DNA of 46,007 bases, from NCBI RefSeq assembly GCF_030655615.1, contig NZ_JAURVJ010000125.1, positions 1 through 46,007 of the forward strand, in the 5' to 3' direction. Numbering within the stretch: the stretch's first letter is position 1; each line of letters begins with the position of its first letter. The stretch comes from Nocardioides sp. (lineage in GTDB: Bacteria; Actinomycetota; Actinomycetes; Propionibacteriales; Nocardioidaceae). The position numbers were made by a program, and so were the translations under genes. This document shows positions 1-46,007 of this stretch, piece by piece. Below the pieces are notes generated by a model, which saw only the letters and a list, made by a program, of their open reading frames with translations, ran no database searches and was not told the DNA's origin.

Positions 1-1144
1 AGACCGCCTCGAGCTGAGCGGCGAGGCCGGCGTCGATGATCTCGACGTTGATCTCGTAGGTGCCCGACAGGCTGAGCCGGTCGATGTTGGCGGTGCCGAC
101 GGTGGCCCAGGTGCCGTCGACGGTGGCGGTCTTGGCGTGCACCATCGCGCCCTTGAACCGGAGCACCTTGACCCCCGCGGCGAGCAGCTGGGAGAAGTAG
201 CCCCGCGAGATCCAGTCAGCCACGATGTGGTTGGACTTGAGCGGCACGAGCAGGCGTACGTCGACCCCGCGGCGGGCGGCGTCCTTCATCGCGTCGACGA
301 AGTCCTGGTCGGGGATGAAGTAGGCCGTCGTCAGCCAGACGTTGGTGCTGGCGCGGTTGATGGCCTCGAGGTACATCGCGCGGATCGGGAACATCCACAG
401 CCGCGGCACGTTGCGCTGCACGCGGATCCGCGGCTCCCACGTCGACGCGGTCTCGAGCAGCAGGGGGCGCTCGCTGTGGCGGATGCGGCGGCGTCGGTGG
501 AGGTTCCAGAAGTCGGCGAACGCACGCTTGAGGTCCCAGACGCCGGGGCCGGTGATCCGCACGTGCGTGTCGCGCCACTCGGTCTCGTAGGCGTCGCCGA
601 TGTTGTAGCCGCCGACGAACCCGACGGTGTCGTCGACGACGAGGATCTTGCGGTGGTCGCGGCCGTAGCGGCGCAGGTCGAAGAACCGCCACCCGGCGGC
701 GTAGACCGGGAACTTGAGGACCTTCATCGACGCCGGGAACCGCTTGAACACCGGCGAGACGACGAGGTTGGCGAAGCCGTCGTAGATGCAGTAGACCTCG
801 ACGCCGCGGGCGGCCGCGGCGGCCAGCGCCGACTTGAACCGCTCCCCGGTCGCGTCGCCCTTCCAGATGTAGGTCTCGAAGAGGATCTGCTTCTCGGCGC
901 CCGCGATCGCGGCGAGCATGTCGTCGTAGAGGTCGCGGCCGAAGGTGTAGGTCGTCACCGAGCTCTCGCCGATGTCGACCTTGCCGGGTGCCGTCGTCGG
1001 GAACGGCTTGGGCTTCTTGCCGCGGCGGCGGTAGGAGTCGACGAGCGACATCGTGATCGCGATGACGAGCTGAAGCCCGAGGATCGTCAGCAGGGTCCGG
1101 CGCAGCGTGGCCAGGAGTCGGTCGACGTCCAGCCAGCGCTTCAC
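1..1144 (-). CDS. Phospholipase D superfamily / cardiolipin synthase-like protein (partial, C-terminus off the window)
   Basis: This is a PLD-superfamily enzyme of the cardiolipin synthase type, expected to transfer phosphatidyl groups at the cytoplasmic membrane. About 381 residues are visible. They start with one hydrophobic segment (about residues 8-30), followed by two PLD domains. The first HKD motif reads HRKILVVDD (His164, Lys166) and the second HAKTATVD (His336, Lys338), so both half-sites look catalytic. The gene runs off the left edge and lacks only its C-terminus. The GTG start is chosen because the hexamer TAGGTT ends exactly six bases upstream, a leaderless promoter layout that recurs in this window. 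The lipid substrate is inferred from the family; other PLD-type phosphatidyltransferases are possible. Confidence 0.88.
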   Translation of the reverse strand, partial: MKRWLDVDRLLATLRRTLLTILGLQLVIAITMSLVDSYRRRGKKPKPFPTTAPGKVDIGESSVTTYTFGRDLYDDMLAAIAGAEKQILFETYIWKGDATGERFKSALAAAAARGVEVYCIYDGFANLVVSPVFKRFPASMKVLKFPVYAAGWRFFDLRRYGRDHRKILVVDDTVGFVGGYNIGDAYETEWRDTHVRITGPGVWDLKRAFADFWNLHRRRRIRHSERPLLLETASTWEPRIRVQRNVPRLWMFPIRAMYLEAINRASTNVWLTTAYFIPDQDFVDAMKDAARRGVDVRLLVPLKSNHIVADWISRGYFSQLLAAGVKVLRFKGAMVHAKTATVDGTWATVGTANIDRLSLSGTYEINVEIIDAGLAAQLEAV

Positions 1145-1243
1145 GCGGTCAACCTATCGGGGTGGTCCGCGTGCGGAACTTCTCACACCGGAATCGGCGA
1201 GATCCGGTCGTCGTACGCCGCCCCGCCGGGGTTGACTCGGACC

Positions 1244-2437
1244 GTGACCCTCACCGTCGAGCCGACCACGATCGGCGCCGCGCGCCGCTGGTCCATGCTC
1301 GGCGCGAGCACCGTGGCCCAGGCGGCCTCGGCCGTGGCGGCGCACGGACCGGCGTTCCTCATCCCCGCCCTGCGCCAGCACGAGGGCCTCAGCCTGGCCG
1401 AGGCCGGCGTCGTCGCGGCCGCGCCGACGGTCGGCGTGATGCTCACGCTCGTCGCGTGGGGGATGCTCACCGACCGCCGCGGCGAGCGGCTCGTGCTGGT
1501 CCTGGGCCTGGCGCTCACCGCCGTCTTCAGCGGGCTCGCCGTGCTCGCCGACGGCCTGGTCCTGCTGAGCGCCTCGCTCTTCCTGGCCGGTGCCGCCGCG
1601 GCCAGCGCCAACGCCGCGTCGGGCCGGGTCGTCGTCGGCTGGTTCCCGCCGCACCGGCGGGGCCTGGCCATGGGCATCCGGCAGATGGCCCAGCCGGTCG
1701 GCGTCGCCGTCGCCGCGGTGTCGATGGCCGTCATCGCCGACGCGCACGGCATCGGCGCCGCGCTGCTGGTGCCGACCGTCGCCGCGGCGGTCGCCGCCGT
1801 GGTCGTCCTCCTCGTGGTCGTCGACCCGCCCCGGCCGCCGGCCGTCGAGGGCGGCGCCGCCAACCCCTACCGCGCCGACTCGTTCCTCGCCCGCATCCAC
1901 GGCGTCTCGGTGCTGCTGGTCGTGCCGCAGTTCGTCGTGTGGACCTTCAGCCTCGTCTGGCTCGTCGAGGAGCGCGGCTGGTCCCCCGCTGCCGCCGGCA
2001 CCCTGGTCGCGGTGGCCCAGGTGGTCGCCGCGTTCGGCCGGATCGCCGCCGGGCAGCTCTCCGACCTGGTCGGCTCCCGGATGCGGCCGCTGCGCTGGGT
2101 CGCGGTCGCCGCCTCCGCGACGATGGCGCTGCTGGGCCTTGCCGCGGGTCTCGACCTCTCGGTCGCCGTACCGCTCCTGGTGATCGCGACCGTCCTGACC
2201 GTCGCCGACAACGGCCTCGCCTTCACCGCCGTCGCCGAGCGCGCCGGGCCGTTCTGGTCGGGCCGCGCCCTGGGCCTGCAGAACACCGCCCAGTTCCTCA
2301 CCAGCGCCCTGGTCCCGCCGCTCGGCGGGCTCCTCGTCACGCACACCGGCTACGCCGCCACGTTCGCCGTCGCCGCGCTGCTGCCCGCCGTCGCCGTCGG
2401 GCTGGTCCCGGTGCGGGGCGAGGAGGAGCTGCACTGA
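1244..2437 (+). CDS. MFS transporter
   Basis: This is a major facilitator superfamily permease of 397 residues, with about 12 hydrophobic segments and the usual family length. The loop between helices 2 and 3 carries a form of the MFS signature (WGMLTDRRGER), and the loop between helices 8 and 9 carries the repeat (GQLSDLVGSRMRP). The reading frame stays open far upstream, but that part is the antisense shadow of the PLD gene. I chose the GTG at 1244 because it gives a short cytosolic N-terminus before helix 1; an ATG at 1295 is the alternative. It is divergent from the PLD gene and convergent with the glycosylase gene. The substrate cannot be read from the sequence. Confidence 0.88.
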   Translation: MTLTVEPTTIGAARRWSMLGASTVAQAASAVAAHGPAFLIPALRQHEGLSLAEAGVVAAAPTVGVMLTLVAWGMLTDRRGERLVLVLGLALTAVFSGLAVLADGLVLLSASLFLAGAAAASANAASGRVVVGWFPPHRRGLAMGIRQMAQPVGVAVAAVSMAVIADAHGIGAALLVPTVAAAVAAVVVLLVVVDPPRPPAVEGGAANPYRADSFLARIHGVSVLLVVPQFVVWTFSLVWLVEERGWSPAAAGTLVAVAQVVAAFGRIAAGQLSDLVGSRMRPLRWVAVAASATMALLGLAAGLDLSVAVPLLVIATVLTVADNGLAFTAVAERAGPFWSGRALGLQNTAQFLTSALVPPLGGLLVTHTGYAATFAVAALLPAVAVGLVPVRGEEELH

Positions 2438-2489
2438 CCGCGTTCCCCCGTGGGGACCGCCCCGGTGGTCGGACCCGGCCCCACGTCGG

Positions 2490-2517
2490 TCGAGGAAGGC
2501 GGACACGCCTGACTCGA
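2490..2517. terminator. Candidate bidirectional hairpin terminator
   Basis: Between two convergent genes, TCGAG, a GA/GA internal loop and AGGCG pair across the loop GACA with CGCCT and CTCGA. There is no T-tract, as is common for actinobacterial hairpin terminators. The position between convergent stops supports the call; the function is inferred. Confidence 0.4.
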
Positions 2518-2583
2518 GACCATCCGACCGCAGGGGCCAGCTCGGGTCGGGGGTGCCGCCGGCGAGGGTCTCGCACGCGGTGA

Positions 2584-3549
2584 CTACGTCCCCGCGGCTC
2601 GACCACCGTGGCGGGTGACGCTCGCGGGGAGGTGGGTGCGAGGGGACATCTTGGCGCCGTGGCGCGGGCGGCGGAGGCCGGCCATGCCGACGAGCGCGGG
2701 CACCCGGCCGCGTTGCGGGCGCCAGGGCTCGAGGAAATCCTCGAGCTCGGCGTCGGTGAAGGGGGTGCCGGTGAGGGCCCAGCCGACGTCCTTGGCGACG
2801 TGGTAGTCGCCGAAGGAGACGGCGTCGGGGTCGCCGAAGGCGCGCTGGCGGACCTCGGCGCTGGTCCAGCCGCCGATGCCCGGGAGGCTGCGCAGCCGGC
2901 GGTCGGCCTCCTCGGGGCCGAGGGCGACCGCGCGCTCGAGGGCGTCGGCGACACGGGCGGCGGTGACGAGGGTGCGCGAGCGGGCCGGGTCGACGTGCAT
3001 CTTGAGCCACTCCCACGACGGGACCGTGCGCAGCGTCGCGGCGTCGGGCTGGATCCACAGGCGCCGGTCGGCGCCCGGGCCGGGCGCGCGCTCGCCGTAG
3101 CGGTGGACGAGCATCCGGAAGCCCGCGAACGCCTCCTGCCCGGTGACCTTCTGCTCGATGATCGCCGGCACCAGCGCCTCCATCAGCAGACCGGTGCGAC
3201 CGAGCCGGGCGTGGGGGAAGTGGCGCCGGGCCTCGGCCAGCACCGGGTGGCGCGGCTCGAATCCGTCCCAGCTGTCCTCGGCGCCGAGCATCGCCGGCAC
3301 CGACTCGAGCGCCCAGGCGGCTCCCGGCCCCCAGGCCTCGGCGTGCACCTCGCCGTCGGCCGGGCGCGACCGCAGGACGAGCGTGGCCGGGCCCACCGGC
3401 GTACGGATGCCGCGCCAGGTGCGGCCGCCGGCGCTCGCCTCGTCGGTCTTGTAGGTCGGGTCGCCGCCGCCCCGGCGGTGCATGCGCAGCACGCCGAAGC
3501 CGCACGGCCAGTCGGGTCGCCACACCCGCACCTGCCCGCCAACCCTCAC
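2584..3549 (-). CDS. alkA: DNA-3-methyladenine glycosylase, AlkA / HhH-GPD family
   Basis: This is a base-excision repair glycosylase of 321 residues that would remove alkylated purines. A C-terminal HhH-GPD fold is visible: the hairpin LPGIGGWTS (around residue 225) is followed by SFGDYHVAKDV, where Asp248 matches the catalytic aspartate of AlkA. The stretch LVPAIIEQKVTGQEA is the helix typical of the family. The GTG start has TAGGCT exactly six bases upstream, so the mRNA is probably leaderless. It diverges from the enoyl-CoA isomerase gene, and both promoters fit in 48 bases. No LexA-type box is visible at this promoter. The lesion range cannot be predicted. Confidence 0.87.
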   Translation of the reverse strand: MRVGGQVRVWRPDWPCGFGVLRMHRRGGGDPTYKTDEASAGGRTWRGIRTPVGPATLVLRSRPADGEVHAEAWGPGAAWALESVPAMLGAEDSWDGFEPRHPVLAEARRHFPHARLGRTGLLMEALVPAIIEQKVTGQEAFAGFRMLVHRYGERAPGPGADRRLWIQPDAATLRTVPSWEWLKMHVDPARSRTLVTAARVADALERAVALGPEEADRRLRSLPGIGGWTSAEVRQRAFGDPDAVSFGDYHVAKDVGWALTGTPFTDAELEDFLEPWRPQRGRVPALVGMAGLRRPRHGAKMSPRTHLPASVTRHGGRAAGT

Positions 3550-3597
3550 GCGGACAGCCTAGGAGCCCCCACCGACAGCCCACCTACGCTTCGGCGC

Positions 3598-4371
3598 ATG
3601 ACGCTCCAGATCTCCGACGAGGCCCGGGTCCGCACGCTGACGCTCGACCGGCCGGAGGCGCTCAACGCCTTCAACGAGGCGCTGTACGACGCCCTCGCCG
3701 ACGCGCTCCTCGACGCGGCCGCCGACCCGGACGTGGCCGTGGTGCTGCTGACCGGCGCCGGGCGGGCGTTCTCGGCCGGGACCGACCTGCTGGAGATGCA
3801 CCGGATCGCGACCGACCCGACGTTCGAGCGCGGTCGGCACGGGTTCCCGGGGCTGGTCGACGCGCTCGAGGCCTTCGACAAGCCGCTGGTCTGCGCGGTC
3901 AACGGGCTGGGGCTCGGTATCGGGACGACGGTCCTCGGCTTCGCCGACCTGGCGTTCATGGCCTCGACCGCCCGGCTCAAGTGCCCGTTCACGTCGCTGG
4001 GCGTGGCGCCCGAGGCGGCGTCGTCCTACCTCCTCCCCCGGCTCGTCGGGCGTCAGGACGCCGCCTGGATGCTGCTGTCGGCGGAGTGGGTCTCGGCCGA
4101 CGAGGCCCTCGCGATGGGGCTGGTCTGGCGGGTCTGCGAGCCCGACGACCTGCTCGCCGAGGCGCACCGGCACGCCGCCGTGCTGGCGGCGCGGCCGATC
4201 TCGTCGCTGGTCGCGGTCAAGCGCACGATGGTGGCGCCGCTGCGGGAGGGCATCGCTGCGGCCCGCGAGCGGGAGAACGCCGCGTTCGCCGAGCTCATGG
4301 GCGGCCCGGCCAACCTCGAGGCGCTGGCCGCGTTCGCCCAGGGCCGGGAGCCGGACTTCACGGGCTTATAG
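3598..4371 (+). CDS. Enoyl-CoA hydratase/isomerase family protein (ECI2-like)
   Basis: This is a crotonase-fold protein of 257 residues acting on acyl-CoA thioesters. The oxyanion-hole region reads AGRAFSAGTDLLEM, and AVNGLGLGIGTTV follows. The stretch APEAASSYLLPRLVG resembles the PEGCSSYTFP region of peroxisomal delta3,delta2-enoyl-CoA isomerases, with Glu139 as the likely general acid/base, so isomerase activity is more likely than hydratase activity. The ATG is preceded by TACGCT-N7, a leaderless layout, and the promoter faces that of alkA. A TetR gene follows 46 bases downstream on the same strand and may regulate it. Substrate length is not predictable. Confidence 0.85.
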   Translation: MTLQISDEARVRTLTLDRPEALNAFNEALYDALADALLDAAADPDVAVVLLTGAGRAFSAGTDLLEMHRIATDPTFERGRHGFPGLVDALEAFDKPLVCAVNGLGLGIGTTVLGFADLAFMASTARLKCPFTSLGVAPEAASSYLLPRLVGRQDAAWMLLSAEWVSADEALAMGLVWRVCEPDDLLAEAHRHAAVLAARPISSLVAVKRTMVAPLREGIAAARERENAAFAELMGGPANLEALAAFAQGREPDFTGL

Positions 4372-4374
4372 TCC

Positions 4375-4390
4375 TTCGTGTTCGCACGAA
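4375..4390 (+). promoter_or_regulatory. Perfect inverted repeat with TTCG centre (operator or attenuator candidate)
   Basis: The sequence TTCGTG-TTCG-CACGAA lies directly after the isomerase stop and 28 bases before the TetR start. As RNA it would be a 6-bp hairpin with a UUCG loop; as DNA it is a dyad of the type TetR dimers bind. Terminator, attenuator or operator roles cannot be separated from sequence alone. Confidence 0.4.
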
Positions 4391-4417
4391 ACCGATTCAT
4401 GGGGAGATGAGGGCGAG

Positions 4418-5008
4418 ATGACCAGCCCGGCCACCGAGCGTCGCGCACGGCTGGACCGCGAGACCGTCGTGGTCACCGCCGAAGCCGTCGTCGACCGCGA
4501 GGGCTACGACGCCCTGTCGATGACCCTGCTCGCCGCCGACCTCGAGACCCGCGTCTCGTCGCTCTACAACCACGTCAGCAACCTCGAGGACCTGCGCGCC
4601 GAGATCCAGCTGCGCGCGATGCGGCTGCTCGGCCGCCACGTCCAGCGCGCCGCGATGGGCCACGCCGGCGCCGACGGGCTCCGCGTCCTGTGCCACGAGC
4701 TGCGCGACTTCGCCCGCACCTATCCGCAGCGCTACGCCGCCGTCACCCGCGCGCCGCTCGACCGCGAGGGCTTCTTCGCGGCGGCCGGCGAGGTGATCGA
4801 GGCGATGGGCGTGATGGTCCGCTCGACGGGACTCCCCGAGGAGCGGATCATCCCCACCGGCATGGCCATCTTCTCCGCGCTGCACGGCTTCGTGGCCCTG
4901 GAGTCCAGCGGCTACTTCGACGGCGTCCCCGAGCTCGAGGAGGTCTTCGAGCAGGTCGTGCGCGGGGCCGTCACCGCCGCCGTGCTGGAAGTGACCAACC
5001 CGCGCTGA
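4418..5008 (+). CDS. TetR/AcrR family transcriptional regulator with WHG-type C-terminal domain
   Basis: This is a ligand-responsive repressor of 196 residues. The N-terminal helix-turn-helix covers about residues 12-58 (AVVDREGYDALSMTLLAADL, then SSLYNHVSNLEDL). The C-terminal half contains ALHGFVALESSGYF, which matches the TetR C-terminal WHG domain. The start ATG follows a purine-rich stretch (GGGGAGATGAGGGCGAG). It lies 46 bases behind the enoyl-CoA isomerase gene on the same strand. The TTCG-centred inverted repeat in that gap is a possible autoregulatory site. The inducer is unknown; an acyl-CoA would fit the neighbour. Confidence 0.85.
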   Translation: MTSPATERRARLDRETVVVTAEAVVDREGYDALSMTLLAADLETRVSSLYNHVSNLEDLRAEIQLRAMRLLGRHVQRAAMGHAGADGLRVLCHELRDFARTYPQRYAAVTRAPLDREGFFAAAGEVIEAMGVMVRSTGLPEERIIPTGMAIFSALHGFVALESSGYFDGVPELEEVFEQVVRGAVTAAVLEVTNPR

Positions 5009-5104
5009 GCGCAGTGCCGGTCGCACCGTGCCTGCCGATCTTCTCGAGGCCAGCGGGGCGCCCCCACCCGCTGCCAGGTCGACCACAGGGCGCACGTCGC
5101 CGTC

Positions 5105-5187
5105 GGCCGGCCCTGCGTCTCGGCGGCCGACTCCCAGGCCCGGCGGCAGCAGTGCCAGGCGGAGTCGGCCGCGAGACGCGGCCGGCC
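5105..5187. terminator. Long imperfect stem-loop between convergent genes
   Basis: A 30-nt arm (5105-5134) and a 27-nt arm (5161-5187) are near-perfect reverse complements apart from small bulges, sharing GGCCGGCC, GCGTCTCG and GGCCGACTCC. The loop holds a small GGCA/TGCC hairpin. The element sits between the TetR and protease stops, so it probably ends transcription from both sides. There is no T-tract. Confidence 0.5.
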
Positions 5188-5203
5188 AGAGCGACCATCA
5201 GGG

Positions 5204-8200
5204 CTAGCGCGGCTCGGTGACCTCGATCGTGTACGACGCGGCGGTGCCGTAGATCAGCAGGAACCCGCTGTAGACGGCGCCCGGCGGGATCACGACGCTC
5301 TCCCCGTCGAGGACGAACCCGCCACCGGCGAGCGGGGCGCAGCTCTCGTCGTAGAAGTAGAGCATGTACTCCCCCAGCGGCACGTCGGCGCTGAGGTTGG
5401 CCACGTGCTGGCCGTCGCCGGCGCCCTTGGGGAGCCTGGCGAAGTGGGCGTCGCCGCCGTTGGCGGTGGGCAGGCCGGGGCAGGTCCAGGTCAGCTCGGT
5501 GGCACCGGGACGGTAGGGGTCGAGGCCGAGGAGCGAGCCCTGGGCGGGGTTGCCGACGGCGACCGAGCCGGAGTAGGTGACGGGCTTGTCGGGCTTGGGC
5601 AGCCGCGGCTTGATCCCTGGCGCCGTGCCGAAGGCTTGCACCTCCGCGACCACGGCGGTCGAGGCGTTGGTGGCGCCGCTGCCGAAGACCTCGGCGGCGA
5701 CGGCGCGGACGAAGCGGGCGCGGACACCCTTCCTGCCGAGCTGGTAGGTCTTGAGCCCGAGGTCGGAGACGGCGGGGCGCGGCGCGGCGAAGCTGAAGCG
5801 GGCGACCTTGACCGTCCTCCACTTCCTGCCGTCCATCGAGGTCTGGACGAGCACCTTCTTGGCGGCGGCGAAGCGGGGTACGCCGATCGGCTTGATCACG
5901 CTGACGGCGACGGTCCGGATCGTCGAGGGCTTCTTGAGCTTGACCGTGACGGACCGGTCGGGGCCCTTGTTGTAGGCCCGGGTGGACGTGCCGGTGCGCC
6001 AGCCGGTGGCCTCGGAGTCGTCGAGGAGGTTCTCGGCCGGGAAGGCGCTGGCCTGGCTGGCGGTCCCCACGACCGTGGCGCCTGAGGCCCGCGAGAGCAG
6101 GTTGGGACGCAGGCGGATGGTCGTGGCGGTCGTGCGGCCCTTGGCCACCGCGACCGTGACCCGCTGGATGCCGAAGCCGGGCGCCTGGAGGGTCAGCGTG
6201 TAGCGGCCGGCGGCGAAGCGCGCCTGGCCGGTGCCCTGCTTGCCGGTGGTGAACACCGGCGTACCGCGGCCCTCGAAGCGCCCGCCGAGCACCCGCACGC
6301 CCTTGACCCGGCCGCCGGCCGAGTCGTTGACGACGGTGAGCTTAAGGGTGCCGTTGAGCGACTTCTTCTTGACGTCGAAGCCGGGTCGGGGGTCGGTGTC
6401 GGTCTCGCCGTCGGTCTTGGCGGAGACGCCGAAGCCGCGCTCGGCGAACGCGTCCCAGACGAGGTCGGCGTACTTCTTGCCGTAGCGGAGCTGGCCGGCC
6501 TTGACGATCGCGTCGCGCATGTCGAGCATCGACGGGCTCGGCGGCGAGAGCGGCATGGCGTCCATGACGAGGTGCTCGGCGACGTCGGAGGCCTGCTTCT
6601 GGTTGCCGCCGACCGCCTGGAGGAGCTTGGTGCGCAGGGTCCACAGGGTGGCGGTCCAGATCTCGCCGTCGGAGTGCACCTCGGGACCGCTCATGTCGTA
6701 GCCGTAGTCGCCGTAGGTCGCGGGGCTCTTGGCGTAGTTCCAGTTGCGGATGCCGCGCTGCGGGTCGCCGACGTACGGCGCCGTGACGGCCGTGCGGGTC
6801 AGGCCGCGACGGAACAGGTCGTTCATCGCGAACCAGTCGCCCCAGCCCTCGCCCATCGCGCCGGACTGGGTGGTGCCGAGCGAGCCCAGGCCGCCGCCGC
6901 CGACGTAGCGGTTGGACAGGCCGTGGCTGTACTCGTGCTGGATGATCGTGGAGTCGAAGTCACCGTCACGGTTGGGGCCCTCGAAGACGTCGTCGACGAA
7001 CTCCCAGAGGTACATGTTCGTGAAGCCGGGGATGCCGTCGGGCAGCGTCAGCATGTTGGCGTTGTTGCGGCCCAGGGCGAGGACCGCCTCGGTGAGGTTG
7101 AGCGCGCCGGACTGGGCGCCGCCGAACACGGGGTCGCCGCCGAGGCCGGACGTGCCGGGCTTGTTGACGAGCTGGAAGTTGCCGCCGGACTCGGTGAAGC
7201 CGAAGGCGTAGTACTCGTCGTGGATCCGGTTGTGGTGGTAGAAGAGGTTGGTCGCCGCGGCGTTGGCGTCGGCCTGGTAGCCGGTCACCGACCCGCCCGA
7301 CTTCTCCCAGCTGTTGGTGAACGGGTAGCGGAACGTGCCGGTGGGGCTGACCGGCCGGTTGTACTGGTCGGCGGCGACGAGCGGCACGGTCCAGGCGATG
7401 GCCGTGTTGGCGTTGTTGCCGAGGGTCGTGATGCCCGGCAGGCCGACGAGCCCGGTCGGGTCGAGGTAGCCGCCCGGCGAGGTCGCGGTCGGACCGAAGC
7501 TCTTGACGACCTGCTTGCCGCCCTTGGCGGCGCCCGGGTAGTTCTCGAAGACCGAGCCGTCGCCCTCGTGCTGCACGAGCGACTTGCGCAGCAGCGGCTC
7601 GCCGGTGGCGGCGTCGACGATCGTCGCCCAGGCCTGGTCGAGGCTGAGGATCGACAGGACGGCGTACGCCGCACGCCCGCCCTGGGCGGTCGGGAAGGCG
7701 ACCTTGCGGACGAGCTGGTCGGGCCCGAGGACGCTGCCCTCGAACACCTCGTAACCACCCTTGACCGTCCCGGTGGTGCGGGCGACGAAGTCCTGGCCCG
7801 GCACGAGGGAATCGACGACGCGGGTGAGCGCCTGGGCGGGGGTGAGCTCGAACGACCCGAGCAGCGCCGAGCTGCGGACGGGGTCGCCGGCGTAGGAGAC
7901 GACGCGGCCCTGCCGGTCGACGACGACGGTGAGGATGCCGCCGATGCCGGCCGCGACGCCGCCGAAGGTCTGGGCGAAGCTGACGACGCGGGTGTCGATG
8001 CCCGGGAGCGTGTGGTTGCGGACGACCGCGAGGTCGGCCACGTCGGCGGCGCCGAGACCGAACGTCGCGCGGTGGGTCGCGAGCCAGCCGCGGGCGATGG
8101 CGAGCGGGTCCCCGGACCTGGGCGCGCTGAGGAAGCCGCCGTCGACGCCGATCGAGCGCGGGGTGCCGGTGGGGTTCCAGGTGGCGACGGCGCCGGGAAG

Positions 8201-8452
8201 GCGGGCCAGGCCGGCGCGCTGGGCGGCGGTCGGGGTGAGGGACCTCAGGGTGGCGCGGGAGTCGAAGGACAGGTCGGCGGCGTTGTCGCCGGCCGCCGGT
8301 ACGGCGTTGGTGTCGCCACCCAGGACGGTGGGCCGGGCGGCCGGGGCGAGAGCGGTCGTCACGGTGGCGGCCTGCGCGAGGTTGGGCAGGCTGAGCGCGA
8401 CGGCGGACACGGCCGCCAGGGCGGCGGTGCGGGTGATGCGCGAGCGGGTCAC
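5204..8452 (-). CDS. Secreted M36 (fungalysin) metalloprotease with discoidin-like C-terminal domain
   Basis: This is an extracellular zinc endopeptidase of 1082 residues. A signal peptide (residues 1-29, ending NLAQA) is followed by an FTP/PepSY-type propeptide (about 60-270) and then the M36 catalytic domain. The zinc motif HEYSH is at 506-510, and the third ligand lies in GEGWGDW about 25 residues later. Residues about 690-770 look like an Ig-like carboxypeptidase-regulatory fold, and about 790-910 resemble an F5/8 type C (discoidin) domain (ATGWRTG, SMDGRKW). The C-terminal 140 residues are an unassigned beta-rich module. The GTG start is preceded by AGGAA. The frame is open well upstream, but that part lacks a signal peptide. 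It is divergent from the DNA ligase gene. Confidence 0.88.
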   Translation of the reverse strand: MTRSRITRTAALAAVSAVALSLPNLAQAATVTTALAPAARPTVLGGDTNAVPAAGDNAADLSFDSRATLRSLTPTAAQRAGLARLPGAVATWNPTGTPRSIGVDGGFLSAPRSGDPLAIARGWLATHRATFGLGAADVADLAVVRNHTLPGIDTRVVSFAQTFGGVAAGIGGILTVVVDRQGRVVSYAGDPVRSSALLGSFELTPAQALTRVVDSLVPGQDFVARTTGTVKGGYEVFEGSVLGPDQLVRKVAFPTAQGGRAAYAVLSILSLDQAWATIVDAATGEPLLRKSLVQHEGDGSVFENYPGAAKGGKQVVKSFGPTATSPGGYLDPTGLVGLPGITTLGNNANTAIAWTVPLVAADQYNRPVSPTGTFRYPFTNSWEKSGGSVTGYQADANAAATNLFYHHNRIHDEYYAFGFTESGGNFQLVNKPGTSGLGGDPVFGGAQSGALNLTEAVLALGRNNANMLTLPDGIPGFTNMYLWEFVDDVFEGPNRDGDFDSTIIQHEYSHGLSNRYVGGGGLGSLGTTQSGAMGEGWGDWFAMNDLFRRGLTRTAVTAPYVGDPQRGIRNWNYAKSPATYGDYGYDMSGPEVHSDGEIWTATLWTLRTKLLQAVGGNQKQASDVAEHLVMDAMPLSPPSPSMLDMRDAIVKAGQLRYGKKYADLVWDAFAERGFGVSAKTDGETDTDPRPGFDVKKKSLNGTLKLTVVNDSAGGRVKGVRVLGGRFEGRGTPVFTTGKQGTGQARFAAGRYTLTLQAPGFGIQRVTVAVAKGRTTATTIRLRPNLLSRASGATVVGTASQASAFPAENLLDDSEATGWRTGTSTRAYNKGPDRSVTVKLKKPSTIRTVAVSVIKPIGVPRFAAAKKVLVQTSMDGRKWRTVKVARFSFAAPRPAVSDLGLKTYQLGRKGVRARFVRAVAAEVFGSGATNASTAVVAEVQAFGTAPGIKPRLPKPDKPVTYSGSVAVGNPAQGSLLGLDPYRPGATELTWTCPGLPTANGGDAHFARLPKGAGDGQHVANLSADVPLGEYMLYFYDESCAPLAGGGFVLDGESVVIPPGAVYSGFLLIYGTAASYTIEVTEPR

Positions 8453-8598
8453 AGGGTTCCTGTTCGGTCGTCCGGGGGCCCCGAGGCCGGGTGAGGGGAG
8501 GGTGGAGGGCGGGTGCAGGGAGGGGCGAGGCACGGTCGGCGGCTCGGGGACTTCAACGACCCACCCGGACGGGGGGTACGCCCGTGTTTGATACAGGC

Positions 8599-10122
8599 AT
8601 GTTGCTTTCCGATGTCGTGGCGACCTCCGCGGCCGTGGCCGCCACCCGCTCCCGCAAGGAGAAGGTGGTCGCGATCGCCGACCTGCTGCGCCGGGCCGGG
8701 TCGGGCCCCGAGCTCGAGGTCGTGACGTCCTACGTGGGCGGTGCGCTGCTGCAGCGTCGTACGGGCGTGGGGTGGCGGGGCCTCGCCTCGCTCCCCGAGC
8801 CGGCGGCCGAGGCGTCGCTGACGGTGGCGGGGGTCCACGAGGCCTTCGACCGCGTCGCCGCCATCTCCGGCACCGGCTCGCAGGCCGCCCGGGCCGACGC
8901 GGTGGCGGAGCTGTTCGGGGCCGCGACGACCGACGAGCAGCGCTGGCTGCGCGGGCTCGTGACCGGCGAGCTGCGCCAGGGTGCCCTCGACGCGCTCGTG
9001 CAGGAGGGCGTCGCGGCTGCGGCCGGGCTGCCGCTGGTCGCCGTACGCCGCGCCGCGATGCTCGCCGGGTCGACGGTGTCGGTGGTGCGGACGGCGTTCG
9101 AGGGTGGCGAGGAGGCGCTGGCCGCGATCGGGCTCGAGGTCGGGCGCCCGGTGCTGCCGATGCTGGCCTCGTCGGCGCCGACGGTGGCCGACGCGCTGGC
9201 CAAGGTCGGTGCGTCCGAGCGGGGCGTCGCGGTCGACACCAAGCTCGACGGGATCCGGGTGCAGGTGCACCGTCTCGGCGATGCGGACGACACCGTGCTG
9301 GTCGTGACACGCTCGCTCGACGACATCACGGCGCGGCTGCCCGAGGTGGTCGAGGTGGCTCGGTCGTTGCCGGCGTCGTCCTTCGTGCTCGACGGCGAGG
9401 TGCTCGCGCTCGACGAGGCGGGCCGACCGCGGCCGTTCCAGGAGACCGCGTCGCGCACCGCGATGGGCGAGGGCGTGCGCATCACCCCGTTCTTCTTCGA
9501 CGTCCTCCACGTCGACGGCCACGACCTGCTCGACTCCCCCGGTGCCGAGCGGGCCGCGGCGCTCGAGGCGCTCGTACCGGCGGAGTTCCGGGTGCCGCGG
9601 GTGGTGACGACCTCGGTCGACGTGGCCGAGGCGTTCGTCGTCGACGTCCTCGCCGCGGGCCACGAGGGCGTCGTGGTCAAGGACCTGACCGCGCCCTACG
9701 CCGCCGGCCGGCGCGGCGCGGCGTGGGTCAAGGTCAAGCCGGTGCACACGTTCGACCTCGTCGTGCTCGCGGTCGAGTGGGGCTCGGGCCGGCGCCAGGG
9801 CCTGCTGTCCAACATCCACCTCGGCGCGCGCGACCCCGAGCGGCCCGGCGAGTTCGTGATGCTGGGCAAGACGTTCAAGGGGATGACCGACGAGATGCTC
9901 GCCTGGCAGACCGAGCGCTTCCTCGGCCTCGAGACCTCACGCGACGGCCACGTCGTGCACGTGCGGCGCGAGCAGGTCGTCGAGATCGCGATCGACGGGC
10001 TGCAGCGCTCCACCCGCTACCCGGGCGGCGTCGCGCTGCGGTTCGCGCGGGTCGTGCGCTACCGCGACGACAAGACGGCCGAGGAGTCCGACACGCTCGA
10101 GACGGTCAAGGCGCTGGCCTGA
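8599..10122 (+). CDS. ligB: ATP-dependent DNA ligase (LigB-type)
   Basis: This is an ATP-dependent DNA ligase of 507 residues that seals nicks through an enzyme-adenylate. It has an N-terminal DNA-binding domain (residues 1-190), the adenylation motif KLDGIR with catalytic Lys215, LDGEVLAL (motif III), GHEGVVVKDL (motif IV) and AWVKVKP (motif V), and an OB-fold to the C-terminus. Length and domain order match mycobacterial LigB (Rv3062). The ATG at 8599 starts at the conserved N-terminus (MLLSDV) and lies close behind TTTGATAC, so a short or absent leader is likely. No Ku or LigD partner is in the window, so a role in ordinary repair is inferred. Confidence 0.9.
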   Translation: MLLSDVVATSAAVAATRSRKEKVVAIADLLRRAGSGPELEVVTSYVGGALLQRRTGVGWRGLASLPEPAAEASLTVAGVHEAFDRVAAISGTGSQAARADAVAELFGAATTDEQRWLRGLVTGELRQGALDALVQEGVAAAAGLPLVAVRRAAMLAGSTVSVVRTAFEGGEEALAAIGLEVGRPVLPMLASSAPTVADALAKVGASERGVAVDTKLDGIRVQVHRLGDADDTVLVVTRSLDDITARLPEVVEVARSLPASSFVLDGEVLALDEAGRPRPFQETASRTAMGEGVRITPFFFDVLHVDGHDLLDSPGAERAAALEALVPAEFRVPRVVTTSVDVAEAFVVDVLAAGHEGVVVKDLTAPYAAGRRGAAWVKVKPVHTFDLVVLAVEWGSGRRQGLLSNIHLGARDPERPGEFVMLGKTFKGMTDEMLAWQTERFLGLETSRDGHVVHVRREQVVEIAIDGLQRSTRYPGGVALRFARVVRYRDDKTAEESDTLETVKALA

Positions 10123-10139
10123 GCGGGTCGGGCGTGGGG

Positions 10140-10454
10140 TCACTCGGCCTCGGCGTCGGGGTCCTCGACCTCTAGCGAGAAGTTGACGGTGTCGCCGTCG
10201 ATGCTCTCGACCTTCACGTCCACGACGTACTCGGTGTCGCCGGCCGTCACGGTGCACGTGCCGGTGGCGCCCTTCTCGGCGTCGATGTCGTCGGGGCAGC
10301 TCACGTCGTCCGGGTCCTCACCGACCGTGTCGGTGTAGAACCCGCTGACCTGGTCCTCGAGGGAGTCCAGGTCGACCGTCTTCGAGCACCCGGCGACCGA
10401 GAAGGCGACGGTCGTGAGGACGGCGGCGGTGCAGGCGAGACGGCGAAGCTTCAC
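10140..10454 (-). CDS. Small DUF4333-like lipoprotein
   Basis: This is a secreted lipoprotein of 104 residues. The signal sequence ends in the lipobox VAGC (Cys23). The mature part is short, acidic and contains two further cysteines (SCPDD and GTCTV) that could form a disulfide, a pattern typical of the actinobacterial DUF4333 family. The GTG start gives an ideal signal peptide (MKLRRLACTAAVLTT). It converges with the ligase gene at a 17-base gap and diverges from the Ser-triplet protein. Its function is unknown. Confidence 0.72.
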   Translation of the reverse strand: MKLRRLACTAAVLTTVAFSVAGCSKTVDLDSLEDQVSGFYTDTVGEDPDDVSCPDDIDAEKGATGTCTVTAGDTEYVVDVKVESIDGDTVNFSLEVEDPDAEAE

Positions 10455-10603
10455 GGCGGGTGCTCCAGGTGATCGGCGTGGGGAGTGTGCGGGGCAGGTT
10501 GCACTGTGACCCAGGTCCTTCCCCCTGGATACCCCAGCGAATGACCAGACTGGTCCACCGTTTTCGGCTGGCGCAGGTGCGCGTGGTGACTAGGCTGGCG
10601 GTC

Positions 10604-10993
10604 GTGGACGCCGATGGCTCGCTCTGGTCGTGGCGCTCGCGCGGCTCGATCCTCTCGCTCGCCTCCGAGGGCTCGATCCTGTCGATCGGCTCGGTCGGGT
10701 CCGTCCTGTCGACGGCGTCGGTCGGGTCCTTCGCGTCGGTCGGGTCGCTGGGTTCCGCACTGAGCTTCGGCTCCGCGCTGTCGTGGCAGTCCGGCGGGTC
10801 GCTGCTCTCGTCGCAGGCGACGGGCTCGGTCGGCTCGCACCAGGCCGACCTCGCGTGCTTCGGCTCGCGCGCCGACGGACCGCTGCCGCGGTGGCTGGTG
10901 GCGGGAGCCGTCGTGGGCACGGTCGCCGCCACGCTTGCCTTCCGTCACAGTCGTGCAACTCGGAGTTGCAACATGGCTACCATCAGCGGGTGA
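10604..10993 (+). CDS. Ser-triplet-repeat protein with C-terminal membrane segment, unknown function
   Basis: This 129-residue protein contains about 25 successive triplets of the form x-Ser-x (for example GSI LSL ASE GSI LSI GSV GSV LST), with one exception (QAT). The first triplet position is mostly Gly, Leu or Ala and the third is mostly hydrophobic. Mixed serine codons (TCG, TCC, AGC) argue for selection on the protein rather than DNA slippage. After the repeats come a linker and one hydrophobic segment (WLVAGAVVGTVAATLAF). The GTG at 10604 is preferred because TAGGCT lies seven bases upstream; an in-frame ATG at 10541 would add 21 residues. Its stop overlaps the next start by three bases. 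I recognise the repeat style but no function; a beta-solenoid is one possibility. Confidence 0.6.
   Translation: MDADGSLWSWRSRGSILSLASEGSILSIGSVGSVLSTASVGSFASVGSLGSALSFGSALSWQSGGSLLSSQATGSVGSHQADLACFGSRADGPLPRWLVAGAVVGTVAATLAFRHSRATRSCNMATISG
10954..10983 (+). promoter_or_regulatory. TetR promoter: palindromic operator and leaderless -10
   Basis: A perfect 7-bp inverted repeat, TGCAACT-CGG-AGTTGCA, occupies 10954-10970. TACCAT (10978-10983) then lies exactly six bases before the TetR GTG. The dyad therefore covers the expected -35 region, a classic layout for autorepression. Operator function is inferred from position and symmetry. Confidence 0.6.
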
Positions 10994-11682
10994 CCACCAC
11001 CCCCCGCGCGCCGGAGACCGACGGCCGGCGCCGCGCGGCCGCCGTACGCCGTCGCGCGCGGGAGGCCGAGATCATCGCCGCCACGCGCGCCGAGTTCGAT
11101 CGTCAGGGCGTCGGCGAGATGCGGATCGAGGACATCGCCGCAGCGGTCGGCATCAACCGCGCGATCGTCTACCGGGTCTTCACGGGCAAGGAGGAGCTGT
11201 TCGCGCTCACCCTCGTCAGCTATCTCGACGAGATGCGCGACGAGCTCGCCGCGGCGGGCGCCTCGACGACGGCGCCGGCCGAGCGGCTCGCCGCGATCGT
11301 CGGCGCGTTCGTCGACTACGGCGTCGCCCACCCGGCCTTCGTCGACTGTGCGCAGGCGCTGATGCGCCGCCGCGGCGAGGACCTGCTCGCCGAGATCACC
11401 GAGAGTGCGCTCTACCGGCTCGGCCGGGCGATCTCGTCGTGCCTGACCATCCTGACCACCGCCCTGGAGGACGGGGTCGCCTCGGGGGACTTCACGATCA
11501 CCGGCGACGCCGCGCTGATGTCCAACACGCTCTACGCCAGCGGGCTCGGAGCGCTGCAGCTGGCGCGCGTCGGCATCCTCGTCACCGAGACCTCGCCGGG
11601 TGTCCCCACCGTCGGGTCGATCACCGCCGAGCAGGTGCGTGCGCACCTGGTCGCCTCCGCGTTGGCGCTCGCCGGGGGGTGA
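10990..11682 (+). CDS. TetR family transcriptional regulator
   Basis: This is a DNA-binding regulator of 230 residues. A basic N-terminal arm (GRRRAAAVRRRAREAE) precedes the helix-turn-helix (MRIEDIAAAVGINRAIVYRV, then FTGKEELF, about residues 40-70). The C-terminal domain is alpha-helical and of undefined subtype. The GTG at 10990 is supported by TACCAT ending six bases upstream. A palindrome just before that is a likely autoregulatory operator. The start overlaps the stop of the Ser-triplet gene. The 24-bp palindrome array begins 21 bases after the stop and shares the half-site CAACT/AGTTG with the operator. The effector is unknown. Confidence 0.85.
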   Translation: MTTTPRAPETDGRRRAAAVRRRAREAEIIAATRAEFDRQGVGEMRIEDIAAAVGINRAIVYRVFTGKEELFALTLVSYLDEMRDELAAAGASTTAPAERLAAIVGAFVDYGVAHPAFVDCAQALMRRRGEDLLAEITESALYRLGRAISSCLTILTTALEDGVASGDFTITGDAALMSNTLYASGLGALQLARVGILVTETSPGVPTVGSITAEQVRAHLVASALALAGG

Positions 11683-11703
11683 CGGGCGGTTGGCGGTGGT
11701 CGC

Positions 11704-11932
11704 CAACTCGTGCGATCGCACGAGTTGGTTGCCCCTGACCCGGCCGTACCAGCTCAACTCGTGCGATCGCACGAGTTGGACGTCGGAACCCGCTCTGCCC
11801 CGGCCCAACTCGTTCGATCGCTCGTGTTGAGCGCGCCTCCCTGCCTGACGCGAGCCCAACTCGTGCGATCGCACGAGTTGAGCGCTGAGAACCCACCCAA
11901 CACCGACCCAACTCGTGCGATCGCACGAGTTG
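11704..11932. repeat. Array of five 24-bp palindromes at a 51-52 bp period
   Basis: Copies lie at 11704-11727, 11755-11778, 11806-11829, 11857-11880 and 11909-11932. Copies 1, 2, 4 and 5 are identical, perfect palindromes: arms CAACTCGTGC and GCACGAGTTG around a central GATC. Copy 3 differs at three positions. Start-to-start spacing is 51, 51, 51 and 52. Spacers are 27, 27, 27 and 28 nt and unrelated, except that AGCGC follows copies 3, 4 and 5. A weak, decayed sixth copy may start at 11961 (CAAC, again 52 bases on). The 334-base gap (11683-12016) between convergent genes holds nothing else I can identify. Confidence 0.95.
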
Positions 11933-12016
11933 AGCGCCCGACCCGCGGCCGAACCGCGCGCAACCGCGCAGTTCGTACGACCGACCCGACCGGGCCGCAG
12001 CCCGGACGACCAGAGA

Positions 12017-13306
12017 TCAGGCGCGCTCGAGGATCGCGACGACGCCCTGCCCACCAGCGGCGCAGACCGAGATGACGCCACGGCCGGTGCCGCCCTCGGA
12101 CTGGGCGAGAAGGTGGGCGAGCACGTTGACGATCCGGCCGCCGGTGGCGGCGAAGGGGTGGCCCGCGGCGAGCGAGGAGCCCTTGACGTTGAGCTTGGTG
12201 CGGTCGATCGAGCCGAGGGGGGCGTCGAGGCCGAGGCGCTCCTTGCAGAACACCGGGTCCTCCCACGCCTTGAGCGTCGAGAGCACCTGCGAGGCAAAGG
12301 CCTCGTGGATCTCGTAGAAGTCGAAGTCCTGCAGGGCGAGGCCCTCGCGCTCGAGCATGCGCGACATGGCGTACGCCGGAGCCATCAGCAGGCCCTCGCC
12401 GCCGTGGACGTAGTCGACGGCCGCGGTCTCGGAGGCCGTGATGTAGGCGAGCACGGGCAGGTCGTGCTCCTTGGCCCACTCCTCGGAGGCCAGCAGCACG
12501 ACGGACGCGCCGTCGGTGAGCGGCGTCGAGTTGCCGGCGGTCATGGTCGCGGCCTCGCCCTTGCCGAAGACCGGCCTGAGCTTGGCGAGCTTCTCGGCGG
12601 TCGAGTCGGCGCGCAGGTTGGTGTCGCGCTCGACGCCGCGGAACGGGGTGACCTGGTCGTCGAGGAAGCCGGCGTCGTACGCCGCGGCGAGGTGCTGGTG
12701 GGACGCGGCGGCGAGCTCGTCCTGCTCCTCACGGCCGATCTGCCACTCGAGGGCGGTCAGCGCGGCGTGGTCACCCATCGACAGGCGGGTGCGGGGCTCG
12801 CCGTTCTGGGGGATCTCGAGGCCGATGTCGCCGGGGCGGATCTGGCCGAGAGCCATCAGTCGCGACTTGGTGTCGCGGGCGGCGTTGACCTTGACGAGCT
12901 TCTTGCGGAGCTTCTCGCTGATCGCGACGGGCGCGTCGGAGGTGGTGTCGGTGCCGCCGGCGATGCCGACGTCGATCTGGCCGAGGGCGATCTTGTTGGC
13001 GACCTGGATCGCGGCCTGGAGGCCGGTGCCGCAGGCCTGCTGGATGTCGGTGGCCGGCGTCTCGGGCGACAGCTTGGAGCCGAGCACCGCCTCGCGGGTC
13101 AGGTTGAAGTCGCGCGAGTGCTTGAGCACCGCACCGGCGACGACCTCGCCCAGGCGCTCGCCCTCGAGACCGAAGCGGACGACGAGCCCGTCGATCGCGG
13201 CGGTGAGCATGTCCTGGTTGGACGCGTCGGAGTAGGGGCCGTTGGAACGGGCGAACGGGATCCGGTTGCCGCCGATGACGGCGACGCGGCGAGTCTTCTC
13301 GATCAT
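12017..13306 (-). CDS. fadA2: Acetyl-CoA C-acetyltransferase / thiolase (FadA2-like)
   Basis: This is a thiolase of 429 residues that cleaves or condenses 3-ketoacyl-CoA. The nucleophilic cysteine is Cys92 in QQACGTGLQ. The other active-site blocks are EIHEAFAS, GHPFAATGGR and the C-terminal CAAGGQG. The arrangement, divergent from a FabG4-type reductase followed by a MaoC dehydratase, is the same as Rv0243 (fadA2) | Rv0242c (fabG4) - Rv0241c (htdX) in M. tuberculosis, so the three probably act on the same acyl chains. TATGGT lies only three bases before the ATG, so the start could be slightly further downstream. The intergenic ACCGGT-centred sequence could hold an operator. Confidence 0.93.
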   Translation of the reverse strand: MIEKTRRVAVIGGNRIPFARSNGPYSDASNQDMLTAAIDGLVVRFGLEGERLGEVVAGAVLKHSRDFNLTREAVLGSKLSPETPATDIQQACGTGLQAAIQVANKIALGQIDVGIAGGTDTTSDAPVAISEKLRKKLVKVNAARDTKSRLMALGQIRPGDIGLEIPQNGEPRTRLSMGDHAALTALEWQIGREEQDELAAASHQHLAAAYDAGFLDDQVTPFRGVERDTNLRADSTAEKLAKLRPVFGKGEAATMTAGNSTPLTDGASVVLLASEEWAKEHDLPVLAYITASETAAVDYVHGGEGLLMAPAYAMSRMLEREGLALQDFDFYEIHEAFASQVLSTLKAWEDPVFCKERLGLDAPLGSIDRTKLNVKGSSLAAGHPFAATGGRIVNVLAHLLAQSEGGTGRGVISVCAAGGQGVVAILERA

Positions 13307-13448
13307 GGGACCATACTGACCGGTAACCAGGCTCGGTCCAAGGGACTGAGGGCCACGTCACGAAATGTGGACACTGAGTTACACACGGGGTTGCATGTTC
13401 GTGTTCGAGCTCCGTCTGACGACCAGAGAAGTTGAGGCAGCACCCGCC
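13307..13448. promoter_or_regulatory. Divergent promoter region fadA2 | fabG4
   Basis: The 142-base gap carries the only promoters for the thiolase (leftward) and the reductase-dehydratase pair (rightward). Near the thiolase start it contains TACTGACCGGTAACC (13313-13327), an imperfect dyad centred on ACCGGT that would suit a TetR-type regulator. The regulator is not identified. Confidence 0.35.
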
Positions 13449-14798
13449 ATGAGCGACAAGTACCAGGGCTTCACCAGCACGCCCGTCGGCAAGATCCTCG
13501 TCAAGAACCTCGGCCTGCCCAGCCCCACCCGGCTCGAGCGCTGGACCGAGGGCGCGCCTCTCGTCGACGGCACCGTCCTCGTCGGCGGCCAGGGCCGCCT
13601 CGTCGAGTCCCTGCCCGGCCTGCTCGACACGCTCGGCATCGCCTCGACCGCCGTCAAGCCCGACGAGGGCAAGGTCAAGGGGCTCGTCTTCGACGCCACC
13701 GGCCTCACCTCCGCCGCCGCGCTCGTCGCTCTCCGCGACTTCTTCACCCCCGTCCTGCGCAGCCTCGAGAGGTGCGCCCGCGTCGTCGTCATCGGTACGC
13801 CGCCCGAGCAGGTCACGGGCAGCGAACGGGTCGCCCAGCGGGCACTCGAGGGCTTCACCCGCAGCCTCGGCAAGGAGATCGGCGGCGGCAGCACCGTCCA
13901 GCTCGTCTACGTCGCCGACGGCGCCGAGGCCGCGGCCACCAGCACCCTCGCCTTCCTCCTCTCCCCCAAGTCGGCCTACGTCTCCGGCCAGGTCGTGCGG
14001 ATCGGCGCCCACGCCGAGAAGGGCACTGCGACCGGCGAGGTCGTCGACCCCGCCCAGCCCCTCACCGGCAAGGTCGCACTCGTCACCGGGGCCAGCCGCG
14101 GCATCGGCGAGCAGATCGCCCGGGTGCTCCACCGCGACGGTGCGACGGTCCTCGGGGTCGACGTGCCCCAGGCCGCGAGCGAGCTGCAGGCCCTGATGCG
14201 CGAGCTCGACGGCGACTGGCTGACCCTCGACATCACCGGCAAGGACGCCCCGCAGCGGATCGCCCACCACCTCAAGACCCAGCACGGCGGCGTCGACGTC
14301 GTCGTCCACAACGCCGGCATCACCCGCGACAAGAAGCTCGCCAACATGGACGAGGCCCGCTGGGACTCGGTCATCGCGGTCAACCTCACCGCCCCCGAGC
14401 TGATCACCCGCGAGCTGCTCGAGCAGGGCGTCATCAACGACTTCGGCTCGATCGTCGGCGTCGCCTCGATCGCCGGCATCGCCGGCAACGTCGGGCAGAC
14501 CAACTACGCCGCCTCCAAGGCCGGCGTCATCGGCCTCGTCGACTCGCTCGCCGACGAGCTCACCGACCACGGCACGGGCATCACCATCAACGCCGTCGCC
14601 CCCGGCTTCATCATCACCCAGATGACCGACGCCGTTCCGTTCGCGACCCGCGAGGTCGGTCAGCGCCTCAACGCCCTGGCCCAGGGCGGCCTGCCGGTCG
14701 ACGTCGCCGAGACGATCGCCTGGTACGCCCACCCCGCCTCCAGCCTCGTCAACGGCAACGTCGTGCGCGTCTGCGGCCAGATGATGCTCGGAGCCTGA
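13449..14798 (+). CDS. fabG4: 3-oxoacyl-ACP/CoA reductase, two-domain FabG4 type
   Basis: This is an NAD(P)H-dependent short-chain reductase of 449 residues that reduces 3-ketoacyl thioesters. The first about 210 residues form a degenerate Rossmann-like domain without the catalytic set. The C-terminal SDR domain has TGASRGIG for cofactor binding, HNAG and the catalytic Ser340, Tyr353 and Lys357 (SIAGIAG...NYAASK). The two-domain length matches mycobacterial FabG4 (about 454 residues). The ATG at 13449 aligns with the family start (MSDKYQGF). The dehydratase gene follows after three bases, so the two are cotranscribed. It is divergent from the thiolase. Confidence 0.93.
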   Translation: MSDKYQGFTSTPVGKILVKNLGLPSPTRLERWTEGAPLVDGTVLVGGQGRLVESLPGLLDTLGIASTAVKPDEGKVKGLVFDATGLTSAAALVALRDFFTPVLRSLERCARVVVIGTPPEQVTGSERVAQRALEGFTRSLGKEIGGGSTVQLVYVADGAEAAATSTLAFLLSPKSAYVSGQVVRIGAHAEKGTATGEVVDPAQPLTGKVALVTGASRGIGEQIARVLHRDGATVLGVDVPQAASELQALMRELDGDWLTLDITGKDAPQRIAHHLKTQHGGVDVVVHNAGITRDKKLANMDEARWDSVIAVNLTAPELITRELLEQGVINDFGSIVGVASIAGIAGNVGQTNYAASKAGVIGLVDSLADELTDHGTGITINAVAPGFIITQMTDAVPFATREVGQRLNALAQGGLPVDVAETIAWYAHPASSLVNGNVVRVCGQMMLGA

Positions 14799-14801
14799 CA
14801 C

Positions 14802-15659
14802 GTGTCCGCCATCCCCACCCTCCTCAGGGCCGCGCTGCCGTCGATCCCGGTCGTCAACCAGCTGCCCGGCATCAAGAAGGCCCCGCTCGCCGGCTTCAGC
14901 GGCCTGACCCGCACCCGCCCGCCGGTGACGGTCGAGCGCGCCGACGTCGAGGCCTACGCCCGCGTCTGCGGCTTCCCGACCAAGGACGTCGTCCCGCTCC
15001 CCTACCCGCACCTGCTCGTCTTCGACCTGCAGATGGCGATCATGAGCGACCCGGCGTTCCCGGCGCCCGCGATCGGCACCGTCCACCTCGAGAACTCCAT
15101 CACCCAGCACCGGCCGATCGCCATCGGCGAGACGCTGTCCGTGGTCGCGTCCGTCGGAGCGCCGGTGGCGCACGCCAAGGGCCGGGTCTTCGAGTTCGTC
15201 ACCCAGGTCCGGGCTGCGGGCGCGGGCGGCGACGAGCTGGTGTGGGAGGAGACGTCGGCCTACCTGCGCCGCGGCCGGGGCGAGGACGGGGCGTCCTACG
15301 GCACGGTCTTCCCCGAAGCCGCGCCGTCACCGATCCAGTGGCAGCTGCCCGCCGATCTCGGCCGTCGCTACGCCGCCGTCAGCGGCGACGCCAACCCGAT
15401 CCACCTCTACCCGCTGACCGCCAAGGCGCTGGGCTTCCCGCGCCAGATCGCCCACGGAATGTGGACGATGGCGCGCTGCGTGGCCGCCCTCGAGAACCGG
15501 CTCCCCGACGCCGTCCGCGTCGACGTCGCGTTCAAGAAGCCGGTGCTGCTGCCCGGCACCGTCGCCTTCGGCTCGACCCCGGTCGACCAGGGCTTCGCCT
15601 TCGGGCTCACCAGCCCGTCGGGCAAGCCCCACCTCGCCGGGCGCACGACCGCGCTCTAG
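14802..15659 (+). CDS. htdX: MaoC-family (R)-3-hydroxyacyl thioester dehydratase (HtdX-like)
   Basis: This 285-residue double-hotdog hydratase interconverts 3-hydroxyacyl and trans-2-enoyl thioesters. The hydratase-2 motif is present near residues 185-215 (YAAVSGDANPIHLYPLTAKA), with the Asp and His expected to do catalysis, followed by GFPRQIAHGMWTMA. The N-terminal half is the non-catalytic hotdog that shapes the acyl tunnel. Its GTG start lies three bases behind the reductase stop, indicating one operon, and the pair matches Rv0242c-Rv0241c. Together with FadA2 the genes cover three successive reactions of a fatty-acid cycle. Confidence 0.92.
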   Translation: MSAIPTLLRAALPSIPVVNQLPGIKKAPLAGFSGLTRTRPPVTVERADVEAYARVCGFPTKDVVPLPYPHLLVFDLQMAIMSDPAFPAPAIGTVHLENSITQHRPIAIGETLSVVASVGAPVAHAKGRVFEFVTQVRAAGAGGDELVWEETSAYLRRGRGEDGASYGTVFPEAAPSPIQWQLPADLGRRYAAVSGDANPIHLYPLTAKALGFPRQIAHGMWTMARCVAALENRLPDAVRVDVAFKKPVLLPGTVAFGSTPVDQGFAFGLTSPSGKPHLAGRTTAL

Positions 15660-15694
15660 CCGCGCCCAGCCCCGTCGGCCTCGGGGATCGCGCC

Positions 15695-15745
15695 CAGCAC
15701 TCAAGACCCACCGCCGGGTGGCCGATGAGTCCATCGTGAGTGCTG
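15695..15745 (+). promoter_or_regulatory. Inverted repeat enclosing the start of the O-antigen-ligase-like gene
   Basis: CAGCACTCA (15695-15703) is exactly complementary to TGAGTGCTG (15737-15745), with an inner CCACC/GGTGG stem between them. Both candidate GTG starts (15718, 15736) fall inside or beside the stem, so folding of the mRNA could hide them. A regulatory role is inferred. Confidence 0.35.
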
Positions 15746-17130
15746 TCCTCGACCCGACCTCGGTCCCCTCCGTCACAGGTCCGGTCACGACGCGGCTCAC
15801 GACCTGGCTCCCCTGGGCCAGCGACGTCGCCGTCGTCGCCGCGATGACCTGGTGGGCGGCCTGGCTGACGTTCGGCACCGGGGGGCGGGAGCCCCACGTG
15901 CTGTCGTACGGCGCCCTCCTCGTCGCGGTCGCCGCACTCCTGGTTCGCCCCTGGCGGGTCCTGCGCGTGCGGGCCACGGCGATCGCCCTGGCGCCCGGCG
16001 CCGGCGCCTGGGTCGTCGTGCTGACCGCACCCACCGGGTGGGCCGGCGCCGACGACGCTGCCTCCTACACCTACGCCGGGGCTCTCGGACTGGTCGCCCT
16101 CGCCTGGGCGCGGACCCCCGTACGCCGCCAGCTGCTCGCCACGGCCGTCGTCGGCGCCGCGGGGCTCCAGCTCGCCATGGGCTGGGCCGCCTGGTCGTCG
16201 GTGCCGTCGCCGAGCCGGCTCTTCCAGGGCACGTTCTACTGGCACAACCAGGTCGGCGCTTTCCTCGCCGCGGGTGCGGTGCTGGCGGTCGCCCTCGTCG
16301 CCGACGGGCGCCGGCCGCTGGCCACCCTCGGCTGGTGCCTCGCCCCGCTCTGCGTCGCGGGCACCGTCTTCACGACCAGCCGCGGCTCGATGCTCGGCAT
16401 CGCGATCGGCGTCGCCCTGGTGCTCGCGGCCGCGGCCTGCCGCCTGGGCACCACGGCCGCCATCGGGTCCATCTGCCGGACCATCGCCGTCGTCGCCCTG
16501 TCCTGGGCCACCAGCTGGGTCCTCACCGGTCCGCCGTTCTTCGGCGAGCGGTTCTCCCCCCTCGCGGCCACCACGGCCCGCAACGGCAGCTTCGAGGGCA
16601 ACGGCGTCCAGCGGTTCGAGGACTGGCGTCGCTCGTGGGAGATCTTCCGGCACTGGCCCGCCTCGGGCGCCGGCTTCAACTCCTTCGACAGCGCCACCAC
16701 GGCGGTCACCGACAAGCGGGACGGGGTCTCGACCGCCTTCGCGCACAACGGCTACCTGCAGGCGGCCTCCGACGGCGGGCTCGTCCTCGTCCTGCCGCTC
16801 GTGGTGGCCCTGCTCGCGCTCGCGCTCCTCGCCGTACGCGCGCTGCCCGCCTCACGCCGTGCCGGCGACCTCGTCCAGCCCGGAGCGCTGGCGGCCTACG
16901 TCGTGCTCCTGCTCCACAGCGGCATGGACTTCGACTGGACCTACCCCTCGCTGCTCGCGCAGGCCGCCCTGGTGGGCGTCCTCGCCGTCCCGTCCTCAGC
17001 GGTACGCCGACGGGGCGCGCCACCGAGCCGGCGGGTCGTGGTCGTGGCGGTCGTGGCCTTGGTCGGGCTGCTGCTCCTCTCGGCGGTCGGCGCCTGGCAC
17101 GGCGGCCTCGACCTCAACAGCTCGCTCTGA
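15718..17130 (+). CDS. O-antigen ligase / Wzy-like polytopic membrane protein
   Basis: This is an integral membrane protein of 470 residues with about 11-12 hydrophobic segments. It has the large extracytoplasmic loop and the AHNGYLQAASDGG motif (His343) typical of the Wzy_C / WaaL family, which joins or polymerises undecaprenyl-linked glycans on the outer face of the membrane. FYWHNQVGAFLA and TTSRGSMLG are other family-like blocks. No glycosyltransferases or flippase lie nearby, so the glycan is unknown. GTG 15718 is used; GTG 15736 is equally possible. It converges with tesB with only three bases between the stops. Confidence 0.82.
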   Translation: MADESIVSAVLDPTSVPSVTGPVTTRLTTWLPWASDVAVVAAMTWWAAWLTFGTGGREPHVLSYGALLVAVAALLVRPWRVLRVRATAIALAPGAGAWVVVLTAPTGWAGADDAASYTYAGALGLVALAWARTPVRRQLLATAVVGAAGLQLAMGWAAWSSVPSPSRLFQGTFYWHNQVGAFLAAGAVLAVALVADGRRPLATLGWCLAPLCVAGTVFTTSRGSMLGIAIGVALVLAAAACRLGTTAAIGSICRTIAVVALSWATSWVLTGPPFFGERFSPLAATTARNGSFEGNGVQRFEDWRRSWEIFRHWPASGAGFNSFDSATTAVTDKRDGVSTAFAHNGYLQAASDGGLVLVLPLVVALLALALLAVRALPASRRAGDLVQPGALAAYVVLLLHSGMDFDWTYPSLLAQAALVGVLAVPSSAVRRRGAPPSRRVVVVAVVALVGLLLLSAVGAWHGGLDLNSSL

Positions 17131-17133
17131 GGC

Positions 17134-17994
17134 TCAGCGCGTCCGGGGACGGATGAGGCCCTCCTGGGCCGCGGTGGCGACGAGGGCGCCGTCGCGGGTG
17201 AAGACGCGCCCCAGGGACAGCCCGCGCGCGCCCCCGGCCGAGGGCGACCACTGGTCGTAGAGCCACCACTCGTCGACGCGGAACGGCGCGTGGAACCACA
17301 GCGTGTGGTCGAGCGAGGCCATCTGCACCTTGGTCGGGTCGGCGTCGTGGGCGGCCAGCGAGGCACCGAGCAGCGAGACGTCGCTGGCGTAGACGAACAC
17401 CGCGAGGTGGTCGAGCGGGTCGTCGCCCATGTCGCCGAGGACCCTGATCCACATCCGGGCCTGCGACGGGTGCGCCGGGTCGGCCTCGAGGCCGTGGCGG
17501 GAGTTGCCGAGCCAGCGGACGTCGAGCGCGGCCCACTCCTTGCCGAGCGCGTCGGCGTCGGCGTTGCCGCGTCCGCGCATGAGCTCGACGAGGTCCATGC
17601 CCTCCTCGGGCGCCTTGACGTCGGGCATCGCGTCCTGGTGCTCGAAGCCGTCCTCGGACCGCTGGAAGCTCAGGGTCTGGTAGTAGATCGGCCGGCCGTG
17701 CTGGCGCGCCATCACCCGGCGGGTGACGAACGACTTGCCGTCACGGATGCGTTCGACGTCGTAGATGACCGGCACCTGGTAGTCGCCGGGCAGCAGGAAG
17801 TAGGAGTGCAGCGAGTGGACGTGGAAGCCGTCGGGGACCGTCCGGGCGCCGGCGACCAGCGACTGGGCGGCCACCTGCCCGCCGTAGACCCGCTGCCGGG
17901 TCGACTCCGGCTGCTTGCCGCGGAAGAGGTCGACGTCGAGGTACTCCAGGTCGAGGAGCGCGCGCAGCTCCTGGGCGGGGTCGAGCTCGGTCAC
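17134..17994 (-). CDS. tesB: Acyl-CoA thioesterase II
   Basis: This is a double-hotdog thioesterase of 286 residues that hydrolyses acyl-CoA. The N-terminal hotdog contains VYGGQVAAQSLVAGARTV and HSLHSYFLLPGD. The C-terminal hotdog contains the catalytic-site blocks ASLDHTLWFH (Asp) and AAQEGLIR (Gln) of TesB. The GTG start overlaps the TGA of the upstream PAC2 gene by four bases (GTGA), so the two are translationally coupled. Confidence 0.93.
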   Translation of the reverse strand: MTELDPAQELRALLDLEYLDVDLFRGKQPESTRQRVYGGQVAAQSLVAGARTVPDGFHVHSLHSYFLLPGDYQVPVIYDVERIRDGKSFVTRRVMARQHGRPIYYQTLSFQRSEDGFEHQDAMPDVKAPEEGMDLVELMRGRGNADADALGKEWAALDVRWLGNSRHGLEADPAHPSQARMWIRVLGDMGDDPLDHLAVFVYASDVSLLGASLAAHDADPTKVQMASLDHTLWFHAPFRVDEWWLYDQWSPSAGGARGLSLGRVFTRDGALVATAAQEGLIRPRTR

Positions 17995-18923
17995 TCGTCG
18001 TCCTCCCGGTCGGGACCGTCCTCGAGGCCGGCCAGGAACTGCTCGAACTGCTGGCCGATCTCCTCACCGGTCGGGATGGGCTGGTCGTCGGCGAGCAGGC
18101 TCGAGCCCGCCTGCTCGGCCTGCGCGAAGGAGTCGTACTGGCGCTCGAGCGAGGCGACGACGTCGCCGACCTCCTCGTTGGCCGAGAGGTAGCGGGTGAT
18201 CTCGCCCTCGCGCTCCTCGGCAGCGGCGCGCAGGTCGGTGAGGTCGAGGGTGAGCCGGCCCGACCGCTCGACCTGCTCGAGGAGCATCACCGAGGCTCGG
18301 GGGTACTCCAGCTGGGCGAGGTAGTGCGGGATGTGGGCGACGAAGCCCAGAGCGTCGCGTCCCCACTCGCCGAGCCGGATCTCCAGCAGGGCCTGGGCGC
18401 TGCTCGGCACCCGGAGCTCGCCCTGCCACGGGTTGGTGGCGGTGATGAGGCCCGGGTCGTTGGCGTGGTGGGTGACCGCGATCGGCCGGGTGTGGGGCAC
18501 CGCCATCGGCACCGATCCCATGCTGACGACCAGGGTCACGCCGAGCCGCTCGACGACCTCGCGGACGGCGCGGCAGAACGCCTCCCACCGGTTGTCGGGC
18601 TCCGGACCGTGGAGCAGCAGGTAGGGCGTGTCACCGGCGTCGCGCAGGAGCCGTACGACCAGGCGCGGCGCGTCGTAGGACTCGTAGTGGTCGCGCGTGA
18701 ACGACACGGGGGGCCGCCGGGCGCGGTAGTCGTGGAACTGGTCGACGTCGAAGGTCGCCACCACCGACCCGCCGTCGCCGAGCGCGGAGAGGTGCTGGGC
18801 GGCCAGCGCGGCGGAGCTGCCGGCGTCGAGGAACCCGTCGAGCGCGACGACCATGGTGAGCGCGTTGAGCCCGTCGAGGGCAGGCACCTCGTCGAGGATG
18901 TGGACCAAGCGCTCAGAGGACAC
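17991..18923 (-). CDS. PAC2 family protein
   Basis: This is a cytosolic protein of 310 residues from the PAC2 (proteasome assembly chaperone 2-like) superfamily, common in actinobacteria. Diagnostic stretches are ALDGFLDAGSSAALAAQHL, FDVDQFHDYRARRP, TLVVSMGSVPMAVPHTRP and FVAHIPHYLAQLEYP. The acidic, Glu/Gln-rich C-terminus is probably flexible. TAGTGT lies exactly six bases before the GTG, so the transcript is likely leaderless and the gene heads a two-gene operon with tesB. The molecular role in bacteria is not settled. Confidence 0.87.
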   Translation of the reverse strand: MSSERLVHILDEVPALDGLNALTMVVALDGFLDAGSSAALAAQHLSALGDGGSVVATFDVDQFHDYRARRPPVSFTRDHYESYDAPRLVVRLLRDAGDTPYLLLHGPEPDNRWEAFCRAVREVVERLGVTLVVSMGSVPMAVPHTRPIAVTHHANDPGLITATNPWQGELRVPSSAQALLEIRLGEWGRDALGFVAHIPHYLAQLEYPRASVMLLEQVERSGRLTLDLTDLRAAAEEREGEITRYLSANEEVGDVVASLERQYDSFAQAEQAGSSLLADDQPIPTGEEIGQQFEQFLAGLEDGPDREDDE

Positions 18924-18976
18924 CCCTCCACACTAGTGAAGGCCGTGGGCCGGGCCGTCCTCAGGCCAGGGCGTGA

Positions 18977-20386
18977 TCAGTCGTAGATGGTGGTGCCGTC
19001 GGTCGGCGTCGCCGGGCTGGCCGGTGTGGTCGGGGTCGGCGCCTCCGTGACCGGTGGGGCGTACGTCGTCGCCATCAGCTCGGCGCCCCGCTTGGCCAGC
19101 TTGTCGACCGAGAAGCCCAGCAGGTCGCGGACGACGTCGCGCTCGTCGTCGCCGGCGCGCACGGAGAAGGCCTCCATCACGGTCCAGGGGGCGTCCGGGC
19201 CGTAGGTCTGGGCGAGCCACTCGCACACCCACCACGCGAGGGCGTAGTGGACGGCGGCATCGTCGTCGTTGAACGACTCGTCGGACGGCATCCGGTCGAT
19301 GCCGCGAGTGGCGGCGGCCAGCGCGCGGTCGGGCACGTCGCGCGCGGCGGGCGGCAAGGCCTGGACCGAGACCCACTCGGCCACGCCCTCGCTGAGCCAG
19401 ACCGGGGCCGCGTCGTCGTGGTCGCCGACGGCGACGTGGACGAGCTCGTGGCGCACCAGCCGGTCGAGCTCGCGGTCGACGCGCCGGGCGCTGGCCACGG
19501 GCAGCAGGTCGGGGCTGAGCGCGAAGCGGGTGGAGGCGACGCTCGTGTCGTCGGTGCCGGCCGGCACCGTGAACGCGACGCCGTCGAGCGCCTGCGGGTC
19601 GCCGCCGGGGAGGTCGTCGAAGCCCGCGAGGAAGCGCGGGTCGGAGAGCGCGTAGACGACCGCCTGCTGGCCCCACTCGGTGTAGGGCACCCGGCCGGCG
19701 ACGTCGGTGATGCCACGCTCGACCGAGGCCACGATGCCCGCGGCCTCACGGCGGTCGGCGCTGTCGAAGACGCCGAGCACGCCGGCACCCTCACGGATCC
19801 GGACCGGCTCGGTGTCCCACGGCTGCTTGAGCCCGGGGTGCTCGGCCTCCCAGGCGGGGTCGGTGGTCGAGCTGACGACGTAGGCGGACGGCCCGGTCGG
19901 GATGAAGCGGAAGCGGTCGACCGTGCGGACCGGCAGGGCGTCGTAGGGCGAGAGCTGCAGCTGGACGTCGACCACGCCCCAGTAGGCGTCGTCGGAGCGG
20001 ACCAGGCTGGCCGGCTCGAGCCGGTAGGAGAACGTCGACACGGGCAGCTGGGCGAGGTTGTCGAAGTAGCCGCCCTCGGCGGTCCGCAGGTCGGGCTCGG
20101 CGGCCAGACCGTCGAGGAACGCGGCCCGGTCGCCGGCGCGGACGGCCGCCGCGCGGGTGTCGAGGACCCGCTGGAGGTCGCCGACCAGGTCGGAGGAGAT
20201 CTTCGGGAGGACGGGGACGGTGGTGGTGGCCGTGGGGGTGGCCGACCCGGTGCCGACCGGCGGCGCGAGGGTCCCGCTCGGGCCGACGGTGGTCGGTGCG
20301 GACGACGGGTCCGATCCCCCGCACGCGCCCAGCACCAGGCACGCGGCGAGGGAGGCGGCGAGCGCGGACCTACGGGACGTCGACAC
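18977..20386 (-). CDS. Lipoprotein with gluzincin HExxH metalloprotease-like domain
   Basis: This is an extracytoplasmic lipoprotein of 469 residues. The lipobox LGAC (Cys22) is followed by a Pro/Thr/Ser-rich linker (about 25-60). A predicted NTF2-like or alpha/beta part (about 60-290) precedes a zinc-peptidase-like domain with HELVH at 313-317 and WLSEGVAEW downstream, the gluzincin pattern with the third-ligand glutamate. Another Thr/Pro tail ends the protein. The GTG start lies inside the last codons of dxs (17-base overlap), so it is translated with dxs. The substrate is unknown, and proteolytic activity is inferred from the motif. Confidence 0.8.
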
Positions 20387-22274
20387 GGTCGACCAGGACG
20401 CCGCCGTCGGCGAGGGCGGTCATGTCCTCGACGATGCCCAGGGCGAGGGCCTGGGGGGTCAGGCCGATGCGCTCGAGGATGATGTCGCGCTTGGCGTGGC
20501 TCAGGAACTGCTGTGGGATGCCGTGCAGGCGGAAGGGCGTCGTCACGCCGGCGTCGTTGAGCGTCTGGAGCAGGACGGCGCCGCAGCCGCCGACGCGGCC
20601 GTTGTCCTCGATGCTGACGACGAGCTGGTGGCGGCGGGCGAGCTCGACGACGGCCTGGTCGACGGGCTTGACCCAACGGGGGTCGACGACCGTGACGCCG
20701 ATGCCCTGGGCGACGAGGCGGGCGGCCACGTCGACCGAGACGGCGGCCATCGACCCGACGCCGACGATGAGGACGTCGAAGGCGCCGTTGCGGACGAGCA
20801 CGTCGGCGCCGCCGGCCTTGCCGATCGAGGGGATGTCGTCGGGCGGGGGGCCCTTGGGGAGGCGCAGCACGGTGGGGGCGTCGTCGACCTCGACGGCCTC
20901 GCGCAGCAGCTCGCCGACGCGGGCGCCGTCGCGGGGCGCGGCCATCCGCAGCCCGGGCACGACCTGGAGGATCGACATGTCCCACATGCCGTTGTGGCTG
21001 GCGCCGTCGTCACCGGTCACGCCGGCGCGGTCGAGCACGAAGGTGACGCCGCACCGGTGCAGCGCGACGTCCATCAGCACCTGGTCGAAGGCGCGGTTGA
21101 GGAAGGTGGCATAGATCGCGACGACCGGGTGGAGCCCGCCCATCGCGAGCCCGGCGGCGGAGGTCGCCGCGTGCTGCTCGGCGATGCCGACGTCGAAGGT
21201 GCGGTCGGGGAAGCGCGCCTGGAAGCCGTCGAGGCCGACCGGGTGCATCATCGCGGCCGTCAGGGCCACGATGTCGGGGCGCTCGGCGCCGAGGGCGACG
21301 ATCTCCTCGGAGAAGAAGTCGGTCCAGATGCGGCCCTTGGCGGGGCTCTCGCCCGACTCGACGTCGAACGGCCCGATCTGGTGGAACTGGTCCTTCTCGT
21401 GGCGCTCGGCGGCGTCGTAGCCGAAGCCCTTGCGGGTGATCGCGTGCACGATGACCGGGCCGTTGAACCGCTTGGCCTGGGCCAGGGCCAGCTCCATGGC
21501 CGAGCGGTCGTGCCCGTCGATCGGGCCGACGTACTTGAGGCCGAGGTCCTCGAACAGGCCCTGCGGGGCGAGGGCGTCCTTGAGGCCCTTCTTCATTGCG
21601 TGCAGCGCGTCGTAGGCCGCCGGGCCGACGCCCTTGACCGAGGTGAGGCGCTTCTTGACCAGGTCGAGGACCTGCTCGTAGCGGGGGTTGGTGCGCAGCG
21701 TCGTGAGCGCGGTCGCGAGCCCGCCGATGGTCGGGGTGTAGGAGCGGCCGTTGTCGTTGACGACGATGACCAGGCGGCTCTCCTGGGCGACGGCGATGTT
21801 GTTGAGCGCCTCCCAGGCCATGCCGCCGGTGAGCGCCCCGTCGCCGATGACGGCGACGACGTGGCGGTCCTCGCCGCGGATGCGGTAGGCCTTGGCCAGG
21901 CCGTCGGCATAGCTCAGCGCGGTGGAGGCGTGGGAGTTCTCGACGATGTCGTGGGGCGACTCGGACTGGCTGGGGTAGCCCGACAGGCCGCCCTCGGTGC
22001 GCAGCCCGCCGAAGTCGCGCGCGCGGCCGGTGAGCATCTTGTGGACGTAGGCCTGGTGGCCGGTGTCGAAGACGACGCGGTCGTGAGGGGAGTCGAAGAC
22101 CCGGTGGATCGCCATCGTGAGCTCGACGACCCCGAGGTTGGGGCCCAGGTGGCCCCCGACGCGGGAGCAGCTCTGGACGAGCAGGTCGCGGACCTCGGTC
22201 GCGAGGCTCGCGAGCTGGTCGTCGTCGAGACCGCGCAGGTCGCGCGGACCGGTGATCGACTCGAGCAGGGACAT
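20370..22274 (-). CDS. dxs: 1-deoxy-D-xylulose-5-phosphate synthase
   Basis: This is the first enzyme of the MEP isoprenoid pathway, joining pyruvate and glyceraldehyde-3-phosphate with thiamine diphosphate. The 634-residue length is standard. The ThDP motif [16 protein letters not shown] is near residue 150, [12 protein letters not shown] near 42, and [15 protein letters not shown] in the pyrimidine-binding domain. TAAACT lies exactly six bases before the ATG, giving it its own probable leaderless promoter. It also follows the lactonase gene by 17 bases and may be read from further upstream. ThDP dependence is of interest given two thiamine-related genes in the window, but they are about 6 kb away. 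Confidence 0.96.
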
Positions 22275-22291
22275 GGGGCGAGTTTACGTGC

Positions 22292-23236
22292 TCAGAGGTC
22301 GACGACCGCGATCGCCGCTTCGTCGAGGCTGCCGAGCCAGACGCGCCCCTCGTGCTCCCGGACGCCGGTGACCATGTGGTAGGCCGTCCGCTGCTGCGCC
22401 GGGTCGACGTCGACGTCGTGGACCAGCCGGCCCTCGTCGTCGTAGGCCTGGACGCGGACGGTCTTCTTGGGCTGCGGCTGCAGCCGGTCGGGGAGCTTGG
22501 TGGCGAGCTTGCGCAGCTTGAGCGGGCCGGTCTGCAGGCGCTCCACGAGGGCGTCGCGCGGGCTGGCGATGGTCACCCAGATGAGACCGTCGCTGCCGCG
22601 GGCGATGTTGTCGGGGTAGCCGGGCAGGTCGGAGCAGAGCAGGTCGCGCATGCCCTTGCGGTTGCCCGTCAGCCAGCGGCGCACGACGGTGCGCCCGCCG
22701 GTCTCGGCGACGCAGACGTAGTCCTCGTTCTTGGACAGCGCGACGCCGTTGGCGAAGGCGAGCCCGTCGATGACGACGGTGACCGTGCCGTCGGGGTCGA
22801 GGCGGCAGAGCCGACCGGTGCGGGTGTGCTGGACGAAGTCGGACTTCCAGTCCTCGATGCCGAACTTGGTCGAGGAGTCGGAGAACCAGACGGTGCCGTC
22901 GGAGGCGATCGCGGCGTTGTTGCAGAACTTCATCGGCGTGCCGTCGATCTCGCCGGTGACCGCCTCGATCGCGCCGGTGCGCGTGTCGACGCGGAGCAGC
23001 CCGCGGTGGGCGTCGCAGACGAGGAGCCGGCCGTCGAGGTCGATCTCGAGGCCGAGCGGGCGGCCGCCGGTCCGGGCGACCCGGTCGACGGTGGCGCCGT
23101 CGTGGCTGACGCGGAAGATCGAGCCGTCCTCGGTGCCGGTGAACACCGCCCCCTCGTCCGCGCCGGACAGGCCGACGACGACGTCCTCGGCACCGGGTCC
23201 GGGGACGGGATGGACGTCGAGCGTGCGGGTGCTCAT
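22292..23236 (-). CDS. Strictosidine synthase-like / SMP-30 type beta-propeller lactonase
   Basis: This is a six-bladed beta-propeller of 314 residues related to strictosidine synthase-like proteins and SMP-30 gluconolactonases. Family blocks are RPLGLEIDLDGRLLVCDAHRGLL, NNAAIASDGTVWFSDSSTKFG, GLAFANGVALSKNEDYVCVAET and LPGYPDNIARGSDGLIWVT, with the Asn and Asp residues that hold the catalytic metal. Most bacterial members are lactonases or paraoxonase-like esterases; the substrate is unknown. Its ATG overlaps the stop of a 24-codon reading frame (ATGA) that itself overlaps the Nudix stop. It probably belongs to the Nudix-dxs operon. Confidence 0.83.
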   Translation of the reverse strand: MSTRTLDVHPVPGPGAEDVVVGLSGADEGAVFTGTEDGSIFRVSHDGATVDRVARTGGRPLGLEIDLDGRLLVCDAHRGLLRVDTRTGAIEAVTGEIDGTPMKFCNNAAIASDGTVWFSDSSTKFGIEDWKSDFVQHTRTGRLCRLDPDGTVTVVIDGLAFANGVALSKNEDYVCVAETGGRTVVRRWLTGNRKGMRDLLCSDLPGYPDNIARGSDGLIWVTIASPRDALVERLQTGPLKLRKLATKLPDRLQPQPKKTVRVQAYDDEGRLVHDVDVDPAQQRTAYHMVTGVREHEGRVWLGSLDEAAIAVVDL

Positions 23237-23307
23237 GCGGGGTCCCCGGGGCGTTGTCCGGTGGAGGAGCGAAGCGGGGGAGACGGAGAACGTCCTGGGG
23301 TGCTCAT
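23233..23307 (-). CDS. Possible 24-residue coupling peptide between Nudix and lactonase genes
   Basis: This reading frame of 24 codons plus stop overlaps the Nudix stop (ATGA) and ends in ATGA at the lactonase start. It exactly bridges the 67-base gap. The peptide is Pro/Ser/Arg-rich with no recognisable domain. CATGAGCACCC occurs at both starts, so the frame might be a relic of a duplicated start region. Its role, if translated, would be to carry ribosomes into the next gene. Confidence is low. Confidence 0.3.
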   Translation of the reverse strand: MSTPGRSPSPPLRSSTGQRPGDPA

Positions 23308-24170
23308 GGGACCAGCTTTCGGTAGAGGTCGGACTGGAGCAGGTCGGGCAGGACCACGGACGTCGTGTGGGCCAGGGGCAGGGTGGCCGTGGACGCCGGC
23401 GTCACGAAGACCATCTGGCGACCCTCGTGGCACTCGATGTCGGCGTCGGTCAGCTCGGTCGCGGCGAGGTAGACCTCGAACTCGTTCATCAGGGGCTCGA
23501 GGGTCGACGGCAGGGTCCAGCGTCCGAGCAGGCACAGGGAGCCCTGGGGCAGGTCGACGCCCGTCTCCTCGGCCAGCTCGCGCCGGGCGGCGTCGACGTA
23601 GGACTCCCCGGGCTCCAACCCACCACCGGGGAAGGACCACTGGTCGGCCGCGACCTGGGCGTGCTCGTCGCGCTCCTGCATGAGCAGCCGGCCGGCCGGG
23701 TCCACCAGGGTCACCTGGGCGAAGCGGACGACGCCCTCGGCGTACCAGCGCGCCACGGCGTGGGCGCGGCTGGCCAGGACGTCGGGCAGCGCCAGCTGCG
23801 CCGAGCGCGTCAGCGGCAGGTCGCCGATCGTGGCCGGGTCGACGAAGACGAACTGCCGGCCCTCGTGGCACTCGACGTCGGCATCGGTGAGGTCGACGCC
23901 CGCGACGAACACGTCGACGGGGTCGGTGGTGCCGTAGTGCTCGTGGAAGACGGCGTACGTCGCGTGGTGACGCAGGGCGCCCGGCGGCAGGTCGAGCCCG
24001 GTCTCCTCGCGCAGCTCGCGGTGGGCCGCGGCCTCGGCGTCCTCGCCGTCCTCGACGTGACCGCCGCTCATCCCCCAGCACTCCGGGTCGATGGGCGCGT
24101 GCTCGTCACGCTCCTGCAGCAGCAGCCACCCGCGGCGGTCGACGAGGACCACGCAGGCGAACGACGGCAT
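23304..24170 (-). CDS. Tandem double-Nudix hydrolase
   Basis: This 288-residue protein consists of two Nudix domains that hydrolyse nucleoside diphosphate-X compounds. Both boxes are intact: one at about residues 37-59 (GHVEDGEDAE...RELREETGLD) and one at about 183-205 (GGLEPGESYV...RELAEETGVD). The halves share flanking sequence too (LLLQERDEHA / LLMQERDEHA; ECHEGRQFVFV / ECHEGRQMVFV), so this is an internal duplication. TAGGCT lies six bases before the ATG, indicating a leaderless start of the dxs-containing operon. The substrate is unknown. Confidence 0.87.
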   Translation of the reverse strand: MPSFACVVLVDRRGWLLLQERDEHAPIDPECWGMSGGHVEDGEDAEAAAHRELREETGLDLPPGALRHHATYAVFHEHYGTTDPVDVFVAGVDLTDADVECHEGRQFVFVDPATIGDLPLTRSAQLALPDVLASRAHAVARWYAEGVVRFAQVTLVDPAGRLLMQERDEHAQVAADQWSFPGGGLEPGESYVDAARRELAEETGVDLPQGSLCLLGRWTLPSTLEPLMNEFEVYLAATELTDADIECHEGRQMVFVTPASTATLPLAHTTSVVLPDLLQSDLYRKLVP

Positions 24171-24211
24171 CCGGCCAGCCTAGGGGTGGCGCCTCGTGGC
24201 ACCCTGACGGG

Positions 24212-25219
24212 ATGCTGTGCACCGGCCTCGCCGTCGTCCTGGCGACCGCGTCCCTCGTCGTCCCCGGACCCGCTGGTGCGGTGGCGGACCCGGTCTCGCC
24301 GCGGGCGGCCGGTCTGGCCGTCACCGGGTTCGCGTACGGCGGACTCCCCCGGTCGGCCCTGCGGCGCGACGCCCACGCCCTCACCACCGTGACCGTCGAC
24401 GGGGTCGCGCTGCTCGCCGACGGCAGCGGCGTGGTGGCGCCGGGCGCCGACGCCCTGCGGCTGGGTCGGGACGCCCGCGCCGAGGGGCTGCGGACCGAGC
24501 TGCTGGTGCACAACTTCAGCGACGGCCTCGGCGACTTCGACCCGCGGCGCGCCCACCTGCTGCTGTCGAACCCCGAGGCGATCGACGCGGTCAGCACCCG
24601 GCTGGCCGACCTCGCCGTGAGCGGCGGCTGGGGCGGCGTCAACGTCGACCTCGAGCTGGTCCGGGCCGGCGACGCCGCCGGGCTGGTCGCGCTCTGTGAG
24701 GCCGTGCGCGCGGCCCTGCCGGAGGGCCGGACGGTGACGATCGACATCAGCGCGTCGGGGTCGCTGCGCGGCTACCGCGAGCGCGGCTACGACCTCGCGG
24801 GCCTCGCGGCGGTCGTCGACCGGATCGAGCTGATGGCCTACGACCAGCACGGCCCGTCGTGGTCGGGACCCGGTCCGGTCGGTGGCCTGGCCTGGCAGCG
24901 CCGCGCGGTCCTCACCATGCGGCGCATCGTCCCGGCCGACCGGATCGACCTCGGGGTCGCGGGCTACGGCTACGCCTGGCGCCGGGGTGGGGGTGGCTGG
25001 ACGGTCACCCCGGCCGCGGCGCGCCGCCGGAGCCACCGGGCCGGCGTACGCCCGGTGTGGCACGCGCGGGCCGGCGAGTGGTCGGCCCTCCTCCCGGGCG
25101 GGACCGTGCTCTGGTGGTCGGACGCCCGGTCCTACCGCCAGCGCGTCCGCCTCGCCCGGTCCTTGGGCGTCCACGGCCTCGCCCTCTGGCGCCTGGGCTC
25201 CGCCGACCCCCTCCCCTGA
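24212..25219 (+). CDS. Secreted GH18-like glycoside hydrolase
   Basis: This is an exported TIM-barrel protein of 335 residues. A signal peptide (about residues 1-25) is followed by a glycoside hydrolase family 18-like domain. The catalytic strand reads GVNVDLEL with Asp146 and Glu148 in place of the usual DxxDxDxE, so the proton-donor glutamate is kept and the first Asp is missing. MAYDQHGP (about 210-217) is a second family block, and ALWRLGS near the end matches the terminal strand. Relatives act on chitin-like or cortex-type glycans (YaaH/YdhD type). It is 41 bases from the divergent Nudix gene. Confidence 0.8.
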   Translation: MLCTGLAVVLATASLVVPGPAGAVADPVSPRAAGLAVTGFAYGGLPRSALRRDAHALTTVTVDGVALLADGSGVVAPGADALRLGRDARAEGLRTELLVHNFSDGLGDFDPRRAHLLLSNPEAIDAVSTRLADLAVSGGWGGVNVDLELVRAGDAAGLVALCEAVRAALPEGRTVTIDISASGSLRGYRERGYDLAGLAAVVDRIELMAYDQHGPSWSGPGPVGGLAWQRRAVLTMRRIVPADRIDLGVAGYGYAWRRGGGGWTVTPAAARRRSHRAGVRPVWHARAGEWSALLPGGTVLWWSDARSYRQRVRLARSLGVHGLALWRLGSADPLP

Positions 25220-25229
25220 CCTCCCCAAC

Positions 25230-25304
25230 CGCCGAGTCGGCGCAGAGTTGAAGTGAGAACAGCGCGAGTCGGCGCAGGTGCTGAGCCGCCGCGCCGACTC
25301 GGCG
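25230..25304. repeat. Three-copy GAGTCGGCG repeat between convergent genes
   Basis: CGAGTCGGCGCAG occurs twice in direct orientation (25233-25245 and 25265-25277, 32 bases apart). The inverse GCGCCGACTCG follows at 25291-25301. Copy 2 and the inverse copy can form an 11-bp stem with a 15-nt loop, a plausible bidirectional terminator. The first copy is itself the near-palindrome CGCCGAGTCGGCG (25230-25242). Confidence 0.75.
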
Positions 25305-25310
25305 CGACGG

Positions 25311-27596
25311 TCAGTCGGAGGCGTCGTCGATCTTGCGGCGCACCCAGGCGCGGATCGGGAGGGTGACGAGGTTGAGGGTGACGGCCTTGACGCGGGCGAC
25401 CTTGCCGATGTCGCCGAAGGTCGGGTGTCCGGAGGTGACGGCCTCGAGGACGGTGCCGGCCGAGGGGACGGTGCCGAGGACCTCGGGGACGGTGGCGAGG
25501 AGCAGGTCGACGGCGGCCTGGCCCCCGTTGACGGGCTCGGCGACGAACTCCTGGAAGAGCTGGTCGGGCTGCTTGGCGAAGACCTCTGCCGCCCCCTTCT
25601 CGAACGCCTCCTGGTCGGTGCCGTCGGCGGTGCGGATGGCCTCGGCGAGCGCGGTGCAGAGCGGGTCGGTCTGGAAGTCGGGGCCGACGAGGTATTCACA
25701 CAGGGCGCTGGCGCCGTCGAGGCGGCCCCAGAGCCAGTCGTGCTCGCGGCCCTTCTTGGAGCCGAAGGCGCCGAAGTGGTTCCAGCGCTCGCCGTAGAGC
25801 TTGAGGGCCGGCCACTGGGCCTCGCCCGTGACGCCGGCGGAAAGCAGCGGCGCCGCGGCCGGGGTGACCTGGCGGTAGCGGAACGACGGCCGGTCGCCGG
25901 GGTCGGCGACGAGCGCGGTGCCGGCGACCTCGACGTCGAGGCCGTACTGCGCGAGCTCGGGGCCCGTCGTACCGGGCAGGCTCCCGGCGAGGGCGGTCGT
26001 GAACTCCTCCATCACCGCGGCGACCTCGGCCGCCACGCCGAGCTCGTCGTAGACGCCGACGAGCTGCTCGAGCCGGACCAGCGGCGTCATCGTGTCGTCG
26101 ATCCACCGGAGCCCGCCCTCCTCGCGGCCACGCAGGGTCCGGACGCGGCGCTGGGCGTGGTCGAGGGCGGCGAAGGCCGGGTCGAGGTCGGCGCCGGTGG
26201 AAGAGCTGACGGCGACCATCGCGCGGCCCCACCAGCGGAGCACGCGGCCGGCGGCGGGCAGGCCCCAGGTCCAGGACGCCGGGTCGTAGGCACGCTCGGA
26301 CGGCACCCCCGGGGGCTGCTCCTCCCCGAGCTCCAGCGGCAGCGCGGGCGCGAGCCGCGGGACCCGGTTGATCCCGGTCAGCCAGCGCTCGACCTCCTCG
26401 AGGCGCCGCGCGCGGTAGAGCGGGAAGAGCGCCTCGGCCACCGTGGTCGCCCGGTCGAGGCCGAGGGCCGACGCGTCCGCGTCGTCGAGCTGCTCGGAGT
26501 CGCCGGTCAGCAGGGCCAGGAGCAGGTCGGTCATCAGCTGGGCGGGGCTGGAGCGGGAGTAGGCCGCGTTCTCGAACGACGTCGTGAGCCGCTCCATGTC
26601 GGCGCGCTGGTCGGGCTCTCGGACCGCGGTCGCCACGGCGCCGAGCACGGCCGCGACGTGGGGCGGGACGTCGGCGTCGACCCACGGCCCGGTCGTGACC
26701 TCGTCGTGCGGACCCCCGACGGCCGGCGTGACGTAGAGGACGACGCGCTCGAACGGACGCCGCACCGTGCGGTCGCGCAGCGACTCGATGAGCGGCTCGA
26801 ACGGGGCGTTGTCGAGCACGCCCCCGTCGATGAGCCAGGTGAGCGGGTCGGGCTCCGCCGGTGGCACGCGGTCGCGCCGCTTGGCGGCGAGGTCGTCGGT
26901 CTCGCGCACCGGGGAGAACGCGGCGGGAAAGCCGGCCGACGCGCGGGCGGCCAGCGCGATCGTCGAGCGACGGGGCTCCGCCGGCCGCACGAAGTCGTCG
27001 GGACCCTCGAGCGAGCCGTCGGCGGTGGTCCGACGCCGGAACTGGTAGACCCGCCGGCTGTCGACGGCGTGGGCGTCGAGCCCGCCCTCGAGCGCGTAGC
27101 GACGGGCGGCCGGCTTGAGCGCGGTCGCGGTCACCAGCAGCGTGCACTCGCCCTTCTCGATGTCGGCGCGCGGCTCGATCGCGTCGAGCACGTCGTGGAC
27201 CTGCTCGCTGAAGTAGTCGCCGTCCAGGACGGACGGGGCGTCCTCGACGTCGGGACGGAGCAGCTTGCCCGGCTCGAGGGAGGCGATGTCGGACCAGGTG
27301 TCCTTGAGCGGGCGGAGCTCGGCCCCCCGCGCCACCGAGGTCGCGAGCAGGGTGCCGTTGAGCCCACCGGCACTGGTGCCGGCCACGGCGTCGACGACGA
27401 CGCTCCGACCCGTCGCCTCGAGGATCCGGCGCCACGCCTCGTGCACCGGCAGCTCGTCCTCGTCCGCGGGCGCGGCGTCCAGCGACGCCAGCCGCAGCCG
27501 GTTGAGCTCGTGCACCACCCCGCTCATCCAGATCGCCAGGCTCACTCCCCCGTTGAGCACGAGGGCGAAGCGGGTCTCGGTCGGTGCGTGGGTCAT
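25311..27596 (-). CDS. Patatin-like phospholipase (TIGR03607 / DUF3376 type)
   Basis: This is a large patatin-family acyl hydrolase of 761 residues. The catalytic dyad is Ser75 in AGTSAGG and Asp257 in LIDGGVLDN. The oxyanion region (LVLNGGVSLAIWMSGVVHEL) is at the N-terminus. The remaining about 450 residues match the long C-terminal region of patatin-related proteins of the TIGR03607 kind. The ATG at 27596 is preferred because AGGAG lies five bases upstream; a start nine codons earlier lacks such a site. It is probably cytosolic or membrane-peripheral, as no signal peptide is seen. It follows the SOS-controlled small gene by 93 bases. Confidence 0.87.
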   Translation of the reverse strand: MTHAPTETRFALVLNGGVSLAIWMSGVVHELNRLRLASLDAAPADEDELPVHEAWRRILEATGRSVVVDAVAGTSAGGLNGTLLATSVARGAELRPLKDTWSDIASLEPGKLLRPDVEDAPSVLDGDYFSEQVHDVLDAIEPRADIEKGECTLLVTATALKPAARRYALEGGLDAHAVDSRRVYQFRRRTTADGSLEGPDDFVRPAEPRRSTIALAARASAGFPAAFSPVRETDDLAAKRRDRVPPAEPDPLTWLIDGGVLDNAPFEPLIESLRDRTVRRPFERVVLYVTPAVGGPHDEVTTGPWVDADVPPHVAAVLGAVATAVREPDQRADMERLTTSFENAAYSRSSPAQLMTDLLLALLTGDSEQLDDADASALGLDRATTVAEALFPLYRARRLEEVERWLTGINRVPRLAPALPLELGEEQPPGVPSERAYDPASWTWGLPAAGRVLRWWGRAMVAVSSSTGADLDPAFAALDHAQRRVRTLRGREEGGLRWIDDTMTPLVRLEQLVGVYDELGVAAEVAAVMEEFTTALAGSLPGTTGPELAQYGLDVEVAGTALVADPGDRPSFRYRQVTPAAAPLLSAGVTGEAQWPALKLYGERWNHFGAFGSKKGREHDWLWGRLDGASALCEYLVGPDFQTDPLCTALAEAIRTADGTDQEAFEKGAAEVFAKQPDQLFQEFVAEPVNGGQAAVDLLLATVPEVLGTVPSAGTVLEAVTSGHPTFGDIGKVARVKAVTLNLVTLPIRAWVRRKIDDASD

Positions 27597-27689
27597 GGCA
27601 TCTCCTGGTAAGGCGTCTGCCACACCGTGTCGAACCTGGGTGGGAACGGCTATGGCCCGATCGGGCTACCCCGTCTCGAGGGGGTGCCT

Positions 27690-28061
27690 CTAGAGACGGG
27701 CGCGGTAGCGGGTGCCGCGCAGGGCGTCCTCGACCAGCCCGACCTCCCGGCGTACGGCGGACAGGCGCGCGTCCTCGACGAGCCAGGTCTCGACGGCCTC
27801 GTCGACGACGTCGGGCGGGGCGACCTCGCGCAGCTCGGAGCGCGCCTCGCTCAGCCCCCGCTGGGTCGCGGCCTGCATTGCCTCGACGTGGAGCAGCGCG
27901 AAGCGCGCGAGGAGGACCACGTGGCGCCGCAGCGTCGGGTAGGAGCGGAACTCGGGCGGGCTCAGGTCGAGCAGCCACGCCTCGGCCGTCAGCTCCCAGC
28001 GCGGCGCGTCGGGTGGGCGGACCGCGGCAGGCCAACCGGGCGGGACGACGAGGCTCGACAT
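27690..28061 (-). CDS. SOS-box-controlled conserved hypothetical protein
   Basis: This is a soluble protein of 123 residues that I do not recognise. It is mostly alpha-helical by composition, with a central stretch rich in Leu/Ala/Arg (TLRRHVVLLARFALLHVEAMQAATQRGL) and an acidic segment (DVVDEAVETWLVEDARL). No cysteines, signal peptide or membrane segment are seen. Its start is decided by the promoter: TATCAT ends six bases before the ATG, TTGACC lies upstream, and a perfect actinobacterial LexA box sits between them. It should therefore be a DNA-damage-induced, leaderless transcript. The patatin gene follows on the same strand. Function is unknown; a checkpoint or repair accessory role is possible. 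Confidence 0.7.
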   Translation of the reverse strand: MSSLVVPPGWPAAVRPPDAPRWELTAEAWLLDLSPPEFRSYPTLRRHVVLLARFALLHVEAMQAATQRGLSEARSELREVAPPDVVDEAVETWLVEDARLSAVRREVGLVEDALRGTRYRARL

Positions 28062-28067
28062 GGCCCG

Positions 28068-28098
28068 ATGATATCGAACAGGTGTTCGATCAGGTCAA
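28068..28098 (-). promoter_or_regulatory. SOS promoter with LexA box in the -35/-10 spacer
   Basis: TCGAAC-AGGT-GTTCGA at 28074-28089 is a perfect dyad fitting the mycobacterial LexA consensus TCGAAC-N4-GTTCGA; symmetry extends to 18 bp. On the minus strand it is flanked by TTGACC (28098-28093) and TATCAT (28073-28068), each one mismatch from the -35 and -10 consensus, with 19 bases between. LexA binding would block the promoter directly. Confidence 0.8.
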
Positions 28099-28509
28099 CA
28101 GGCTGAAGCGGACCTCGCGCACGTCGTTGTCGACGTTGAGGTCGACCAGGCAGATGCTCTGCCAGGTGCCAAGGGCGAGCTTGCCGCCCACCACCGGGAC
28201 GGTGGCGTGCGGCGGCACGATCGCCGGCATCACGTGGGACCGGCCGTGGCCGGGGCTGCCGTGCCGGTGCCGCCAGCGGTCGTCGGCCGGCAACAGGTCA
28301 CCGAGCGCGGCGAGCAGGTCGTCGTCGGACCCGGCGCCGGTCTCGATGATCGCGATCCCGCAGGTGGCGTGGGGCACGAAGAGCTGCAGCAGGCCGTCCA
28401 CCGCCCCGTCGTCGGCACCCGCGGTCGCGACGAACTCCGCCGCCTCGTCGGTCAGGTCGAGGATGAGCTCGCGGTCGCCGGTGCGGTAGCGGCGGGTCTC
28501 GGTGTGCAC
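28090..28509 (-). CDS. yjbQ: YjbQ family secondary thiamine-phosphate synthase enzyme (UPF0047)
   Basis: This is a small YjbQ/UPF0047 protein of 139 residues; E. coli YjbQ has weak thiamine-phosphate synthase activity, while the family's main role is unsettled. Conserved blocks are LLQLFVPHATCGIAIIE, HRHGSPGHGRSHVMPAIV and LALGTWQSICLVDLN, including the His and Cys residues of the metal-binding site. The GTG start follows the DUF3105 stop by four bases. An MTH1187-type thiamine-binding protein is two genes upstream in the same operon, supporting a shared cofactor theme. Its last codon and stop overlap the SOS promoter of the next gene. Confidence 0.9.
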   Translation of the reverse strand: MHTETRRYRTGDRELILDLTDEAAEFVATAGADDGAVDGLLQLFVPHATCGIAIIETGAGSDDDLLAALGDLLPADDRWRHRHGSPGHGRSHVMPAIVPPHATVPVVGGKLALGTWQSICLVDLNVDNDVREVRFSLLT

Positions 28510-28513
28510 GGTC

Positions 28514-29068
28514 TCAGAGCCCGTACTGCTCGGCGACCTGGACGGCCTGCTCGGCGGTGATCCCGCCGGCGCAGGTGACCTGGCCGGACTCGGGCGCGAT
28601 CGGGCTGTTCTCGTAGGTGGAGACGAACTCGGCGAGCCGCGGGTCGTCGACCCCGTCGAGGGCGACCTGTCGCTCCCACGAGCTCACGACGACCGGCGCC
28701 TCGAGGCCGTCGTAGGGCGTCAGGATCCCGTTGCCGGGCAGGGCCTCGGTGAGCGTGGCCACCTGGGCCTCGTCGAGGGCCGCGGCGTCGTAGGCGATCC
28801 AGATGCCGCCGTGCTCGAGGTTGTGGACGGCGAGCTCGTCGGCCACCGGGGCGTCGTAGGCACCGCAGTCCATCCAGGCACCGATGTGGTTGCCGCCGAC
28901 CGGAGGGGCCTGGTCGTAGGAGACGTCGTCCTCGACGTGGGTGTTGGGGAGGTCGGACCAGGTCTGCAGGCCCTCCATCTCGGCCTCGTCGGGCTCCTCG
29001 TCGCCACGGAGGAACAGCACCAGGGCGACGCCGACCAGGAGCGCCGCGACCCCGGCGACCACGGGCAC
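28514..29068 (-). CDS. DUF3105 membrane-anchored protein
   Basis: This is a DUF3105 protein of 184 residues with one N-terminal membrane helix (VPVVAGVAALLVGVALVLFL) and an extracytoplasmic domain. The family core is visible: APPVGGNHIGAWMDCGAYDAPV, NLEHGGIWIAY, and VVVSSWERQVALDG. The conserved His and Cys residues suggest metal or redox chemistry, but no function is established. The GTG at 29068 is the first ordinary start in frame after the upstream stop. A CTG at 29086-29084, overlapping the MTH1187 stop, would add six residues. It sits between the thiamine-binding and YjbQ genes in one operon. Confidence 0.85.
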   Translation of the reverse strand: MPVVAGVAALLVGVALVLFLRGDEEPDEAEMEGLQTWSDLPNTHVEDDVSYDQAPPVGGNHIGAWMDCGAYDAPVADELAVHNLEHGGIWIAYDAAALDEAQVATLTEALPGNGILTPYDGLEAPVVVSSWERQVALDGVDDPRLAEFVSTYENSPIAPESGQVTCAGGITAEQAVQVAEQYGL

Positions 29069-29082
29069 CAGGGCCCGGGGGT

Positions 29083-29394
29083 TCAGGACGCACCGTCCGC
29101 GGCCAGGGCCTGCTCGAGGCGGTCGAGCTTGGCGGTCAGCTCGCCGGTGCGGCCGGGCCGGATGTCGGCCTTGAGCACCAGGCCGACGCGCGGCGACACG
29201 GCGGCGACCACGTCGACGGCGCGCTTGACGACGTCCATCACCTCGTCCCACTCGCCCTCGATGTTGGTGAACATCGCGTTGGTCTCGTGGGGCAGTCCCG
29301 ACTCGCGGACGACGCGGACGGCGGCCGCGACGGCCTCGGCCACTCCCCCGTCGGCGTCCCCGGAGGTCGGGCTGATGCTGAAGGCGACGATCAT
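29083..29394 (-). CDS. MTH1187 family thiamine-binding protein
   Basis: This is a ferredoxin-like fold protein of 103 residues from the MTH1187/YkoF-type (DUF77) family, some of whose members bind thiamine. Family blocks are FSISPTSGDADGGVAEAVAAAVRVV, GLPHETNAMFTNIEGEWDEVMDVV and VSPRVGLVLKADIRPGR. TAGCGT ends seven bases before the ATG, so it probably begins a leaderless operon with DUF3105 and yjbQ. No TPP riboswitch was found upstream. The ligand is inferred from the family and from yjbQ nearby. Confidence 0.88.
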   Translation of the reverse strand: MIVAFSISPTSGDADGGVAEAVAAAVRVVRESGLPHETNAMFTNIEGEWDEVMDVVKRAVDVVAAVSPRVGLVLKADIRPGRTGELTAKLDRLEQALAADGAS

Positions 29395-29418
29395 GGGGCC
29401 AACGCTACTGGCGGCCGG

Positions 29419-30111
29419 TCACCCGGCCGTGAACACGGTGTAGTCGTCCGGCCCGAGGAAGAAGCCCTGGGTGCGCGCCGGGTCGAGGCAGGTCACGCCG
29501 ATCGCCTCGACGAGGCACTGGATGCCCGTGGCCGTCGACGTCGCGACGGTGTCGTTCTCCACGCGGGGCGCGCCGGGCTCACGGATCGTGTCGCTGTTGC
29601 ACTCCGGCGTCGGATCGCCAGCGCCGAAGACGACACGGCCGACGTTCTGCGACGGGCCGTCGCCGCAGTAGTCGGGGTCGGGGATGCCGCCGCGCGGCAG
29701 CTCGCAGCCGATCGCGAAGTCGGAGTCGAGCAGGCAGTAGGTCCCGGTCACGGTCCGGAACCGCACGACCTCGCGCGGCTCCTGCCCCTTGGCGTCGAAG
29801 CGTGCCTGCGCGGCGGCGTACGTCGTGGGGGCGGCGTCGGGGTCGACCGGCGGCTGGGTGGGGGTCGGGGGCAGCGTCGGGGTGGGGTCCGGCGCCGGCG
29901 TGGGGGTCTCGGTCGCCGTCGAGGTGGGCTCGGTCGGGACGAGCTCCGTCGTCGTCGGCTCAGACGTGGTGGGCTCGGTGGTCGGCTCGGGGGTCGGCTC
30001 GGAGGTCGTCGTCGACGACGTGGGGTCGGCGCTCGGCTCGGTGTCGTCGCTGCAGGCGGTGGCGCCCCACGCGAGTGCGGCGAGGAGGGTCAGGAGGGGA
30101 AGCTTCGTCAC
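29419..30111 (-). CDS. Lipoprotein with Pro/Thr/Ser-rich linker, unknown function
   Basis: This is a secreted lipoprotein of 230 residues. The signal peptide ends in GATAC (Cys20). A low-complexity linker of about 60 residues (Thr, Pro, Ser, Glu; about 25-85) probably spans the cell wall. The globular C-terminal domain (about 105-230) has six cysteines (TYCLLD, IGCELP, DYCGDG, PECNSD, IQCLVE, VTCLDP) that could make three disulfides. The GTG at 30111 places the signal peptide at the terminus; the longer reading frame adds 13 charged residues. I do not recognise the domain. The 61-base gap to the sigma factor gene shows nothing clear. Confidence 0.75.
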   Translation of the reverse strand: MTKLPLLTLLAALAWGATACSDDTEPSADPTSSTTTSEPTPEPTTEPTTSEPTTTELVPTEPTSTATETPTPAPDPTPTLPPTPTQPPVDPDAAPTTYAAAQARFDAKGQEPREVVRFRTVTGTYCLLDSDFAIGCELPRGGIPDPDYCGDGPSQNVGRVVFGAGDPTPECNSDTIREPGAPRVENDTVATSTATGIQCLVEAIGVTCLDPARTQGFFLGPDDYTVFTAG

Positions 30112-30172
30112 CGCACCATCGTCGCGGTCGTGGCAGTGTCGACGCGGCAACCGGGTCGTCCCGGCGCGCCGC

Positions 30173-30682
30173 TCAGCCGACCTCCTCGAGCGCCTCCAGG
30201 GCGGGCAGCCGACGCCGCAGCACGGCGAGGGCGTCGCGGGCCTGGGACTTGACGGTGCCGACGGCGATGCCGAGCAGGTCGGCGGTCTCGCGCTCGGTCA
30301 GGTCGTCGAAGTAGCGCAGCACAACCACGGCCCGCTGTCGCGGCGCGAGCGAGAGCAGTGCTCTCCGCAGGTCCTCGCGCTCGACCACCTGCGTCTCGAG
30401 TCCGGTCGACGACGCCTCCTCGGGTGGTCGCTCGGTCGAGACCTCGCGCCACCGACGGCGGCGCCACCGGTTGACGCTCTCGCGAGCCAGGATGCGGCGC
30501 ACGTAGGGGTCGGGGTCGTCGCTGATCCGACGCCAGTGCGGCACCGCCTTGACCAGCGCGGTCTGCACGAGGTCCTCGGCGTCGGCGTGGTCGCCCGTCA
30601 GCAGGTAGGCCGTCCGCAGCAGCGCGCGGCGCCGCGCGGCGACGTACTCCTCGAAGCCGGTCTGGTCAGCGGAGCCGCGCAC
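30173..30682 (-). CDS. RNA polymerase sigma-70 factor, SigE (ECF) family
   Basis: This is an ECF sigma factor of 169 residues. Region 2 spans about residues 15-80 (RRALLRTAYLLTGDHADAEDLVQTALVKA, then DPYVRRILARESVNRWRRRRW). Region 4 spans about 105-155 (LAPRQRAVVVLRYFDDLTERETADLLGIAVGTVKSQARDAL). Length and signature fit the actinobacterial SigE family. The GTG start lies within the end of the beta-propeller gene (17-base overlap), so its translation is coupled to that gene. This order, membrane protein first and sigma factor second, is the reverse of the common arrangement. Target promoters are unknown. Confidence 0.92.
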   Translation of the reverse strand: MRGSADQTGFEEYVAARRRALLRTAYLLTGDHADAEDLVQTALVKAVPHWRRISDDPDPYVRRILARESVNRWRRRRWREVSTERPPEEASSTGLETQVVEREDLRRALLSLAPRQRAVVVLRYFDDLTERETADLLGIAVGTVKSQARDALAVLRRRLPALEALEEVG

Positions 30683-31994
30683 GACGCCACCTCCCGACAG
30701 CCAGGGCGAGACCGGCGAGCAGGGCCAGGAGGACGCCGGCGAGGGGAAGCCGGGGGTCGAGGATCCACTCCGGGTCAGGGGCGTCGAGCACCGGCCCGCG
30801 CAACGCGTCGTCGGCCAGGACGACACCGGGACCGTCCTGCTCGACCGGGGTGCGGGCGACCTCGGTCACCGAGCCGTCCAGGCCCACGGACGACCACCGG
30901 CCGTCGCTGCCCGCGGTCAGGACGTGGTCGTCGTCGCGCCACCCGAGCACCTGGTTGTCGACGTGGTCGAGCCGCTGCAGGGTGCCCGCCGGGTCGGCGA
31001 GGTCAGCCACCAGCACGCTGCGCGGACGGCCGTCGCTCACGTTGGGCTGGAGGTCCTCGATCCACGCGATCCTGGCGCCGTCGGGGCTCACCACGACGCG
31101 GCTCTCCTCGGCCGCGACCGGGAGGCGCGGCCCGGGCGTCACCTGGCCGGAATCGTCGACGAGGTGGACGCGGCGTCCGGTGACCTCGACGAGCCGGTCG
31201 CCCGCCGGGGTGGCCTCGGTGAGACCGACGGTCTCACCGGAGGCGACCGACGACGGCTCCCCCGACAGTCCGAGGTCCCAGACGAGCGTGGGCGCCAGGG
31301 TGCCGGACGACGTGCTGCTGTCGTCGTCGTCGACCACGGCCGGACCGTCGAAGAGGCCGTAGTTGGCCAGCAGCGTGTCGTCGCCGACCCAGGCCAGGTC
31401 GTCGACCGTGATCCCGTGGGGCGCGCGTACGTCGTGACGGCGTACGGCGCCGGTCACGGTGTCGTAGACCGCGATCCCGGCCAGAGCCTCGTCGCCCGTC
31501 CCGCCGGGTTCGCCCGAGACCGGTCCGTCGTAGCCGTAGGCGAGCCGTCGGCCGTCGGCCGACAGCGCGACCGCGGAGGTCGTGTCCGGATAGCCCGGCA
31601 GGTCGAGGAACCGGTAGGCCCCGGTCGCCGAGAGACCGGCCAGCCCGGTGGTCCCGGAGCCCCAGAGCTGCTGCCGCTCAGCCCCGAGGACCGCCACCAG
31701 CGGGCCGACGGGCCCGTCGTCCGTGCCGCTCGTCCAGCCGCTGGGGGCCTGGATGCGGTCGGGCAGGGGCAGCGTCACCTCACCTCTGCTGGGTCCGACC
31801 TCCCGCTGCGACGACGGCAGCAGCTGGCTCCCGGCTCCGACCACGCCGGCGACGAGCAGGACGGTGAGCGCGACCGCACCCACGGTCCGTCGGCGCTGGC
31901 GGCGCCGGCCACGTCCCCACAGGTCGTCGGCGCTGAGGTCGTGCGGGGCGTGGTCGTCGGCCAGGTCGCGTAGTCGCTCGGCCAGGGTGCTCAT
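30666..31994 (-). CDS. Membrane-anchored beta-propeller protein, putative anti-sigma partner
   Basis: This is a 442-residue protein with a short cytosolic N-terminus (about 1-36, containing LRDLADDHAPHDLSADDLW), one membrane helix (VGAVALTVLLVAGVVGAGSQLL) and a WD40-like beta-propeller (about 75-400, with repeats such as ALSADGRRLAYGY and VVSPDGARIAWIE). A C-terminal hydrophobic segment (LPLAGVLLALLAGLALAVG) would be a second anchor. A strong ribosome site (GGAGGA) precedes the ATG. Coupling to a SigE-family sigma gene suggests it senses an extracytoplasmic signal and controls the sigma factor; that is inference, since no classical zinc anti-sigma motif is seen. Confidence 0.8.
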   Translation of the reverse strand: MSTLAERLRDLADDHAPHDLSADDLWGRGRRRQRRRTVGAVALTVLLVAGVVGAGSQLLPSSQREVGPSRGEVTLPLPDRIQAPSGWTSGTDDGPVGPLVAVLGAERQQLWGSGTTGLAGLSATGAYRFLDLPGYPDTTSAVALSADGRRLAYGYDGPVSGEPGGTGDEALAGIAVYDTVTGAVRRHDVRAPHGITVDDLAWVGDDTLLANYGLFDGPAVVDDDDSSTSSGTLAPTLVWDLGLSGEPSSVASGETVGLTEATPAGDRLVEVTGRRVHLVDDSGQVTPGPRLPVAAEESRVVVSPDGARIAWIEDLQPNVSDGRPRSVLVADLADPAGTLQRLDHVDNQVLGWRDDDHVLTAGSDGRWSSVGLDGSVTEVARTPVEQDGPGVVLADDALRGPVLDAPDPEWILDPRLPLAGVLLALLAGLALAVGRWRRARLR

Positions 31995-32083
31995 GAGTCC
32001 TCCTCGTGGTCCTTCTACCCCTCACACGCCACGAGGGCGCCGGAGGGAGGGGTGTGGCGAGGAGAAACTTTCCCGGGAACGAC

Positions 32084-32126
32084 GACGCCGGGCCGGCCAC
32101 CTGCAAACGGTGGCCGACCCGGCGTC
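32084..32126 (-). terminator. Strong hairpin terminator downstream of aconitase
   Basis: Two 18-nt arms (32084-32101 and 32109-32126) pair with one mismatch around a 7-nt loop: GACGCCGGG, CC/GA, GGCCACC against GGTGGCC and CCCGGCGTC. It lies 12 bases past the aconitase stop and lacks a T-tract. Confidence 0.75.
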
Positions 32127-32138
32127 AGGACGGGACGG

Positions 32139-34967
<2,829 letters not shown>

Positions 34968-35033
34968 CCGTCTCCTCGTGGGTGCTGTGGTGGCCGCTGA
35001 CCATCTTGCCGCCGCCGGGAAACCCGGCGGTAG

Positions 35034-35049
35034 TAAGGCAGACCTAACC
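35034..35049 (-). promoter_or_regulatory. Candidate IdeR/DtxR iron box upstream of aconitase
   Basis: TAAGGCAGACCTAACC matches 13 of 19 positions of the IdeR consensus TWAGGTWAGSCTWACCTWA when extended by three bases. It lies about 70 bases before the aconitase start, near the likely -10. Iron control of an Fe-S enzyme is plausible, but the match is imperfect. Confidence 0.4.
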
Positions 35050-35063
35050 GGTCAGCACGTTTG

Positions 35064-35077
35064 TCTTGATATCAAGA
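35064..35077. promoter_or_regulatory. Perfect 14-bp palindrome in the aconitase promoter
   Basis: TCTTGATATCAAGA is a perfect dyad in an AT-rich patch that stands out in this GC-rich sequence. It overlaps the expected -35 zone of the leftward aconitase promoter (TTGATA). The half-sites abut, so it is not an FNR box. A MarR-type or other dimeric regulator is likely. Confidence 0.6.
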
Positions 35078-35103
35078 TACATGACGTCGAGGGAAAACGG
35101 TGA

Positions 35104-35179
35104 CGGAATCCCCGGCCGGCCGGGGATTCCGACCGTTGTCAGGGGTTGCAACCCCTGACAACGGTCGGATTCCCCGGCT
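35104..35179. terminator. Two overlapping long palindromes after the VWA gene
   Basis: A 28-bp perfect palindrome (35104-35131, centre GGCC|GGCC) overlaps a 42-bp perfect palindrome (35128-35169, centre GGTTG|CAACC). With one mismatch the second extends to about 31-nt arms (35118-35148 with 35149-35179). Both lie between the VWA stop and the aconitase promoter, so a double terminator is likely. On the transcribed minus strand CGTTTTCCC follows the second hairpin. Confidence 0.7.
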
Positions 35180-35209
35180 GACCGGCTTTCCCGTCGCGGC
35201 CGACCTCGC

Positions 35210-35998
35210 TCAGACGACCATGCCGAGCCGGCGCGCCTCGGTGACGTACTCGCCGTACTCGTCGAGCAGCGCCTCGATCAGGGCCTCGTCGGACAGGGCG
35301 TCGATGGAGCCGATCGGCTTGTAGTCGGCGTTGTCGATGACGCGCTCCTCGAGGTCGTCGAGCTTCTGGAGGAACTCGAACGACTCGGCGCCGATGGAGA
35401 GGAACTTCCAGAAGATCGGCGCGGTCGAGACCTCGATCAGCGCCTGGACGGCCTGCGGCTTGGAGTTGGGCGCGCCGTCGGTGAGGAAGATGGCGAAGAC
35501 CGGCTCGTTGGCGGGCTGGAGGCCGGCGGGGAGGGCGACGTCGACGGCACCCTCGACCTTCTTCTTGCGGCCGAACAGGCCCTTCTTCTCGGTGGTGACC
35601 ACCTGGGGCGGCGGGAAGCCGAAGTGGTCGCGCACGGTGCGGAACGCGCCGGCGTAGTCGGTGGTGCCCATCCGGCGGCCCTGGGTCAGCCGGGTGACGG
35701 CGCCGGCGTAGTTGTCGAGCGGGACCTCGCCCAGGTAGGCGGCGCTGGAGTCGAACACGAAGAAGTCGATGGCGCCGTCGTCGTCGAGCTGGGTGGCCAG
35801 CGCCAGGATCCGCTCGGTGAGGTTCTGCACGCGCCCGGAGCTGTACTCACGCGACATCGAGCCGCTGTAGTCCATGACGACCGCGACCTTCGCCTTGCTG
35901 CCGAACAGGTTGCGCTTCTCGAGGCTGACCTTGGCGGTCTTGGCCAGGGAGACGAGTCCGGGTGCGGTGGACTCGACCTTGTCGAGGGAGATGGGCAT
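35210..35998 (-). CDS. VWA domain protein, TerF/TerY-like
   Basis: This is a cytosolic von Willebrand factor A protein of 262 residues. The MIDAS metal site is present: DYSGSMS (about residues 41-47), the threonine in GTTDYAGAF and the aspartate in FLTDGAPNSK. The N-terminus (MPISLDKVESTAPGLVSLAKTA) resembles the linker found in tellurite-resistance-type VWA proteins, which often sit beside TerD genes, but no TerD gene is in the window. The ATG at 35998 has GGAAGGT upstream. A longer reading frame upstream has no ribosome site. The function is unknown. Confidence 0.85.
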   Translation of the reverse strand: MPISLDKVESTAPGLVSLAKTAKVSLEKRNLFGSKAKVAVVMDYSGSMSREYSSGRVQNLTERILALATQLDDDGAIDFFVFDSSAAYLGEVPLDNYAGAVTRLTQGRRMGTTDYAGAFRTVRDHFGFPPPQVVTTEKKGLFGRKKKVEGAVDVALPAGLQPANEPVFAIFLTDGAPNSKPQAVQALIEVSTAPIFWKFLSIGAESFEFLQKLDDLEERVIDNADYKPIGSIDALSDEALIEALLDEYGEYVTEARRLGMVV

Positions 35999-36138
35999 CA
36001 GTGACCTTCCGTCGGGGTGGGGACGAGCCCATCCTGACCGACAGCCGAAACGAGAAACCTCGGGCGCGGCTGTCGTACGGCGGCCACGCCGTTCGTGGAG
36101 AGGATGACAGCGACCACGAACTCTCCCCAGGAGCACAG

Positions 36139-36717
36139 ATGTCCGAGCAGCGCACCCTCATCGTCACCGCCTTCGTGTCCCTCGACGGGGTCGTCGACTC
36201 CCCCGGCGGCGAGCCCGACCACCGCAGCACCGGGTGGACCTTCCAGGACCTCGAGCACGACGACGCCGTCTACGAGCTCAAGGGCCGCGAGCAGGGGGAG
36301 GCCACCGCCATGCTGCTCGGCCGGGTCAGCTACCAGGCCTTCGCGCCCGTGTGGCCCGACATGGACTTCTTCGCCGGCTACAACGCGATGCCGAGGTACG
36401 TCGTCTCGACGACGCTCGCCGAGACCGACCTCGACCCCCGCTGGCCAGCGACCATCCTGCGGTCGCTCGACGACGTCGCAGCGCTCAAGCAGACTGAGGG
36501 CGGCCCGATCTCGGTGCACGGCAGCGCGACCCTGGCCCGCGACCTCGCCGACGCCGGTCTCGTCGACCGCTACCACCTGCTGGTCTTCCCCGTGTTGCTC
36601 GGGGCCGGAAAGCGGCTCTTCAGCGAGACCGACAAGGCGAAGCAGATGCTGGAGGTCGTCGAGAGCGAGACCTACGGCAACGGCGTGCAGAAGCTCGTGT
36701 ACGACGTCGTACGCTGA
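36139..36717 (+). CDS. Dihydrofolate reductase family protein (RibD C-terminal domain)
   Basis: This is a 192-residue reductase of the RibD-C/DHFR fold, a broad family of NADPH-dependent enzymes found singly in actinobacteria. Family blocks are VTAFVSLDGVVDSPGG, AMLLGRVSYQAFAPVWP, the mid-protein SVHGSATLARDLADAGLVDRYHLLVFPVLLGAGKRLF and a closing beta strand. AGGAG lies six bases before the ATG. It is divergent from the VWA gene across 140 bases and converges with the SDR gene. The substrate is unknown; true folate or riboflavin activity is unlikely for this subgroup. Confidence 0.87.
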   Translation: MSEQRTLIVTAFVSLDGVVDSPGGEPDHRSTGWTFQDLEHDDAVYELKGREQGEATAMLLGRVSYQAFAPVWPDMDFFAGYNAMPRYVVSTTLAETDLDPRWPATILRSLDDVAALKQTEGGPISVHGSATLARDLADAGLVDRYHLLVFPVLLGAGKRLFSETDKAKQMLEVVESETYGNGVQKLVYDVVR

Positions 36718-36742
36718 TCCGTCGGCGTGGGGGATCGCCGCT

Positions 36743-37573
36743 TCACCCCTGCGCCAGCACCGCCACGTCCTGCCACTTCTCCCAAGACTCGAGGCGGGAG
36801 GCGTAGTCGGCCTTGGCGATCGTGAGCGGGGCCTCGCCGAGGAAGGCGCGCAGCGGCGGCTCGTCGGCGTCGACGATGCGCAGGACGGCGGCGGACGAGG
36901 CGGTCGGGTCGCCGGGGGTCCAGCGCGACTTGCGCTGCTCGGCGACCTGCTCGCGCAGGGCGGCGTAGGCCGGGAGCTCGGCCGAGCGGCTGGCCGAGGA
37001 CCCGCCCCAGTCGGTCGAGAACCCGCCGGGCTCGATGAGCGTCACCTTGATGCCGAAGCCGGCGACCTCCTGGGCCAGGGCCTGCGAGAAGCCCTCGAGG
37101 GCCCACTTCGACGCGTGGTAGGCGCCGACGAGCGGGAACGCCGAGATGCCGCCGATCGACGACACCTGCAGGATGTGGCCGGAGCCCTGCTCGCGCAGGA
37201 ACGGCAGCGCCGCCTGCGTCACCCACATCGCGCCGAACACGTTGGTCTCGAGCTGCGCGCGGAACTCCGCCTCGGTGAGCTCCTCCACGAAGCCGAAGTG
37301 GCCGTAGCCGGCGTTGTTGACGACGACGTCGAGGCGGCCGAAGTGCTCGTGGGCGCGCGCGACGGCCGCGAAGTCGGCGTCGTGGTCGGTCACGTCGAGC
37401 TCGATCGGCAGGATCGCGTCGCCGTACGTCGCCACGAGGTCGTCGAGCGTCGAGGTGTCACGGGCGGTGGCGGCCACGCGGTCGCCGCGCTCGAGGGCGG
37501 CGGTGCTCCACTCGCGGCCGAAGCCGCGCGAGGCGCCGGTGATGAACCAGGTCTTGCCAGAGGTGTCCGTCAT
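36743..37573 (-). CDS. Short-chain dehydrogenase/reductase
   Basis: This is a classical SDR oxidoreductase of 276 residues. Cofactor binding is through TGASRGFG (about residues 12-19). NNAGYGHFG follows, and the catalytic set is in VSSIGGISAFPLVGAYHASK (Ser, Tyr, Lys). An Arg and a Ser after the first strand of the Rossmann fold suggest NADP preference. The ATG at 37573 is supported by TAACGT seven bases upstream, so the longer reading frame is not used. It is likely leaderless and monocistronic; the substrate is unknown. Confidence 0.9.
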   Translation of the reverse strand: MTDTSGKTWFITGASRGFGREWSTAALERGDRVAATARDTSTLDDLVATYGDAILPIELDVTDHDADFAAVARAHEHFGRLDVVVNNAGYGHFGFVEELTEAEFRAQLETNVFGAMWVTQAALPFLREQGSGHILQVSSIGGISAFPLVGAYHASKWALEGFSQALAQEVAGFGIKVTLIEPGGFSTDWGGSSASRSAELPAYAALREQVAEQRKSRWTPGDPTASSAAVLRIVDADEPPLRAFLGEAPLTIAKADYASRLESWEKWQDVAVLAQG

Positions 37574-37607
37574 GACCTCGACGTTAGGGACTGGTGCGCG
37601 CTCCAGG

Positions 37608-38735
37608 TCAACCAGCGCGAGGGGTGAGCAGCGCGACACACTCGACGTGGTGGGTCATCGGGAAGAGGTCGAACGCCCGCAGCGAGACCAGCCCGTAGCC
37701 GTGCTCGGCGAAGATCGCGACGTCGCGGGCCAGGGCCGCCGGGTCGCACGCGACGTAGGCCACCGCGCGCGGCGCCCGGCCCACGACCTGCTCGACCACC
37801 GCACGCTTGGCGCCCTCGCGCGGCGGGTCGAGGACCACGAGGTCGACCGGGGTCGTCGGCAGCCCGGACAGGACCGTGCCGACGTCGCCGGCGAGCGCGG
37901 TCGCCCCCGCCACGTTGTCGAGGGAGTACGCCGAGGCCGTGCGGTCACCCTCCACCATCGTCACGAGCCCGGGGTCGCCCACCGCCTCGGCGAGGAAGCG
38001 CGCGAAGAGCCCCACCCCGGCGTAGAGGTCGAGGACCGACTCCCCCGCCCGCGGCTCGAGCACGGCGAGCACGGCGTCGACGAGCACCTCCGGCGCGCCG
38101 GGGTGGACCTGCCAGAACCCGTCGGCGGCGACGGCGAACGACATCCCGCGCACCACGTGGGGCGAGGGGTCTGGCGCCTCCAGCAGGCACTGGTCGACCG
38201 GGACGAGGTCGTGCGAGCGGTGCTTGCGCATCGCCGGCCCCCCGCCCTGCGCCGCCGGCAGCCGCGCGTAGCGCTGCCGGGTGCGCCAGCCGAGCCCGCT
38301 GCCGACCGGGGTGTCCCCCGGCACCGGCTCGACGACGACCTCGACGTCGAGGCCCGCCAGCCGACGCAGCTGCTCGGCGACGACGGTGGCCTTGAGCTCA
38401 CGCTGGTGCGGTACGGCGACGTGCTGCAGGTCGCAGCCGCCGCACGCGTCGGGCCCGGCGTACGGGCAGGGCGGCTCGACGCGGTGCTCGGACGGCTCCA
38501 GCACCTCGACGGCGTCGGCACGCCAGAACCGGTCGCCCTCGGTGCCCTCGGTGACCGCGACGACGACGCGTTCGCCCGGCAGCGCGTGCCGCACGAAGAC
38601 CGCACGGCCTTCGTGCCGGGCCACGCAGAACCCGCCGTGCCCGACGGGGCCGACCTCGACCTCGAAGCGCTCCCCCACGCGGGAGGCGCCGCGCGCGGTC
38701 CGGGTGCGCGGCCGGCGGCCCGACGAGCGGGTCAC
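37608..38735 (-). CDS. RNA m5U methyltransferase-like protein (RumA/TrmA family; Rv2689c-like)
   Basis: This is a SAM-dependent uracil-C5 RNA methyltransferase of 375 residues. An N-terminal TRAM-like OB domain (about 15-75) is followed by four cysteines fit for an Fe-S cluster (CPYAGPDACGGC and VDQC). The SAM site reads VLDLYAGVGLFARFLA. The catalytic region has LDPPREGAKRAV and YVACDPAALARD, with the nucleophilic Cys. The GTG at 38735 lies seven bases after the permease stop, so the two form an operon in the same order as Rv2690c-Rv2689c. The target nucleotide is not known. Confidence 0.9.
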   Translation of the reverse strand: MTRSSGRRPRTRTARGASRVGERFEVEVGPVGHGGFCVARHEGRAVFVRHALPGERVVVAVTEGTEGDRFWRADAVEVLEPSEHRVEPPCPYAGPDACGGCDLQHVAVPHQRELKATVVAEQLRRLAGLDVEVVVEPVPGDTPVGSGLGWRTRQRYARLPAAQGGGPAMRKHRSHDLVPVDQCLLEAPDPSPHVVRGMSFAVAADGFWQVHPGAPEVLVDAVLAVLEPRAGESVLDLYAGVGLFARFLAEAVGDPGLVTMVEGDRTASAYSLDNVAGATALAGDVGTVLSGLPTTPVDLVVLDPPREGAKRAVVEQVVGRAPRAVAYVACDPAALARDVAIFAEHGYGLVSLRAFDLFPMTHHVECVALLTPRAG

Positions 38736-38742
38736 GTGCGCG

Positions 38743-40791
38743 TCACTTGTCGAGGGGGCCGCGCGGGCGCGGTCGCTCGTCGACCTGGCCGCGACGCAGG
38801 TCGCCGGCCTTGACCCGGAAGGCGTCGCGCTCCTCACGCTCGACGGCGATCTGCGACGACCGCAGCTGGTAGGGCACCGACGTCACCATCACGCCGGGCG
38901 TGAAGAGCAGGCGGCCCTTGAGCCGCAGGGCGGTCTGGTTGTGGAGCAGCTGCTCCCACCAGCGCCCGACGACGTACTCCGGGATGTAGACCGCCACGAC
39001 GCCGCGCGGGTTGGCCCGGCGGATCTCGGTGGCGTAGGCGACGATCGGGTTGACCAGCTCGCGGTAGGGCGAGTGCAGCAGCTTGAGCGGCACGCCGAGG
39101 TTGCGGCGCTCCCAGTCGTCGACCAGCTTGTTGGTGTCCTTGGCGTCGGTGGCGACGTAGATCGCCTCGAGGACGTTGGGACGCGACGCCTTGGCGAAGG
39201 CGAGCGCCCGCAGCGTCGGCTTGTGGATCCGGCCCACCAGCACGATCGCGTGCACGCGGGTCGGCAGCAGCTTGTCGTCCTCGTCGGCCACGAGCTCGAG
39301 CGCGACCTTGTCGTAGTGACCCTTGATGGCCCGCATCAGGGCGAAGAAGAAGAGCATCGCCAGGATCGTGATCCACGCGCCGGCCAGGAACTTGGTCACC
39401 AGCACCACGACGAGCACGACAGCGGTGAACGACAGGCCGACCGCGTTGATGGCGCGGGAGCGCTGCATCCGTCGCCGGGCGGCGGCGTCGCGCTCGGTCA
39501 GCAGCTTGCGGGTCCAGTGCCGGATCATCCCGAGCTGGCTGAGGTTGAACGAGACGAAGACGCCGACCACGTAGAGCTGGATCAGCTTGGTGGTCTCGGC
39601 GTCGAAGGCGACGATCAGGACGATCGCCATGACCGCCAGGAACAGGATGCCGTTGGAGTAGGCGAGGCGGTCGCCCCGCGAGCCGAGCGCGCGGGGCGCG
39701 TAGCCGTCCTTGGCCAGGATCGAGCCCAGCACCGGGAAGCCGTTGAACGCCGTGTTGGCCGCCAGCACCAGGATGATCCCGGTCACCGTGATGACGAAGT
39801 AGAAGCCCGGGCTGAAGTCGAGGAACACCGCTCGTGCGATCTGGGCGATCACGGCGTGCTGCTCGTAGTCGCCGGGGACCGGGATCCCGCCCATCATCAG
39901 TCGGTCACCGTCGTTGGGGTCGACGTAGCGCAGGCCCATCTCGCGGGCCAGCACGATGACGCTGAGGATCATCGAGATCGCGATCAGGCCGAGCAGGAAC
40001 AGCGTCGTCGCGGCGTTCTTGCTCTTGGGCCGCTGGAACGCCGGTACGCCGTTGGAGATGGCCTCGACGCCGGTCAGGGCGGCACAGCCCGAGGAGAACG
40101 CCCGCGCCAGCAGGAAGAGCAGCGCGATCGTCGTCAGCGGCTGCTCGTAGCCCGGGGCGGCCTCGATGGTGAGGTCGGCGCTCTCGACCTGCGGCAGCGT
40201 CCCCAGGGCCAGCTGGACGAAGCCGTAGGCGCACATGCCGAGGATCGCCATCATGAACGCATAGGTGGGGACGGCGAAGAAACCGCCGGACTCCCGGATG
40301 CCGCGCAGGTTCATCGACGCGAGCAGGACCACCATCACCGACCCGAACAGGGCCTCGTGGCCCTGCAACGGCTCGATCGCGGCCGCGGCGTACTGCGAGG
40401 CCGAGGAGATCGAGACCGCGACGGTGAGGATGTAGTCGGCCAGCAGTGCGCTGGCGACGGTGATGCCGGCGGTCTTGCCGAGGTTGACCGTCGCGACCTC
40501 GTAGTCACCACCGCCGCTCGGATAGGCGTGCACGGTCTGCCGGTAGGACGCGATGACGGCGATCATCACCACCGCGACGGCGATGCCGACCTTCCACGAG
40601 AAGGCGTACGCCGACGCGCCGGCCAGCGACAGCATGATGAAGACCTCGTCGGGCGCGTAGGCGACCGACGAGAGCGCGTCACTGGCGAAGATCGGGAGCG
40701 CGATGCGCTTGGGCAGCAGGGTCTCGCCCAGCTGGGCGCTCCGAAGCTTGCGTCCCAACAGGATCCGCTTCGAGACATCGCCGACACCCAC
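38743..40791 (-). CDS. APC-family permease, KimA-like potassium importer candidate (Rv2690c-like)
   Basis: This is a membrane transporter of 682 residues. About 12 transmembrane segments (residues 30-480) contain APC-fold blocks such as FASDALSSVAYAPDE (helix 1) and YPSGGGDYEVA (helix 2-3 region). A cytosolic C-terminal domain of about 190 residues follows. The sequence style and the C-terminal domain match the KimA/YdaO group of c-di-AMP-regulated K+ importers. Direct divergence from the TrkA-type genes ceoB and ceoC supports a potassium role. The 70-base gap is too short for a ydaO riboswitch, so any c-di-AMP control would act on the protein. Confidence 0.88.
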   Translation of the reverse strand: MGVGDVSKRILLGRKLRSAQLGETLLPKRIALPIFASDALSSVAYAPDEVFIMLSLAGASAYAFSWKVGIAVAVVMIAVIASYRQTVHAYPSGGGDYEVATVNLGKTAGITVASALLADYILTVAVSISSASQYAAAAIEPLQGHEALFGSVMVVLLASMNLRGIRESGGFFAVPTYAFMMAILGMCAYGFVQLALGTLPQVESADLTIEAAPGYEQPLTTIALLFLLARAFSSGCAALTGVEAISNGVPAFQRPKSKNAATTLFLLGLIAISMILSVIVLAREMGLRYVDPNDGDRLMMGGIPVPGDYEQHAVIAQIARAVFLDFSPGFYFVITVTGIILVLAANTAFNGFPVLGSILAKDGYAPRALGSRGDRLAYSNGILFLAVMAIVLIVAFDAETTKLIQLYVVGVFVSFNLSQLGMIRHWTRKLLTERDAAARRRMQRSRAINAVGLSFTAVVLVVVLVTKFLAGAWITILAMLFFFALMRAIKGHYDKVALELVADEDDKLLPTRVHAIVLVGRIHKPTLRALAFAKASRPNVLEAIYVATDAKDTNKLVDDWERRNLGVPLKLLHSPYRELVNPIVAYATEIRRANPRGVVAVYIPEYVVGRWWEQLLHNQTALRLKGRLLFTPGVMVTSVPYQLRSSQIAVEREERDAFRVKAGDLRRGQVDERPRPRGPLDK

Positions 40792-40861
40792 GAGCCGAAA
40801 GGGTACTGGTGGCGGACGGGTTCGCTGCTGTCCGCGCCGGGCCAGGCCCTAGGGTGACGTT

Positions 40862-41530
40862 GTGCATGTCGTGATCATGGGTTGTGGCCGGGTCGGCTCG
40901 ACCTTGGCGCGCAGCCTCGAGGACCGCAACCACACCGTCGCCGTCATCGACAGCGAGCCCGACGCGTTCCGGCGGCTGGGCCCGGCGTTCAACGGCGACA
41001 AGGTCACCGGCTACGGCTTCGACCAGCAGGTCCTGGAGAAGGCCGGCATCAAGCGGGCCGACGCCTTCGCCGCGGTCTCGAGCGGTGACAACTCCAACAT
41101 CATCGCCGCGCGTGTCGCGCGGGAGCAGTTCGGGATCCAGCAGGTCGTCGCCCGGATCTACGACCCCGGCCGCGCCGAGGTCTACCAGCGTCTCGGCATC
41201 ACCACGGTCGCCACGGTGAAGTGGACGGCCGACCAGGTGCTGCGCCGGATCCTGCCGGCCGGCGCCGAGCCCGACTTCCGCGACCCCAGCGGCACCATCC
41301 GCGTCGACCAGGTGCCGGTGCCCGAGGTGTGGGTGGGCCAGCGGACCATCGACCTACAGCTCCAGAGCGGCGGCCGCATCGCCTGGATCGACCGGCTCGG
41401 CGAGGGGATGATCCCCGACCGCGACACCGTGCTCCAGGAGAACGACCTGATCCACCTGGTCATGCGCGAGTCCGACGCCGGTCGCGCGTTCGACGTCATC
41501 AAGAGCGGACCCGAGGAGCACCACGGATGA
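40862..41530 (+). CDS. ceoB: TrkA family potassium uptake protein CeoB
   Basis: This is a cytosolic RCK protein of 222 residues that gates K+ transporters in response to nucleotides. The N-terminal Rossmann domain starts with VVIMGCGRVGSTLARSL and has the acidic VAVIDSEPD strand end. The C-terminal TrkA-C domain covers about 140-220 (VPEVWVGQRTIDL, IDRLGEGMIPDRDTVLQENDLIHLV). TAGGGT ends six bases before the GTG, a leaderless layout. ceoC follows after seven bases. The arrangement equals Rv2691-Rv2692. Confidence 0.94.
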   Translation: MHVVIMGCGRVGSTLARSLEDRNHTVAVIDSEPDAFRRLGPAFNGDKVTGYGFDQQVLEKAGIKRADAFAAVSSGDNSNIIAARVAREQFGIQQVVARIYDPGRAEVYQRLGITTVATVKWTADQVLRRILPAGAEPDFRDPSGTIRVDQVPVPEVWVGQRTIDLQLQSGGRIAWIDRLGEGMIPDRDTVLQENDLIHLVMRESDAGRAFDVIKSGPEEHHG

Positions 41531-41537
41531 ACAACTC

Positions 41538-42209
41538 ATGAGGGTCGCCATCGCCGGGGCCGGTGCCGTGGGCCGCTCCATCGCGCGCGAGCTGATCGGC
41601 AACGGCCACGAGGTCCTGCTGATCGACAAGAACCCGCGCTCGGTGATGCCTGAGCGCGTCCCCGACGCCGAGTGGCTGCTTGCCGACTCCTGCGAGATGT
41701 CGTCGCTCGAGGAGGCCCGCCTCGACAAGTGCGACGTCGTCATCGCCGCGACCGGCGACGACAAGGTCAACCTGGTGACGTCGCTGCTGGCCAAGACCGA
41801 GTTCGGGGTCCCCCGCACCGTCGGCCGGGTCAACCACCCCAACAACGAGTGGCTGTTCACCGAGGCCTGGGGCGTCGACGTCAACGTCTCGACCCCGCGC
41901 ATCATGTCGGCGCTCGTCGAGGAGGCCGTCACCGTCGGCGACCTCGTCCGCCTCTTCACCTTCCGCCAGGGCAACGCCAACCTGGTCGAGATGACCCTGC
42001 CCGCCGACTCGCCCTACGTCGGCAAGCCGGTCGGGCTCATCCCCTTCCCCGAGAACTGCGCCCTCGTCACGATCCTGCGTGACGGGCAGGTCTACGTGCC
42101 CGACATCGAGCAGCCCGTGGAGTCCGGTGACGAGCTGCTGTTCGTCGTGGGCGCCGAGGGCGAGGACGAGCTCGAGCAGATGCTCGCTCCGTCGAGCCAC
42201 CCGGGCTGA
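41538..42209 (+). CDS. ceoC: TrkA family potassium uptake protein CeoC
   Basis: This is the second RCK protein of the pair (223 residues) and probably assembles with CeoB. The NAD-binding start is VAIAGAGAVGRSIARELIGNGHEVLLIDK. The TrkA-C domain is at about 135-215 (NANLVEMTLPADSPYVGKPV, VESGDELLFVVGAEGE). The ATG lies seven bases behind the ceoB stop, so the two are cotranscribed. The permease they regulate is likely the divergent KimA-like protein or a Trk subunit elsewhere. Confidence 0.94.
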   Translation: MRVAIAGAGAVGRSIARELIGNGHEVLLIDKNPRSVMPERVPDAEWLLADSCEMSSLEEARLDKCDVVIAATGDDKVNLVTSLLAKTEFGVPRTVGRVNHPNNEWLFTEAWGVDVNVSTPRIMSALVEEAVTVGDLVRLFTFRQGNANLVEMTLPADSPYVGKPVGLIPFPENCALVTILRDGQVYVPDIEQPVESGDELLFVVGAEGEDELEQMLAPSSHPG

Positions 42210-42211
42210 CT

Positions 42212-42241
42212 CACCGCGGCCTGGGTGGGCCGGCTGCGGTG
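42212..42241. terminator. Hairpin terminator candidate after ceoC
   Basis: CACCGC-GGCC pairs with GGCC and GCGGTG across a TGGGTG loop, with a 4-nt bulge (GGCT). It is placed directly after the ceoC stop, between convergent genes. No T-tract is present. Confidence 0.4.
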
Positions 42242-42311
42242 TTCTCGACGCGCCCGTTCCGGCCTCGTTCCTCAGCCGGAGGTCCCGCTCGACCTTCGTC
42301 CGCGACGAGGG

Positions 42312-43064
42312 TCAGGTCGTACCTCGCTGCCCCTCTGCGGACTCGAGGGGTGTCGCGTTGCGCGCGAGCAGCCACACCATGGCCGACCACGAGGCGATCC
42401 GCAGCGGCCACCCCAGGCCGTAGCGGAGCGCGGCGATGATCGCGACGGCGGTGCCGGTGCCGATGACGTCCTGCCAGCCGAGGACCCAGACGGGTCCCTG
42501 GAGCAGCACGCCGACGGCACCGGGGGCGCCGAGCAGCAGGGTGAGGCGGCCGCAGAGCTTCACGACCTGCCTGTTGTCGTGCCAGGCCGTCGGGTCGCCG
42601 GTGACGCTGCCGAGCATGAACCCGACCGCGGGCCAGCGCGCGACCACCGAGCCGAAGAGCACGATCGTGTAGACGAGGCTGTAGAGGATGCCGGGCAGGA
42701 AGAACGCAAGAGCCTGGTCGTCCGCCGAACCGCCGCCGCGGGCGGCCAGCCGCACGAAGACGTAGCCGATACCGATCGAGAAGACGGCGTTGAGGACGTA
42801 CTGCAGCGTGCTCCTCTGCACCAGCCGGACCGCCAGGGCGATCCCGGCCGACGCCAGGCTGACGACCAGTGCGAGCTGGAGCTCCTTGGTCGGCAGCCAG
42901 ACGGCGGTGAACAGCAACCCCGGGATGGCGGCCTCGAGCATGCCGCGCTTGCCGCCGAGGGCCTTGGACATCTGCGCACGGACCATCGCCTCGACGGTCG
43001 CGACGTCGGCCTCGGGCTTGGCCGCTCCGGTGCCGTCGGTGCCGGTCGTCTCGTCGGTGCTCAC
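42312..43064 (-). CDS. DUF3159 membrane protein
   Basis: This is an actinobacterial DUF3159 integral membrane protein of 250 residues with about six hydrophobic segments. A charged cytosolic N-terminus (about 1-45) precedes GMLEAAIPGLLFTAVWLPTKELQ, a family hallmark. FFLPGILYSLVYTIVLFGSVV and LGSVTGDPTAWHDNRQVVKL are further conserved blocks. The GTG start overlaps the stop of the OB-fold gene by four bases. It closes the dut operon, as in mycobacteria. The function is unknown; the location near ceoBC is conserved. Confidence 0.9.
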   Translation of the reverse strand: MSTDETTGTDGTGAAKPEADVATVEAMVRAQMSKALGGKRGMLEAAIPGLLFTAVWLPTKELQLALVVSLASAGIALAVRLVQRSTLQYVLNAVFSIGIGYVFVRLAARGGGSADDQALAFFLPGILYSLVYTIVLFGSVVARWPAVGFMLGSVTGDPTAWHDNRQVVKLCGRLTLLLGAPGAVGVLLQGPVWVLGWQDVIGTGTAVAIIAALRYGLGWPLRIASWSAMVWLLARNATPLESAEGQRGTT

Positions 43065-43426
43065 GTCGACATCAGCTCGTAGCGCGGGTTGTAGATGATC
43101 CGGTGGCCGTCATGGACGCCGATCCGCGCGCGCACCTGCAGCGACCGACCGGGGTCGATCCCGGCGATCCGGCGGCGGCCGAGCCAGACGATGGTGAGGA
43201 CGCCGGAGCCGTCGTAGAGCTCCGCCTCGAGGGCGGGCACGCCGCCGCGCGGCCGGACCGTGACCGTGCGGATGGTGCCGCGCAGGGTGACCAGCTCGCG
43301 GTCGGGGGCGTCGGCGATCGAGACGTCACCGGAACCGACGTAGGTCGCGCGCATGTCGCGGGCGTAGGAGTCGTCGGGGTTGGCCCACTTGCTGATGGTG
43401 CGCCGCAACCGGCTCTTCTCCGCCAT
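43061..43426 (-). CDS. OB-fold nucleic acid-binding domain protein (Rv2694c-like)
   Basis: This is a small single-domain OB-fold protein of 121 residues. The fold runs from about residue 40 to the end (ELVTLRGTIRTVTVRP, ALEAELYDGSGVLTIVWLGRRRIAGIDPGRSLQVRARIG, RIIYNPRYEL), the pattern of anticodon-binding or RecG-wedge-type OB domains. It is conserved between DUF3710 and DUF3159 genes in actinobacteria. The ATG at 43426 gives the conserved N-terminus MAEKSRLRRTISKW. The ligand (DNA or RNA) is not known. Confidence 0.87.
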   Translation of the reverse strand: MAEKSRLRRTISKWANPDDSYARDMRATYVGSGDVSIADAPDRELVTLRGTIRTVTVRPRGGVPALEAELYDGSGVLTIVWLGRRRIAGIDPGRSLQVRARIGVHDGHRIIYNPRYELMST

Positions 43427-43449
43427 GGGTGTCCCGCAGGTCCTCGGGG

Positions 43450-44082
43450 TCAGCCCTGGACGCGGCGCGCGGACTCGGGCAGCACCAGGGGGAGCGGCTC
43501 GCCGACCATCATCGGGCTGGTGCCCCGACGTACGGCGACCTGCGTGAGCAGGTCCTCCCACTCGTCGGAGGAGTCGACGTCGCGCGCCGGCTTGCCGAGG
43601 AAGGTCGCGCGCAGCAGCCAGCGCGAGCCGTTGATGCCGATGATGCGGGAGTTCTGCACCGCGTTGCCCTCGGGCCGCTGGACCTGGATCTCGCAGACCA
43701 GCTCGGAGCCGAATCGGCCCTCGCGCTCGGTGGCGGTGCCGCCGCGCTGGGCCATGTCGGCCGCGATCTTGGGGCGCACCTCGCTCCAGAGGTCTCCGTT
43801 GCGGGGCGCCGCGAAGGCGCGCAGCTCGACGGCCCCGTCGGGACCGGCCAGCATCACCGACTGCACCTGGCCGGAGGCCTCGTCGACCTGCATCCGCAGC
43901 TCGCGGTCGGCCGTCGGGACGATGAGCAGCGAGCCGAGGTCGACCCGCTCGACGCCGTCGTCGTCGGACAGGTCCTCGGCGTCGTAGGGGCCCACGAGGG
44001 CCTCGCGCGCGGCGGTCGCCGCCGTCTCCTCGTCGAGGGTGTCCTGAGCCTTCTCGGCGTCGGACTTGCGGCGGAACTTCAC
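43450..44082 (-). CDS. DUF3710 protein
   Basis: This is a cytosolic DUF3710 protein of 210 residues, restricted to actinobacteria. The N-terminus is charged (MKFRRKSDAEKAQDTLDEE). The conserved part includes RVDLGSLLIVPTADRELRMQVDE, LRAFAAPRNGDLWSEVRPKIAADMAQ and the C-terminal GTSPMMVGEPLPLVLPE. It lies 34 bases behind dut in one operon. No function is established; constant linkage with dut and an OB-fold protein hints at nucleic acid metabolism. Confidence 0.9.
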   Translation of the reverse strand: MKFRRKSDAEKAQDTLDEETAATAAREALVGPYDAEDLSDDDGVERVDLGSLLIVPTADRELRMQVDEASGQVQSVMLAGPDGAVELRAFAAPRNGDLWSEVRPKIAADMAQRGGTATEREGRFGSELVCEIQVQRPEGNAVQNSRIIGINGSRWLLRATFLGKPARDVDSSDEWEDLLTQVAVRRGTSPMMVGEPLPLVLPESARRVQG

Positions 44083-44116
44083 GAGGTCACTCCTGGGACG
44101 GGGGCTGCGGGGCCGT

Positions 44117-44599
44117 TCACGGTACGACGGGACCGAACCCGCCGGTAGAACCGTAGCCCCCGGCCCCTCGCACGCTCTCGGGGAGGCGCTCGACCTCGAC
44201 GAACGCGGCGCGCTCGAACCGCTGCACCACCAGCTGGGCGATCCGGTCGCCGCGGCGCAGCTCGATCGGCTCTCGCGGGTCGTGGTTGACCAGCAGCACC
44301 TTGATCTCGCCGCGGTAGCCCGCGTCGACGGTGCCGGGGGTGTTGACGATCGACAGCCCGTGCCGCGCCGCCAGCCCCGACCTCGGGTGCACCAGCGCGA
44401 CGTAGCCGTCGGGCAGCGCGATGGCGACGCCGGTCGGCACCAGCGCCCGCTCCCCCGGTGCCAGCGTCACGTCGACGGTCGTCAGCAGGTCTGCGCCCGC
44501 GTCGCCGGGATGGGCGTAGGCCGGCAGCGGCAGGTCGGGGTCGAGGCGCAGCACCTGGATCTCGAGGTCGGGCACGGCACGGACCCTACGACCCGTCAT
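44117..44599 (-). CDS. dut: dUTP diphosphatase
   Basis: This is a trimeric dUTPase that hydrolyses dUTP to dUMP and PPi, keeping uracil out of DNA. All five motifs are present in 160 residues: [50 protein letters not shown] and the C-terminal [13 protein letters not shown] lid. The ATG at 44599 follows GAGGAG closely (three bases); a GTG eight codons later is an alternative start. It heads a leftward operon with DUF3710, the OB-fold protein and DUF3159, and diverges from the DUF3093 gene across 34 bases. Confidence 0.95.
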
Positions 44600-44633
44600 C
44601 GGCTCCTCAGGGACCGGATGGGACGCTTGACCC

Positions 44634-45086
44634 GTGGTGACGGCGTACGACGAGAGGCTTGCCGTCCCGCTGCGGTGGTGGGTCCAGGGCTCGATGCTCG
44701 TCGCGTCGCTCTGGCTGGCCCTCGTCGTCGCGGTCCCCGGGTTGCTCGCCTGGGCGGTCACCGCCGTCGCCGTGGCCCTGCTGACGCTGCTGCTGCGCAC
44801 CTACGGCGGCGCCCGGATCGTCGTCGACGACGGGGTGCTGCGGGTGGGGCGGGCCCGGATCGAGGGCCACCACCTCGGCCGCGCCGTGCCCCTCGACGCC
44901 GACCAGGCCCGCCGCACCGCCGGCGTCGAGGCCGACGCCCGGGCCTTCCTGCTGCTGCGGCCCTACCTCTCCCGCGCCGTCAAGGTCGAGGTCACCGACC
45001 CGGCCGACCCGGCGCCGTACTGGCTGATCAGCACCCGCCACCCCGACCAGCTCGCCCACGCGGTCGACGCCCTCTCCAGAGACTGA
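44634..45086 (+). CDS. DUF3093 membrane protein
   Basis: This is a DUF3093 family protein of 150 residues. Two hydrophobic segments (about 15-55: [18 protein letters not shown] and [18 protein letters not shown]) form a hairpin in the membrane. A cytosolic beta-rich domain follows ([52 protein letters not shown]). The divergent pairing with dut is the same as Rv2697c-Rv2698. The GTG start is used because it just precedes the conserved [12 protein letters not shown] block. The function is unknown. Confidence 0.9.
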
Positions 45087-45124
45087 CCGGTCCTTGGCGC
45101 ACCCCGGCGCTATAGGGTCGGGCC

Positions 45125-45436
45125 ATGGCCAAGAAAGACGCCTCAGGCGCCCCCGACAGCTCCAAGATCTGGTCGGTGTTCTCGCTCGTGTCGGCGCTGG
45201 GTGCCGCGGCCCTGGCCAAGAAGGGGCTCAACGCCACCTGGAAGACCGCCACGCGCAAGAAGCCGCCCGAGAACCCCGCCGACCCCGACATCGAGCTGCG
45301 CGAGGCGGTCGCGTGGGCCGTCTTCAGCGGCGCCTTCGTCGGCCTGGCCCGGATGCTCGCCCAGCGCCGGGCCGCATCCTACTACGCGCGCTCCACCGGT
45401 CGGCTGCCTCCTGGGCTGCACAAGGACGGGCAGTAG
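45125..45436 (+). CDS. DUF4235 membrane protein
   Basis: This is a small DUF4235 protein of 103 residues with two hydrophobic segments (about 15-33, SVFSLVSALGAAALAKKGL, and about 63-80, AVAWAVFSGAFVGLARML) separated by a basic, Pro-rich loop (TRKKPPENPADPD). TAGGGT ends exactly six bases before the ATG, so it has its own leaderless promoter 38 bases behind the DUF3093 gene. The function is unknown. It is the last gene in the window. Confidence 0.85.
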   Translation: MAKKDASGAPDSSKIWSVFSLVSALGAAALAKKGLNATWKTATRKKPPENPADPDIELREAVAWAVFSGAFVGLARMLAQRRAASYYARSTGRLPPGLHKDGQ

Positions 45437-45486
45437 AGGGTCGTACGTCGGGCTGGGTCCTTGTCAGCCTGAGGTCTTTCGGGGTC

Positions 45487-45647
45487 GGGCTGTCCGCGCG
45501 CTTAGCATCCCGGGTCTCCCTGTCAAGGACGCCTACGGCGCCGCTGCGCGGTCGCTGCGCGATCCTTGACAGCGAGCCTCTCCCGGGATGCTTGAGGGCG
45601 CAGACAAGGGCGGGCTCCGCCGCGCCCTCGTCCGGCGCGGACAGCCC
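45487..45647 (+). repeat. Structured nested-stem element, copy 1
   Basis: Outer stem: GGGCTGTCCGCGC (45487-45499) with its complement (45635-45647). Middle stem: AGCATCCCGGG (45504-45514) with CCCGGGATGCT (45582-45592). Core 45522-45570: GTCAAGGA closes with TCCTTGAC around three abutting 11-nt hairpins, CGCC-TAC-GGCG, CCGC-TGC-GCGG and TCGC-TGC-GCGA. A side hairpin (45604-45612 with 45623-45631, one mismatch) lies between the middle and outer 3' arms. It covers most of the first part of the 571-base gene-free end of the window. Function unknown. Confidence 0.9.
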
Positions 45648-45826
45648 TCATCTGCACCACTGGTCGCGCTGACCGGACGTTTCTCCCGGTTCTCCTATGA
45701 AACTTCGGCCCAGAAGCGGGAGCTTCGTCGCAGAACTTCACCTTGCGGGCTCCCCGACCCGGGCCGGCGGTGTGTCAGCCTCCGAACCGGCACCTCGGAT
45801 CGCCCAGAACGGTGGCTCACGCACCG

Positions 45827-46005
45827 CCGGGTCGGGTGGCCGCGCAGGCGACGGCGTGCCGCGCGCGCGAGGCCACGCCGTTGCGCGCCGAGGAGCAGAC
45901 CGCGAGAGGCTCGGGGTCAAGGATCGCGCAGCGACCGCGAAGCGGCGCCGAAGGCGTCCTTGACGCCGAGACGCGGTCTGCTACGCGCGCGGCCACCCGA
46001 CCCGG
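45827..46005 (-). repeat. Structured nested-stem element, copy 2 (inverted)
   Basis: This copy has the same plan in the opposite orientation. Outer stem: 19 bp, 45827-45845 with 45987-46005. Middle stem: AGCAGACCGCG (45894-45904) with CGCGGTCTGCT (45972-45982). Core 45916-45964 equals copy 1's core in reverse complement except for two loop bases. Side hairpin: ACGGCGTG (45851-45858) with CACGCCGT (45874-45881). Linker lengths equal those of copy 1 (4, 7 and 11 nt). Between the copies (45648-45826) I see only a small GAAGC-GGGA-GCTTC hairpin (45713-45726) and no gene. Confidence 0.9.
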
Positions 46006-46007
46006 AC

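What the first reader, a model, noticed from the sequence alone, without database searches (positions are those of the whole stretch)
45487..46005. Pair of inverted structured elements: linker-free four-way-junction core inside covarying stems
Both copies contain a 49-nt core that divides exactly into 8+11+11+11+8: an 8-bp stem (GTCAAGGA/TCCTTGAC) closing three abutting 11-nt hairpins, each a 4-bp stem with a 3-nt T-N-C loop. The two cores differ only at two bases, both the middle base of a loop. Outside the core, the middle stem (11 bp) and outer stem (13 and 19 bp) have wholly different sequences in the two copies, yet pair perfectly. The 5' linkers (4 and 7 nt) and 3' linker (11 nt) have identical lengths, and a side hairpin occurs at the same topological place. 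Changed sequence with preserved pairing is the mark of selection on a folded single strand (DNA or RNA). A core that mimics a Holliday junction suggests recognition by a junction-binding recombinase or nuclease, or a REP/attC-like mobile or structural unit. I know of no named family with this plan.
Basis: seen in the sequence. Interest (0 to 1): 0.92.

Follow-up and report, generated by a model that had tools for sequence, protein, structure and literature searches.

The report
Junction-folding ends of a mobile repeat
Near the end of this bacterial DNA lie two inverted pieces that can fold into a tiny four-armed cross; they look like the two ends of a small gene-less mobile element from a repeat family for which we found no name, and fuller relatives in the same genus carry a DNA-cutting enzyme of unknown job.

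Summary
Both 49-nt cores fold as described, and the host genome has 27 exact copies (34 with looser spacing). Of 91 distinct places read (90 Nocardioides, 1 other genus), 62 parse into three perfect abutting hairpins, 7 with one imperfect pair, 22 do not. In the 62, all 186 closing pairs are C-G and 185 of 186 loops are GNA or GNNA on one strand, the published rule for extra-stable DNA mini-hairpins (PMC4686876, passages). That favours folded DNA over RNA. The window pair is a gene-less unit, repeated in the host, with inverted copies as its ends. In relatives such ends sit beside, or on both sides of, a DUF222-HNH nuclease gene: in G039, 22 of 26 located cores lie within 700 nt of one, against 0.34 expected. 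One insertion site is empty in two related species. The same GTCAAGGA stem occurs in Albimonas (129 copies; strong covariation in 20) and Bradyrhizobium, where no DUF222 was seen near the cores read. I read it as a REPIN/MITE-like family with structured DNA ends; DUF222-HNH is the likely, unproven mobiliser. RAYT was not found in the host.

The parts
45444..45451 (+). probable left terminus TACGTCGG, 7 nt after the stop codon (45434-45436) of the DUF4235 gene
   Evidence: of 15 units printed, L001 and L014 show TACGTCGG at the A side and CCGACGTA at the B side, L025 the A side only; several others the B side only; DUF4235 by Pfam; sequence
45473..45480 (+). GGTCTTTC motif outside the outer stem; an inverted partner of GAATGACC type lies outside end B in many other copies
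45487..45647 (+). structured end A: outer stem 45487-45499/45635-45647, middle stem 45504-45514/45582-45592, side hairpin about 45594-45629
   Evidence: repeated in the host genome
45522..45570 (+). core of end A: 8-bp GTCAAGGA/TCCTTGAC stem closing three abutting hairpins, TNC loops on this strand
45648..45826 (.). gene-less spacer; holds most of an imperfect inverted repeat, arms 45757-45784 and 45810-45837
   Evidence: repeated with the ends; no Pfam match in 6 ORFs across the unit, no PHROG match in 4, no DUF222 by tblastn
45827..46005 (-). structured end B, inverted: outer stem 45827-45845/45987-46005, middle stem 45894-45904/45972-45982; its outer terminus lies beyond the contig end
45916..45964 (-). 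core of end B; TNC loops on the minus strand, GNA on the plus strand

Best explanation
The two elements are the inverted, structured ends of one small gene-less mobile repeat; the window's runs about 0.52 kb from outer stem to outer stem. Each end is DNA that can fold, when single-stranded or extruded as a cruciform, into a stem with a four-way junction of GNA-loop mini-hairpins. In other Nocardioides such ends flank a DUF222-HNH nuclease gene, so the window copy is best read as a non-autonomous derivative, as REPINs are to RAYTs. Proposed mechanism (inferred): a protein recognises the invariant GTCAAGGA/TCCTTGAC stem in its folded form at both ends and cuts or pairs them; the hairpins may vary as long as they fold. 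DUF222-HNH is the leading candidate in Nocardioides. Shown: folding plan, covariation, copy number, inverted ends, DUF222 adjacency, one presence/absence site. Inferred: folded DNA as the active form, DUF222-HNH as the mobiliser, action in trans.
For: 27 exact copies in the host genome, none for the reversed control pattern; relatives. In 62 perfect cores 186 of 186 C-G closing pairs and 185 of 186 GNA/GNNA loops. Position 1 outside the core is unpaired in 76 of 90 places, while positions 2-5 are Watson-Crick in 88, 76, 87 and 82 of 90. Albimonas, 20 copies: 98.2% of cells paired, 15 pairs with changes on both sides, covariation score 0.175 against 0.060 in shuffles and at most 0.046 in slid versions. 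G039: 22 of 26 located cores within 700 nt of a Pfam DUF222 hit, random mean 0.34, maximum 4 in 2000 draws. Upstream and downstream of the gene are inverted repeats of 132-187 nt at 72-88% in 7 of 40 loci tested. The TNC strand reads inward in 49 of 50 DUF222-adjacent ends. Site occupied in G039 and G052, empty in G015 and G011. On a tree of 62 DUF222 proteins the core label needs 6 changes against 17.8 shuffled, 0 of 500 shuffles as low.
Against: None of the 27 G000 cores lies near any of its 7 DUF222 matches, so no autonomous partner is seen in the host, whose assembly has 235 contigs that often break in these repeats. 33 of 40 loci tested show no long inverted repeat around the DUF222 gene, and in the U2 subfamily only the upstream end carries a core. 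In G039 13 of 34 DUF222 hits have no exact core within 700 nt. Alphaproteobacterial copies lie beside IS110 or ISNCY genes or no mobile gene, with no DUF222 found by tblastn in the stretches read, so the core does not depend on DUF222. No target-site duplication was established.
Confidence: 0.55

Rival explanations
1. REP-like host element acting in RNA: a 3'-end mRNA stabiliser or terminator, spread by duplication; the DUF222 link is hitch-hiking.
For: The window copy begins 7 nt after a stop codon; Albimonas has 129 copies, and the 17 read share one plan; in Mesobaculum (L206) and Roseibaca (L231) the core lies between betB-like and betA-like genes (labels by eye).
Against: Loops fit DNA GNA/GNNA, including GATA and GACA, which are not GNRA; the loop strand is fixed relative to element ends, so upstream and downstream ends of one gene have opposite orientation in RNA; inverted pairs flank genes.
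Confidence: 0.15
2. The palindromes are passive targets into which IS110, ISNCY and DUF222 elements insert, as REPs are for some IS110 elements (recalled).
For: Three Bradyrhizobium places (L201 = L474, L473, L292) have the core about 316 nt after an IS110-like gene, Pseudonocardia nigra L262 about 310 nt (IS110 confirmed by NCBIfam for L201 and L262); four type X cores (L475, L476, L482, L483) lie in the 3' end of ISNCY-like ORFs (NCBIfam for L475).
Against: In Bradyrhizobium the core lies inside the repeated unit, which continues past it on both sides; in Nocardioides both ends of single DUF222 elements carry inverted cores, at a site that is otherwise empty of them.
Confidence: 0.15
3. The structure is a guide or scaffold RNA for an HNH nuclease, like HEARO/omega RNA, or an IS110 bridge RNA.
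For: The HNH part shows a weak match to IscB, 20 bits against a 175 cut-off; structured ends adjoin the gene.
Against: At gathering score only group II introns matched in 17 sources; in window 44800-46007 at E up to 5 only one match far below its cut-off; many copies are gene-less; cores occur upstream and downstream of the gene in inverted orientation.
Confidence: 0.1

Closest known systems
REPIN/REP-RAYT systems (PMC3116915, passages; PMC3733652, abstract, section 6 and passages)
   Same: Inverted pairs of folding repeats, gene-less copies scattered in the genome, similar sequences beside a gene proposed to mobilise them.
   Different: Ends are about 160-180 nt with an invariant 8-bp stem and a multiway junction, not 20-40 bp palindromes; Y1 transposase not found in the host; the neighbouring gene is DUF222-HNH.
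CGTC-tagged REPs (PMC3733652)
   Same: Abundant in Alphaproteobacteria; no dedicated transposase known.
   Different: Those are short hairpins with 8-9 bp stems. The words 'junction', 'four-way', 'gtcaagg' and 'nocardi' do not occur in that paper's main text; 'cruciform' does.
REP13E12 / DUF222-HNH repeats of mycobacteria (PMC10589994, passages)
   Same: Same protein domains; named there as a repetitive category.
   Different: Structured ends are not mentioned in the passages seen; no sequence comparison was made here.
Parvovirus (AAV) terminal repeats (recalled)
   Same: Inverted terminal repeats whose stem closes abutting short hairpins with 3-nt loops; a works-like comparison only.
   Different: Viral linear genome, HUH Rep protein; no relation claimed.
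MITEs
   Same: Short, gene-less, inverted ends, many copies.
   Different: No cognate transposase or target-site duplication shown here.

Membership tests
REPIN/REP-RAYT | inverted doublets forming hairpins | tested here: met
   inverted A-B units; extragenic placement not tested genome-wide
REPIN/REP-RAYT | RAYT (Y1_Tnp) in the genome | tested here: not met
   PF01797 not found in 7 of 8 genomes incl. host, G039, G052, Albimonas; found in G097
REPIN/REP-RAYT | GTAG tag beside the palindrome | tested here: inconclusive
   GTAG seen 5' of the middle stem in B-type and G009 ends, CTAG in many A ends, not in the U/D ends (by eye)
CGTC-tagged REP | 20-40 bp palindrome with 8-9 bp stem | tested here: not met
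   each end spans about 160-180 nt
MITE | multicopy, gene-less, inverted ends | tested here: met
MITE | target-site duplication | tested here: inconclusive
   TACGTCGG/CCGACGTA termini in a few copies, no duplication established
MITE | mobilised in trans by the transposase of a related autonomous element | not testable with these tools
   no mobility assay
DUF222-HNH element | DUF222-HNH gene between the ends | tested here: not met
   none in the window; met in relatives
Rfam families | match at gathering score | tested here: not met
   17 loci, only group II introns in L201 and L213; window stretch searched at E up to 5, nothing near a cut-off

The most novel reading that the evidence does not exclude
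A cross-phylum mobile DNA module: a near-invariant 8-bp stem closing a multiway junction of GNA-loop DNA hairpins serves as a recognition end that has been taken up by unrelated mobile elements (three separate DUF222-HNH lineages, IS110, ISNCY) and by gene-less repeats. DUF222-HNH would then be a new class of mobilising nuclease that acts on folded DNA ends.
Probability: 0.3. Interest if true: 0.93.

Novelty: new variant of a known kind. Interest (0 to 1): 0.8.

Why it matters
It gives the DUF222-HNH (13E12) family, whose DUF222 part matched no solved structure by sequence, a concrete DNA substrate to test, and it offers natural four-way-junction ends built on the DNA mini-hairpin rule. The cross-phylum GTCAAGGA stem raises the question which protein reads it.

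Tried and rejected
RAYT partner: Y1_Tnp not found in 7 of 8 genomes. Known RNA family: nothing relevant. Literature, by search listing: DUF222 with 13E12, 0 papers; DUF222 with HNH, 2; REP13E12, 14; Nocardioides with inverted repeat, HNH endonuclease and mobile, 0; REP with Alphaproteobacteria and IS110, 0; the two core arms as text, 75 papers, 25 listed, none of those a repeat paper by title; palindrome searches, 1 and 0; mini-hairpin and REPIN searches for comparison. 'No name found' rests on these searches and on Rfam only.

Spread: in Actinomycetes 13 of 246 genomes match the bare pattern, of which I judge 4 of this plan by eye (G000, G240, G260, G127); in Alphaproteobacteria 7 of 190, of which only the centre genome G099. 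The family is patchy. Of 238 matches 6 parse strictly as three hairpins, 2 in Nocardioides (L255, L298) and 4 elsewhere (L206, L245, L249, L332; names), against 27 of 462,000 shuffles of non-parsing interiors and 102 of 300,000 of the parsing ones.

Results against the reading: 22 of the 91 places do not parse strictly; by eye most are longer, imperfect or two-hairpin versions, while L092 and L097 (L097 is from another genus) look like chance. Not every match was fetched. 14 of 37 upstream and 1 of 13 downstream ends carry TCCTGGAC, which leaves one stem position unpaired, and one carries GTAAAGGA. One core (L004) is inverted within A-type flanks. The one DUF222-adjacent end counted as GNA inward, L136, was put on the wrong side by my script; I kept it in the count. 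tblastn queries were stop-to-stop reads, and that of L135 runs into its core, so short 'DUF222' hits over cores in L498, L500, L501 are artefacts. L486 matches DUF222 by tblastn only; Pfam finds HNH alone. The unit printed for L010 is a mis-match of my patterns. The tree carries long-branch warnings. I aligned 32 of 33 listed DUF222 ends (L136 left out) but counted no pairs there because hairpins 2 and 3 misalign. The Albimonas structure was taken from one of its sequences. No covariance model was built and no protein fold predicted.

Full report
WHAT IS THERE. They belong to two units that are inverted copies of each other at 78% over 138 nt, with 235 nt between those arms. Both units and the spacer are repeated in the host genome. 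Six ORFs across the unit have no Pfam match and four no PHROG match; the gene upstream is DUF4235. The host, G000, shares its genus with G015 and G057, whose contigs of 194848 and 23271 bases have the lengths of records named N. turkmenicus and Nocardioides sp. PW10, so I take it to be Nocardioides.

COPIES. The host has 27 exact cores with spacing 30-36 and 34 with spacing 27-39, none for the reversed control. Of 96 genomes searched, the host included, 11 match; some single matches look like chance. Two flank types, A and B, occur in the host. One search printed 15 units, one of them (L010) a mis-match; the others span 451-611 nt from outer stem to outer stem. TACGTCGG at the A side was seen in three of them, CCGACGTA at the B side in several, both in L001 and L014. 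The window's left terminus would be 45444; the right one lies beyond the contig end.

FOLD. Over 91 distinct places chosen by the two exact arms (90 Nocardioides, L097 from another genus), 62 parse perfectly into three abutting hairpins, 7 with one imperfect pair, 22 do not. In the 62 the stems come in 6, 2 and 5 versions at the three positions. Loops are GAA 110, GCA 53, GGA 8, GTA 6, GATA 5, GTAA 2, GACA 1, AAA 1, always closed by C-G; neither loop letters nor closing pair were used in the choice. PMC4686876 (passages) states that its mini-hairpin DNAs have a GNA or GNNA loop and at least two G-C pairs. Just outside the core one position is unpaired in 76 of 90 places.

PARTNER GENE. In G039 (3 contigs) cores flank a DUF222-HNH gene (domains), in some copies broken by an IS110-family gene. 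G039 has 27 exact cores; I located 26, of which 22 lie within 700 nt of a Pfam DUF222 hit against a random mean of 0.34. Of the other four, three lie past the IS110 that splits the gene and one is 1.8 kb away. 21 of 34 DUF222 hits have an exact core nearby. Adjacency was also seen in G001, G009, G015 and G052, and in G240 and G260 (by tblastn). It was not seen in the stretches read of G000, G043, G051 and G057, where many cores lie at contig ends. Among 62 DUF222 proteins, 41 with a core, the label needs 6 changes against 17.8 in shuffles and falls in three separate lineages.

MOBILITY. One site holds the element in G039 and G052 and lacks it in G015 and G011, where about 120 nt with its own hairpin lies between the same two genes. 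By eye the empty and filled intergenic sequences do not align, so no target duplication can be read. In most of the 13 U2-type loci printed, similarity stops at the stop codon of the DUF222-HNH gene.

OTHER PHYLA. The same arms close two or three hairpins in Albimonas pacifica (129 matches, control 1), Bradyrhizobium (18 and 7, control 0), Rhodobacteraceae, a Terriglobia bin and others. Twenty Albimonas copies covary strongly. The first 24 nt of some Albimonas cores equal those of end B of the window, which suggests shared descent or transfer. Bradyrhizobium cores sit near IS110 genes or inside the 3' end of ISNCY ORFs. Nocardioides DUF222 queries hit none of the alphaproteobacterial stretches read; whole genomes were not searched for DUF222 there. 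Samples of both classes show that the family is patchy.

READING. The best account is a REPIN/MITE-like unit with structured DNA ends whose fuller relatives carry DUF222-HNH. That the protein acts on these ends is inferred from adjacency, orientation and clustering on the tree only. The core is wider than DUF222, so either several enzymes use it or a host factor reads it.

Noticed in passing
L004 121-169: A-type flanks with the core inverted relative to the other A copies, a flip of the junction.
   Followed up: partly
L104, L105, L107: The same IS110-family gene (100% by tblastn) interrupts the DUF222-HNH gene in several copies of G039.
   Followed up: partly
L206 5815-5866 and L231 6034-6082: Core between betB-like and betA-like genes; L243 and L250 have it just before a betA-like start (labels by eye).
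   Followed up: no
L494 2593-2641: Single core in a genome of another actinobacterial family (G127) near ThiF-like and JAB-like genes, possibly a defence island (by eye).
   Followed up: no
L492 1884-2430: Three two-hairpin cores in a row about 255 nt apart in G240.
   Followed up: no
window 45757-45837: Imperfect 28-nt inverted repeat in the spacer; positions 1-79 of the second query (window 45750-45828) occur as extra copies next to other units.
   Followed up: partly
L108-L120 left flanks: Palindromes of the GGTCGAG...TCGAGACC type adjoin many G039 elements.
   Followed up: no
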